From Ephemerocybe angulata (taxonomy: Eukaryota > Basidiomycota > Agaricomycetes > Agaricales > Psathyrellaceae), in assembly GCA_013368325.1 (NCBI GenBank), contig JAACJK010000005.1, positions 372,001-436,000 on the forward strand: 64,000 nt of DNA, given 5' to 3'. The notes under the pieces are model-generated. The model was given only the letters and a program-made list of their open reading frames with translations. It made no database searches and had not been told where the DNA came from. Numbering within the stretch: the first letter of the stretch is position 1; the number at the start of each line of letters is the position of its first letter. A program made the translations under genes and the position numbers. This document shows, one piece after another, positions 1-64,000 of the stretch.

Positions 1-1
1 C

Positions 2-234
2 TAGAAGCCGGCGGTATCGATGAAGTTGCCTCCAGCCTCGTAAAACGAGTCGAGGAGCTTGTAGCTCATATCCTTGTTCATCTCACCCATACCGACCTGG
101 GTCCAGGCAGCGCTGTCACCGATGCTCATACCTCCGATTTGGAAGGTAGAGGCATGGACTCCAGCGCGCTTGGAGAGCTGGCGCAGATGGCCGAGCTTGG
201 TCTTGGGCTGTTCAGAGGGTACGAAGCAGGCCAT
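2..234 (-). pseudogene. Aryl-alcohol dehydrogenase exon 1, second copy (gene continues off the left edge or is truncated)
   Basis: The 77 codons from ATG at 234 are nearly identical to exon 1 of the complete AAD gene at 9134-8902, including the end NFIDTAGF and a split Tyr codon (TTC TA followed by G at base 1). Base 1 therefore falls on the splice donor, so the rest of this copy cannot be seen. Homology also covers about 270 bp of upstream promoter (to about position 510). Only a few residues differ (for example STFQIGGMSIG against SAFQIGGMSVG). It may be an intact paralog running leftwards or a fragment; the window cannot decide. Confidence 0.8.
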
Positions 235-1011
235 TGTTGGAAGATGTAGGAGAAGAGTTGGCGAGAGTTGGGTAAGAAGGAGAGGAAGCTGGGTTCTGAG
301 GAGAGACCATGGTTTAAGTAGCTTTTGTGCTAGAGACAGCGGCCGATCGAGTAGTATGCAGGTGGACGTTCGAAGCAACGCAGTGATTTCGAGCTCAGCC
401 CTGCGTAATTGGAATAGTTTCCAGATGGGGAAGACGGGGACCAAATGGACCAAACCGTGGACATAACCGCGGCCTCGGATATTAGCTGCGGCTCTTGTCT
501 CCGTACCGTCATATCGGCGCGTGCATGCACCCCACGTCCTCCCTGCGCGCGCGTCATCGGCGATCTCTGCACTGCCGCCTCTGCTCACGCTCCCCACGCG
601 CCAAATTCTCCCTGGTACGACGTCGACGACGCCGCTTGACTCGCGTCGCGAGCGCATCCTCGCTCCCTCAAGAGCCGCCAGACGCAGCCGCGCCCTCGAT
701 TCCACGCGCTAGGCAACTCTTCATGGTACACTGGAGCGGGTACGGCACAACTAATCGAGCTAAGTATCTGTATGCTACATACCGACTACAGATTCTCGAC
801 GTCGACTACACTGCGCACCCTCCCAGATCTCCGTCGGCCGCCCAGCACCCGCTTCCCGTCTCGCATAGGGGCAGCAAAGGCATTCGACGCCATCTACACG
901 CTGCGGATGCTCATGCGCGGCACGGATTCGGCGTTGGCGACGTGCTTAGAGCTTGCGGTGGTTATCTGTGGCCTAGGGTGCGTTCTCAGACGGCATCGAG
1001 GACAACAGTGA

Positions 1012-1830
1012 CATGTACGCACCTTTTTCCAGCTCTCCCGCGATCCTCAGCACACACACACGACGCCTGCCCATCCCTCCCAAAGCGTCGTTCCTGACCC
1101 TTCAAGATCCCGTGCCTGTCTTCTCCGGGGGCGGCAACGGCATGACTCTCCACACGTCGACGGCGGCGGTGCCGAGTCGTGAGCACCGTGGGCGGATGGT
1201 GGAGCGAGCGAGCCTATGCCTAGGGTGATATCAGAGGGTGTCAAAGGCAATGGTCTCATGTATGTACGCACCTTTTCTCTATCCCAAATCGGCCTCCCCG
1301 CATTTCCCAGCTTCCACTCTCGATTAATCCAGCAGCACTTCCCCCCAACGCATTGACGATGACCTGGGTAGATATCAGCACAGTGACAAAGCGGTCGTAT
1401 CCCACGGAAACTCACTTTCAAGACCCAGTAACCTCTTCTCCAGGCGACAACGGCTCCCGAATCCATCTACGCGACGGGGCCAAGTGCATGGTAGGATTGA
1501 CTTGGCATTGGCGAGGGTGGGAGGTCGTGGTCGTGGTCGTGCGGCGGCCTAGATGGGATATGAGAAGGCGGCGACGACAACGACAACAGGTACGTACCTG
1601 TCCTACTAAGATCAATCTCCCCACAATGCCCAGCTTCGATAGCCCACGCACACCCGCACGACGTGCGCCCCCGATAGTCCAGCTGCGCTGCCCGAACGAT
1701 CCGCGTCGACGACGACCTGGGCAGACATCAGCGCGGTGCCCAAGCGGTCGCATAGCCCATGGATACTCACTTTCACCCAGAATCAGAGGCTCCCCCGAAC
1801 GGCGACGGCTCCCGAATCCGTCCACGGCTT
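1012..1830 (-). repeat. Three diverged direct copies of a gene-end module (about 1012-1170, 1259-1472, 1590-1827)
   Basis: Three stretches share an ordered set of blocks on the + strand: a TACGCACCTTTT-like block (TACGTACCTGTC in the third), a block CCCAGCTTCCA or CCCAGCTTCGA, a block GACCTGGGYAGAYATCAGC, and a block ending CGGCTCCCGAATCC. Read on the minus strand the blocks look like two exons separated by a 55-60 nt intron beginning GTGAGT and ending CCCAG. The first copy (1012-1170) is the most decayed and has lost the intron part. This looks like local tandem duplication of the 3' exons of the decayed gene in the next entry. Confidence 0.6.
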
Positions 1831-1859
1831 GAGGGCGACGATGCTGAGCAGCGAGCGGC

Positions 1860-2820
1860 AAGTTTGGATGGCGGCGCGGTTGGTTCGGCGTTGAAAGGGC
1901 GAGGCTGTGAGCTAGAAAAAGGTCAGTATCGTGCCCATGCCATCCAACGAATGCTACTTACTGACAAGACCCATTTTCTCAACGTCCTGCGCAACAATAT
2001 CCGCTATTCAGATGTCCTGTTGAATCCATGTGAGTCCGTTGATTCAGGGCGGTCTAATGCGAGTTACTCACCACTGACACATGGACACAACGACGACGGC
2101 GACACTTGGCAGTGAGCTCGAGACTCGGGCTTCGTTCGGTGATCTGGGCATACAAGGTCAGTCCGTTGTTCGTACCACCTCAAAATCGCCGACACGTACC
2201 GTGTACCAGTCATATTTGTTCTTAATGAAGCTGGAAAAATAGAAGAGAGTCAGTGTGTTGAACATAGGAATCGAGTCCACAAAGCCAGTCGCCGCGGAGA
2301 GGGAGTTGAAATAGACAGCAACTCACCAATACACAGGCACAGGGAGGCCCGACAGAGAGCTCGTTCCTGCACAGACAAGGTCAGTGAGTTGTCTCTATGA
2401 GCACGAAAATCGTATCATACCACCATTACAAGCCTACGGTCAGTCATGTTCACGCTAAGCTACAAGAAAGCCCTGGGTCAGTAAGAGGAAGAGCGAATAA
2501 AAAACGGCGTACCTCTGTGCACGTCTGAGACCACTGACAAGGCACGACGAGCTCGAGTCCGTGGACTGTAGGCAAGTCAGTACGATGAATAGAATAAAAA
2601 GAATAACTCACCAACAAGTGTAGGAACATGAACGACGACGAAGAGGGAAGGGGGAAGGAAAAAGTGGGTGGACGAGGAAGGACATGGCAGGAGTGAAGGA
2701 AGGAGCGTGCGACCTGGAAGGAAGAAGGTGCCATCAGTCAACACTGCGACGACAGACGCAAACATCGCGCTCACCTCGAGTGCACCGTTCACGACGTCGG
2801 CGAGGGAATAGACAATAGAG
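1860..2820 (-). pseudogene. Decayed multi-exon minus-strand gene, possibly a membrane protein
   Basis: The minus strand shows a regular run of fungal intron signals: donors GTGAGT or GTACG, CTGAC-like branch sites (for example ACTGACTTGCCTACAG) and CAG or TAG acceptors, bounding exons of only 10-100 nt. Joined in one frame, the exons give hydrophobic and aromatic stretches such as LFVVVHVPTLVVHGLELVV and FIKNKYDWYT, followed by ITERSPSLELTAK, and then an early stop (DI*). The last stretches resemble agaricomycete multi-pass proteins of the DUF6534 type, but that is a guess. Tiny exons and the stop suggest a relic. Similar weak intron-like signals recur on the minus strand between about 5580 and 6710. 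Confidence 0.35.
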
Positions 2821-2999
2821 ATAGTAGAGGAGAGTAGAGTAGAAGCAGTGATAATAAATGAAAGATAATAATTGAGAACTGTGAAGGAGTAGAAAGAATC
2901 GGAAGAAGAGTGGGGAATTTGAATGAGGGAGAAAGGGCACCTCGACCCAGCTCTTATACCCCATCCACCGGCACTGCGGCAGCCTCAAATATTCCCACT

Positions 3000-5900
3000 C
3001 GTAGTCTCTTCCACGCCTTGGAGACAATTCGGTTCTCAGAATTCCGAATTACGAGGGCTTCCCAGACACCCAATCGTCGTTTTTCAGCCTTACGGCTCAA
3101 TCCCTCTGCTCCGATTCGCGCTCGGCCATATCTTCCCTCAAGAACGCAAAGTTAAACCATATCAGCTGTCTTCCAGCATCATGCGTAATGATGGTAAGCG
3201 TGCCAAGAAATCTGGGCCCTTGGAAACCATTAATTCAAGCGGGATGCTCGGAGAACGGGACGAGGAGGATGGGATGCGAGCGGAATCGAGGGCCGAGTCT
3301 GCGAGGTGTGTGGGTCAGGCTTGAATAGTTTACAAACCGCAAATACAACCGGGTAAGTCTAGTATGGCTGATTTATGATGAAATGAATGGGCTTTGGTCT
3401 GCAACTGCCAATCGGTGTATTTGCGCCATGCGCAAAACGCGACCTCACTCGACCGCACCAAGCCCTCACCGAGCACGAGCCAAAGACTCTAGGTATAAGA
3501 AGTGTTATCCATATATGGTACGCACTCTACCCATATATTTCAGCGAACCCCAAAGTCCAGATCTGACTGGATTCGTTGTAGTCTCTCCCTCCCCGCCCCA
3601 TTCGTGCAAGTTCACAGTTCCACCTCGCAGATTTCGTTCTTCCAAGTGACACCTGTCAGATCGCACCGCCCTCGGCTCCATTAGTGTGAGAGAGTGACGG
3701 TATGTGTGCTAGACGACGTACGAGAGTGTCGCAGTGTGCGAGTTGTACCGGGAGGAATGGACTGTTGAACCGATGAATGGAGGTCTGGGCTCCAGCTGTA
3801 TCAAGGTAATCGATGCCCAAATGCTGGTCGACATAGGGGTAGGTAGATAGTATGTACTATAGGTGGTCAAACTGCGCCTGGGCGAGCGAGGCCTATACAT
3901 TCGTGTTACCAGCGATTTGGGCGCTTAAGTCGATGATTTCGGTTCCTGGGTTTCTATCCTGGTCCGGCTCCATTGGGTCTTCTGAGGCATGTTCTAAATA
4001 CTTTACGTCACGCCAAAAATAGCTCCAAAGCCTTTATTTGTGCCAGAATACAACCCGAGAGCCGGGAATGGTAAGAAACGCACGAGGGCGTCTGCGTATC
4101 TAAGGCAGACTGTTTGTGTTCCGAAACATTTCGCCAAACTTCCTGGCACATTCCAGGCCCTTGGCAGTATCCCGTAAGACTAAAATGTGCATACGTACGT
4201 ATATCGATACATTGCGACCATTGAATTCGACTCCTTGAGAGTTCTAAACGGCGTTGCGTGCAAGTCCCGGCGGAATCATGAGAAATGGAATGAATGGCTA
4301 CCATTGCCCATGCACGTCGCCCTGAGTATACCGAGGCTCCAAACACTATCCAGGTGCGACCTTGTTACATTTGAGTTGTGATATGAGTGCATTTTTATCC
4401 TCCAAAGGTCACAGAAACGATGGCAAAGGTTGCGCACCACGGGCGCTTAATTCGGCAAATCATCAATATCCCATTCTCGGACGCGTTTTAGAGTTCAAAA
4501 ATCGTGTATATTGTGACTAACAGCTCTATAAATATGCATTGTGACGCCTACGTAGCTTAAAATTCTTCAACACGTCTCCCGAGCGCGAGCCAAGGCACCG
4601 TGATTGGTGATATCTTGGACTCGGGGTCTGTACCGCGGGATTTGATTCAATCGACAGTCGAAATCGACTGGACCCGGGACCTGCCAAGGACCTGCGCTAC
4701 CGAGTACGGTAATCTATGTACGGTACTCTACGTTAGAGTGTCTACGTGGGACTACCTTCGTCCGCCACGCAGCACACCGAAGGTCCGGCCTTTCTTTTCT
4801 AGGATGGCGCGGTGTTAGTCTTGGGATTTTCGCGAATGGATAAGTAAAGTGACGTACGCGCAGAATGACCGAAAGATCGGGGCAAGGCTAAAGAGTATAT
4901 TTGTATGTTCAGAAAGCTCGATGAATCATATTAGAGTTGCTTACCAAGTGCAAGGTGACGGTGGGAGCGCGTCTCAGAAATCGGAGCCAATATACATGGG
5001 CAGCGATGTCGATACCTCCGAGCGTTGGTCATGAATTAGTGAATGACATAAAATGAGAGAATATTGGGATCACGTACGTGAAATGCCTCAATATGTCAAA
5101 CAATTTCTGGATAATTGATCTGCGCGCCAATTAGTTGTGTCACCCTGGGAAATGCTGGAAGGACGTACTGGGCGCTTCGAGCAACGGAGGAGTGAATGTG
5201 GCATTCGTAATACCGAAACGGCCAGGCTTGGCGGCCGGCGTGAGGCGATCGGTTAATTGAGGGAGTGACAGGCGCCCAAAAGGAGGTATGGGCGCTTCAG
5301 CATCCGAAATGACGAAGTCGCAACAGAACTGAATCCGGCGAGCAGAGGGTCATTCAGTTTATCCTTTTGATAGAGTATGGAATGAGCTATGACTTACATA
5401 AGGACAAAATCGACCAGAATCGGCGCCGTTTACCTGAGAGCAAAAGTGTCAGTATGCCGCGTGACAGGTCAAAGCAAACAGACGAACGTGGGCATAGGTT
5501 TTTGAGACCGCCGAGGGTCGTTCTTGGTCCCGCTGGGATATCGGAGATAAGTACGTGAAGGGCTCAGGAATAACGAGAGATTGATGGTACGCACCCGAAG
5601 GTACGACGTCGCACGCGAAATTACGACGTATCGATTTCCGGCGAGCGGGGTGCCTGCCGGGAGTCCGGATCCAGAGGTCTTGAGGTGGGAGGCCGTTCCG
5701 TCGGTCCGCGATCGAGTTGGGCTTGTGGGGCGGCGCGATGGATGACGAGGTCAGGTCGGATTTGGTTCCGTAAAACGACGTGGAAGGCGGTATTCAGATG
5801 AGGGGGAAATTGAGATATAGCTGGACGACATACCTGGTCCAGACTTCTTTCTGGGGTCCTGCGAAAGAATGTTGGAGTAATGGACGCAAAGTCGAACGGA

Positions 5901-7280
5901 ATCAGGTGCACGATAATTGCGAAACAGCAATGTATCGAAATCCCGCGAGCGGGATCCTTGGAGAGGTTGTGCGCTGGCAGCCCGAGCCGGTGGACTGCGA
6001 TGTGGTGCCATACGGAACGAGGTCGGCCTTTCGTGATGATGCGCTGGCGGAGGGATGACAGAGACGCAACAGAATTGCGTCCGCCGGGCGACTAGCTGAA
6101 GATGGTGACGATGTGGGACAGCATGAGTGGCTGATGCACGTACCTCTGAGAGTCCCTGCGCCTCGTCACAACTCCGTTGGCCATATCCAAAAGCTGTACC
6201 GAGCTTCGTCAGTAGATGGCAGAGCAAAGCGTCAGAGTGTTCATCCACTTCGTATATCTGTAGACGGGTGAGAATGAGTCTCAATAGCGATGGACCGCTT
6301 ACCTCCAGTCCATTCCGCAACAGAAATCCGTCCGGCGAGCTGGGTCTTGCGAGATATGATGAAGGCGAAGGATGGTGAGACGGGACTTGACGCTCTCGAG
6401 GTTGTGTTGCGCATGTAAAGTAGACGTTGAGGTAGCTTGATGATCGAGGACTCCAAGAGGGTGCGCGAACGACAAAAAGGGGGAAATGAGAGGTGAGTGG
6501 ATGTGGGAAGGAAAGAATGTATTTTTTGGGAGTACCCTCTGCGTCAGGATGGGACGGAGAATGACTAATGTGCTCAGCGGAATATGATGCAGGGTCGCAG
6601 CCATGGGCAGTGCGCGCCTGGGCCGAGTAGAGGAGCGGGCGTATCCGTAATAGTGTGAGAATGTGAACTTGTCGGATTCCTCGTACCCGCTCGATTCTCG
6701 AAGATACACTCAGGCGGGAAAGTCGCGGGCCTCATCGAATCCTATAGCCCAGGTACAGGTGTATAAATGGTATCTGTGCTCAGAATGACCAGTGGAGAAT
6801 CGAAAGTCCTTTGGCGAGTGCCGTGCCGAGTTGACGGGGCTAATGATGGGCGCCTACGTTAGCTCGTCCCGAAGGTGTGTCGTACATGCAAGGGTTTGTT
6901 GACTCGCATTAAACAGAGAATATCGCGTGACATACAAACATGGCCCGCACCCGAGGATATATAACCCCAGGGCCATTCCCACTATCCGTATGTTATGCTG
7001 TCCCCCCGCCGTCACTCCCTTCCGCTCGCGTCCTCGCCGTCGTGTAGCCACCACGTATCGTACTTGTACCTAGTCAGTAGTAGCCCTCCCGGTCCCGGCG
7101 TGCAGTGAGGACGGCGTTATGCTGTCCCTCTGCGCGCCGGGGCCGATAATGGAGGATGCCGTGGGAATAGACACCTATGAAAAATCCTTGAAATTTCGTT
7201 CCAGGACACTAGCTAGTATAAATAAAGGACTGTGAGGGCATAACGACGAAAGCATAGGCATAAAGGAGTTGTGCACGGCG
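3000..7280. other. Gene-poor decayed stretch
   Basis: No convincing gene was found. Short open frames lack domains and consistent splicing. The minus strand around 5600-6700 has intron-like pairs (for example a donor at the GGTAAGCGG near 6300 and an acceptor at CTACAG near 6258) and repeated blocks containing CGCTCGC followed by GATTTCGATAC or GAAATCGATAC (about 5630 and 5940), which suggests old duplicated gene debris. The block GGGCGCTTAA or near variants occurs at about 3918, 4439, 5170 and 5290. Confidence 0.5.
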
Positions 7281-7631
7281 CCGCCTACTTGCCTCCATTT
7301 TTCTCCTTCCCATGCCCATGCAACAGCTTCTTCAAACCAGCAAGCTTACTTCTCCTCTTGCCCTCACTTCCCTCACTCCCCTCGCTCGGGCGCGTCTCGG
7401 TCTCGGTGATCGCACTCCCTTTCGTCGTAGGCTCCGCCTTCGTGGTCGCTTCGGCGACAGGCGTCGAGGTCGACTCAGACGTGGCAGCTCTGAAAGTGTA
7501 GCAACAAAGAGTTCATTGGTATACGTTCATACATGGAGACATACACATAGAGGAGAGAAGTGAAAGGTGACGCAGCGTCGATTGATATGTAAAGGGGATT
7601 CTTGACGTTCTAAAGTCCATTGTCCGGATAC

Positions 7632-9134
7632 TCACTGCTTGACGGGCTTGATGGGTCCCGCGCGGGGGGTTTTGACGAGAACGGCGGAGGTGCACATGGG
7701 GGAGTACGAGGAGCCGTCACCCTGCGAGCAAGATTAAGTGATTGGAGAAGGGTGTGCAGACTGGGGCACTTACAATGAGACTGTGGGGGTATCCGACGTC
7801 GACGGGCTTGGCGCTATCGAGGTAGGCCATCTGCTCGTCGGAGAGCGAGACATCGAGGGCTTCAATGTTGGCGAGCATCTGCTCGGGCTTGCGGCCTCCG
7901 AGGACAGGGAAGACGAAGGGAGCCTTGTGGAGAACATAGGCGATGGCGACTGGGAGAGGTATTTTAAGTACACTGCCCAAGATAAGACAAACCGAACGTA
8001 CCGGCACTCAAGCTCGTCGCGCCGACCTCCTTCCTGACCTTCTCGAGATGGTCGCAGACCTTCTTCTCCTCAGGGGTGCGCTCCCAGCCTGCCTGCCACG
8101 GCATGTTGCGGCCCTGTTCGCCGGTCTTCTTCCTGCGCTCCTCCTCCTCGTCGCTGCGGAGTTTGCCGGAGCAGAGGACACCGAAGGGGGCGAACGCCAT
8201 GCCCTCGTCGCGCACGAAGGGGAGAATCTCGCGCTCTGCGGAGCGGTCGAGGATGTTGTAGAGCGTCTGGAAGATGGTGAAGGGGGTCTTGCCGGTGCGA
8301 CGAGCGTACTCGTTAGCGCGTGCGACGGCCCAGGTGGGGGCGTTCGAGACACCCTGGGTTTCAAGGATCGGTTAGTCAGAGCTGTAGGCAGGTTCGGCAC
8401 GACGGACGTACGAGGTAGAGAATCTTCCCAGCGGCGACGTAATTATGGAGAGAGTCCATGATCTCCTCGACGGAGGTATCGAAGTCCCAGTAGTGAACGT
8501 AGTAGACATCGATGTAGTCGGTGCGGAGGTTCTTCAAGGACGCGTTGAGAGAGTTGCGGAGTGACTTGGCGCTGTTGCCAGAGTGGGCAGCACGAGCGAC
8601 GGAGTTGTTGGGGAGGTAGAAGTTGTTGGAGTACTGAAAGTGAATAAAGGTGAATACAGACTCTTGACGGTGTTGGATAACCACATCTTACCTTGGTAGC
8701 GATGATGAGCTGGTCGCGAATGCCGCGCTCCTCTGCCCATTGCCCGATGATTTGCTCGGAGGTACCGTCCTGGCTAGATTCAAATGAGTGATTAGCACTT
8801 ATTCTTGCGATGTCTGAGAAGATGAAGTGAACGTCCAAGGCTCGAACGTCGACGTCGCCACCCTCGGGCGCTGCAGAGCAAATAATGCGGTAGAGACTTA
8901 CTAAAAGCCGGCGGTATCGATGAAGTTGCCTCCAGCCTCGTAAAACGAGTCGAGGAGCTTGTAGCTCATATCCTTGTTCATCTCACCCATACCGACCTGG
9001 GTCCAGGCAGCGCTGTCACCAACACTCATGCCTCCGATTTGGAAGGCTGAGGCATGGACTCCAGCGCGCTTAGAGAGCTGGCGCAGATGGCCGAGCTTGG
9101 TCTTGGGCTGTTCAGAGGGTACGAAGCAGGCCAT
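7632..9134 (-). CDS. Aryl-alcohol dehydrogenase, aldo-keto reductase family
   Basis: NADPH-dependent aldo-keto reductase of the AAD type, which interconverts aryl aldehydes and alcohols in the cytosol. Exons on the minus strand: 9134-8902, 8773-8692, 8633-8412, 8353-8002, 7949-7774 and 7721-7632, giving 384 residues, the usual family length. The catalytic Asp and Tyr lie in NFIDTAGFYQ (the Tyr codon is split by intron 1), the Lys in IIATK, and the His in YYVHYWD. Later motifs include GVSNAPTWAVARANEYA and VFPVLGGRKPEQM, typical of the family. It is transcribed away from the P450 gene across a shared 631 bp upstream region (9135-9765). An alternative last exon (donor at 7635, acceptor at 7490, exon 7489-7285) would skip the TGA and add about 68 residues rich in Lys, Ser and Glu. 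Confidence 0.93.
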
Positions 9135-9765
9135 TGTTGGAAGATGTAAGAGAAGAGTTGGCTTTTTGGGAGAGAGTTGGGTAAGAAGGAGAGGAAGCTG
9201 GGTTCTGAGGAGAGAAGAGAGAACCTTTCCATGGTTTAAGTAGCTTTTGTGCTAGAGACAGGGGCAGATCGAGTATGCAGATGAATGTTCGAAGGAACGC
9301 AGTGATTTCGAGCTCAGCGCCGCATAATTGGAATAATTTCCAGATGGGGAAGACGGGGACCAGGTGGGACCAATCCGTGGACATAGCCGCGGCAAGTTCC
9401 TCCTCGGATTTTAGCTGGGGCTCTTGTCTCCGTACCATCATATTGACCCTTCTGACATACATCTCTATCTCTCCCGATCCTAGACTGGGAAGCTTTACTC
9501 TGATTACACGTTTCCTTAACAATGTGTCGGCAATGTGTGCACCTGCGGCGGAGGATAGCGGAAAACCGCAGAGCATAGACGACAAATGGGATACAGGTGT
9601 ATGGCCTCGAGGACTACGCCGCTGGAGTCTACGCTGCGTCAGGCCTAGTCAGAGCTGGAACGAGGCGTATGCTCTGCGCCCTACCCTGCGGCGCCATTAT
9701 ATGAATAGAGGCATGAAACCACTTCAATCGATCCAAACACACCCATCGACAGTCGACCACCCATC
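9135..9765. promoter_or_regulatory. Shared upstream region of divergent AAD and P450 genes
   Basis: This 631 bp gap separates two head-to-head genes. A TATATGA box sits at 9698-9704, about 65 bp before the P450 start. The half next to the AAD start (to about 9445) is duplicated upstream of the AAD exon 1 copy at 235-510. Co-regulation of the pair is an inference from the arrangement. Confidence 0.5.
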
Positions 9766-11982
9766 ATGGACTCATCCTTACTCGTAAAGGCTTCGATTGG
9801 TCTTGTGGTCGCTGGGACCATCTATAGCATCACTCGTCCATCGAAGAAGCTCCCACCGGGACCGAAGGGTATACCCGTCATCGGAAACCTTTTCGATGTA
9901 CCCCTCGACAAGGAGTTCTGGATGACGTTCCGCGAGTGGGGTCAGAAATGGGGTGAGCTTTCTTTCTTCTAGGAGCTTCTATACGTCTAACAAATCGTAG
10001 GCGACGTACTTCACATGAGGATCTTTGGCTTCCATTTCATTATCCTCAACTCTATGGAAGCGACGAAAGACCTCCTTGAGAAACGGGGCAAGATATATTC
10101 AGCACGCGCCTCCCTTCCCATGTTCGAGATCGCCGAATATAGCAAACTCGTCGCGTTCGAAACCAATACTAAGCGCTGGTCTGATGGGAGGAAGCTTATC
10201 ATGCAGTTCTTAACCGGAAAAGAGCTTCCAAAGCTCTATCCCACCATCGAAGATGAGTGCTCAAAGCTGCCTGCGAAGATCTACAAGAACCCGGCGAAGC
10301 TTGGAGACCACTTGGAAATGTAAGTTCTTATGCCAGCGTTGATGTTTGTGGCGGACACTGATGACACCTCCAGGAGCGTCGTTGGTATCATTATGCGCAC
10401 GACGTGAGTTATCCTACCTTAGTTCCCCATGTATGCTGCCGTTTTTAACCTCCATGCGTCATGTTTAGATATGGCTATGTCCCGGACGAGGAGAACGACC
10501 GCTTCACGCACATCACGTTCAAGCTACTTGACGAGATGCTCGTAGCAGCCCGCCCTACCAACATTCTCAACGTCTTCTCTTTCAGTACGCTTCCTCTATC
10601 GCTTGTACCCTTTCCAAATGGCTGACAGGCTCGTTAGTGCGTTATCTCCCCCCATGGCTCCCCGGCAATGGAAACCTCCGTACTGCCCTCAAGTTCCGTG
10701 AAACCATGCACGCCGTCGTCGATGGCCCATACGAATGGGCCCAAGCCAACAAGGAGAACCCAGAAGTCGCTCAGAGCCTCTGCGCTCGCTTCCAGAACAG
10801 CGGCTTGGACATCGACGACAAGGATCTGGCGGAATGGACAGCAGCGGTGCAGTTCATTGGTACGTTCGAAGCCCTTGAGATCTATATTTCATCTAACGTC
10901 AGGCTCTACAGCTGGTGCGGACACTACCACCTTCACCCTCCACGCCGCAACGAAGGCTATGCTTCTCAACCAGGACGTCCAGCGCAAGGCTCAGGCTGAG
11001 CTCGACTCGGTCTTGGGACATAGGCTGCCCACCATGGCTGACCGCCCGAACTTACCATACATCGACGCGATTCTGAAGGAAACGAGCAGGTGGCACTTGC
11101 TAGGGCCGTTCGGTAAGCTGTCAAGTTCAAAGGTAGTCCGGCGCTAATGCATCCCACAATAGGCGCCCCCCATATGGTGGATAGCGACGATCACTATAAG
11201 GGCTACTTCATTCCAAAAGGCGCCATCATCTTGCCCAATATGGGGTACGTGCTATCTGCCCTGTCGCTTAAAAGTCACCTCACGTCAAACTTCTGCTTCT
11301 CTTCCCCGCATCATCCTTCCCCGCATCGTCTCTACTATACTTTGCTCCATGTAACCGCCACCGACGGACGCTAACCTTGCCACGACCCTCCATCTTACTC
11401 GATTCTGCGCTGGTGTCGCACACCCAGAGCTATCGCATCCGACCCAACCGTATACCCCGACCCGACCGCCTTCCAACCTGAGCGCCACCTCGGCGAGGAG
11501 CCCCAGCTCGACTCCGGCCACTACAACTTTGGCTTCGGTCGCCGAGTCTGCCCAGGCAAGGCTCTTGCGCAGGCGGAGATGTTCCTTGTCCTTGCAACGG
11601 TGCTGAAGGTGTTCGACATCGCGCCTTGGACCAGCGAGAAGGATGGTGTCAAAGCTGCCATCGGAGAGGCCAGGGCGCCTAGTATGGATATGCCGAGGTA
11701 CGTCACGTATTTCAAACAGTGGGCGCTCGCAGCCACTCGTCCCCGCGAGACTTTGGGGTCTCGGGGACTGCGGCCCTGCTCCTTCGACTTCTACTGGGAG
11801 TTCGACTTCCTTTAGAATCATACGTCGCTGATGAGTATAAAATTGAGCGTCCTCCTTTTGACTCTATCTGGCCCTTCCTTTGTCAACACCATGCTGATAA
11901 TATTATGCTTAGACGCCCAACACCATTCGAATGTACGATGAAGCTCCGCAACGAGTCGTCGCTTGAACTCCTGGGGCTCTAA
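9766..11982 (+). CDS. Cytochrome P450 monooxygenase
   Basis: Membrane-anchored, haem-thiolate monooxygenase of fungal type; substrate unknown. Exons: 9766-9952, 10001-10319, 10374-10403, 10469-10584, 10638-10859, 10912-11112, 11163-11244, 11428-11697 and 11913-11982, giving 498 residues in one open frame. Seen in order: an N-terminal hydrophobic anchor, the proline hinge LPPGPKGIPVIGNL, the I-helix AGADTT, the K-helix ETSR, a YPDPTAFQPERHL segment, and the haem loop FGFGRRVCPG. The last exon gives RRPTPFECTMKL, as expected at P450 C-termini, which is why I splice to it rather than stop at about 11815. Introns 7 and 8 (183 and 215 nt) are longer than the rest, so those junctions are least certain. 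Neighbouring AAD and GMC oxidase genes suggest aromatic substrates (inference). Confidence 0.92.
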
Positions 11983-12649
11983 TCCGCAATACTTTGCGGC
12001 CTATCGTGCCCCTCGACTGCGGCCCTGCGTCGCAGCTTCCTTCTTTCTGTTCTGTCTATGATCGAGCTTGTGTTCGGGAGAAGGCTTCTCGTTGATATGT
12101 AGAAAGTTTACTACTGTGTACTATGTCTGTCAGACCTGGGTAGCTTCTGGCCTATGTGACTTAATTCTATTCACGCACGTTTGATTTTGGAACATGTTGT
12201 ACTTGGAATGTCAATATAGACGATGTGAAGGCAGACCTATCCGTCTTTTCCGCGGACGACGAGGTGCGAGGAGTCCGAGGTCGATCGTCCATCGTGATTT
12301 GTGCACCATATGTTCATGTCATAATCTCTTCCTTCTGTGAGATTCTATGATACGTCCGACGGACATTAAAAAACAGAACGAACCGACATGGCCGCAATGC
12401 CTGCGCGGTAGTGAAGTCCGAGGATTTAGGGATGGTGGCGAAAGGGCAAGGCTGCTCGCTTTTGGCTGCAATAGGAATGCATTCTGTACCTTCCCATCTC
12501 ATGATTCTATTTTCTGTCATCTCCATTCCTTCTGGGACCTAGAGCGTCGACGATGGAAGCTCGAATCGAGTACATATATGCGGGCAGAAGAAATGGATCG
12601 CCTGGACTCGAACTCGCGGGCGCGGCAAGGCAACCTGCCGGCGGCGGAT

Positions 12650-12969
12650 ATACTATCGTTCACCGGCACATGCAAGACACCACTGAATGCAAGAATTTCG
12701 AGTTTGGTACCTTCCAGTGCTCCGGCGGCTTCAAGACTTCACAAGTGACCTCAATAGCTTCAGGTAATCCTTCATTTGCCTTTTTCTCGAGGGAAAACGG
12801 TGCAGAACGAGGAGATGGTTTTCGGGCTCTTGTCACGCTGTTGTCACGCTTGCTGTTGAGTTTGGCAGACCACAGAATGCAATTTTGATGCAATTCCCTT
12901 TTTTGAGGAGTGACCCGAGCGTGACATTGCATTCAGCGGTGTCTTGCATGTTCCGGTGAACGATAGTAT
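12650..12969. mobile_element. 320 bp inverted-repeat element (MITE-like)
   Basis: Two 42 bp arms face each other at 12650-12691 and 12928-12969 (left arm starts ATACTATCGTTCACCGG; right arm is its reverse complement with about two mismatches). The 236 bp between the arms has no coding sign. No clear target duplication was seen. Confidence 0.6.
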
Positions 12970-14135
12970 GCGAGCATATATGCAATAGTATGTGCGTTCC
13001 TTCTTGTTCTCTAGCGTGGTAACCTCTACCCGTCTTACTCTTGGGTTCTCGGCTTCCTGGTCCCTACTTGGCCCTAGCCCCCCTTCGTAACTTTGTCCGT
13101 CGAACAGGTGGGGTCCCAGATTCACTCGAAAAACAGTGATTGAGCCAAGATCGAGCTCCGGTCCATATCTTCTGACCCACTCAAGGTATTACTCCTCCTT
13201 CATAATCACATTACGGCGTAGGCGCCCATATGCCGTGACCGACCCACATCAAACCCGATGCGGTTCCAAGCACCACGAAGCCCTCCGACTCCAGGTATCA
13301 CGGTGCATACCTGCATATATCATCTTCTACCGTACATAGCTACTGTCGCTACTGTCCAGCTTGACTCATTGACAGATCCCAACATTATCCAGGGCCAACC
13401 ATCGCTATTCTTGTGCAGTTCTGTGCGACCGGAACGGGCGCTAACATAGTGGCGGAATGGCTACGGCCGCTTTTCCTCCGCAGAGCATACGCTATCCTGC
13501 AAAAAATTGAGCGAGTACCGCATACAGGGCCTTTAGCTATGAGGTCGCTGGTGTAATGGCTTGCTGATATTTTGCTGTTGTGTCCTTTGCTCTTGATATG
13601 CTTTAATTCCCGACCCGAGATACCTTTCGCCCTACAAGAATATGGCATAACGAATGAAAGAGCTGAACAACATCCCCCGAGGAGTGCTTGGGAGCGGATC
13701 AAATCACTTTCTCTGAATTCGGCATTGATCTTAGAGTTGCATCTGCGGGATAAACGCAACCCAATGGAAGAACACTGGTTTCTTCGCCTGATTTCTGCCG
13801 GCGGATGTCTCGTACCCAGATCGGAAGTTATGTTCTAGACACAATCCTTCTTCCTAAAAGAGCAGACGAGGAGACAAAAGAGGAGAACCCTTACGGCGTA
13901 CAGGCCTCATGGCAGATGGTACCTTTCCATCCCACTCGTTAAACATACGGGATACCCAGTTTGGCTCTATATCGTGATTCCAGGAGTCATCGGTACCTCC
14001 ACATGCGCCCGTAACCTGTCATTATGTCTGTTCCCATCTGACGTTACCCATAACACAATTTACAAATGCTCTCTACGCATGTGCGCTGTATATCTATCAC
14101 GAAATGCTCGAAGTAACCGCAGTACGGCTGGGAGA

Positions 14136-14142
14136 TATAAAG
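14136..14142 (+). promoter_or_regulatory. TATA box of the GMC oxidoreductase gene
   Basis: TATAAAG lies 39-45 bp upstream of the start codon at 14181, implying a very short leader. Confidence 0.5.
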
Positions 14143-14180
14143 TGTGTCAAAAAGCAGTCGGAAAAGCCAGCATCTGCACA

Positions 14181-16454
14181 ATGCTTCCCCGCCTCTCGAC
14201 GCTCATCTTGCTTATCACCGTGGTTTTTGCACCATTCAAAGCCACTTCAAATGTTCTGCCAAGACAGGAAAATACTAGCGACAGCGCAGACGCAGCAGAT
14301 AGCGCAAGGCCACCTCCCAGTTCGGCGAACGAGTATGATTATGTCATTGTCGGAGGTGCGCCTAACAGGATTTATCCACGGTTCACCTACACGAGGATAC
14401 TGACTCAAACATGGACGTCCTCACAAAAGGTGGTGCTGCTGGCTCCGTCCTCGCTTCTCGTCTGACGGAAGACAGGAAAATCACAGTGCTCCTCATCGAA
14501 GGCGGTCCCGAGTGAGTGACAATGAGACTCCGGGTTGCTTTGATCCGACCCTTAATACCTCCTCCGTTGACTCGTAGTAACACTGGAAAACTGGAAGGGG
14601 TTGTTCCATATATCTACCAGAGAACCTTCATGAGCGACTGGGACTACAACTACACCCTCACTGCGCAACCTGGGTTCAACAACCGCATCACTCCCTACTT
14701 CCGTGGCCATGTTCTGGGTGGCTCAACCTCTATCAGTGAGTGGACCGATATTGACGGCGACGAAAGGTGAATCTGACGACACTTGGTGTAGATGGAATGA
14801 CGTATACTCGCGGACCCGCCGCAGATTGGAACAAAATCGCTGCCTACCTCGGGGACCAAAGCTGGAACTGGAATAACATGCAGCCCTACTTTAAGAAGGT
14901 CGGTCCCTCTACAGCCTAGCGTCAAGAATATCCCATCACTAACCCACTACCCCCATTGTCTAGAATGAGCAATTTATTCCAGGTGTATCTCCTTCCAATC
15001 GTTACCTCGCGTCAGCACATGGTACTAGCGGACCCATCGGAGTCTCCGAGTCCCAGATTAACGCCTGGCTATATCAGCCTACACTCGACGCCGCGCAACA
15101 GTCGGGCGTCTGGGCATACAACCGCGATGGTAATACTGGAAATCCCATTGGCATCAGCTGGCAGCAATTCGCCATCAAGAACGGCGAACGGTCAAGCGCA
15201 GCGACTGGGTACCTCAATCAACAGGTTCGCGCTCGTTCAAATCTGAAGATCCTAGTCAACTCCCGAGTATCGAGGATTTTGAAAGACTCCTCACCTGGCC
15301 CTCAGCCAAAGTTCAGTCAAGTCGAGTATAAGACTGGGAATGGACGTAAGTGGCTTGATTCTTTGAAGGAGAGCTTGATCGTTGATCATGGGTCTCGTAT
15401 CAGCTGTCGGTTTGGCTACTGCAAAGAAGGACATTATTCTCAGTGCCGGTACCATCGATACGCCGACTCTCCTCCAGCGCAGTGGTATTGGTGCAACTGC
15501 TGACCTGACAGCAGCTGGTATTACTCCTGTAGTCGACATCCCCGCAGTTGGAAAGAGTGAGTACCTCAGCCATGAACCAGCTCGACGTCTAAATCTCGCA
15601 TATTACGACCAGACTTTGTTGACCATGTCGGAATTCCTGCCCCATGGTCGGTTAACTCAACCTTGACCGACGACGAGATCGACAGAAACACGACTTTATT
15701 CAACGAACTCCTTGCCGAATGGAATCAGAGTCGCACTGGTCGCCTCACGACCACGAACCTTGGGCATATCCAATGGTCTCGTCTTCCATCCAACGCCACC
15801 ATATTCCAGCAGTACCCTGACCCGCAAGGAGGGCATGCCGACGCACCTCACTGGGAGGCTCTTTTGGCTAACAAGTGGACCTCGCTCACTCCCAGGCCCG
15901 CAGCTGGAAACTGGGTTGGCATGACTCACTTCGTCATGTCTCCGATGTCAAGTACGTATGACCCCTTGTGCTTCTTCCAGATCAATGGTCATTAATTTCG
16001 GTCTTCTATGAAAGGGGGAGACGTCAAGCTCAACCCCGCAGATCCGAACGGCCCTCCACTTATCAACTCCGGCTCGCTCAGCCACCCCTTCGACATATTC
16101 GTCCTCCGATACGCCATCCGCCAGACCGCGCGTTTCTTCACCGCTCCTGCCTGGCAAGCCTTCAACGCTCAACCTGCGTTTGACGCGTCTATTCTCACCA
16201 GCGACGCGGCGCTCGACAACTTCATCAGGTCGAATTCCTTCGGAGGAGCTCATGGAGTTGCAACTGCGAAGATTGGCAAGGCGAATAGTCCCGCCGGAAC
16301 GGATGTTGTTGGCCCAAACTTTAGGATAAAGGGGATTCAGGGTGTGAGGATCGTCGACGCTTCGGTGATTCCTTTCAGCCCAAGTGGGCACTCTATGGTG
16401 CCAGTGTACGTGTTTGCCGAGAAAGCCGCGGATATCATCAAGGCCAACCCTTGA
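14181..16454 (+). CDS. Secreted GMC oxidoreductase, aryl-alcohol-oxidase type
   Basis: FAD-dependent alcohol oxidase of the GMC family (AA3 type), which would oxidise aryl or related alcohols outside the cell and release hydrogen peroxide. Exons: 14181-14355, 14430-14511, 14578-14735, 14792-14898, 14964-15345, 15404-15556, 15613-15951 and 16015-16454, giving 611 residues. A signal peptide covers about residues 1-24 (MLPRLSTLILLITVVFAPF). The FAD-binding motif YVIVGGGAAG is split by intron 1. GMC signature 1 is seen as GHVLGGSTSI and signature 2 around SAGTIDTPTLLQRSGIG. The two expected active-site histidines are in GGAHGVATAKIG and PSGHSMVPVY. N-glycosylation sites are frequent. Together with AAD it could form an alcohol/aldehyde redox cycle feeding peroxide to ligninolytic peroxidases (family knowledge plus inference). 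Confidence 0.93.
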
Positions 16455-16834
16455 GTACATCAACACTGCATTTTCGCCTCTACTTCTCTTGTAACATTCC
16501 CTATTGACATTCTTTCTTTACTTCAATCGAGCTTAACCACTCTCTTATAGTTACGCACTGGTTCTCATTTGCTATACCTCTTGCATATCTTCCTTACTTG
16601 AGCAGTCGGTGCGACTTAATACCTATTTAATCTTTCGATCTGGTCCTGCCGGGAAGTTCTAAGGTGTCGGGAATTGTTTATAAATGAGAAAATCGTAAGT
16701 CATAAGAGTCGTACAGTTAGAGTATCGGAGGATGCTGATACACAGTCCAAATGAAAAATGGTCGAAAGTCCAGTAGAAATTATCTTAAAGTCCCAAAGTA
16801 AAGCAATCATGGTTCATGCAATGCCCGGATGCGT
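16455..16834. other. 3' intergenic gap between convergent genes
   Basis: AT-rich convergent tails of the GMC oxidase and the next minus-strand gene. Nothing else seen. Confidence 0.5.
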
Positions 16835-17482
16835 TTAGTAGCCGCTCTGTGGGGTCATAACAGCACTCCCGTACCACGGCCCACCAGTCCAAGGCATATT
16901 TCCGTTTAGAGGAAGCCCTGCAAGGTGGTCGAATCCATATGCCATGCCAAGGGGATCCACAGTCAAGTTCCAACCAGGCATGGCATGGGCTGGGTATCCG
17001 GGACCGTGCGCGTTAACGGTGACGTTTCCAAGTCGTCTCTGCATACAGTCGCTCTTCTCCAGGGGCTCCTCGTCGACTTCATGTATCTCACCATTCTCTT
17101 CGAATCGCGTCCTCTTGGTAGGGTAGATTGATGGGTTTGGCGAAGAGAGGGAGCGGGGGGGAGGGGGTCTCGAGAAGTGTAGCTGCGCCACTGAGGGATT
17201 TGGCGAAGAGAGGGAACGTGATGGAGGCGTCCTCGACGACTGCAGCTGAGCCACACCATACTTCAACAGGGCATCGGAAGACTGCACCGGTACGGGAAAT
17301 CCGTCCGCGCTGACGTGCGAGTGAGCCGTATTGGTGCTATCGCAAAGGAACGACTGCTTCCTCCTCGACGGCTGACCGGATCTGGTAGGCTTCATCTGAG
17401 GGTCGGAGTGCTTTTCTTGACGTAGGTTCGAGGCTGAAGAAGGGGAAGCTGTTGAGAACGATGGTGTCCAAGAGCCCAGCAT
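16835..17482 (-). CDS. Hypothetical low-complexity protein, 215 residues
   Basis: Single-exon frame from ATG at 17482. The protein is rich in Ser, Pro, Arg and Gly with no recognised domain. It holds an imperfect tandem repeat of about 23 residues near its centre (VAQLQSSRTPPSRSLSSPNP, then VAQLHFSRPPPPRSLSSPNP). An acidic patch (FEENGEIHEVDEEPLEKS) follows, and the tail is Gly/Trp/Tyr-rich, ending TPQSGY. It is the first of four minus-strand genes for disordered proteins. Function unknown. Confidence 0.6.
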   Translation of the reverse strand: MLGSWTPSFSTASPSSASNLRQEKHSDPQMKPTRSGQPSRRKQSFLCDSTNTAHSHVSADGFPVPVQSSDALLKYGVAQLQSSRTPPSRSLSSPNPSVAQLHFSRPPPPRSLSSPNPSIYPTKRTRFEENGEIHEVDEEPLEKSDCMQRRLGNVTVNAHGPGYPAHAMPGWNLTVDPLGMAYGFDHLAGLPLNGNMPWTGGPWYGSAVMTPQSGY

Positions 17483-18261
17483 AGCAGTTGTGTGACGTGG
17501 CGTTAGAGGCTGTCGAAGGTGTATGGCTGACTAGTCAAGTCCTAGTCTAGAGATCGGTCGATGGGAGGACGGGGTGGGTCGCGTCGAGTGGATCGTGGTA
17601 TTTGAGGTCCGTTACAAGCCGAAATTTAGAAAAAAAGACGGAACGCGACCAGCAGCGTATGGAAAGGCCAGGAAGAAGGAAAGTAGTGGACGATCCTGCG
17701 TCGGTCAGGGCGTAGAAATGAAGAAAAATGAAAGGGAGAAAGCAAACAAGCCTGTGTTCGGCTATCGTAGTGACCACAGGCAAGACTATAAGTACGCCCC
17801 ATCGCTCTCATGCCTGTATCAAATGTGGGTCCACGTTCATTGTTTCTGCCCCGAGCCTTCGTGATGATGTCGGGTCGCTGGAGACTTCGTGGCATGCTGT
17901 GTATCAAATGTAGGTCCATAGCCATTGTCTAGGACTTCCTTCGTGACGCCGTTCTTGTACTTTTAGGCAGCTGCATCACCGGTTGTCCATCAGCTACGGT
18001 CGGCCACGTACCGGATGAATAACAAGCTGGCTTGACGATGACGACCGGTCTATTGGCCATGGCTAGGAAGCTCGACACCGGACCTACAGGCTACATGGTC
18101 GACCATCAGGAGGACGTCTTATTGTTTTCGCTGGCACAAATGATGATTTCAAGTCCGATCAAATTCCGATTGCATCTGTTCCTAACAATTGCACTGACCA
18201 TCGAGCTCAACCTTCTCTTCGGAGTCTTAGTCTTTGGCGTCGAGATACTTCATATTCCATT
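17483..18261. other. Intergenic gap
   Basis: No gene supported. A direct repeat of a short block is visible (ATCAAATGTGGGTCCA at about 17819 and ATCAAATGTAGGTCCA at about 17906). Confidence 0.4.
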
Positions 18262-19059
18262 TTATGGTGCATGACGATCCGTCCACTCATTATCTGCCAT
18301 CCATCGCCTATAGTTGCCTGGGTTCCACATTCCACCCTCGTTATATAAGGGAGCAGGGAAGGCCCGGGGGGTTGGGTTTGGCATAGGAGGACGAGGTCTA
18401 GCTAACCACTCTACGCGTTTCCCGTTCCCGTCCGGTTGCCATGCACCTCCTTCAGAATGCGGCTGCCTTCCAGTAGTGCTCGAAAGCCGGGAGTCTTCTC
18501 TGCTGGCAGTGCTCGAAAACCGAGCGTCGTCTCTGCTGGGTCGCGTCGACTGTGCATACCCACTGCTATCGAAGATTTCTCGGACAGAATGCCTAGCGCC
18601 AGAAGTTCCATCCCTGGTCCTATATCTGGCCTTTTGGGGGCTTTCTGAGGCATTTTTGCTGGCGTAAGGCGGCGACCTGGGTCTGCTTCTGTGTTCGGAA
18701 GGGGAGTTGGCCGAATATTGTCGTTGGTGCTTCCGAGCCACACACACACAGGGGAGTCTGTCTGTGCTACCACACACGCAATGGTAAACGGTTGTCTCAG
18801 TGTCTTGAGGTCTTGGGCTTTCGAATATGGATCCCGATTCAGATTCGTAGGCCACGGCAACCTGGGGGTACAGGTGTTGTCTTCCCACCGACACTTGTTT
18901 CATAACTGGCTTGGAAGAGTCTGGGCTACAAGACCTCGTGTCGACCGAGGTAGAATTCTGATGATGTTTAGACATGCGAAGACTTGTCTTGGTGGTGCTT
19001 GAGTGAGGGGTAGGATAGTAAATTGCGAATTGTTCGTATTTTCCCTTTTTATGCCCCAC
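18262..19059 (-). CDS. Hypothetical Ser/Arg-rich protein, 265 residues
   Basis: Single-exon frame. The start may be ATG at 19059 or the internal ATG 28 codons later (MSKHHQNS). The middle has a Cys-containing segment (VYHCVCGSTDRLPCVCV), which is unusual in an otherwise disordered protein and could bind metal. The C-terminal third alternates Ser/Arg with two related GG-W motifs (SEGGAWQPDGNGK and NEGGMWNPGNYRR). No family recognised. Confidence 0.6.
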   Translation of the reverse strand: MGHKKGKYEQFAIYYPTPHSSTTKTSLRMSKHHQNSTSVDTRSCSPDSSKPVMKQVSVGRQHLYPQVAVAYESESGSIFESPRPQDTETTVYHCVCGSTDRLPCVCVARKHQRQYSANSPSEHRSRPRSPPYASKNASESPQKARYRTRDGTSGARHSVREIFDSSGYAQSTRPSRDDARFSSTASREDSRLSSTTGRQPHSEGGAWQPDGNGKRVEWLARPRPPMPNPTPRAFPAPLYNEGGMWNPGNYRRWMADNEWTDRHAP

Positions 19060-19343
19060 GTTGGCTTGGACCTCCTGCAGACTACAATACCATGGTTGCT
19101 TTCGGTATGTGGTCCCACTGGTTCTTTATACGCTACTGTCTCTGGGGTAATTGTAGTTCAAAACTGGCCTTGATTTAGAGGGCCAATATGGTTACTAGGC
19201 AGCTTCGGTCAGATGACGAGGTACGAGCTCAAACAGGATGATTAATTGAATCGGTGCAATAAATGTAGAAAGGGTACAGTAACGGATCATAAGTCCAAGG
19301 GCAAGCGGGTGGAACGAGGGGAAACGGTTGTGGCCTGAACAGC

Positions 19344-20069
19344 TTAGTAGCCAAAGCGCACTGACTGCTTGAGGATGCCTTTGAGGCTCTTGGAACGCTT
19401 TCGAGACCTTGGTTCGTGGTCGCTGTAGTCGTAACCATTTAAATCAGAGTACCCCGTCGTCGAAAGGCTGGAGGAGGTCGCGTAGGACGTGTTATACCCA
19501 CCCTGCCCATTGTGATAGTCATGGTCAACTAAATTCTCGGGTGTCAGACTCCGAGTCCTCTCCCTGGACCTGGACCTGGGCCTCGACCCGTGAGAGCTCC
19601 TTCGCTCGCGTTCATAGTCTGCGAGAGACCATGTCGGGCTTAGAAGATCAGATCCAGCAGGCGCGTATCCTTGATGGGTGAATGTCTCGGTGCGAGTGGT
19701 GCGAGTGGCGTGATAGCTTGGGGACGGTGGTGGGGCATAGCCAGATGTCCGAGAAGAGTACGGGTCACTTGTGCTACTGCTCCGACTGCGGCTGCGACTC
19801 CGGCTATGGCTGCGACTTCGGCTGCTGGGTTCATGCCCGACAGGCTGCTGGTAGACCGGCTGAGGAGCGGCCATGGCAATTGGGGTTGTGGGATAGTAGA
19901 AATTGACTGGCTGGGGGTTGACGTAGACTGGGGAAGGTTGGATCATGTACGCCGGGCTGTACGGGCTGTGGCTGCGACTACGACTCCGGCTTCTCGATTT
20001 GGACCTCTCCTTTTCGGATTCGACGATGACTGTTGCTCCTGGAGGGGGAAAGACATAGTAGGATGACAT
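19344..20069 (-). CDS. Hypothetical SR-repeat protein, 241 residues
   Basis: Single-exon frame starting MSSYYVFPPPGATVIV. It carries two arginine-serine tracts (about residues 23-34 and 84-96, RSRSHSRSRSRSRSSS) like SR splicing or nuclear-speckle proteins, but no RNA-recognition domain. Between them is a Pro/Tyr/Gln-rich stretch. It ends KSLKGILKQSVRFGY; the SVRF part resembles a weak PP1-docking motif (speculative). A TATATA-containing sequence lies about 95 bp upstream. Same orientation and style as its neighbours. Confidence 0.65.
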   Translation of the reverse strand: MSSYYVFPPPGATVIVESEKERSKSRSRSRSRSHSPYSPAYMIQPSPVYVNPQPVNFYYPTTPIAMAAPQPVYQQPVGHEPSSRSRSHSRSRSRSRSSSTSDPYSSRTSGYAPPPSPSYHATRTTRTETFTHQGYAPAGSDLLSPTWSLADYERERRSSHGSRPRSRSRERTRSLTPENLVDHDYHNGQGGYNTSYATSSSLSTTGYSDLNGYDYSDHEPRSRKRSKSLKGILKQSVRFGY

Positions 20070-20689
20070 GGTAGATGGAAATTTGGGTGAAATTGCTGCC
20101 TGGCAAGTTCACTTCTGAAGAGTGGTGATGGTGTGGTGGTGTTTAACTTCATCGAATTTGAGTCCTTATATACAGCATCTATGCGCCGAGGTAGGCTAAA
20201 GGTGTACAAGGTAGTCAGTGTCCACCAGATGTCAGTCGCCTACACAAACTACCAGTGTTGTTTTCTTCCCGCATGGGAAACTCAGTCACGAAGCAGTTGT
20301 CATGACAATGTCATGAAGCCGACGTTGAGCAAGTTAAGCTGTTATTCTGCGATCCTTGTTGAAGGACTTGAAGGCGACTAGTACAAGGGATCGCACCTGA
20401 CTCGCACCCACACCCAAATGCTGTTGACATTGGAAGAGGAAAGTAGATGCATACAAGCGCTACAGTGTGGCGTGTTGCGTTTCCCGTTTGGTGACTGACC
20501 AGGCTATTGTCGCGCCGGGGTTGTGCAGGGATGAAATTTCATTAGACTTATCGTAGCAGTGATTTTACAAGAACATAGTAAAAGAACGCTAAAGCAAGAC
20601 CGAAGATAGAGGTTTGTGGACACAGAATTCAGAAAGCAGCTGGGCGCAATGGTAGTACGGTTGCAGAGGAAGTTAGCCATAGTCTGTAA
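20070..20689. other. Intergenic gap
   Basis: Promoter of the SR-repeat gene and 3' end of the next gene. Nothing else supported. Confidence 0.4.
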
Positions 20690-21172
20690 CTATAAGTTAC
20701 TCCAGCTCATTCCACGGAAAGGGTTCCAGAACGACGAGCCTGCGGTGTTTGATCCGCTCTGCGGCTGAGGCTTTGGTTTCTTCAAGACCTTCGGTTCAGC
20801 CGCTGGAGGCGCAGAGTGGGCCTCGCTCAATCGCCTGGTTTGAGTACGACCAGAAGGCTTCTCATGACTGCCTTTATGCTTTTGGCTACCGCTGTGGGAT
20901 CCACGGCCGTACCCATCATCACGGTGTTCTCTCCGATGGGATGATCGACTCCGAGAGTCCTCGTATCGAGTGCTGCGAGAGGAATAAGACCCATAGTGGT
21001 AGGGGTCATACGAGACTAAGTTGTCGATACGCCCATAAATATGGATGTTTGAGGCCGGGATATAGGGGTAGAAGCCAATTGCGGAAGACGGTTGATAGTA
21101 GACAGTGTTCCGGCGGCTACGGCTAGAGGCCCTATATTTGTAAGAGTCTGCCTGACGGAAACCGTTTGACAT
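20690..21172 (-). CDS. Hypothetical Tyr/Ser/Arg-rich protein, 160 residues
   Basis: Single-exon frame from ATG at 21172 (MSNGFRQADSYKYRAS). It is rich in Ser, Arg, Tyr, His and Gly, with a basic middle (SRSRSSHRREHRDDGYGRGS) and a Lys/Pro segment KVLKKPKPQPQ. It ends in an aromatic motif, SFWNPFRGMSWSNL. Such composition suits a disordered RNA-associated or condensate-forming protein, but no domain supports this. Last of the four-gene run. Confidence 0.6.
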   Translation of the reverse strand: MSNGFRQADSYKYRASSRSRRNTVYYQPSSAIGFYPYIPASNIHIYGRIDNLVSYDPYHYGSYSSRSTRYEDSRSRSSHRREHRDDGYGRGSHSGSQKHKGSHEKPSGRTQTRRLSEAHSAPPAAEPKVLKKPKPQPQSGSNTAGSSFWNPFRGMSWSNL

Positions 21173-21644
21173 GGCTGATTTTATGCTTCTGGTTGGGAGT
21201 GGTAGAGTGTGCAGAAGTCGAGTGGCCCAAGCTTTGAATACGATGAGAATGGTCGAGGCATATTCCTCTCATATATGGTTTAAGTTAAGCGCCGAATGAG
21301 CCGCCAAGATAACGGAAGCATCCTCTCTTTACCCCCAGAACAGCTTTGCGCAGTACATCGCTTCCTGCGCATTGCAAAACTCGCAGCATCCTTCTTAACT
21401 GAACCCATGAGGCGCATCACTTCGTGAACTAAAGCGGTATGGCGGAAGCTGAGATATACGTCGAAGAAGGGCGGGTTAGAAACAGCGGGATCCTCGCTGT
21501 GTACACACAACAGCTTTCTTGAACGCACAAAGCAGTCATAATACGTTATTCTTTGCCGTTTTCATATTTTCGCTGAGAAAACATGACTGGCTCAGCTGCA
21601 ACCCCATGCGGGGCATCACCGAGCGGTGCACCAGTGTTTGGAGC

Positions 21645-21990
21645 ACGGGCGCTTAAATTACATCGTGTGCGCAACCGTCGCAAGCTCTTGTACACCCACT
21701 GCCTTGTTATGCGCCATCTTGTCATCGTATACGTCTCTAACTGAGTACACTCAAACTTGCTCATACTAAACCTCAGAGCGACGCCTAGATCCAAAGCTGA
21801 CCAGAGTAGGAGCCATGATGACACTTTCCCAAAAACGGTTCGTAGCAACGAGCAGGCCGACAAGGCTTGACGAGAGCCCAAAGAGCCGCCCTTTTCCTTG
21901 ATTGAGCTACGCCCTGCGAGCTCCATGGAGGCGGGACTACTGTGGCAAAAAACCACAAATGACGGTTTCTGGAAGTGGTTAAGCGCCCGT
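21645..21990. mobile_element. Small element with 12 bp terminal inverted repeats
   Basis: ACGGGCGCTTAA at 21645-21656 is matched by its exact reverse complement TTAAGCGCCCGT at 21979-21990. The 346 bp unit carries no evident gene and no obvious target duplication. The same GGGCGCTTAA core recurs elsewhere in the window, so it may be a MITE terminus. Confidence 0.4.
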
Positions 21991-22136
21991 CGGGCACAAC
22001 GTCAACTCAATTGCTGTATGCGCACGAGCTCGAGCAAAACAGAACTGAGGCATAGGGTAAATAGTCAATGCATCGATTAGATAGACATTGGATCCACGAA
22101 AGCAGAAAAATAGTGATCATCAAACACAACCGTTCA

Positions 22137-25014
22137 TTATGTCGGACCGACACCCCAGACCTCCAAACCAACGCACTCAAACTCGACCTCTTTAGCCAGT
22201 TCACTCCCTCCGCTACCTCCCTTCCCAGTCGGCGCTCCACTGCACAGAACTTCATTTCCAAAGGTCACCGAAGGCGCAGAACTCCCTTGTAGAAGCGTGT
22301 TGTCTATCCAGAGCGCATAACTCGTACCACCACCCCCAAATCCAATGTACTCGGCATCGCAAATTGCGAAGTACGAGTTCCGGCCTGTGGGCTTGAAAAC
22401 CTGAAGGGCCTCTGGTTGCGCGGTATACTTCCACAGGAAGCTATAAAGAAATAGATGAGTAAGTCCTCCCATACTCATACATGAATGATAGATAACTCAC
22501 GAGTCGCCACCGCCATAAAACCCCTTCGCCTTCCTCCCCATACCTTCAGCTATGAACGCACCAAACGCGCTTTTCTCTTCCTTAGCACTATCCTCGGCCT
22601 CTGCATCCCGTATAATTACAATGGCACCATTCATTCCTATGAATGGCTGTGCGGTTTTACGATTCTTTTCCGGCGCCTCACAGTTGGTATACAGCGTGTT
22701 TAGACTGATGCCATGCTGATCTAGTGAATATAACAGTGTCCAGGTTCGCGGAAGGCGTGACAGTGGGGGCAAGTAGGGTCGTAGCTGTTGACAACCGCAG
22801 TCAGAACGATTGCAAGGGAGAGGTAGGTCTCTGACGCACCAGTTCAGATATTCCCCCAGTAAGAATCCCAACTGTACTCTCCTTCCTTCCCTTCAGCTCA
22901 ACACCACCCACCATCCTCTCGATGAGCTCGCCGACTTTCTTCGCACTTCTTGTCCCTTCCCGTTGGACCACAGGCGAAGTTGCACTCCTCTCGTGTCCAT
23001 TACCAGTCATGTTGGTGAGGAACTCGGAATGGATTCGAGATTGTGGTGCAGGAACCGTATTCCGCTGTGCAGCAGCAGGTGACGAAGAAGCTGAAGTCGC
23101 AGACGACGACGGTGATGAGGAAGATCCCCACCCGAAACCAAGCTTCGACCCAAGCGTTTGATACAGCGGTACAATCGCCTCTTTCGCCTTCTTCGCACCG
23201 CCCTGCCTACCCCTCTGAAGCTCTTTATCCCTGCCGCCACTCGAGGAATGTGGAGCGCTCTTCCGCGCCGTCGAAGCAGAACTGACTGGGCCCCTGCCTC
23301 CATCCAAGTCCCGCTCAAGTTGATCACTGAATCCCTTGTCCCAATCGTACCCGTCCGGCCTGAATCCAGGCGCACCGGCTATCGGCGCAAAATTGTGCGT
23401 TGCAAAGGGGTTGGCATTCAAGCTCCCTTTCCCCACAACAGGAGATGCCTTGTCCGACCCGAAACCGACACTGAGTTTACTCGACCTCACGATGCCGCCG
23501 GTTCCAAGCGGAGCAGCAAAAGGCGACTCGTGCGTGATCTTCGCATCCTCGATCTGGCTCTGTCTCCTACTACTATTCGGCGAAGGTGTTCTTGACCCAG
23601 ATCCCCTGGAATGCGTAGGAGGGGTGAGGGTGTGGCTGTCGTTCCATCTTGCCTGTACGGTCTCCAAGCTCGTCCGCGCTCGAGGAAGGGGCCGAGCGGT
23701 GTGGCCGTGTACGCCCTGTTCATGCGCGTGTCGATGTTCAAAGTACTCCCCTTGCGACTCTGGAGGCGGTGATGAGGTCGTGGCGGAACCTTCGATGATG
23801 GTGGGCGGGGGTGATGCCGTGAAGATTCCGGCGACGTGAGGGTGTGATGCGTGCGGATGTTCTTCAGACCCAGACGACGACAACGAGCCAGGAGTCGACC
23901 CCGAAGCACCCTTCCACAGGCCCCATAGGCCGCCGAGCGTACCGCCGTACGAGCCGGTCGTATCTTCTCCTTCCCATTCGCCTCCAGAGCTAACAACAGG
24001 CGGGGCGATGTGTGTAGGCATTGTCCGCGTCTGAGCCGGGGACTCCGGTCTCCCTTCCGCGCTCGCCCCTCTCAGTCCCCAACTCTTGGATCTCGTCCGT
24101 ATTATTGGAATGGGCAGTGGGGCCGTCTCGGCAGGCTCCCTCCCTGTGAAGTAGTCGTGGTCGATGAGGCCTAGGTGTTGGGCGATGATTTCAGTCTCGT
24201 CTTTCGCTGTCGGAGCGGCCATGAGAGCCCGCGTTGTGGTCTCCGATGGGCGGTTCGCGGAAAGTGGAGGGGGTAGAGGCGGAAGGGGGGTGGTCACGTC
24301 CCTGGGGGAGCGCCCAGGCAATGGAGACGGCGTCGACGCTAGCGGGTGAAGAAGTGCTGTGTTCGGTGGAGTGAGGGGCGGCCGGGCGTGGTAGTCGATG
24401 GTATTCCCGTAGCCGCCATGGCCAGGGGTCGGTGTGGCTGCCCTCGACGTCGAAGCCGATCCTCCAAGTCCAAGGCCTATACCGCTTCTGGAGACGAACG
24501 GCGACTTGGGCGGCGGAATAGGCGGTGGACTGGGCAATCCTTCCTCGTCTTTCCTCTCCCGAAATACGGGGTCAGAAAACAGGCTTAGGCCGCCTGATTC
24601 GTATTGCAGAATGTCGGCGATGTGGTTACCAGTGGGCTTTGGTGGAGGAGGCGGAGCAGCGGACAGGGGAGTTGATGGGGTGAGTGGGGTTTCGGCAAGC
24701 GACAGTGGGTTGGCAGGCGTCAAGGGATTGAGCGAAGGTAGTTGGGGGCCATGTGGTGCTGTGGATGGCGGGGCGTCGACAAAGTCCCCAAAGTCATCGG
24801 ATGCTGTCGAGGTAGGTCGATTGAGCGATGTAGAGGTGGGCGGTGTGCTGGAAGAGGAAGGTTCGGGGGATATAAGTGCCTCTGAATCCAATAGCGGCAG
24901 CGTTTCTGCTGCTGGTTGTCGCAGCATTTCATCCTCTGGAGTCACTGTGGGTTGCACAGTGGCATCCTGTTCAAGGTCCTGGGCGCTGTTCGGTGGGGCT
25001 GAAAGGGGGTCCAT
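22137..25014 (-). CDS. TLDc-domain protein (OXR1-like), 920 residues
   Basis: Exons 25014-22840, 22784-22501 and 22440-22137. The first 720 residues are Pro/Ser-rich and disordered, with a Pro-rich part (about 200-340). The C-terminal 190 residues form a TLDc domain: LSRLPRTWTLLYSLDQHGIS, then FIGMNGAIVIIRD, FGAFIAEG, FLWKY, a TGRNSYFAICDAEYIGFGGG motif, YALWIDNTLLQGSS, FGNEVLC, and the closing FECVGLEVWGVG. TLDc proteins protect against oxidative damage and, in several eukaryotes, bind and regulate the vacuolar V-ATPase. I start at MDPLSAPP (25014); the frame is open 82 codons further upstream. No membrane segment is seen. Confidence 0.88.
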
Positions 25015-26349
25015 CGTGATGCCGTTAAATTGGTCTGACGAGGGTATCCTGCAATCGAATCCTGTCAGTAAGGCAGTCCGCCGGCTCGTCGATAACAACG
25101 AGGTTGATTCATGATAAGCTACACAGCCAGCCTCTGGGCCACTGATGTGGAATATCGAGGCTATAGATAGAATCCCTTTCAAAGTCACTCGTACACACCT
25201 CCGGATCCGGGTACCCCTGTCGCCGTGCAAAGCTCCAGTTGAGTTAGATCGCGACAACACCTAATTTAGTGGTTCCTTCGCCACAGCTGACTTCAATGCC
25301 AGTCACCGGAAAGCATAGTCCAAAGCTCACTCTCTTGCTCTGGGTGCACCGAAATCGAAGCTCCTGGGCGCTCGTTGACCCTTCCACTTCAGTGAATCAA
25401 TCGAAAACGTGGCTTGACGTGTAGATCTCGTCTTCTCTTCTTGTGCTGTGGTTGGCTTTCCGTAGATCTTCTCTCCGCCGGACGAAACCAGTCGTTGACG
25501 GTAGGTGCTGGTAGGAATGGTCGTGGTTTGCATCGAATGAATCAGCCTGGGAAAACGGTATTCTGGGTGACACGCTGACGCATGGTCCTGGATTGGGCAG
25601 GGCTCCGATCAGGTCAGATAGGGGCTCCATACCCGATTCGCATCTACCTACCTACCTACCCAAAGCGTACTATCCCTAGAGAGGCTCACCCTGTATGTTT
25701 TATAAGAAGCAATAGTTAACCTTATTCCACATTTTGCGAGTTACGCAAATATCCCTGCAAGCTAGAGGAGTAAACAGAAGAATAAAGGATTTGTTGCTTC
25801 AAGGTAAGTCCAAAGCCAAGAGGGAAAGGGGGGAAGATCTGGCTTTCACATTGAATTTCTCCCCGAACTTTCAGGTCACTCGCCAATTCCAAGGTAGTGG
25901 TCGGCGAGAGGCCAACTGGTCACGATGAAGACCTGTCCAGCGGAACGAGCGCCCATACCATTCGGCGTCTAAATTTAATCACTGCCCATCAGATGGTGAA
26001 GATCACTTGACCCCTTTGCAGGCGCCTATGGGGGAACATAGGTTCACCTGAGACCTCTGCATTTCTGGCACTGCCCTTTGAGCCCTGAGTGAATGTGTGC
26101 TTGCAACGAGGCAAGGTTGATAACGGTTTGTATCGCCTGTCACGCCCAACGTCGCGCCCAAGGAGAACATGGCCGAATGAGCGGAAATGGAATTGCATCG
26201 ATCGATAAGATGGCGCCCAGGCGAATTGAGCCTCGCCAACCTGAGCATCACACTTTAGGGCCATATAAAGGGTTCGTGATTCCACTCGCAAAGGACCCGC
26301 ACTATCTCACGTCCGCATCCTATCTCACTCATAGTACTACCTGACCAGT
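25015..26349. other. Divergent intergenic region between TLDc and metacaspase genes
   Basis: It carries both promoters, with TATAAAG at 26264-26270 about 80 bp before the metacaspase start. Short minus-strand frames at 25327-25630 have no recognisable product and were not called. Confidence 0.5.
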
Positions 26350-27918
26350 ATGGGACGCCGTCGCCAACAGGAGGAGGAAGAGCACGAAGAAGAAGAGGAG
26401 GAGGAGGAGGAGGAGGAGGAGGAGGAAGAGGTCGAGGAGGAAGATGCTGAAGATGAGGAAGAGGAAGAGGAAGAAGAGGAGGAGTGGGCGTACTCCAAGT
26501 GTACGGGAAAGAGGAAGGCTTTACTCGTCAGTTCTCAGACTTCGCATCCTATTCAGATACTCACCACATCGACTTCAACCTTCTACTTTAGATTGGAATC
26601 AACTACTTTGGCTCAACTGCCGAATTGCGTGGCTGCATCAACGATGTCGAGAACATCTACGCTTTCATTACTGGTGCGAGCCGATAGGCATTTCTCGCCT
26701 GCTTCATTAATAACACTGGCCATATACGCAGAGAACTATGGCTACGACCCCGATTACATCCGTGTTCTCAGAGACGACAGCGAGGACCTGGATGACCAGC
26801 CCACCAAGGCTAACATTGTACGTCCTCGTCCCTCTAGTCCACGGTCCACATATTGATTATACGCCGAAAGCTTGCAGCAATGCAGTGGCTCGTTGAGGAT
26901 GCTGAAACAGACGATGCGCTGTTCCTTCACTGTAAGTATGATAAACCCTTTTTTGAGAGTAACACGGTCTCTAACGTCTGCCTTGACTCATAAGACTCAG
27001 GACACGGCAGTCAGATGGAAGATACTGACGGCGATGAGAAAGATGGAATTGACGAAGGTGAGCAAGTCCTACCGTTGCTGTCAAAGAACAAGGATGTTTC
27101 TAACCTCTTATCCACTTAGCACTTTGCCCCGTCGATTACACTGATAGCGGGCTCATCGTTGACGATGTGAGTATTGAGATCCGATGTATATATGCGCGGT
27201 GCTCATTTGTCTATCAGGTTCTCAACGACATCCTCGTAAAGCCTCTCCCACTTGGCTGTCGTCTCACGGTGCTCTTCGACTCCTGCCACTCCGGCTCTGC
27301 GCTCGGTACTCCCTTCTGGTTACTTTATACAGAAGACCCATTCTAACTTTCCTTCGACCAGATCTCCCCTATATGTATGACGCAGACGGCGCCGTGATTG
27401 AGAATAGTGCTTTAGAGGACTCGAAGGCTGCTATTCTCGAGGCGATGCAGGCCCACGCGAGCGGCGACATGGAAGGCCTTCTCCGTTCCGCCCGCAACAT
27501 GTCGCTGGTTGCGACTGGCCGTGCATCTGCAGCCCATGCAAAGACGAAGAAGGAGAAAGGCAGCCCCGCGGACGTCATCTTCCTCAGTGGATGTAAGGAT
27601 CACCAGACGAGTGCTGACGCGATTGAAGATGGCGAAGCGACGGGGGCTGTCAGTCATGCTTTGGTAAAGACTTTGAGTGCGGCCATCTCATCTGTTTACA
27701 TTGTCCGTGTTGCGTTCTGACGTGTTTCGTCTACAGCTGAGGAACCCGAGCAAACCTACCACCAGCTCCTCATCAACATTCGCACAATCCTTCAAGATAA
27801 GTATACCCAAGTTCCTCAGTTGTCCAGCTCTCACCCAATTGTACGTTGATGTTCGTTTTCGCCCTCGCCATTCCACTAACAAGGGTACTAGGACACGAGT
27901 CTTGATTTCATTCTCTAA
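26350..27918 (+). CDS. Metacaspase with poly-glutamate N-terminus
   Basis: Cysteine peptidase of the C14 caspase-like fold, cutting after Arg or Lys and linked in fungi to stress responses, ageing and proteostasis. Exons: 26350-26526, 26592-26673, 26732-26817, 26871-26931, 26995-27057, 27120-27166, 27218-27305, 27362-27676, 27737-27840 and 27892-27918, giving 349 residues. After the prodomain come [24 protein letters not shown], the catalytic His in YSGHGSQ, the catalytic Cys in [24 protein letters not shown], and the end [14 protein letters not shown], all typical. The prodomain (about residues 6-45) is almost pure Glu rather than the usual Pro/Gln-rich region. Confidence 0.93.
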
Positions 27919-28124
27919 TGTATTGCCGCCCGTTATGTGAAAAGAGATTAAACAAGTGTAGAGATCGTGTTTCGCCTGCGCGTATGTAATGCCATTTTGT
28001 TGCGTACGTGGGGGTTGGGGGAATCGACTCTCGCTGAGATGCAGCCTTAGCACAACGCACGGTGAGGTAGATATACATCGAAGGCAGTCTCGAAAGTCCA
28101 AGTAAAGTATGTATTAACGGCACA

Positions 28125-29936
28125 TCACTGAAATACAATCGAAACGACACGCTGTCCCATATAATCCCTCTCTTGAGCTTCCAGACTCCAGTGCCTTACG
28201 CCTTTCATCAACGGGATACACCTCTTTTCTCCCCTGGTTCCTCCCAGAACGTCGACCAGGCCCTCCTCCTCATCGGCTTCATTCTCACACTCATCGTCTA
28301 GTGCGTCTCGATTGATATCATCGGCCCAAATGACACCGACACCCCGCCCTTGTCTCTCAGACATTCTGTTAGCGTGTTTCCTAGTGATCCATGCCCTGTA
28401 CTGCGTAGAGCGATGCTGTTGATGCAGTTGATGATGCAGCTCGAGTGCGGAAGAAGCTGTGTGACGAACGACCCTACGAGATGTAGTGGGGAGTGCTGGG
28501 GTGGGAGGAGGGGTCGGGGACTGGGCGATGAAACGATAGGAGTTCGAGCTTTCGTTATCGCCCACGTCCTCCGATCCTTCAGGGGCGTATTCCTCTGCCT
28601 GATACCTGAGTTCCTTTGATTCGCAGTCAGTCTCCGGAAACCAACGTCTCAAATCTGGATCGTCGAGTAACGAGGTCAAGTCTGAGCTGCTGATATCCAG
28701 AGATGGCGCCTCATGACTGAAGGCAAAGGATACCGGCGTGGCGTTGGTCTCCATGTCGTCCTCATCGCATTCTTCGTCGTGCCCCATTGATAGAGCAAAG
28801 CTGTAGGCGTCGGAGCTCAGATGAGCTGTCGTTGCTATCGACGCCTTGAAGGGTCCGCGCGAATGAGAAGAGGTGAGAACGGAAGAAAGAGTGGCCTGAC
28901 GGTGGTGTGAGGAAGGGCGATTGGGAAACCTATTCGAAGCGCCGTCTTCGTGCTGTGGTGTAGGGACCCTCGATACCTCGGCACGTCTATGCCCTGAAGA
29001 AAGGAAATGGGGATCAGTCATATCTTGACCATTGAGTTGACGTACCTTCGACCTTAATTCTTCTGCCGTGTGCCCTGATATGAATCTTCATCTCCTCTGC
29101 GCTGCAGCCCTCCGGACCCTCCCACCACGCACGTTCTGAGTCACAATAGCCTTCCTTCCTGTACGTAGACTCGACACAACGTCTCTCCGTCCTGTAGTCG
29201 TAAAACTGCGTCTTCCCAATACTTCCGCGAGAGTTAATGGTCAGGGAGTCGCCAGACGACGGGAGTCGAGGAAGGGGTCCTGTTCAAGTCGTCAGATTTG
29301 ACCTTCACAGAGGTGGGTAGAGTCGACGTACGGTTGAGGGGGTCTGAAGACCTCTGTTGAACTTTGCTTGAGCCAGGAGAGGTACTAACAGTGCCTATGG
29401 ATGGTCTTGGTTAATTCTGAACTTCAAAACCAATATCGAGCGATCGACATACCAGGGCCTTCATCCAAGGCAACAGCGCCGACTACGTGTGTACAGTCCT
29501 CCCTATTCCTGGAGGACATCTCTATCGGGACCCGTTCCCAGTCGTCACTCTCGCCAATGAAACTGGCGCAATCCTTTGAGTCATCGTCAATGGGAGGATA
29601 TCCTGATGCTAACAGTCAGTTTGTCGATGAGACACGTGTGGATTTCGACGTACTGCTCATCAGTGTGCGGCCTTCTTTGCTAACTTCTAGCGCCTCGATA
29701 GTGGCATACTTGTTGATAGAACGCGTTACTGGGATTCGCTTCTGTTTCTTAACTCCCTCTCGTGTTTTCCGCAACGCGTCGGGTGAGATTGCGGGGACAT
29801 TCAGGGATTCATGGACAATATTGGGGGGACATAGATGGATGCGAAGAGGGCGTGGGGATTGCGTTTTCTGAGATTGTGTGCTCCTCCGCGGCTCTGGTTG
29901 CGCGTTACTGTACTCTAGATCCTTCATTGGTAGCAT
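28125..29936 (-). CDS. Unknown protein, 534 residues
   Basis: Exons 29936-29654, 29608-29453, 29394-29332, 29279-29046 and 28993-28125 join in one open frame with canonical GT..AG introns of 45-60 nt. No known domain is recognised. A conserved-looking central block (FYDYRTERRCVESTYRKEGY, continuing with DSERAWWEGPEGCSAEEMK) has Cys, Trp and charged residues and may be a small folded unit. The rest is acidic and Ser-rich, with the acidic run DEECDEDDMET and a basic stretch RVVRHTASS. It is convergent with the metacaspase gene (206 bp apart). An upstream exon cannot be excluded. Confidence 0.65.
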
Positions 29937-30639
29937 TCTGAGTCTGGCCTCTGGTGATAAAATCAGGATGAAACTCCGTCGATAGGAATGAGGACTTGGA
30001 CTTTACCTGCCAAATTTTCGGATCGGTTGCAGGGAACGAGATGGAGAACTCTGGGGAAGAATAGCGATATCCTTTGACTCGTCTTGCACCTAACTTTATA
30101 CCATCAAGGACCCCCGCCAGAGTCGGGCAACACGCATGCACAGCACCTTGCACAAACGACGATGCCCGAAAACCATGTCTCTCGCGACCGGGTGGTAAAT
30201 TAGGGTAAATTCAACCAATATCCCTTCTAAATGCTGTTCATTCATTCGGAAAGGGTACAGCTTATCCATTGGTTGACAATCGCTGCCATGAGGTCGTTGT
30301 TGCCTTTGTTTCGCGGGACGGACAATGAGGAGTGAAAGAAAGAAACGAACCGCCGGAAGCAATCCAACTCACATTTTCACACGCGAAATATATGGCGGCC
30401 ATTGACGTCAGGGGCTGAAATCCATATCTAAGCGCGCAATATGTAGTTGCAACTCAGACAAAACTCAGATTAAAACAGGCTTGCAGTGTCAGTGGGAATT
30501 TAGAGCCCATGCATGGGGCTGGTATACTATATAGTTATCCCTATAATAATAGGTCAGGAATCTTGGGCGGTATAGACAGTCTAAGTGACGAAGGAAGCGT
30601 AAACGCCAGCATTTATCACTGTAAGCCATCCACCCGGTA

Positions 30640-30900
30640 AAATCCCCCGGGCATCTGCTGGGAGTCCCCGGATTTTCGCTGGGGGTACCTGGGTGTCCCC
30701 TGGACACCCTGGATATCAGCTGGATTCGTCCTCAGGGCATTCACTGGGCGTCCTGGACATGTACTGGGTGCACTGGGCGTGTACTGGGTGTACTGGGCGT
30801 ATACTGGGCGCACTGGGTTACCACCGGGAATGCCCCCTGGGCATTAACTGGGTGCAGATTACACCCACTGGGTGGGTGCTGGATATCAGTATACGGGTAT
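30640..30900. repeat. ACTGGGCGT-rich degenerate repeat tract
   Basis: Many short iterations of CTGGGYGTR (for example ACTGGGCGTGTACTGGGTGT) form a degenerate minisatellite. A related tract in opposite orientation lies at about 35930-36200; both also contain a CCATCCACCCGG block. Confidence 0.6.
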
Positions 30901-31207
30901 ATGCTAATCTTACATCAACTGAGTGCCCACGGAGATTGGTTAGCGCTTCATTTTTGGACTTGCGTGTACCTGGGATCCCGGGTGAGGACTGGACAATGAT
31001 CATTTGAACATTTGGCGGGACCTGAGCAGGACGAGGGCACCGGTGACCAACCGGTGACCGATCGTCTTGCGATCATAAGTCCATTCAAGCGGAGCTATAA
31101 CATTGTAGATATAGATCAGCCGCCGCGGGAGGTCGATGATTGCACCCTTCTTGACTCCTTCCTGTTTCCCGCCACATCTGCTCCTGTCCTGGCGTACATC
31201 GGAGAAC

Positions 31208-31397
31208 GGGTATATGGTGTGTAACACAGCTCTCATTTATCTCGCCCTTACTCATTCATTCACCTCAATGGCGTAGAACTGTTAGCAAGGCTATCGGGCG
31301 TGCATCGGGTGTATGGTGCGTAACACAGCTCTCATTCATCTCGCCCTTACTCATTTATGCACCTCAATAGCGTAGAACTGTCAGCAAGGCTATCGTC
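31208..31397. repeat. 100 bp tandem duplication
   Basis: A unit containing AACACAGCTCTCATT and CTCGCCCTTACTCATT occurs twice, from about 31209 and about 31309, with only a few mismatches. Confidence 0.75.
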
Positions 31398-31717
31398 GAC
31401 ATCACCATAACACTTGAGCTGTGGCCAGGACTTGCGCCTGGCATTTACGAGTCCGTTTCGGCAATCGTGACCTGCGTAACATTTGAGAAATGAAGTGCAG
31501 CCGCAGGACCCCGTTTTCTCACTGGAAATATGGTTATAGATGGTTCTGAATGGTTTAAGAATACTTGGCCTTTGGAAATGCATAATATTGATCAGCTCTG
31601 AATGCCGTACAAAAGGCAGACGTTCTACACAGTGAATCTTGGAGGGAAGTTGGAAGGAGTTGGGAAGGAGTGCCTGACCTTCAGCACTAACATCCGACAC
31701 ATCTACGACCGGGCGCC

Positions 31718-32840
31718 ATGCTCCCCGTAGGCCCGAACTGCAATTCCGTCGGGAACACCTTGGCACATGTCCCGATAGCCTACGCGACGATAGGCTTCTT
31801 GATCGGTTCGTCCTTGACGGCCTCGATGATGTGGTACTCCTCGATGCCGCCAACTTCGCGCAGGAGGAAGAGCATCTTGCATTCGGGGTCCACTTTGTAG
31901 CGCAGGAGGTGGTCGATGAAGGTCGTGCCGGGGTAACACCATCGCCGATGTGGCGATTCCCCCGTAGGTGGCATTCGTAACGAGCGAGAGGATGTTGTTC
32001 AGCTTGTTGGACATGCCTCCGGACTTGGAGACGTAGCCGACGGTTTCAGGGTGTTAGAGCTTGGACGCGATGATGTTGTCCATCAAATGCAAAATCAGAA
32101 ACACGATACGAAATAGAGAAGAGACGACGTACCCTTCAGAATTTCCAATCCTGAAGCATCCAGGCTTGATACCACCAACACTAGCAGGGCCGCGACACAC
32201 GAAAATCTTGACCTGGTGCGCGATAAGCTGGTTCTTGTACTCGTTGAGCGGACGGATGATGCCCTTAAAGGTCGTCGATACCACCGCTGATAATGAGGAT
32301 CTTGCCTTCGGGGTTAGGCGTGCCGCGGGTGATCAGTTCGACGATTGTCTTGGCGTACTCGTACGTCTGCCCCTCGATGGGTGCGCCGGAGTACTCGTAG
32401 TGGGCGAGATCGTGTGCGGCAATAGCGTCGCTGTAGACGATGGAGGCGCTTCCTCCGGCCACCATGATCCAGATCCAGCCGTCGGCGTTGGGGACGGTGA
32501 GCTTGAGGGAAGCACCGGTCGTGGCGTCGAGCTTCTGGATGTAGGTAAGCAAAGTGGAGATCGACATAGACGCTGTATTCTCTGTGGGGACGTGGGTGAG
32601 GGTGTCGCGGGTAGGAAAGGGCTCCGATGTAACGGTGATGTTGAGGACGAGGGCCTTGGCATCGACGTCTCCGATATCCACACCGCCTTCGTGATGCAGA
32701 CGATAAAGGCCAAGGTGATAAATACGCACTGCGGGTATACGAATCTGAGAAAGTCGTGAAAGATAATAGCCTGAGGGGTATGAGACGGTGAATATAGACT
32801 AAGTCCCAAGCGCGTACCTGTTCTTCCTTGAGGACGATAA
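31718..32840 (-). pseudogene. ATP-citrate lyase pseudogene (internal part, frameshifted and deleted)
   Basis: ATP-citrate lyase makes cytosolic acetyl-CoA from citrate. Minus-strand pieces match it in order but in different frames: [27 protein letters not shown] with [109 protein letters not shown] and KKPIVAYAIGTCAK. About 100 residues are missing between DVDAKALVL and the [12 protein letters not shown] block, the segment after IFVCRGP is scrambled, and both N- and C-terminal parts are absent. This is a broken copy, not a working gene. Confidence 0.85.
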
Positions 32841-33659
32841 CAGCATCAGGGTTTCTAGGAGTCGCCCACGGCCCGTGATCTTCGCCTGAGCAGATGAGAG
32901 CCCCAGTCCTGGTAGATGCGACCTAGGAGACTTGGGAGGGCGATGTTTGTCCCTCTAGCTTCGCAAGGCTCCTGGTCTGCGCGTGTTTCTTGGTCTTGCG
33001 AGTCCCAGATCCAGCGTCTCTTGTTTCCGGCAGTGACTCTTACTCGGAGCCCGAGCTCCTACCCTGGTCAGTATCAAGTCAGTATCATTTCCGACCTCCA
33101 ATTCGTCCAGTTCAGCATCGAGGTCGGAGTCGATAAAAGTAATCGTCATCTCGTGGGAGAGCTACGAGAGCTGAGGGGTTGTGGTCTCCTGAGTATCGAG
33201 CGATAAGAAAGTGAGATGGGTTTGTGCGAACCCAACGGCACCCCACTCGCACTGACCATTACGACGCCGACAACGTGAACTCACACGCGACGACGTACGC
33301 AGACTTTCAAGTCGCGGCGACCGTGCAACGTCTATGAGGCATTAATTCAGACCTCCCGCTTTGCTCCTGGTTTCCTGGCTTACCTTCACCAAGAACTGAT
33401 TCCCTCAAGCACAATGGCGACGATGCTAGATGACAACTACACGGTGAACGCCGGGGCAAACGACGAAGCATTGTGTGCCCTGCGAAAACACTGTCAACGA
33501 CACCCAGAACACGCAAGAACGACGTTGAAGACTTACCGCATTCCCTGCCAGCACCCCGTCGCCTCTTCCGACGTTCTCAAGAGACTATCGCGACTCACCG
33601 CCATGAAACGCCGACAAGCACCCATCCCAAATGGCCCTGGACACCAATGAACCGCAATT

Positions 33660-33874
33660 GCTCCCCATCTCCTATCAGCCCCTGCCGACGTCTCACCCCT
33701 CAAGACGGAGAGCTAGTCGCGAAGGACAATGTCAGTGACGGGAACTTGGAAGGCCAGTACATCGTTATCTTGGACTTCGATAATGATGGTGCGGAGCTCA
33801 CCGAAATGACATATTTCCGCGGTTCGCGCCCCGTGGACTTGCTCTGGGCCGCGGCAAGGGGGAACTGCAGTTAG
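33660..33874 (+). pseudogene. Possible NTF2/SnoaL-like fragment
   Basis: A short + strand frame reads VSDGNLEGQYIVILDFDNDG followed by AELTEMTYF. This resembles the last strands of fungal SnoaL-like (NTF2-fold) proteins. No start, splice sites or rest of the domain could be found, so it is a weak call for a gene fragment. Confidence 0.25.
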
Positions 33875-35226
33875 GTCTTGCTCTAGAACGGGCACACCTC
33901 GGCCTACGGCAACCGCACAACGGCACCAATTGAGCATGGACACCCTACGGCGCAATGGCATCGGTAAGCAACCTATCGATCTCACGACAAGAGGGAATGC
34001 TTACCTTGAACTAGAATTTGATTCCAGCAGCTGGTATGCGCTGCTTTCCCGACGGCGCAGGTGAGCGAGGACTGGCGTCTCAGGTAAGCTACAAATCGTT
34101 ACCGAGGCTAACCGAGCCATATAACTATCTTACCTTCTGCATCAGGTCACGAAAGTCACTGCGCAGTGCGCCGGGCACACAGGCGGGTGGCGCGCACGCG
34201 CACAGTCGTACGATGTACTAGAGTACTTTGGTTTCAAACACATGGCTTACCTGTGTTGACTTATATATAATCTCGCGCGCTAGGACGACGTCAGAACACC
34301 CTCGAGACATGGACGGTCAGCTCACCATCGAGATCATCGGCCTGCCGCATGAGTGGTTTCGCGGGCCTGCCCTGCAGTAGAGAGGCAAAGGTGGTCGTAG
34401 GACATGGGTCCAAGTATCCGTCAGACTGGAATAAATCTATTCTGTAAACAAAAGGCTTACCGGTGTTGGCTTAGATCTATTTCTTGTGTGCTATAACGAC
34501 GTCAGCAACGAGCTCGAGGCTCAGGCAAATAGCGCACCATGGAAATCGTTGGATGGCCGCACGAGCGCACGCATGGGCGCTCAGCTCCAAGGTGAAATGT
34601 GGAGGTGCATGGCGTGTCTAGGGAGGGGAAGGTGAGCCTCGACCATACAACGAGTGGTCGTCACTCACCTGTGCCCGACGCGAGTGCCTGTACTTTTAAT
34701 GTGTGGATAACAAAGGGGTTTATTGAGAATTGAGCACAATGCGGAGCGCAGGGATGGGAGAGGAAAGGAGAAGACGGAGCGGTTGTCCTCGGGCTTCGAG
34801 AACAAGAATGATGGATCGGGATTTGCCGCACACAACATCGTTCCGTGCTTCGCGCGCCGTGGACTTGGGTCGTGGGCCGCGGGTGTAACACTGTGAGGAA
34901 ATTTGAGGGAGCTGAGGTCGTAGACATTGTGGTATGTTATGCCCAAACTTTAGACAGGCTGCAACCGATTTACCAACCCCCGAGCTCAGTCAGAGTTTTC
35001 TTTGTCTTTTCGTATTAGCCATCGAAAACTCATCATTCCGATTCATGTTGTAGAATCTGTACCAGTCTACATATTTCTATCATAGCATACAAATTAGTCC
35101 AATTGACAATATGATGGCTTTTACATGGAGGAGGAATGGTGCAATGCCAATGTTGAGTCAGGCGTCGCATTAGAAGTGGTTGGGGAAAATCCGTGCGCGT
35201 ATATTGGAAGGGACAACAGATGGGTG

Positions 35227-35515
35227 AATCGATGGGTGGAGAGAAGGCCCGTGCGCTCAGATTGACGGGGACGGGAGACTCAAAAGCTGAATCAATGGTG
35301 GAGGAGAAAGGCCCGTGCGCACAGGTTGACGGGGACGGCAGACTAACAAGCTGAATCAATGGTGGGTTGAAAGAAGGCCCGTGCGCACAAATTGATGGGG
35401 ACGGGAGACTCAAGAGCTGAATCGATGGTGGTGGAGAGAAGGCCCGTGCGCGATTGACGGGAATGGCAGACGAACGAGCTGAATTATGGGTGGGTTAACT
35501 GAGACGGTCCGTGCA
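35227..35515. repeat. Minisatellite of about 65 bp units
   Basis: Four to five units, each starting GGCCCGTGCGC and containing TTGACGGGGACGG and AGCTGAATC, begin at about 35245, 35309, 35375, 35440 and (partial) 35504. Units differ by small substitutions. Confidence 0.8.
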
Positions 35516-35929
35516 CACCATCAGGCATCAAACGATGGGATCACCAGCGACTGAAAAATCGATGGCAACAGAACGACTCCTAAACGGACTCGTAATCTCC
35601 AACTTCCAAAGCAAGCCGCGATTCTTTGTCCCTCTACCCCTTGGCCCCTGCTGTTCCCATAACTCCGGGGCGGTTAGATGTTTGCTACGCGATATTTAGT
35701 TGATAGCCCAGCGACTGTAGTTATAGTTGTTACTGTATAGCGATTAGTTTACTGGTTGTCTGTACAATGCCTGTAGTCTGAAGCCTGATTAATACGATGG
35801 CATTTATATGAACATACTCGCAGGTTCTCCCCCTTGGGCCTCACAGTGGACTGAGTGACTGGTTGTTTACTGGATATTCCTAGCGAAAATCTACCCAGAT
35901 ATCTTGCGGTTAGAACCCTGAAAAAACCG

Positions 35930-36200
35930 CTGGTTGTTTACTGGATACACCCAGGTTAAAACAACAGAACTCCAGTAAATGTGCCTGGAGTTCCCTGGGT
36001 GTCCTCGGATATCAGCTGGGCGCCCTATATGGCGGTCGCGGACGTTGTCTGGGTGCCCTCCCAGTGGATTCCCAGTGATTGTCTCTGGGTGGCCCGGGGA
36101 ACACACACCAAGACATCCAGCAGACGTTCGCCGGGTACTCCGGCGAAATCGGCAGGGCTCTACCCAGCAGGTAACCAGTGGATTCGCCCGGGTGGATGGC
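35930..36200. repeat. CTGGGYG-rich degenerate repeat, reverse relative of the 30.6 kb tract
   Basis: The reverse complement shares the GCCATCCACCCGG, GTCTGCTGG and GATATCMGCTGG-like blocks with the tract at 30640-30900. The C-terminal codons of the next minus-strand frame run into it. Confidence 0.45.
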
Positions 36201-36798
36201 CCATAGTGTATCGAGTGACCCAGTACCCCCCACCACGGTTGATGATTGCATTATTTAGAGGCTTTGGAGATTCTCGAGCTGCTAATGATTGACTCCAGAG
36301 CTCTGCATAGCCAGGGCCATCCGACTCCTTCCAATCTGCCAACCCAAATGGTTTGTAAGTGACATTATAGTAGCAACCAGGGTTCTCAACGCTGAACGCA
36401 CCCTCGATTTTTTGCACGTCCTCTTTGGACATCAAAGGTGATGCAGAGGGGTAGAGCATGGCCCATTGAGGGATGGAATCCGGCTTCCCCACTCTCGTTC
36501 TGTCTTCTCGCCTGATTCTATATTCACGGGCTCTGCTTTGAATCGTCCGTTCTGAGGAGGTGCTCTTGGAACTGTGATTTTCTGGCATGTGCTCTACTGC
36601 CCAGTGATATGCGCGGGAGGCCAAAGATAGAAAGCTAGCCTCCCAGTTGCATGACAAATTAGGGTAGACCATTTGGATGTGTACAGTGAACAGAGTAGAA
36701 TGGAAAGGGTAGCGGGGGTGGGTGTTAGGGTATTGCAATACTAAGGCGCTTAAGTATGCAGAATCGGTGGTATATGACTGCGACATTGTGCTGTGCAT
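36160..36798 (-). CDS. Hypothetical protein, 212 residues
   Basis: Single-exon frame from ATG at 36798. No known family. It has many aromatic residues (YPFHSTLFTVHIQMVYPN) and a charged middle (EYRIRREDRTRVGK). A stretch KEDVQKIEGAFSVENPGCYY looks like real protein sequence. Its last 25 residues (YWVTRYTMGHPPGRIHWLPAG) are encoded by a dispersed repeat, so the natural C-terminus may have been replaced. It could be a relic. Confidence 0.4.
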   Translation of the reverse strand: MHSTMSQSYTTDSAYLSALVLQYPNTHPRYPFHSTLFTVHIQMVYPNLSCNWEASFLSLASRAYHWAVEHMPENHSSKSTSSERTIQSRAREYRIRREDRTRVGKPDSIPQWAMLYPSASPLMSKEDVQKIEGAFSVENPGCYYNVTYKPFGLADWKESDGPGYAELWSQSLAARESPKPLNNAIINRGGGYWVTRYTMGHPPGRIHWLPAG

Positions 36799-37689
36799 CT
36801 AATAAACTCTGTAAGGCCGACCAGCGGCACAACCTGCTACCTCAACCTGACCTTAGCGTTTATATTGCGTATATACACATAACCTTCAGCAGCGCATGGG
36901 GTCCTAGAACTAAGAGTATATAGGGGATAGCAGTCGATCAGATATTTGTTCACGTTGGCTGCCTCTCGGAACGTCAGATCATGTACTCAGAGCCCTGGGT
37001 ATGTGCCCTGGCCACGGGGTATGCACCTTCGGCGCAAGGTGTGCATCTTCAGCACGCCGGGTTCGCACCCTCAGCACAGCACATGTATCCACTTCGGAAC
37101 TGACAACGAGGAGTTGATTATGCAGCAAGGGGCGAGGCGTACCCGATTGCTCACCCGTGAGGCTGTCTACTGACTCCTGAGCGAGGGTGGACCCATCAGG
37201 GATATCTTCATAGCGTGATGCGGCTTCCAGAGTACTCCCAACCATGACGAAGCACCAACTCGATTTCCATTGCTTGACAAGGCGATAAACATGGCTCGTA
37301 CGTAGCGTACATGTTCCTTACCACTGACCTACAACGCAGCAAAGCAATTTCCGACTCGACCGCCTTCCCAAGGCCGCCACATACACGATGACAAACTGCC
37401 TCCAAAGATGAGAAAACGAACTCGTCACCAGAGCTGCGCAGGGTTCGCGATTTGTGGGTTCGATGAGGTCGCGATGCCAGAACGACACCGGAGGGAGGAG
37501 GAAAGAAACGCACTAAGAATAAAGCGCAATCGCGAGCGTGATAGACAAACAAGTCGTGCCCCGTGTAAGCATTCGAGGACGACGATGAACGGCGACGGAT
37601 CCTAGAAGCAGGGTTTATCCCGTTGCAAGAGGGGAAACAACAAGAAAGGAGAGGGATACGTACCTGGATATTAGGAGTGTTAGAGCCCA

Positions 37690-38600
37690 GGTTACATGAT
37701 GAGGAAGTCGATGAATCCAACGAGGGGTGGCGCGAGACGCTGTCTCGCCGAAAGGGGCGAATGCCGGTTGGGACGTGGATAACGGCGTGCAGGTCGGCGG
37801 ACAGTATCTATTGCACGATAGCTGCGACTGAAACGAGTCAAGGTCAGCTCACAGGCGCACAGTACCCAGGAGGGCACCACTAACCTGGCACGCAGAGGTC
37901 GGATCTCATCTCTCCGAGGCTGCAATTCGTGCAGGCCTCTGGATGTTCAGGATATAGCACCCTAGCTTCACGAAGGGGAAGTCGAAGAGGACAACGAGGG
38001 TTGCGCAGGAGGTTGTCTCGCCGAGGATTTGGGGGCGGATGCCCGAAGGAACGTGGATGCCGGCGTGCAGGCCCGTAAGAAGGATGTAGGTCACGATCGC
38101 CATTACTACAACCACACAAATTTAGCATGAGGAATGTAACGAAGGTGGAGAGGGTCAGCGCACCAGGAATGTAGAGGTCGGGACTGTTAACGTCGTCTCT
38201 GGGGGGCTGCCATTCATGCACGGCGCGCCCAGGGCTTGTGCAGCCACGGGAAGAGCACGAGGCGGAGCTTGTGCAGCCACGGGAAGAGCACGACGCAGAG
38301 CTTGTGCAGCACGTAAGAATTGGACACGTTGAAGTGGTGCTTCACCGTCGCACGTACGGCACATGGTGGCCCCCTTGCTGTTGTTGCTGCTGCCCGGCGT
38401 GCATGGGCCCGGACGAGATGCTGCCGGGGTGGATCGGCTGACCCTGTCCCTGCTGCTGCATGTGGCGTTGGAGGTGCGGTGGGGGGAGCGGTTGCGCGGG
38501 GACGGGCCCCCCGGGGCCGGGGGAGGAGGAAAAGCGCTGGTAGCCTTGCGGGCTTGAGGGCGTGCTGGGCGGTTCGGGGATGTAGGCGGGGTGTGTGGGG
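37690..38600 (-). pseudogene. YIF1-like pseudogene with a duplicated membrane exon
   Basis: YIF1 is a multi-pass membrane protein that works with YIP1 in ER-Golgi vesicle transport. The minus strand shows a Pro/Gln-rich N-terminal part (PPSTPSSPQGYQRFSSSPG, then QQQQQ), a frameshift, and VKHHFNVSNSYVLHKL. LFPWLHK is then repeated by a 33 bp tandem duplication, followed by WQPPRDDVNSPDLYIP. After an intron comes a membrane exon, VMAIVTYILLTGLHAGIHVP, ending VKLGCYILNIQ (about 38110-37940). A second decayed copy of that exon lies at about 37830-37660 (VAAIVQ, stop, ADLHAVIHVPTGIRP). The later membrane segments are missing. Confidence 0.8.
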
Positions 38601-38699
38601 ACTGGGTGCCGTAGGGGAGGCGGGGATTGCGAGTGGTAGTGTGACTTTGGGTGGATTTGGGTTTTGGGTGGGTGGGAGGAGGAGGGAGGAGGAGATTGA

Positions 38700-40097
38700 T
38701 GTGGTGACGAGAGGCGCGCGCGCGACCTGTAGCCTTTGGATCATAATACGAACAATCAAGGCGATCCAAAAAATTGAGGCCGGCTCTGCTCAGTACGCAT
38801 CTTCATCCCCGCCCTCCTGCCTGCCTGTACTTACTACTCGTGCGCGTGCGCGTTCTCGATCTCAACGCTGCGCTGTGCGTCGTCCGCGAGTCAGCCGCGA
38901 TCCCTGCTTGGCATTGCTCATCCCGTCCATCTCGGATACTCCACCGTTGCTCTCCTCCTCTGCATATGCGCAATCCTCGCTCTCGGATCGCCTCTCCTCC
39001 ACTCTACGATTTGCTTACGACACTTGCTGAAACCAGCTATTTACATATCGCTCGGATCGTCTACCAACGAACCACCCACACAGGCACACTCGACAAACAG
39101 GCGACGGTTTTCCTTTGATTCCCCCTCGCCCCACTTCGTCGCTCTGGGGAGGTCTAAAAGTACTGCTGCGCTGCGGTGTGGGAAGGAAGTCTGAACTTTG
39201 CGAGGGTAGATGGAATACATGGCTCTTCCAAGATACTTATTGTGGGGTTGCGAACGCACGCAGGTTTCTCGGCCGGAGCGACGCTGCTGCACGGGGCTCG
39301 CTCCCAAGTCAACTTTTCTAGGACTGTATTTGGACTGTATAGCTCTCGGGTTGCACGCCTCCAGGGCTTCAGAGCTTTAGGAAACTGGCTGCTCACCGTC
39401 AGTACCCTTCACTCTTCAGCGCTCAACCTCCTCCTCTGGATCCCAGGAGAAGGCTCCACTTGGTCGCCCAATGCCTCTCTGCACCTTAATGTCACTACCT
39501 TCACACAGTGTCTCTCATCGCCTCTTGCCCCTCAGTGACACGATATTCTAGGCTTTACAAGAAAGAGATGAATATGTCTGGTACGCTCATATCCAGATTC
39601 CCCATCATTGGGTCACTGGTCTGACTCCATACAAAGAGTTAAAACTAGATTCGTTACATGCACGGATACCCGCGAGGGGGTGATGACGAAGGGAGGTGCC
39701 GAGAGTGGCAGCGGATGAAGGAGGGATGGGAAGTAAGGAGGGAGGTGGAATGGGGAGGGAGAGGAAGGAGGGTGAGCGTAGCCAGAGTTCCTGGTGCCGC
39801 TCCCAGAGGCTAACATGGGGTTCCTCTCGATCGATTTTCTCATATGGTATCGCCAACCCCGATGGCCAAACTCTATGTGCCACGCTCCTTTGATCTCCGA
39901 TGGTGCGACGGATCGCTATGACGGCCGCGGAGATGCGCCAGCGTCTGTTGGGAACATACCTACCATCCGCTCTGGCAAAACGTTCCGCACCACGCCTCCA
40001 GTGCTTACAGACGGGATGGCAAAACAGCGGGTTGCACTAGTTGAGAGAAAATATGCAATCAGCTTGGGAGTCCTCGATGCCTCGAGACAGCAAATGT
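38700..40097. other. 3' flank of NACHT gene 1, shared with other NACHT segments
   Basis: No gene supported. It includes a repeat block at about 39400-39600 (CACAGTGTCTCTC, CTAGGCTTTACAAGAAAGAGATGA) also found at 42550-42815 and 59200-59525, and a CCCGCGAGG-containing block at about 39660 that recurs at 43725 and 61655. Confidence 0.5.
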
Positions 40098-41996
40098 TTA
40101 TTCGGTTATCTCAATGCGACGTAGGTCATCCAACCATCCAGATATGAGCCCACAGGCAGAAGTTTCTGTTATTCCTTGATAGGAAACTCCGGGAACCTCG
40201 CAGAGGGTTTGCATCCACCAAGGCAAGTCGCAGGAAAGGAGGTCTGCCTTGGACGCAGGGGTTAAGTTTGACATAGCGCCACTCAGTAGACTGGATTGCA
40301 CGACCACAACACTGAACGTATTGTAGAAATCCACAGCCTCCTCCTCGGTAAGTGCACATTCCAGTGCTCTGGCTACGAGAGGCAAGTCCCGTCACATTGG
40401 TCAGATGGAGGACCGTCTTATCATGTGTTTTGGACTGGAACTCACCCTTGAGTACGTGCACACAACGGGCAATAAGTAGAGAGGTTCCCGTTTTCTCGCT
40501 GATGTAGAGATCAACGCAGCGTCGACGACTGGACAGGAACTCTTCGAATGATCGATGATAAAAGTGGAACTTGGTCTTCAGGTCGTCCCGCGGTGGAATA
40601 GCCAACAGTGAAGAAACGTTTTCTAAAAGGGCGTCCGCTTCCCCCGGGTACGATGAGAGTAGAGCTCTCCAAAAGAATGCCGGGCGGGGCACATCCAGCA
40701 GTTTCCAACCTAGGGTGTCAGCAACATAACCTTCAGCAAACACTTTTTTCGCAATAATCGTGATCCAAGTAGCCAAGAGACGAGGATCAGGGCAGCGGTT
40801 CATGATGGAGGTGTAAAGCAAATCCAGGGGTGCAAGCGGATTCGGCTGTTTCGTATTGGTGCATATCCCGATCTCAAGAACTTGCTTCAACAGTAGCTGT
40901 GGGTTCCTTGAAGGTCCATCAACATACCGGATAACCGTGGATGCGTAGATGAACTGCCCGGAAGCGCTCTTGACCAGGAGTCTTATCACATCCTCGGATG
41001 GCCATGAAGTGGGAAGGGCAGGGTGCCTGAGCCGGATTTCTGCGAATTTAGCCCTCAAAAAAAGCGCAACGTCGCTCTCGGGGTCGTATTTGCCATCGAG
41101 AAATATCTCTAGGAAGGTCCTGGTGGTAGGGCGGGAGAAAAAGCGGCGAATGGCGGGGTCTGGACGACTAAAAAGGATGATGCGGAAGGGAAAGACCGGT
41201 TCATTCATCATGTGGAGAAGGGCCTCTAAGATTTCGACCTGCTCGTCTTCGTTAGTCCGTGGGGCCTCTCTCCTCTTGCGGATGTGTTTCCCGGTTGCTG
41301 GCTCGTCACCTTCAGATGGAGGAGCTTCGCATTCATCCAGCCCGTCAATGATGACGACCTTTGGGATGGATAGAAATGGCGCTATCGATCGACGCGGACC
41401 AAGGATTAGGGCCTCGAGCTGGTCTTTCAGTCGTAGCTCAAATATAGCAGGATCGCGCCCAATGGCGAGCTCGATCTCCAGAGAAGCGCCTTGGAAGCAT
41501 TCGTGGGGAACAAGCTGATACGCCAACGTCGGTACGAGGTATCGCTTCAACCGCCGCCTCGCATCCCCCGAAAATGACGAGAAGAAGAAAGCGCCCGCCA
41601 GCATACCCTGTTCACTGCACGTTTCTGCAACTGAACCAGCAATCGCCGTCTTCCCAGTCCCCGCTGGGCCAGTAACCCACAGAATATCCTTCTTCGGGTT
41701 GGAATCGTCAACGAGAGCATCGTGTGATGCCCAAGCGACAATGCTGTCTTGCACAGCAACCCTCGTCTCTGGGTGACACTTGGGTGCGTCGCATGGGTCA
41801 TCGGAATTGTGCAATGCACCAACAGCGATGTATGGTTTAAGGTCTATATGATTTGACTCAGTCTTCTCGTTTAACGACACTGCAAGTACCACGTACGCTG
41901 TCTTGCGCCGTCGGGTACAGGTGGTGGTAGGGTGCGGTTGTCGATGTAGTCTCCCCCGACCGTGACGAAAGTGTTATCTCCTGAAGGGCCAGTCAT
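40098..41996 (-). CDS. NACHT-domain NTPase (STAND/NLR-like protein)
   Basis: Signal-transducing ATPase of the NACHT class, often linked in fungi to non-self recognition. Exons 41996-41897, 41843-40446 and 40372-40098 give 590 residues in one frame. The N-terminus VTVGGDYIDNRT is of the short form common in agaricomycete NACHT proteins. The P-loop GPAGTGKTA is at about residue 92 and the Walker B VVIIDGLDEC about 90 residues later, then FRIILFSRPDPAIRRFF, SGQFIYASTVIRYV, HFYHRSFEEFL, and the C-terminal WWMQTLCEVPGVSY. No ankyrin, WD40 or TPR repeats follow, so the C-terminal sensor typical of NLRs is missing or very short. An alternative in-frame ATG lies at 42071. Confidence 0.85.
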
Positions 41997-42549
41997 ATTA
42001 GCCAGGTGGTGTGGATTGAAGTTATGGCTCAGAGCACTGCTGGGTGTACGATGGGATAGCGGCAACAGCATGCTAGACACAAAGATGGCAGGATGCTGGA
42101 AACGGAGGGCATTACAAACTCAGCCAACGGAGGTCACGCGGGCGGGCGCTTAATGTCCGAAACCAGTTGCGAGCGGCCATGGGCGGCGCTGACACCAGTG
42201 CGTGCCATACGCTTTCTCACACCAGTCTAAATTGCACACCCGGCTGTCTAACTTCGAGGAATTTAAGACATGCTTTAATTTTGAAGAATGAGCCTGTGGG
42301 CGCTTAAAAAAGCAGCCCGTGAACAATTGATCCTTCCAGGTGATCGATGAGAAGGTATCTAGAGTACCATCGTTGCGTTTCGTGCGTTGCCCGTAATTCT
42401 GCTTTGAGACTTTTTGCAATCCGTTACGCTCCATTCTACACAAATTCTACACAATCTTCGACCAGCCTGAGGGCTCGTCTCATCTCCCGCCAACTGGCCA
42501 TATCGCTTGGCTCAAGGGTACGTGTTGCATCGTCTTTTCTGCTGTTTCC

Positions 42550-42815
42550 CTTGACGGTACCCGCACCGCTAGCTTTGACCTCCTCCGCTCGCCGCCAAGG
42601 CCATTTGGTCGATACGCCTCAGTACCTCCCAGCACCTCCCAACAACGGATCTCTAGATATACACACCTCAATGCCTCCTAGCGTTACCCAGTGTCTCTCT
42701 GAGCCTGTCTTCGTCTTCGTCTCTCACCTCTCAGTGCCTCGAGCATCTAGGCTTTGCGAGAAAGACATAAATAAATCTGGCAGATCTACACTCGTACTAT
42801 CCAGATACATGAGCG
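42550..42815. repeat. NACHT-segment flanking repeat, copy 2
   Basis: It shares CGCCAAGGCCA, CAACGGATCTCT, AGTGTCTCTCT and GAGAAAGACATAAATAAATC with 59200-59525, and more distantly with 39400-39600. In each case it lies on the 3' side of NACHT-like sequence. Confidence 0.75.
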
Positions 42816-43369
42816 CGTGTACCTGTGTGCTTCTGAGGAGCCGGGCGAGGCGTACGAAGGATCGACGAGCGAAAGATGCGTTCTTGACAGAGTCCGCGTC
42901 AACTCCGCTTGCGCGCGGTGCTCTATTCAAATTCTTTAACTATGGCGCAGAGGTATGTAACTTGGGTATATTTGCATAGCCTCCATATAGAAAGGCTGAG
43001 TGGGCTGCTGCACCGTAATGATGCGGGGTCTTGGAGGCAGCATGCTACTGTAAGTCCAAGAAAGTATCTACAGTTCGCGGATTGCTTTCAGACTTCCTAT
43101 CAACCGGGACCTGAACCATCTAATGGTAGGGAAAGCGTAAAAGGTTGTTTGAGTAAAGTCGCTATGATGGCGCACTTCACCGAACTTCAGGGAGAAGTGA
43201 CAACGAAGCAGCCAGAATGGAACTGCCTCGGATCTCCCGTCATCTCTTATGAAACGTTCAGCTTCATGCCTCCAGTGTCTACAGACACCGTGGAAAGAGA
43301 AGAATTTGCACTGACAAATAAATATAGTAACTGTCGTCAGCCGACATACAAGTCACTTTGTGGTTTGGA

Positions 43370-43505
43370 GGGTACGCACAGTTTCGTGTATGGACTCGAG
43401 CCACGGATATACAAGCCCAAATCTCTCTGCATTCCTGTACTCCACTCCAGGAACTTCGCAGAGCCTTTGCATCCACCAGGATACGTCGCAGGCAAGAAGG
43501 TCTGC
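43370..43505 (-). pseudogene. NACHT gene 3' relic
   Basis: The minus strand reads ADLLACDVSWWMQRLCEVPG, then VEYRNAERFGLVYPWLES. This aligns with the last 45 residues of the intact NACHT protein (ADLLSCDLPWWMQTLCEVPG). Upstream coding sequence is replaced by low-complexity DNA, so only the gene end survives. Confidence 0.75.
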
Positions 43506-44927
43506 CTCATGGCGGGAGGACGAAGGCTGAAAGAGGCTGTCTGACTCGAGTACGGAGGGAGCGGCGAGAGGGGAGAGCGAATGCGAATACCACGCGAGCG
43601 TACTGTAAGTGCCCCTGTCTTGCTTGGAGCCGGACGAAGCATGCAGTGCGAGGGGGACGAGCGAAGAGTGCGACAGCCATACCGGAGGCGAGTGAAGGGT
43701 GCGGGGGGTGGAGGGCTACGCCCGCGAGGGGCTAATGGGGGAAAGAGGGAGTAGAGAAGGAGTAGGGAGTAGGGAGGGAGTGGAGAAGAAAGGTTCGAAG
43801 AGGGGAGCGGGAGTGCAGCGTAAAGATGGTTCTGCGTAGAGCCCGAGTTGGGCGGGTCTGCGTGTCCCTGCCGCCTGCGTACTGGAGCCTCCGGGCGAGG
43901 TGTGCGTAGGGCGGAGTACAGTCTGTAAGGATGAAATATGAAGTGGGGAGGAAATATCGAGTCAAGGAGGGTGCAGGGCGAGGAGGGAGAGCGTATATAG
44001 GGCCAACGGGCAGTGGCCACGCGTATGGGTGTGCGGCTGAGCGGATTCCAGTCGGGAGGGGTGTGGGAGAGGGTGTAGTCTGTGCCGTGCATAGACTCAG
44101 GCCTGTGTCGGCTCCGAGCTGCATGCCAGAGGATCCACCGCTCGGGAGGGACCATGGAGAATACGGGGAGATTGGTGGGTAACTCTGTACTTTCCTAATA
44201 CGCCGCAGGTGGTATCTTACCCCCGGAGCGGGGCTCGGGGCATCTTGTGTATGGGTAATCGTATCCACCGATCAACCGACGGCGTCGGCCATTCCATCAA
44301 TCTTGCACAAGGAGCAGTGATCGCCAGTGGCTCCAGCACTGTCGCATTGACATGGTAGACCTTTATCTTCAAAAATATCAGTGAAATTAACCCATATCTT
44401 TACCATGGAAGGCTATAGGGCAGTGATCTACAAGGACCAAGGACGGGATGGCGAAGAATGGTTGTCTTATCGGTTTGTTTGGTAGGGCTCCCTGGGACGT
44501 GACGAAATCGAAACATTCACTGCGGAATTATGCAAAGGACTGTAATTGCATCGCTCACGCCAGCTCGTGCCGTTATAATAACACCCAGTGGGCGACTTCC
44601 CGCTGGGAATCTATTCCAAATGTATTTTTCAGGCAGCTCTGGCCGATGGCAGCGGCTCAGGCGTTCATGTGTCGGTGTTCCCGCCCAGTATGGACCAAAT
44701 TGATTGGAAATTGTATTCAACGATTACAAACCCCCACCCCCCTCCATAGACTAGAGAATCTATTGCAAGACCATTTCCCCATTTTTCTCGCTTGACGCTC
44801 TTCCTCACATCGCCATTACGGCCTCCAGTCGATTTCTATTCTGTTGGTCGTATATCCTATCCCCACAAATGTGGGAACTCCCTGAACCTCGAAGGAGCTT
44901 TTCGCCGTCTTCTTAGTTCTGCCTTGG

Positions 44928-44934
44928 TATAAAG
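44928..44934 (+). promoter_or_regulatory. TATA box of the small secreted protein gene
   Basis: TATAAAG lies 114-120 bp upstream of the start at 45048. The leader between them is A/C-rich, as is usual for well-expressed fungal genes. Confidence 0.5.
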
Positions 44935-45047
44935 CTCAAGCAATCGCGAGCCAGTTCTATATCTTTCATTCCCCAACCGTTCTTCCAGAAGCTTCGAAGA
45001 CAAAACTAACCAACCAGCCAACTACCAACTGCGGCACTGTTAAACCG

Positions 45048-45358
45048 ATGCATCTGAACATCATCACGCTCCTTCCATTGTTTGTTGCTTTGGCATCGAG
45101 TGCGAACGGCTACTACGCCGATGTATGTGCTTCACCCAGAACCCTTTTAATACTACGCTAACTACCAAGATTTTTGTACAGGAATTCGACGCCAGGGACT
45201 ATGTCGACGGGCTCAGTACTCGCGAAATTAATCAAGAGCTTCAACGTCGCGAAATAATCACAGAGCTCGCCGAGTTCTCATCCAGGGATCTACTGGATGC
45301 AATTTCGATCCAGCTCGAGCGCCGAACCAACAAACGCGGTGTCGCCACCACTAGCTGA
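45048..45358 (+). CDS. Small secreted protein, 83 residues
   Basis: Exons 45048-45122 and 45182-45358. A clear signal peptide (MHLNIITLLPLFVALASSANG) is followed by a charged, helix-prone mature part with no cysteine. It has an imperfect internal repeat (EFDARDYVDGLSTREIN and EFSSRDLLDAISIQLE) and dibasic sites (LQRREI, LERRTNKRG) that could be Kex2 cleavage points. No family is known to me. Its last codons, AGC TGA, lie within the left terminus of the KDZ element at 45353, so its natural 3' end may have been replaced by the insertion, or the gene may belong to the element. Confidence 0.75.
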
Positions 45359-45417
45359 CATTTCTGTCCACAACGTTGTGGTTGTTGCCCCTCATGGTTG
45401 TCCACAATACTGTGGTT
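45353..45417 (+). repeat. Left terminal inver repeat of the KDZ element
   Basis: About 65 bp, matching the reverse complement of 58492-58555 with blocks of mismatch at its positions 22-28 and 44-46. A further TTGTGGACAAT in inverse orientation lies at about 45448. Confidence 0.85.
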
Positions 45418-45699
45418 GCGTGCTCCAGGCCTTTTGGACCCCCGGTATTGTGGACAATGATTGATTCGCTGTCACAGTCCTCCCGTCTTAGCCCTCGCTT
45501 CTATTCCCTCCAAATGCTTTGCTTAGTCACGCTCCTCCCCTCGTTTGCGCTGGCTTCTATTCCCTGCCAATAGCTCAAATAGGACCGGCCTGTCATACAA
45601 GAGAAACTTCTTCCTGTCTTGCCCCATGCTTCTTCGCTGACAGAATCAATCCATCTTGAGAGTGCGATAGGCTATATTTACTATGCGTTGCGTGCCAAA

Positions 45700-46318
45700 T
45701 CGGGGTCGCTAAAAACATAGCACGGCGTATAGAATGCCTCGAATTTCCTTCGCGCGCCTTCATGCCCGAAGGGGCGTCGAGCCTTTATGCATATTCCGGG
45801 GTCACGTAGACCCTCAGGGTGTCGGAATGGGCTCAAAATTGAGGTCGCAGGCGCGCGAAAAACATAGCGCGGCATATGCCGAATGCCTCAAATTTTCCTT
45901 CGCGCGCCTTCAGCCTCATGTTCGAAAAGGCGTCGAGCCTTTACGCATATTCCGGGGTCACGTAGACCCTCAGGGTGTCGGAATGGGCTCAAAATTGAGG
46001 TCGCAGGCGCGCGAAAAACATAGCGCGGCATATGCCGAATGCCTCGAATTTTCCTTCGCGCGCCTTCAGCCTCATGTTCGAAAAGGCGTCGAGCCTTTAC
46101 GCATATTCCGGGGTCACGTAGACCCTCAGGGTGTCGGAATGGGCTCAAAATTGAGGTCGCAGGCGCGCGAAAAACATAGCGCGGCATATGCCGAATGCCT
46201 CGAATTTTCCTTCGCGCGCCTTCAGCCTCATGTTCGAAAAGGCGTCGAGCCTTTACGCATATTCCGGGGTCACGTAGACCCTCAGGGTGTCGGAATGGGC
46301 TCAAAAATGAGATCACGG
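45700..46318. repeat. Subterminal tandem array of 156 bp units
   Basis: About four units; the marker GAGGTCGCAG starts at 45841, 45997 and 46153, exactly 156 bp apart, with a diverged first unit and a truncated last one. Because 156 is divisible by three, both strands stay open across the array (52-residue repeats such as FRGHVDPQGVGMGSK), which I read as a by-product, not a gene. It sits between the left terminus and the 3' end of the transposase gene. Confidence 0.9.
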
Positions 46319-46385
46319 CCATGCTTTTTTTTTTTTTTGAAAACATACAGCATGAATTAAACATATCCTAATATTATCCTTCACT

Positions 46386-49300
46386 CTATGTACAGCATTC
46401 GACAATTTCTGAGTCCATCTCAAGCCTTGCTATTAAATCCCCATGAATCTCCCTCGATTTCGACTGCATCGCCTCGCGCATTGCCGCCTGTCGCCACGCA
46501 AATGCGGCTTTCCCACGGTTGGTTCTCTTCCTATCCTCGACCTCCCATTGCTGATACGGTTGGAGCGTTGGATCAGTTGGTGCGTCCACTAAGGCGGTAT
46601 ATCTCTCGGCCCGATCTCTCCACCTCCCTGCATCCCACCCAAAGAACTTTTCCACCCGCCGCATCTCCTCACCGAGTAAAAGGCACTCCTCCTGCCATCG
46701 TTGAGCTCGTGCTCGTGTCCGACAGAACTCGATACGTAGGGCTAAAATGGTACAAGTAAGCATCAACACTGTGTTTAGTGATTCATAGTGAGCATACCTG
46801 TATTCGCAATCTCCGAGATGTCATGCCCGGTACCAGCGACAGTCCATATCCAAGTCAATGACCTTCCACCCTCGCCTGTCCCGCTAATGTCAAGTGACGT
46901 CACTGCGGCAACATCGGCGTCTTCCAAAGGCAGAAGAACCTGGCGCCAGGTTTTCTCGCTCTGGAGATCAGATAGGTCACCACCCTCGAGAGCATCCCAT
47001 AACCGCGTCAGTCGCTCTCGACATTTCCTGTATTTCGCCACATCTCGCCCGATTCTATCTGATATATCCTGGAGCAGGGTGTTGCTGCGAGTGTTCGCCT
47101 CAGTCCCAGAGGCATACATAGCCTTTGAATTCTCCATATGTGCCTGGTAGAGAAGCATCCCACGTAAGCTCTTGAGTGTTGACTCACCCTGCGCGATCCG
47201 GAAATGGAATTCGTAGCGAAGGAGCCGATGATCATGCGCCTTCACTGTAGCGGCGCTGTCAGACGGAAGGTAAAGGGGAATTTTCCACGGGGTCAAAACA
47301 GACGAGTCCCGGTCCTCCGAATCGTCTCGCAGAGGAACTGTCTGGGGTGCGTAGAGGCGCTGAAGCATAAGCCATCCTTCGATCCGGCGGTATAGGGCAT
47401 TACCCCGCTCCATCACAGTGGTTCGCTCAATGTCAGTCGACCCCGAGCTCAGCTCTCCAAAGTCCCTCTCGAGGCGTCGCCTTTGAGGGTGTTAGAAATA
47501 CTAAGCCCTCTGCGAATAATAGTGTGATACGCACTGAGCCTCCTCAATTTCCAACCCTTGCAAGACAAACACGCTCGGCGAGACATTGCCGTGAACTGCT
47601 TCGATGGTCCCGGCAGTCAAGGCCTTTTGATCTTCTTCCGCGAGGCGCGCTCGAACGCTTGCGGTTGTCAGAACTGCGGAGATTCGTTAGTGTCTGGTGT
47701 CAAACAGCCCGCCCCTCCGGAAGCCGTACCTGTCTGTTCATTGTTGTACGGATTGAATGATTCATGGTCTTTCTCCCACTCCTGGACCTGGAGTGTCCAC
47801 GCCTTTCGGGAGATTAATGGAAGAGCTGCCGCAAAGTCTCTGAACGCATCCACTTGCTCCTTACGCTTTGCAATTGCTGCGACGGCCCGACTTGCCAGGG
47901 TATGTGCTATTGCCCGAATGAGAAGCTACTCTGATTAATGACCGTTTGATGAACACGTACACATGCCAACGGTCTTCGTCCAATTTAGATCGCCAAAGTT
48001 ATCGTCGAGGGTGTCACGACGATTTCCCGGGCCCATTTCACGGGTGCTCGCCGCCAGTCGGTTTGCGAGCGACCATCCTCTCTCTGGAGCCTCCCCATCC
48101 GTTCGACCTACGCCAGGTGTGAGGTTGAAAGAGAAGTCCGTCTGACACGATGCCACATGTGCCGCGAGATGGAACTTGGGCACGAGGCATGTTACCTTGT
48201 AGCCGTGCTTACCGGTAAACACGTTCTTTGGGTAGCGCTGACAGCGTTCCATTAGATGTTGGATCCATTGACACCCAATGTCGTAGGACAGATTAAGTAT
48301 CTTGGGGATGAGGGGTTGCGAGCGCAGTGTAGAAGTCATAACATAATCCATATTGGCATATCTACGGCCCAGTCAGTGAGTGGGTTATGCGTCAACATAA
48401 AAACTCTACACATACCTCTCGCCCTTTTGCAGATCAACAGCAGCCATGGGCCGTCGCATGTCATGACGGCTACACTGTGCCGCCCCGAGGCCGCTTGCAG
48501 CAATACCGCGCCCTCCTCGGCTGTTCGCAGACTTGATGGCATCGTGGTTGCTACAATCGCTCTTCTCGTCAGCGGTTCTCCCATAGATCTTTATGTACGC
48601 CTGAAAGATAGTCTCCCAAACAAGATACGCATATCCACGGTTGAACCCCGGGTCACGGTCATCGTTCGAGACCTCCTTGCGCCTCAGGCGGAAGTTAGCG
48701 TCCATTGCCAGAAAAAGGGCGAAGAGCCACCTGAATAAAGGTCAAATTCAGTCCAGCGCCTCGCAAAAGAATCCAAGTTACTCTTACCTCCGTGCACGAG
48801 GAATCGACGCCCATTTTGCAGGCATATTGATACCCACTTGTGGACATGCCGGGCACAAGAGTGCTAACTCGCCTTCTTTGGTCTGGCCCACTCCACCGGG
48901 CTCGTGCCCCCGACCTCCCCTCTTCATGCCCCGTAGATGGCGGAATTCATGCACCATTCGCATAAATTCTGAGTTTCGATCCTACGTAATACTGTCAGGG
49001 AGAGGAAGACTGACGACAAAATGGTACATACCTTAAGCGCTAAACTGCCGCACTGATCAGCGCGACCATGGGGAGTCACATTCCAAGTGTTATCGGTTCG
49101 CCGAAAAATAGCAACCAGGAATTCATACGCCGATATCTTCCCGGTAAACGATAACATCTGAAAGGTCTCAAGGACGCGAAAGGTGCAGGCGGTGCGTGGG
49201 TCTATTGTTGTCGATGGGAAAAGGCGCTCGCGCAGAAGCTGTTGGACGGGTGTGCTGCCCTGATGACAACCGCAGAAGTCCAGGCCAACGGGGTGTACGC

Positions 49301-50201
49301 CGTCGCTGTCAATAATATAGAAATTATCATCGAAGGCGGCGCGCCTCTGTGAGCACGGAACTCCAGCGACATGACCCAGTTGGATCCGCAAGCCTAGGCT
49401 CTTGAGCGTACAGCGCTCAAAGTATCTCCCGGTCCACCTCTAATAGTGAGATATAAGCCTCTGTTGGGGTACTACTAAAAGTATACTCACCTCTATACGG
49501 TGTAGGTACACCCTAGTATGGTCCTTCACAATGCACGACGCGCACCATGTTGCCGTTGGCGTGCAATCGCGACACCTGAACAACACCTCAGCAACTTCTG
49601 CGCTACAGTTGGCGCCATGGCAGCGCCGCTCGGATTCTCCATCGGATTCTCCGTCACCAAACGCCTCAAGCCGAAGCATCTCGTCGACGTATTCATCAAG
49701 GCGGGCAGTAAAGAGCTTGAGGGGGTCGTCCTGAAGCCGAATCAGTCAATAGGACGACAAGAGAAGCCAGTCTCTTACCGCTTGAGTTCGTTTTCGTTTC
49801 TTCTCCTCTGGCGTCGAGTCTGAGCCTGATTCCGTTGTGGACACAGGCTCAGGTTGGTCCCAGAGCGAGGATTCCATGCCCAGCTCATTTAGCCATACAC
49901 TGTTGCTGTCAAGCGAAGGGTGGTTCATCCCCCCGCCGTTGTCGTTATCGAGACGACGGCTGTCACTTGGGTAGTCGTCATCATCGACATCTTCAACGGA
50001 TGCGGTAAGCTTAGAGCGCTTCTTGGTCGGAGAGTGAGGGACACTGGCAACCGCTTCGCTTTCCTGAAGATTGCCGGAGACCTTCTCATAGTGGCGATGC
50101 AGGTCTTGATACGCTGATTCGGCCTCTGGTTGGGTGGGGTCCTCGACATCGTCGCCGTAGAGGTGAAACTCGGAGACTCTGGCCTTCTTTCTAGGGGGCA
50201 T
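46386..50201 (-). CDS. KDZ-family transposase, 1111 residues
   Basis: Exons on the minus strand: 50201-49779, 49730-49491, 49439-49032, 48981-48788, 48730-48416, 48361-47961, 47906-47730, 47673-47535, 47480-46798 and 46741-46386; lengths sum to 1112 codons with no internal stop. Start MPPRKKARVSEFHLYGDD. A Cys cluster (CHGANC, FRCRDC, WCASC) precedes the RNase H-like core, followed by DFCGCHQ and CPACPQ. Likely catalytic acidic residues lie in LAMDANFRL, LSYDIGCQW and RTDGEAPERGW (assignment inferred). VPKFHLAAH and STREMGPGNRRDTLDD are family hallmarks. A Glu/Arg-rich C-terminal region (RWQEECLLLGEEMRRVE) closes it. Intactness suggests recent or current activity. Confidence 0.92.
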
Positions 50202-50470
50202 TGTTGTTTGATTCGAGGCTACTGAGCTGTAGCTATATAGCCCATGACTAACTCGTGGATTCTGCGCATGTACAAGGGGATCGAATTCTAAGACGAACTG
50301 CTAGACTAACGCGTGGACTCTGCGCAACGTACAACGGGATCGATTCATAGGAGACAAAGGTAAACTGGAACGAGCGAATCACACACTAAGTACTCGCACG
50401 TAAATAGAAGCAAGAATTGACGGAAGAAAGAGATGATAGCAGATATCAGCGAACGGCACACTCGTAACCA

Positions 50471-51384
50471 TCAAGCAAGGTCAGCCAAGATACTCGACTC
50501 GTCCTCTTCCTCAGACCAGACAGCAGCAACGACAAAGCCATCCTCATCATCAGAGATGATGATCACCTCGGCCGCGGCTGTGCGGATGTCGGCCCCCATA
50601 CCGACGGTGTCCTTCATGTCGTCCTCGTCATCAGAGATGACAATCGCCTCAGCGTCAGTGGGACCGGCAGTGGTGGTGGCGTTGGCTGGAGCGCCGGGGG
50701 TGTTAATGGGCCCGTTGGTAACGTCCATGGCGTTGATGTTGGCATTTTCGTCGATGATTTCGACATCCTCGTCGGAGTCGACTTCTTCGAGATTGAATTC
50801 GGTCATCTTGAGTAAAACCTTCTCGCTCTCCCTGCGCAGGCGCTACCGATCCCGAAAATGAGGGAATGCACAGGATACAAAGGCATGATATACTCACGGG
50901 GTCGGTGTCCTTGACTGCCTCCTGGAGGGAACGGAGCTCCTTGAGGAGCTTTTTCTATTACTCAAAATTAACCTTTGAAATGCGACGGGAGGACAATGGA
51001 AAGAGACGTACCCCAATGATGTTGAACTGCTTGCAGGGCAAAGCAAACAGGATCTCCCAGTCAAGCAAGGGGGTGATTCTATGGGTGGCGAAGTATGCCC
51101 AATCCATGTGCGCTTTGATAGCCTTGGCGTTCATTTCGATCATCAGTGTGAAGTCGACCTAGAAGTGTGCTCGGACTCACATCTTTGATCTCTCGAAGAC
51201 GCTTGCCCAGGTCTGGAGTCCACGGTTCCGGCCAGGCCATGAAGTACCTACCGTAGACCTGGTTGAGAAACTCCGGGCTTCGCTTCTGACCCTTCGCCTG
51301 CCTGAACCAGAACGAGCAGAAATTGACAAAGCGCAACTGCCCTTCCAGTTGAAACTTGTAGATAGTGGGGAACCTCCTTGGCAT
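50471..51384 (-). CDS. KDZ cargo: 247-residue protein with SUMO-interacting-like motifs
   Basis: Exons 51384-51181, 51122-51012, 50954-50898 and 50842-50471 join in phase. The N-terminal half is globular-looking and aromatic (RFPTIYKFQLEGQLRFVNFC, YFMAWPEPW, MDWAYFATHRITPLLDWEI), with no family recognised. A Lys/Leu/Arg helix follows (KKLLKELRSLQEAVKDTD). The tail is acidic and holds two textbook SUMO-interacting patterns, AIVISDDED and VIIISDDED, plus VEIIDEN. The first intron could instead use a nearer acceptor at 51159, but that would make a 22 nt intron. The start may lie further upstream in a short 5' exon. It lies downstream of nothing in operon-like fashion; its promoter faces the 204-residue gene. 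Confidence 0.75.
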
Positions 51385-51876
51385 CTACAAAAAGGTCCGT
51401 CATTGACTCCGGCAACTTAACCACAGCCGACGCGAACGTACCTTGATGGTGCTCGGCAGCGGCGGTGAGTTTAAAGTGTGAGGGCAGGGTATCAGTAAGA
51501 CGCGTAACGGTAAGAAGGGGTATAACAGTAAGACGAGGTAACAGTAAGACGCAGAAGGGGGATAAAAATCGTTCGATTCCAGCCAACGGGTTTTACATGG
51601 TTCATGCTTACCAAGCCGCTTCGAAAGGCCAAATTCGAGCCAAAGCTTGAGCCAAACTCGAGCCAAAGCATGAGCCCGAAAACATATGGGCCTCGTATAG
51701 AGTCAATACTAACCTGTTATTCCCCAGAAAATGGCCATTAAGTTTCAAAAAAATATACCATTCAGTCAATCTATATCTTTCGGCTATATTCCGATATCAG
51801 AATAAAAGTAAGACAAGTTCTCGATTGAAGCTAATTACACTCGCGCTTTCGTACTTGATCTTGAACTCCTACGACC
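51385..51876. promoter_or_regulatory. Divergent promoter between two cargo genes
   Basis: A 492 bp gap between head-to-head cargo genes. It contains repeated GTAAGACG(C/A) words (51497-51550) and repeated CGAGCCAAAGC blocks near 51640-51670. No gene of its own. Confidence 0.4.
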
Positions 51877-52651
51877 ATGGGCCGCCCCCGAATGTACCAC
51901 ACCCCTGAACAAGTACGGGAGGCCAACAAGAGGAAAAGTAAGAAGTACTACGACGAGTATGTTATGCTCTGAAGCCCGTTAGGACCCCATTGACATTGCA
52001 ATTGCAGGAATAAGGACTATATCAACCATTCGAGGTTCATGAAGCGCCGATCTGCGAGAGATAGCTCCGAGAGGTATGTGCATATGATACCGACAAGTGA
52101 GACCATTAGATACATTTCTGTCAACAGTGCTACGACACCGCTAAGCTCCAAACCCAAGCGAGAAGTGACCGAGCAAGAGTACAGTATCGTATTGCTGATG
52201 GGCTTTCCCACCGCCTTTCTGATCACCGCTTAGGAAACACAGGCACCAGGTCCGATACTGGGTAAAGCGAGTCGAGTCTCTGGTTCCTCGGGTTCAAGGC
52301 CTATTAGGAGACCAGCCGGTCACCGAATATCTCAAGAGCACCTGCGAGGAATTCAAGGCCGGAAGCACACACGATCTTGATGCAGCCAAGGAGGCCATCA
52401 ACTTGCGGTCATCCTCATTCGATGAAGTCCTCGGAAAGGCAGAAACATGCCACTCCAAGCTCCTGGCATTGGTAGGAGTGGGAGTAGAAACAAAAAGAGC
52501 ATCTGCGGTCATTAAGGACATACAAACCATTGTGGTCGAGATCAACGAGCTTTGGTGTGCGGCCGCTATTGATCACCAAGAAATGATCAAGGAGTTTGAC
52601 GGCACCAAGCTCGGGTTCCAGGTTCACGGAGTCAGTCTGACGACGATATAG
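51877..52651 (+). CDS. KDZ cargo: basic coiled protein, 204 residues
   Basis: Exons 51877-51956, 52008-52073, 52128-52178 and 52234-52651 give an open frame of exactly 205 codons. It begins MGRPRMYHTPEQVREANKRK, an AT-hook-like GRPR plus a basic helix (KRKSKKYYDENKDYINHSR), so DNA binding is possible. The rest is helical and charged (YWVKRVESLVPRVQGLL, FDEVLGKAETCHSKLL) with no family I can name. Similar MGRPR-start proteins are common near repeats in mushroom genomes (from memory, unverified). The third exon junctions were chosen because only that pair keeps the frame open. Confidence 0.7.
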
Positions 52652-53019
52652 TTCCCTTCGGCATCTGTAGCAGCTCTATTCTATTGGTGCCTATCATATA
52701 CAGTTGATGAGACGTTGAGAGGGTTCTCATTTGACATTGAAAGCCACAGGTACGTGCAAAGGAAGGGGGTAAGGGTATAATCATTGGGGTTTCTAGGGAC
52801 ATTTTACAGGGAACGGGCACTACAACATAGGTTTTCTACGGACATTTTTGAGAGATATACACGAGAGACGACGAACACAGCAGTCATGAGGCGTGATACG
52901 GGCAGTCGAGACAGCGATACATGAGATACAGGAATACCGGAGACGGGGCGGAAGAACGACACAAGATGCTCAAGAAGGGGAAGGAGAAGACAGTCCGCCC
53001 GGCCAATCGAAGTGCACAG
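52652..53019. other. Gap between convergent cargo genes
   Basis: 3' tails of the 204-residue gene and the hybrid-binding-domain gene. A partly repeated block (GGGTTTCTAGGGACATTTTA and GGTTTTCTACGGACATTTTT) is seen at 52788 and 52832. Confidence 0.4.
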
Positions 53020-54081
53020 CTAAGTCTGCTGGACGCTGCGCACGTTGTTGCTGGTGAGGGCTTCCTGAAAGGCGGCGACGGCGTCCTCCTGAGAGGCGTA
53101 CTTGCGGTAACAGGCCCCTCGAACACCGGAGACGAGCGGTTGAACAGAGTGCCTGAACACGGTGAGGAATCAGTCAAGGTCGACAGCGTAAGATGTGAAC
53201 ATGGACTTACCAACCCTGGAACACACCAACCTGGAGGCCAACAGTGACGACATACCAGGTTTCGCGGGCTGGGCGAACCAAGTTATGAGTGTTACAGTTA
53301 ACACAAACGAAGCCACTAATGGGGTTCGAAGCGTCTTGGGGGCGAGGCGCAGAGCCAACGGCCCCGCCAACAGGGATGCTGGCCGGGCTGAGTGTAACAA
53401 CAGCTCCGCTCGGCGAGGTGATGGTCGCACCCGCGGGCAGCGCTGCAGGAAGAGGAGGGAGGCCAGAGAGCGCGCGCCCCCCGGCGGAGAGGGTGTTGGA
53501 AGGAGCAGGTACCGGAAGAGGAGGGAGGCCAGAGAGCGCGCGTCCCCCGGCGGAGAGGGTGTTGGGAGGGGCAGGTGCCGCAGCCCCGGCTTCAAGGGCG
53601 GCTCCAGCTCCAGTGTCGGTAGCGGTAGGGGGGGCCCCGGAGTCGATGGCGGCAGGCGCTGTGACCGTGGTCGCTGTGGGATTCAACTGTTAGGCGATTG
53701 ATTCTCAACAAGTTGAAAGGAATCAGACGTACCGTCATCAGTGCTGGAGGGAGCGGGTGCGCTCACATCCAGCCCCAGGGAACGAAGCGCAGCAACGATG
53801 CACTCGATCCGAGTCTGGGAAGAAAGGGTAGGCGGCGCCTCCTCCCCGATGGCTACGCCCACCCCAGGAGGAGGCGGAGAACCAGCCGATGTCGACTCTA
53901 TGGCCGGTGTCAGTCAATGAACCCGTTCTTGAACATAAACATATAGACACTTACCGCGCACCATGTCTTCATGGGGGGAAGAAACGTTGACACCGAGGGC
54001 GCGCAGGGTGGACATGAGGTCCGTCAAGGTAATGGTGCCATTGATACGAGGAGTGGAGGGGGTTTCTTTCTGTTCAGTCAT
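53020..54081 (-). CDS. KDZ cargo: protein with C-terminal RNase H1 N-terminal-like (hybrid-binding) domain
   Basis: Exons 54081-53955, 53897-53733, 53673-53211 and 53152-53020; 295 residues. The N-terminal half is Ala/Pro/Ser/Thr-rich and disordered, with a near-perfect tandem repeat NTLSAGGRALSGLPPLP. The C-terminal 80 residues match the RNase H1 N-terminal / Cauli_VI fold: a CVNCNTHN Cys pair, then WYVVTVGLQVGVFQGW, VQPLVSGVRGACYRKY and SQEDAVAAFQEAL. That fold binds RNA/DNA hybrids or double-stranded nucleic acid. No RNase H catalytic domain follows. The exon 3 acceptor at 53674 (CCCACAG) was chosen because the nearer one breaks the frame. Confidence 0.82.
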
Positions 54082-54404
54082 GTTGGGGGATGATGGAATT
54101 GAAGTGAGGATGTAGACGTACGTCTTGAGACCCCAACCTTTATGGGAAATCGCCGTGGCGTAACGGGCAACTCCCTACCGTATTTGGCTCACCCGAGCGG
54201 AAGAATCCACATAATCGGCAACGGGCTCTGATTCTCCCCGATGACAGGACTTCTCTGCATAAGAGCGTCTCCCATCCTCGCCCAAGAAACCTATTCTTTC
54301 TCTCCTCCCAGAACAAGCACCAGCGTCCATTCCTAAAGGTATGATGATACGGATAAAAACCAGACTTGCGCGGACTCATCAACATCCGACTCATCGACAT
54401 GTAG
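54082..54404. other. Gap upstream of the hybrid-binding-domain gene
   Basis: Divergent upstream region of the 295-residue gene and the small frame at 54405. Nothing else supported. Confidence 0.35.
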
Positions 54405-54623
54405 ATGACAAAAAAGAACCAACTCACCAACTCCGAAAGGGCGATGCTTCTTAATCTCCTTCGAGGAACACAAGAAGAGAGGAAAAGAGAAGAAGAGCTG
54501 AGAAAGGCCCAGCAGGCCGCATTTTTCCAGAGCGTGATCGAGAGGCTTTTCGCCACCTGGCCTCCAAATGAGGACGAACCTGGCCGAATGAGTGACGAGG
54601 AAGAGAGGAGGGTAGAGGGATGA
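54405..54623 (+). CDS. Small frame, 72 residues, related to the start of the 973-residue cargo protein
   Basis: MTKKNQLTNSERAMLLNLLR leads to a Glu/Arg-rich helix and the motif FFQSVIERLFATWPP. This resembles FWLRILHEFFMLWP near the start of the protein encoded from 54987. It may be a separate small gene, a duplicated first exon, or a decayed N-terminus. It ends in a 66 bp tandem repeat (54578-54710) that duplicates its stop region. Confidence 0.4.
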   Translation: MTKKNQLTNSERAMLLNLLRGTQEERKREEELRKAQQAAFFQSVIERLFATWPPNEDEPGRMSDEEERRVEG

Positions 54624-54710
54624 GGGAGGGTAGTAACCTGGCCGAATGAGTGACGAGAAAGAGGGGAGGGTAGAGGGATTAGGGAGGGTAGTACCTGCGC
54701 AATATGATGC
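54578..54710. repeat. 66 bp tandem duplication
   Basis: A unit starting CCTGGCCGAATGAGTGACGA and ending GGGAGGGTAGTA occurs twice with few differences. Confidence 0.75.
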
Positions 54711-54817
54711 CCGTCTGCTTCTGAATGCTTGGATTTGACGTATTTAATGTAAGACGTCGTCGGACGGCGAGGTGTCTATCTTAATTAAGGTAAGAACGGT
54801 CTCGACCGCTAAGAAAT

Positions 54818-54898
54818 TACGTGGAGAGTGCCTGCACGGCTCAAACCTGAGACATTGAAGCTCGAGCCGGCGAGGGATTGTGCCGCAGCCTCTCCACA
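54818..54898. repeat. Long imperfect hairpin
   Basis: GTGGAGAGTGCCTGCACGGC at the left pairs with GTGCCGCAGCCTCTCCAC at the right, with a loop of about 45 nt. It looks tRNA-like in size, but the T-arm and anticodon arm do not form, so it is listed as a structured repeat only. Confidence 0.5.
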
Positions 54899-54986
54899 CG
54901 TCCATCCCAGTACCACTAGAAGCTCGACGAGGTGAGCTTAAAAGTTAAAATGGCACTGTAAATCACACTTACCGACATATGAAAAG

Positions 54987-57900
54987 ATGGTTTGGGCGAT
55001 CGACCAACCCGAGTTCCTCGCGAAGCATCGTCCTGAATTCGAGCGCTTGAAGAACACAAAAAGCTCAATGGGCGACTTCTGGCTGCGGATTCTACATGAG
55101 TTCTTCATGCTTTGGCCACTCCAGAGCGCCGAGGTGTTCCCCCCGCCGAAAGAGCCTGAGACGACTAAGAAAGGGAAGACGAGCCTTCGTCAGGAGTCAC
55201 CGGGACCGGTCGAGGTCGAGCCCGTGTTGACGAAGAAGCAATGGAAGGCGAAGAGAACGAAAGCAAGTTCACACCACGATCGTTCTCTAAATAAGTCTAA
55301 CATACACCGACAGCAAATCAAGTGGTGGTACTATAACACCACTTCCGACACACGGAAGAACAAGAAGGCCCGGGTCAACATCGTCGTTGCCGTCGGGAAG
55401 AAGGACCGTGTCCTGACAGAAGATCAGTTGTACTCGAAAAAATACTACCACACCCGGGTGAAGGCGAAGGTAGACGCTGCTCTGAAGAACATCAACGACG
55501 ACGACAAGCGAATTTCCATCACTTCTCAAGTCCTCCGCGAGACCTGGGAGAGCGAAACCCGCGCGATAAAAGACGAGATCAAGGCGGAGCATCAAAGACT
55601 GACCAAGGAGAAGAAGAAGCGAGACGATGTAATGAAGAAAGTGCTTTCGAGCAACGCACCCGTTGTGAATCCAGAGGAATTGGCAGTGTACGTCCTTCGA
55701 TGTTCCCGCTTGCGTTTCGTTGACTGACTAGTTATGTAGGACCCAGGAGGCGATGCAGGAGTTGATGGAGAGCTTCTGTGATGCCATGGCTGCAAAGACG
55801 GGCTGGGCGTTCTCCATCGTCGGGGGAGGGCCCATGGTATCGGTCCCAAACGCCCCCATCAGGGTGTGCACGTTCCACGTTGGGACTCCCGCGCGCCCGG
55901 AGACTTTTCGCTCCTGGTATGCCCCTTTCGACCAGGTGGTTGCTACCCCTTTTTCGTCTTTCTGCCACACCATCTTTCGTAAGTCGGATATGATACAGTA
56001 CAGGGGAGAGAAGCTGACATACCATATCTAGCCGAATCAGACCGTCTTCGAATGGCAATCGACATCGAACCCGGGAAGGTCGTCAGCCCTGACGCTCTGG
56101 CGGCCTCCGGCCGGACCCTCGGTCATCTCGCATATCAACAGCATGGAGCGCCATTCCAGGCAACACAGAACGCCGGCTCCTCCGCCCTGAATGCCAATCC
56201 GGTCCAAGCGGCGGCGGCGGTAAAGGATATGAGAGAAGACAGTGAACGGAGCGGTAGCGAGGACTACGACGATGCCGAGAGGGCGAGAGAGGTTGCGAAA
56301 GGGACTAAAAATGCGAAAAAGGGGAGAAAGCCGCGTAAGAAAGCGCCTAAGAAGGGGAAGGGGAAGGGGAAGGCACAGATCGAAAGCGAGGAGGAGAGCA
56401 CGGACTACGGCGATGACGAGCTTAAGGAGGTGGAAAGGAAGGGGACTGCGAAGGGAGCCTCGAACGTCGTAAGGGGGAAGGGGAAGGGAGGCGAGCCGGC
56501 GGGCGGGAGCAGTGGTGGATATGGGGCGCCTATTCCGGATCCGGAGTCCCACGGCCCGGGCGGGCCAGGGTTCGCCCATTCGGCGGAGTCAGGGTTCCAT
56601 GCACACGACTTTTCCAAGATGAACGGAAATGCGAATGGGGGATACCAGAGCCATCAACAAACGAACGGCTTTCCCAGCATGAGCCGAAACTCTCTGCTCG
56701 ACATGCTCCACAATGACTGGGACGAAGATTCTCAGGACGCAGGGGCCAGGTGGGGTCAGTTGCAGGCAGGCGCGAATGACGGTCTAGACCCCACACGTGG
56801 GTACGATCATTCCGGAGGCAGTGATCCGAAGTGGGCGATGGGGGACACGTTCCCAGCCGTTGGAGGTTCAGGAGGGGAGAGGGGAAGACCGGGAGGTGGA
56901 GCCAATGGGACGGGATACCTGAACACCACTGTCAATGCCCAATCAGGCAGAGGCGGGGCGTGGACGACGAATCCCGAGCAGTACGTGAGCGGGGCGCCTC
57001 CACCGAACCAGTACCCGTATCCCGACCACACGTACGCGGGCGGGGCGCCTCCACCGAACCAGTACCCGTACAACCGCGAGCACGCGTACGCGGGCGGGGC
57101 GCCTCCACCGAACCAGTACCCGTACAACCGCGAGCACGCGTACGCGGGCGGGGCGCCTCCACCGAACCAGTACCCAAATCCCGAGCATGCGTACGCGGGC
57201 GGGGCGCCTCCACCGAACCAGTACCCGTACAACCCGGGAGGGTTCGATAGCGGGAGGGGCGTGCCTTCGAACCCGATTGCCGGTGGAGGGGGGCAAGAAG
57301 CCAGTCCAGGAGGGCAGGGTATGAGCGCTGGTGATCCGCCGGTGCCGCAGACGAGCTCGGCCGTCAACGACCGAGACAGGTTTGTGCTACCAAACCCGTA
57401 TTCTCAGGATTCAGACGCCGAAGATGACATCCAGGGTGGGCCTAGCAACAAGGGAGCGATCAAGGGAGCGTCGGCTGGAAAAAGGGCGCGGGAGGAGGGT
57501 GTCCAGGAGCACCAGGTAGTGCCAGAAGACGAGGGAACGAGGGCGAAGCGAGCTAGGAAGAGTACTGGTAAGTTGCCTGAATGGATAGAGGAGGCTCGGA
57601 CGCACCTGTTGGCCCAGAGCGAGGACGAGAGCTGGGTCAAGGTCGTAGACCTATGGCATCGGTTTGAATCAGCAGCCTGCGCAATGGGAGGAGCCGGGAT
57701 GGGGCATCTCCCTGCCGCGGGAAGGCCTTTGGAGATAAGCAAGTGGTTGAAATGTCGTCAGTATGTCGCACGACCCGATATCGACGACGTACAGGCATTT
57801 GGGGATCAGTGGAAGCGGTGGTGGGCGGAGATGAAGGCAGGCAAAGGAAAGGGTAAGGTGGAAGGAAAGGTGGAATTGAAGGGGGTAAAGAAGGCGGGTC

Positions 57901-58013
57901 CGACTGGCATCGTCGTTGCGCTGATTGGGCTGGGGTGGTGGTCGGGAGAAAATGAATGGGCTGACGTGGTGGGCGATGTTCTGACGGTTCTGGGCAGGTG
58001 TGTCAGGACGTAG
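54987..58013 (+). CDS. KDZ cargo: 973-residue protein of unknown function
   Basis: Exons 54987-55687, 55740-55978 and 56032-58013; exactly 974 codons. An N-terminal part with FWLRILHEFFMLWP is followed by a Lys/Arg-rich segment and a folded-looking middle (MQELMESFCDAMAAKTGWAF, IVGGGPM, FHVGTPARPETF, FDQVVATPFSSFCHTIFP). A basic/acidic low-complexity region comes next, then five tandem units of about 18 residues built on GGAPPPNQYPY, and a Trp-rich C-terminus (WVKVVDLWHRFE, DQWKRWWAEMKAG, LIGLGWWSG). It resembles large repeated proteins of agaricomycete genomes, but I cannot assign a function. No TET/JBP dioxygenase motif is present. Confidence 0.8.
56994..57235 (+). repeat. In-frame GGAPPPNQYP minisatellite
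   Basis: Five units of 48-54 bp with the core GGGGCGCCTCCACCGAACCA inside the 973-residue gene. Unit length stays a multiple of three, so the frame is kept. Confidence 0.9.
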
Positions 58014-58491
58014 ATATTCCCACGGTTCGTCCAGATGGGTAATCGCCCTCTTTCTTGGTATCCTCTTGTGTTTGGCAACGCTCTTTTGTTTCTTGGTACT
58101 TTGAATGAGACTGGTGTATCTCCCTCGATGTATTGTCAGAGTTCTTAGGGTTGAGATATTATATGTTTGTTTCAATTTTTGTATGTCCCTCCAACTTCCT
58201 GATGCCTAAATCGGTCGCGGCGCGCAAATGGGATCATTTGATGGCTGGGATTGACAGGGAAGGATAGGAGGGTTTTGACAGCTGAGAAGAAGCCGGGAGA
58301 GCGACATTGATCTGTCGCGTTTGGGCATGCATGGAAGAATGGTTTGGCTATTTATACACAGTAGGCCTATTTATACACGGTAGGTATAGGGAGGGAGGGG
58401 AGACGTGTTGTCCACAATTCTGGGGTTAGCTTTGTGGTTCTTTGATGGGGTGTTGTCCACAATCCTGTGGTTACGATTACCCTGTGGCAGT
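58014..58491. other. Right subterminal region of the KDZ element
   Basis: 3' tail of the 973-residue gene and subterminal repeats (TTGTCCACAAT at about 58410 and 58454, and CTATTTATACACRGTAGG twice near 58350). Confidence 0.5.
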
Positions 58492-58555
58492 AACCACAAA
58501 TTGTGGACAGCTATGAGGGGCAACAACCGTGCTATTGTGGACAAAAATGACAGCT
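58492..58555 (-). repeat. Right terminal inverted repeat of the KDZ element
   Basis: Reverse complement of the left terminus (see 45353-45417). Its outer end AAAATGACAGCT includes the start codon of the small zinc-finger gene. Confidence 0.85.
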
Positions 58556-58821
58556 ACCCCTCGTGTCGCCAGCAACCCCCATACTCGCTGGGGAAAGAAC
58601 GAGCCGATTGACCCCGAGAAGAGTCATCCAGTCCACAAGCCCACATGTGCAATTTGCAATAAAGAGTTTCCCACTCAAGAGGATGTGCGTACCATGCTTG
58701 ATTGTGTATGATGCATGGCATCTTTGGAAATTGGATGGCTGATTGACTTCTTGGTTTGTAGGCAACGCAACATCAAAACGACGCGCATCCTATGCCTCAG
58801 AGCTCGAAGCGTCGCCGTTAA
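58547..58821 (+). CDS. Small C2H2 zinc-finger protein, 65 residues
   Basis: Exons 58547-58684 and 58762-58821. Start MTATPRVASNPHTRWGKNEP; one finger, CAICNKEFPTQEDATQHQND then AH, fits C-x2-C-x12-H-x4-H, with the intron inside the finger; it ends in a basic KRRR tail. The ATG and first codons lie in the right terminus of the KDZ element, so the element may donate the start, or the gene may have been cut by insertion and restarted. Confidence 0.65.
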
Positions 58822-59199
58822 TGGTGCCTACATCGAAGCTGTATGGTGCAGTCATTGTTGACAGACTCCCCCAATCTATCTACCCCCTCGCCTGACCGTA
58901 TTTGGACCGTATCACTGGCGCCCTATGTCAAAGAAATCACCAATATTACTATTCGAACGCCCCCGGCGGGCCCCATATATTCTCTTAGCCTGTGGAATGT
59001 ACCGTAGTACGCTAATCCACCATTCTATTACTTCATCCTGGAATCCGGTGGTGAACCCCACTACAGTGAACCGCGAGCATGTGTGTGTACTGAGTGAGGC
59101 GCGCGCGACGTGTAGCGTTTGGGATATAACAGGGGCAAATAACGGGGTCCAAGGAAATGCGAATCGCGATTTTTTGTTTCTCTGTCCGGTGCACATCTC

Positions 59200-59525
59200 C
59201 TGCCCGCCTGTACTCGTGCCGCTAGCTTCAATTACCTCCTCTTGCCGCCAAGGCCACTTGTTTGATGCCTCTCGGTACCTCCGACCGGCACCTCCCAGCA
59301 ACGGATCTCTGGATCTAAGTACATACCTCTGCGCCTCCTAGCGCCACCTAGTGTCTCTCTTGAGTCTTCGCCTCTCGCCTCTTGCCTCTTGCCTCTTGCC
59401 TCTTGCCTCTTGCCTCTTGCCTCTTGCCTCTTGCCTCTTGCCTCTCAGTGCCTTGAGCATCTGTGCTTTATGAGAAAGACATAAATAAATCTGGCAGGCA
59501 CATCTACGCTCGTAGTATTCTGATG
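59200..59525. repeat. NACHT-segment flanking repeat, copy 3, with heptamer microsatellite
   Basis: Homologous to 42550-42815. It contains about ten tandem copies of GCCTCTT at about 59370-59445, absent from the other copies. Confidence 0.8.
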
Positions 59526-59871
59526 CTTTGCACTAGAATCAGCTCGGATGAAGCATCAGAACCGTTAGCTTAGCGAAATTCTGTGAAGCATGAACCCCGC
59601 TGGTTACCATACTTTGGCCCGTGATGTATCACCCAAGTATCACCCACTCCTGGCTACCCCCACTAATTACCATACTTTGGCCCGTGATGTATCACCTATA
59701 TCTGTCCCGCCATCCATTCCATGATATATCATATGAGTAGTGCTCCTCCTCACGCGCGACGCTGGCAGCAACAGCTAATCAAAAATACCTCTCCTGATAA
59801 TTTCACACTTCTCCATTACGACGAAGCGGCCTCAAATTTAAACATACCAATAGTGGGATCGAGCCTTGAGT

Positions 59872-61262
59872 CCCAGTGAAAAACGACTCGGGGGGATCGG
59901 GAGCTTTCTGGGACTATCGGTGAATATCGGTAAATATCAGACAAAGTGGGTTTCTCTCGGAGAATATCTAGATGCCACAACACTTTTGAGCATATACTTG
60001 CCTTGGGATGTCTAGAAAGTCAAGAGATCGATGTCACCTGGCTCGAGAGTCGATGGTTGTTTGTCCAGCAAGTGTGATGGAATCAGAGAGCAGGGATCAT
60101 GGGAACTTAGTCGAGCACTCGAGGTGGTGGATCGAAGACGATGCTTCGTCTTGTCTCTGTTGTCCACCATCCCTTTGCACACCGCCATCCTGACTTTCCT
60201 CCCAAAGCGATGCCATGGTATGTTGAGAGGAGGTTCATTCTGTCAAGCATAGCACTTTCCCTGGCAAGCATAACGACTCGATTCCCCTCCTGCCCTCGTC
60301 AATCGCTTGAAGCTTCGCTCTCTGCCATATCGGCATATCCGCCGCCGCTGCCTTAACACCTTCTCAGCTCGACGACGGATGACAAGTAACGAGAGTACAC
60401 CTCGCCCATTGAGAAACGTGCTTTCAACCTGGAAATAAACTGTTTGGGCCAGTATCAATCGAGGAAAAGTGCTGTACGCCACCCACTGCTTCTGTATCTA
60501 CGTAGCCTGACTGCTCTCTCTGGTTGGCTGGCTGCTGTCCATCCCTTGCCACAACGCACCTGTCACCCCTCTGTTGTCTCGCTGGGGCCCCTTTCTTGTG
60601 AATTGTTTGAATGGTTAGGCTGTTGCTGTGGTCTACCAGAGATCCGTGAAAAGGCGGGGATGATTGCCGCTATTGGTGAGTGCGTATTGTGCCTATCCCC
60701 TTGCCCATCCATTTCTCCCAGCCTCACTCCATGCTCATTCTTCCTTTGTACACAGGGCGGGCAAATCTCGACTTGTTCTTTACAACCCCATCAAGGTGAG
60801 CACACGAGTACCGCCGTACCCCATTCTCGTCCCTGGGCACCGCTTCCACCCCGCCTGCTCATGCCCTGGCATTACACACATGTGCCCCCCGTCTGCCAGT
60901 ACCTTGACTGCGACGAATTACCGTAGATTATCGCATATCTAGATACACTGTGTAGATTAGTATGATAATAGCAAGTATTTGGATGCCATTCCTCACCGCT
61001 TCAGATGCCAGTCAAATGCCAGTGCACCAACTGATAATATCGGGGATATGATGGCAATATCGGGAGCAACCTACTGTGAGACCATCACACGAATCAAAAC
61101 TCAACAATATTTCTGAATCCGTCGGTGCATATCTGAAGAGGGTGGTACAAAATCTCTGGAACTGTCGGGCACCGTCTGATTTTCCGAGGATTCCGACAAA
61201 TCCCGCTTATCCCTGACAATTTCCGATATCTCCTGATCTCCCCCGAGTCGTTTTTCACTGGG
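59872..61262. mobile_element. 1.4 kb element (inner) with TIRs and 7 bp target duplication
   Basis: Ends CCCAGTGAAAAACGACTCGG at 59872 and its inverse at 61262. CTTGAGT flanks it on both sides (59865-59871 and 61263-61269). The CAGTG terminus and 7-8 bp duplication fit the hAT superfamily. No transposase domain is visible inside. Confidence 0.7.
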
Positions 61263-61294
61263 CTTGAGTGGCGACACAAGCGCCCGTGTAAGCG

Positions 61295-61376
61295 GGCGTT
61301 AGGTTAGGCTTAGGGTTCGGGTTTGGTTAGTGTTTGGGTTTGGTTAGTGTTCGGGTTAGGCTTAGCGGTTAGGCCA
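61295..61376. repeat. Degenerate telomere-like TTAGG tract
   Basis: GTTAGGTTAGGCTTAGGGTT is followed by GGGTTTGGTTAGTGT words, a degenerate run related to TTAGGG. It lies between the inner element and the outer element's right arm. Confidence 0.4.
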
Positions 61377-62409
61377 GGGATCATATATATTCTCGTTAAG
61401 TCTACAGATACAGTAGTTTGAGTGGTGTGATGTATCACGAAATGAGCGCGCCGGAGGCGCGCAAAGCGTGGAACCCCGCTTGTTTATTTGTGTGATGCAT
61501 CATGGGCCAAAGTATGGTAACCAGCGGGGTTCATGCTTCACAGAATTTCGCTAACTTAGTGGTTTTCATGCATCATACCAGCTGACTCGCCTGTGCTTTG
61601 GGTTTGAATCACCGGTCTGAGAGTGAAAACTAGGTTCGTTACATGTACGTACACCCGCGAGCGGGGGGCGAGGGACGAGCAAGACGGCGAATAGAGGGGA
61701 GGGTGAAGGAGGAAAGGGAGGCCTACGGGAGCGGGAGGGAAGAGAGAAAGAGTGCGAGTTTGGAGCGTGCGTAGTATGAGCGGAGCCCAGTCGGGGGGTG
61801 GATGGAGGAGGGAGGGTGTGTGCGTGCGTGTGTATCCACGAGCGAGGGAAGAGTGCGCTCTGGAGTCGATCGTGTGCTTGCGGGCGGTGCTCTGTGCTCC
61901 AACAATGGCGTGGAAGCATGCACGGCAGTGTGGAATGGGTGGGATGGTATCACCGTGCTATGCTCTTGAACTTCTGGGAGATGATTCCGCATCCTCTCCA
62001 ATTTTCGCATATGGAATTGCCAGCCCCAAGGGCCAGAGCATGTAATATCCATCCTTTTGGCCCATTCGTGCTAGGATCTCGCGATGGTTCCTAACAACAC
62101 AGGCACCAGAGGCCAGAATGGCATGCGCGCACAGCAGTTGTATAACCGGCGACCAAATCCGGCAGTTGCCGGGAAATTTCCGGTGAGCAATTCACTTACA
62201 AATTTGATGAAATTACCCGATTTGGCGATTTTGATGCTTACATAGGGTAGGTAGGGTCCCCTTCGAGGTCTGAAAAAAATATTTATACACTAGGTCAGTT
62301 TTTTGAAGGCCGGGACCCCCTTGACGAATGAGCCAGAGGGGTCCGGGAACAAATCTTCCGTTATCCCCCGTTATCCCTGGCAAAACATTCAACTCCACGC
62401 CTCCAATGC

Positions 62410-64000
62410 TTACAGACAGAATGGCAAAAGAACAGGTTGCACTGGTGAAAGTAAAATCAGAATCAGTTGGACTCCAGTAGTCTTGAGACATAGGTTATTC
62501 ATGTATATGTGTATGCTGTCTAACCATAGATAAAGGAACCCGGAGGTCATTTTCTGCCCGAGGTATGACACCCCAGGGACCTCAGAGAGCTTTTCCATCC
62601 ACCAAGAAGAGTCGCATGCAAGGAGGTCCGCCTTGAGCGAGGGAATCACAAAAGCATCACAGAAGACTTTCCGAGCCACAAAAACTTGAAGGAAACGGGT
62701 GTAGAATACCACGGCTTCCTCAGTCGCTGCGAGGGAGAAAGCCGGTCCGTTGCCTGCAGTTGAAAAGGATACGGTCAGATCAAGTCTTGTACACCGGAAA
62801 CGCCCTCGAACATACCTTTCAACACTTGCACAGCGCGTACTTGAAGGAGGGAATCCCTCATTTCATTGCTGACGTAGAGGCTCGTACAGCGTCGAGGACT
62901 GTTAAGGAACTCTCCAAATGATCAATGGTAAAAGTGGAATTCGGTGTTAAAATCGTCGCGCGGAGGAATGGCCATCAGGGAAGACACGTTTTCCAGTAGG
63001 GAATCTGCCTCCCCAGGGTACGAACAGAGTAGTGCCCTCCAAAAGAATGCTGAGCGGGGTGAGACATCTACAGACCAGCCTATAAAGCCGACAGAGGTAT
63101 ATGGTCCTTCCTCTAGATCCGCTTCAATAATTGCTAGCCAGGTTGCTAAGAGGCGCGGATCAGGGCTGCGGTTCATAATGGCGGTGTAAAGCAGGTCCAA
63201 TGGTGCAAGAGGATTCGGGCTATCTGGATCGCTGCGCATCCCGGTCTCGAGGACTTGCTTAAGCAGGAGCTGTGGGTTCCTTGAAGGTCCATCAACGAAC
63301 CGGATGACAGTGGCTACGTAGATGAACTGCCCCGAAGCCATCTTAACCAGGAGTCTGATTACATCTTCGGATGGCCATGAAGTGGGAATGGCAGGGTTTC
63401 GGAGCCGAATTTCAGCGAATTTGGCTCTCAGAAAGAGCGCGATATCGCTGTCGGGATCGTATTTATTATCGAAGAATATTTCTTGATAGAAGCCGATGGT
63501 GTGATGAGACTCGAAGAAGTGTCGAATGACGGGTTCTGGGCGGCTGAGGAGTAGAATACGGAGAGGGAAGGCAGCGTGAATGATGAGCTGTTGGAGGGCT
63601 TCTAAGATCTCGAGCTGCTCATCTTCATCTCTCCGGGGAATGGCCCTTCCTTTGGTTTCAGGTCGGGGTGCTTGACATTCATCGAGTCCGTCGATGATAA
63701 TTACCATTGGGGCGGGCGGAGGCATCTCTGGTGGACGGTGCCAAGCTCGTAGGGGTCGCAGGATCAATGTCTCGAGCTGATCCCCGAGTCGCTGCTCAAA
63801 AGTTGCAGGATCGTGTTGGATGGCCCGCTCGACCTCCCACGAGACGTCCCGGAAGCATTCGAGGCGTACAAGCTGGTACGCCAGCGTCGGCACGAGGTAT
63901 CACTTTGACCTCCGCCTCGCATTGCCCGAGAACGACGAGAAAAAGAACGCGCCCGCGAGTAGCCCACTTTTATTGCACGTCTCCGCGATCGACCCTGCGA
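62410..64000 (-). pseudogene. Second NACHT NTPase, interrupted by two in-frame stops; 5' part off the window
   Basis: Close paralog of the gene at 40098-41996. Visible exons run from 64000 to 62816 and 62753 to 62410. The frame is open except for TGA at 63902-63900 (after FSGNARRRSK) and TGA at 62924-62922 (in HFYH*SF); the intact copy has CGA at both places. Walker B MVIIIDGLDEC, LRILLLSRPEPVIRHFF and WWMEKLSEVPGVSY are kept. The P-loop lies beyond the right edge. Apart from the two stops, the reading frame and the last intron are preserved, so inactivation is recent. Confidence 0.85.

What the first reader, a model, noticed from the sequence alone, without database searches (positions are those of the whole stretch)
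45353..58555. Apparently complete 13.2 kb KDZ transposon carrying a set of cargo genes
Matching long inverted ends, an intact 1111-codon transposase over ten exons and four more multi-exon genes that all close in frame. DNA transposons of this size with several spliced passenger genes are unusual, and the preserved frames of every gene suggest the whole set moves and is selected together. The cargo points to nucleic-acid and SUMO-related functions rather than host metabolism.
Basis: partly seen in the sequence, partly recalled or inferred. Interest (0 to 1): 0.88.

Follow-up and report, generated by a model that had tools for sequence, protein, structure and literature searches.

The report
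Five-gene KDZ DNA transposon
This is a complete 13.2 kb mobile DNA element of a mushroom-forming fungus that carries its own transposase plus four other genes that stay together in related elements of the same genome, which suggests a multi-protein jumping machine different from the previously described relatives that carry a DNA-demethylating enzyme.

Summary
A KDZ (Kyakuja-Dileera-Zisupton) transposon lies at 45346-58562: imperfect inverted ends, 7-bp target duplication GTGTCGC, an 1111-aa ten-exon CxC2+KDZ transposase and four more spliced, open genes. It interrupts a host gene; a close paralog is uninterrupted at that place. DNA searches with its ends found no other copy, but matches to all five genes, in the same order and orientation, occur at four other loci; three of these have both ends, a 7-bp duplication and the same end grammar (5'-CAC...CTC-3'). 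The genes have diverged in parallel, and all 20 measurable dN/dS values (of 50) are below 1. Homologs of gene C (14 of 17 places) and gene E (10 of 11) lie within 12 kb of a KDZ gene. TET/JBP genes, the known KDZ cargo, also occur here (20 of 25 beside a KDZ gene), mostly on its other side, and none within 60 kb of a listed B-E place. So the 'cargo' reads best as the element's own accessory genes. Functions are inferred: D has an RNase H1 hybrid-binding domain, B SUMO-interaction-like motifs; C and E match nothing known. New variant of a known kind; the founding KDZ paper could not be read here.

The parts
45346..58562 (.). whole element, 13,217 bp, termini 5'-CAC...CTC-3'
   Evidence: inverted ends, 7-bp duplication directly outside, same end grammar in 4 of 4 elements with both ends found
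45339..45345 (+). target-site duplication, left copy GTGTCGC
   Evidence: the paralogous empty site has one copy
58563..58569 (+). target-site duplication, right copy GTGTCGC
45352..45408 (+). inverted repeat arm, transposase side
   Evidence: 82% complementary to 58500-58556
58500..58556 (-). inverted repeat arm, gene E side
45365..45456 (.). subterminal TGTCCACAA motifs (45365 +, 45399 +, 45456 -); four more at the other end near 58409, 58454, 58509, 58543; 7 of the element's 9 copies lie within about 155 bp of an end, 1 copy in the other 50,783 bases of the window
   Evidence: a role as protein-binding sites is inference
45707..46311 (.). tandem array, 156-bp unit, 3.9 copies, between the left end and the transposase stop
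46386..50201 (-). gene A: KDZ transposase, 10 exons, 1111 aa, CxC2 + KDZ domains; conserved DANF, SYDxxCQW and GEAPERGW blocks present
50471..51384 (-). gene B: 4 exons, 247 aa, three SUMO-interaction-like motifs in the acidic tail; no Pfam match
51877..52651 (+). gene C: 4 exons, 204 aa, basic MGRPRxYxTPEE-like start plus helical remainder; no Pfam family over its cut-off
   Evidence: helical prediction is for its E. angulata homolog P0003
53020..54081 (-). gene D: 4 exons, 295 aa, Cys-x2-Cys followed by an RNase H1 N-terminal (Cauli_VI) domain
54987..58013 (+). gene E: 3 exons, 973 aa, conserved N-terminal ~340 aa and C-terminal part around a low-complexity middle; no Pfam match
45048..45338 (+). 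left part of the interrupted host gene (short protein with a hydrophobic start; multi-copy family)
58570..58821 (+). right part of the interrupted host gene (C2H2-finger-like end)

Best explanation
A complete, probably autonomous DNA transposon of the KDZ superfamily belonging to a lineage without TET/JBP. It codes for a cut-and-paste-type transposase (A) and four accessory proteins (B-E) that move with it as one unit. Shown: a single insertion of the whole five-gene unit with 7-bp duplications into a host gene; matches to the same ordered set at four other loci, three with both ends and their own duplication. Inferred: A binds the subterminal TGTCCACAA-type motifs, probably with C (short basic protein, the partner most often found beside KDZ genes) and E (large protein, also found beside other KDZ genes); D binds RNA-DNA hybrid or double-stranded RNA, and B engages SUMO or SUMO-modified chromatin proteins, to aid transposition or escape silencing by a route other than TET demethylation.
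For: genes, KDZ and CxC2 domains; ends; 7-bp duplication in 4 of 4 elements with both ends found; restored frame, empty paralogous site; matches to the same five genes in the same order and orientation at C152, C196, C202, C214; transposase 76, 63, 64, 45% identical; identity matrices of the five genes correlate 0.77-0.98 over 10 locus pairs; window versus C152 dN/dS about 0.11-0.23 for B-E, A dN 0.17 with saturated dS; all 20 computable values below 1; 14 of 17 gene C places and 10 of 11 gene E places within 12 kb of a listed KDZ hit; all 14 of C on the transposase's 5' side and opposite strand; no TET/JBP within 60 kb of any listed B-E place; RNase H1 N-terminal domain in D of the three further elements tested: C202, C196, C152; three SUMO-interaction-like motifs at similar places in B of two elements.
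Against: No transcript, protein or mobility data. No second DNA-level copy, so no evidence of recent multiplication of this family. B, C and E have no recognised domain; the models for the homologs of C (pLDDT 70) and E (pLDDT 53) are weak and C had no significant fold match. B is poorly conserved (25% identity to C214) and its dN/dS between C196 and C202 is 0.85, near neutral; only one SUMO-like motif was found in C196. At C214, D matched only in its linker and E only over residues 109-377. C196 lacks part of the transposase and its transposase-side end and duplication were not found. D places lie near a listed KDZ hit in only 5 of 8 cases and B in 4 of 5; one D piece (C143) is unexplained. 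A second kind of KDZ element carries a C homolog but no detectable B, D or E in the 6.5 kb read, so not all four are needed by every KDZ element. The random expectation ignores that transposons cluster.
Confidence: 0.8

Rival explanations
1. B-E are passengers: host genes captured once by an ancestral element and carried along without a role in its movement.
For: KDZ elements are known to have captured a gene, TET/JBP (PMC12730594, parts read); C and E have no domain that points to transposition; B is near neutral in one pair.
Against: Gene order and orientation are kept over large divergence and all computable dN/dS values are below 1; gene C recurs on the same side and orientation beside nine KDZ genes of another kind, gene E beside KDZ genes at C11, C106, C107. 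Of the places listed, C and E miss a nearby KDZ hit only in 3 of 17 and 1 of 11 cases: a copy 6 kb from a contig start, the split set at C152 (both C and E) and a remnant at C67. One D piece at C143 is unexplained.
Confidence: 0.2
2. The accessory proteins, B and D above all, serve mainly to defeat host silencing (RNA interference, heterochromatin, SUMO pathway) rather than the transposition reaction.
For: TET/JBP, the other KDZ-borne gene, is read this way in print (PMC12730594, abstract); listed B-E places and TET places do not lie together here; D has a hybrid/dsRNA-binding-type domain and B SUMO-like motifs.
Against: Domain-based inference only; C, found beside two kinds of KDZ gene, looks more like a DNA-binding partner (basic start).
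Confidence: 0.3
3. Assembly artefact or chance juxtaposition of a KDZ gene and unrelated neighbours between two chance inverted repeats.
For: Only one DNA-level copy found in the assembly.
Against: Exact 7-bp duplications with a common end grammar in 4 of 4 elements with both ends found, empty paralogous site, repeated gene order at other loci.
Confidence: 0.01

Closest known systems
TET-positive Kyakuja transposons of Agaricomycetes (Kojima 2025, PMC12730594)
   Same: KDZ transposase, Agaricomycete host, 7-bp target duplication, one terminus beginning 5'-CA, extra genes carried
   Different: Kyakuja there has CA..TG termini without inverted repeats and carries TET/JBP; this element has inverted repeats, ends in ..CTC, has no TET/JBP and carries genes B-E on the 5' side of the transposase
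Zisupton and Dileera
   Same: KDZ transposase; Zisupton has inverted repeats
   Different: 8-bp duplications reported for Zisupton and for the TET-positive Dileera Zisupton-1_PGr (PMC12730594); here 7 bp in 4 of 4 elements
KDZ1, KDZ2, KDZ3 of Cryptococcus neoformans (PMC12810828)
   Same: KDZ elements of about 9-11 kb with inverted ends, shown to move
   Different: CxC1 instead of CxC2 domain, inverted repeats of 139-241 bp, duplications of 8 bp (KDZ1) or 4-8 bp (KDZ2, KDZ3); the passages read describe only the transposase
KDZ loci with CxC2 in Pleurotus ostreatus (PMC7641404)
   Same: all intact KDZ genes there preceded by a CxC2 region, as here
   Different: no conserved accessory gene set described in the passages read
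KDZ elements of Marasmius oreades (PMC8290104)
   Same: KDZ elements with characterised terminal inverted repeat motifs in an agaric
   Different: the motifs are in a supplementary figure that I could not see; accessory genes are not mentioned in the passages read
PIF/Harbinger, En/Spm and MuDR elements with a second protein (Harbinger/Nuwa two-protein organisation: PMC12730594; the need for a second protein and the rest recalled)
   Same: works-like analogy: accessory DNA-binding or regulatory protein beside the transposase
   Different: unrelated transposases; no membership claimed

Membership tests
KDZ superfamily | KDZ transposase domain | tested here: met
   PF18758 5.6e-60, cut-off 26.6 bits, score 203.2; three conserved acidic blocks present in the window and in 4 of the 5 other transposases looked at, C218 lacking the first as modelled (their catalytic role is recalled)
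KDZ superfamily | N-terminal CxC cysteine cluster | tested here: met
   CxC2 PF18803 1.1e-37
Kyakuja | 7-bp target duplication | tested here: met
   exact 7-bp match outside both termini in 4 of 4 elements with both ends found; apparent matches of 8-9 nt in three are explained by chance agreement of the next bases. The termini were fixed partly with the duplication in view; not found at C196
Kyakuja | 5'-CA..TG-3' termini without inverted repeats | tested here: not met
   one end begins CA, the other ends TC; inverted repeats present
Kyakuja | transposase groups with Kyakuja in a tree | not tested
   I had no labelled Kyakuja, Dileera or Zisupton sequences
Zisupton / Dileera | 8-bp target duplication | tested here: not met
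TET-positive KDZ | TET/JBP gene inside the element | tested here: not met
   no Tet_JBP match to the five proteins; none of 25 over-cut-off TET places lies within 60 kb of a listed B-E place
RNase H1-type hybrid-binding domain proteins (gene D) | RNase H1 N-terminal domain | tested here: met
   PF01693 1.8e-10, also D of C202, C196 and a piece of D of C152; weak match to solved RNase HI/H1 domains 1qhk (E 0.0056) and 3bsu (E 0.17)
SUMO-interacting proteins (gene B) | hydrophobic core beside acidic residues | tested here: met
   3 motifs in B of the window and 3 in C152, P 0.0004 and 0.0002 in 5000 tail shuffles; 1 in C196 (P 0.21); the motif definition is recalled
SUMO-interacting proteins (gene B) | binding to SUMO | not testable with these tools
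   needs a binding assay

The most novel reading that the evidence does not exclude
B-E together with A form an obligatory five-protein transposition and anti-silencing machine, in which D senses RNA-DNA hybrids or dsRNA and B recruits or blocks the SUMO pathway: a second, TET-independent solution by which KDZ transposons escape fungal genome defence.
Probability: 0.22. Interest if true: 0.85.

Novelty: new variant of a known kind. Interest (0 to 1): 0.6.

Why it matters
KDZ elements are numerous in this genome (about 104 places typed from the list of KDZ hits) and, in the papers I could read, are described mainly for carrying TET/JBP. A second, TET-free architecture with four conserved partner genes, exact ends and a gene-level empty site gives a concrete, testable unit for asking how KDZ transposition works and what these 'hypothetical proteins' of mushrooms do. 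If B and D act on SUMO and RNA-DNA hybrids, it would show another way in which transposons counter silencing.

Tried and rejected
Considered and rejected: chance inverted repeats; a 9-bp duplication (first reading, where 74 of 200,000 random place pairs shared such a 9-mer; corrected to 7 bp after four elements and the paralog were compared). Led nowhere: DNA search for further copies of the ends (self, internal repeat and opposite end only); Pfam for B and E (none) and C (two matches below cut-off, Invariant surface glycoprotein and DUF4032); structure of the E homolog P0004 (pLDDT 53.5), not used for a fold search; structure of the C homolog P0003 (pLDDT 70.4), 0 of 422 fold matches at E <= 0.001; RNase H1 N-terminal family over the genome, which did not list D, whose domain is split by an intron; B, D and E in a second kind of KDZ element (E and D scores at the level of their shuffled controls, B scored 33-34 without a control of its own; gene C found); Rfam (none). 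A comparison of two near-identical copies of that second kind did not reach a border: one contig ends inside the match. No KDZ gene was found beside the split set at C152:1007-1043 kb in the stretch held. The transposase-side end and duplication of C196 were not found. Two further paralogs of the host gene (C209:179530, C87:101589) are uninterrupted too but do not align across the insertion point.

In one search, spliced alignments at C67 (A, B, E) and C218 (B, C) had absurd introns and were not counted; C196 lacks the transposase C-terminus. In C152 gene D the automatic model held two stops; a 60-nt intron with proper splice sites removes them. In C214, B (25% identity over 119 aa), D (37%, linker only) and E (31%, residues 109-377) are weak or partial. 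Grouping of KDZ genes into kinds rests on scores, exon pattern and neighbours; I made no tree.

Papers: PMC12730594, outline with abstract, parts 2 and 3 of the text, introduction and figure legends. PMC12810828, PMC7641404, PMC8290104, PMC12510652: passages found by term only. Others: search listings only. Iyer et al. 2014 (PMC3918813), which defined KDZ, is not held, nor was Huang et al. 2024 looked up; so 'not described before' rests only on the searches and is weak.
Full report
What is there. Inverted arms of 57 nt (82% complementary) lie at 45352-45408 and 58500-58556; the terminal motif occurs only there in the 64 kb window, against a mean of 0.00 in 100 shuffles. Between them are five spliced genes. 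A (minus, 46386-50201) has ten exons and exactly 1111 codons, with KDZ (5.6e-60) and CxC2 (1.1e-37) domains. B (minus), C (plus), D (minus) and E (plus) have 4, 4, 4 and 3 exons and 247, 204, 295 and 973 residues, all open. The models rest on sequence alone.

Exact borders and insertion. The element sits inside a host gene. Joining the flanks gives an open frame of 137 residues with a hydrophobic start and a C2H2-finger-like end (finger below Pfam cut-offs). The gene belongs to a large family in this genome (121 matched stretches at E <= 0.1, self included). The nearest paralog, C209:100772-101074, is 96% identical over 168 alignment columns on the left and 84% over 128 on the right, and runs straight through the insertion point with one copy of GTGTCGC. 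Two further paralogs are uninterrupted but do not align across that point. The duplication is therefore GTGTCGC, 7 bp, and the element is 45346-58562, 13,217 bp. A nine-base match seen first includes two further bases that agree because the element starts CA and the host continues CA; the paralog has A instead of C there.

Other copies. Searches with the two ends found no other DNA-level copy in the 58.67 Mb assembly. Protein searches did find relatives. At C152:41487-55569 (14,083 bp, inverted) all five genes are present and open over the aligned parts in the same relative order and orientation, with transposase identity 76% and B-E at 53, 62, 64 and 47% (one intron of D placed by hand). C202:54673-66579 (11,907 bp) and C214:192241-203373 (11,133 bp) hold matches to the set at 64 and 45% transposase identity; at C214 B is weak and D and E are matched only in part. 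C196 holds the set with a truncated transposase and without a recognisable transposase-side end. Four of four elements with both ends found have an exact 7-bp duplication and the same grammar: transposase-side end 5'-CAC, gene E-side end 5'-GAG on the other strand. C218 has A, D and E only, with the transposase turned; one set at C152:1007-1043 kb is split by about 33 kb and no transposase was found in the stretch held; C67:694-696 kb has C and D remnants.

Together as a unit. For the five loci with all five genes matched, the pairwise identity matrices of the genes correlate at 0.77-0.98 (10 gene pairs; permutation ranks 1 to 8 of 120). Of 50 gene-by-locus-pair comparisons, 20 gave a finite dN/dS, all below 1 (0.10-0.85, many at high dS and so rough); 30 were saturated at synonymous sites. 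Between the window and C152, pS is 0.67-0.78 while dN is 0.17 for A and 0.29-0.50 for B-E, giving rough dN/dS of 0.11-0.23 for B-E. The closer pair C196-C202 gives 0.10 (A), 0.85 (B), 0.39 (C), 0.52 (D) and 0.60 (E): B is near neutral in that pair, and C196 has a damaged transposase.

Beyond this lineage. Homologs of gene C occur at 17 places, 14 of them within 12 kb of one of the 104 listed KDZ places, all 14 on the 5' side of the transposase and on the opposite strand. Five of the 14 are the five-gene loci; the other nine lie beside KDZ genes whose domain is read nearly whole in one open frame, without the intron seen in the window. The three exceptions are a copy 6 kb from a contig start, the split set and the C67 remnant. 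Homologs of E lie within 12 kb of a KDZ place in 10 of 11 cases, including three near-equal spacings (about 7.7 kb) at C11, C106 and C107; at C218 and C55 (E 0.005) the strands differ from the usual arrangement. For D it is 5 of 8 and for B 4 of 5; the misses are the split set, the C67 remnant and one D piece at C143 that I cannot explain. In a copy of the second kind of KDZ element, 6.5 kb read from the C homolog onward held no B, D or E above the scores of unrelated or shuffled sequence. The chance values assume even placement and are too small, since transposons cluster.

TET/JBP. The genome has 25 Tet_JBP places over the cut-off; 20 lie within 12 kb of a listed KDZ place, 19 of these 20 on the 3' side of the transposase and all 20 on the opposite strand. 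None is within 60 kb of any listed B-E place. So two architectures coexist: KDZ with TET downstream, and KDZ with B-E upstream.

What the proteins may do. D ends in Cys-x2-Cys and an RNase H1 N-terminal domain (1.8e-10; also in D of C202, C196 and a piece of C152), aligned to solved RNase H domains with a Tyr and a Trp kept (their role in hybrid binding is recalled). B has three motifs of the kind VIIISDDED at similar places in two elements (P 0.0004 and 0.0002 by shuffling), one in C196. C starts MGRPR with a basic stretch, and its E. angulata homolog is predicted helical (pLDDT 70) without a fold match. E has conserved ends around a low-complexity middle; relatives were found in Ephemerocybe angulata, Coprinopsis cinerea, Suillus paluster and Mycena crocata, with no precomputed Pfam domain and none in the three scanned here. 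The N-terminal 341 residues of C202 gene E are 98.8% identical to an E. angulata protein, so the host is probably in or near that genus (Psathyrellaceae); this is inference.

Mechanism. Shown: insertion of the whole unit with duplication, and recurrence of the set. Inferred: cut-and-paste movement by A through the ends, where TGTCCACAA motifs cluster (7 of 9 within about 155 bp of an end, one in the other 50,783 bases of the window; C152 and C202 have variants of the motif near their ends, C214 was not tested); C and E as partners of A; B and D as helpers in transposition or against silencing. The last step is the least certain.

Place among known elements. KDZ membership is met. Kyakuja is met for the 7-bp duplication and not met for CA..TG ends without inverted repeats (PMC12730594); Zisupton and Dileera are not met for the 8-bp duplication. 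I therefore file it as KDZ, subgroup open, TET-free. Whether Iyer et al. 2014 already mention any of B-E could not be checked.

Noticed in passing
window 45707-46311: A 156-bp unit repeated 3.9 times (95% matches) between the left end and the transposase stop; no counterpart was sought in the other elements.
   Followed up: no
window 45048-58821 (flanks); G000 C209:100-180 kb: The interrupted host gene belongs to a large family of short proteins with a hydrophobic start and a C2H2-like end (121 matched stretches at E <= 0.1), with several members on contig C209.
   Followed up: partly
G000 C16:718332-725247 and C117:1492294-1499220: Near-identical copies (99.6% over the 5.9 kb compared, from the gene C homolog onward) of another kind of KDZ element, with the gene C homolog at almost the same distance from the transposase domain: a candidate for recent movement or duplication.
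   Followed up: partly
G000, 20 of 25 TET/JBP places: TET/JBP genes lie on the opposite strand and, in 17 of 20 cases, 3.4-4.2 kb downstream of the KDZ domain, a consistent architecture of the TET-positive group.
   Followed up: partly
window 40126-41892 and 62922-63893: NACHT/NPHP3_N-type (NLR-like) reading frames on both sides of the element.
   Followed up: no
G000 C152:1007-1043 kb: A B-C-D cluster separated from its gene E by about 33 kb, perhaps by a nested insertion; no transposase seen next to B in the stretch held.
   Followed up: partly
G000 C143:377424-377708: A short match to the start of gene D, about 100 kb from the nearest listed KDZ place; unexplained.
   Followed up: no
window 59357-59445: Heptamer repeat (CTCTTGC, 12.6 copies) about 0.5 kb downstream of the interrupted host gene.
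   Followed up: no
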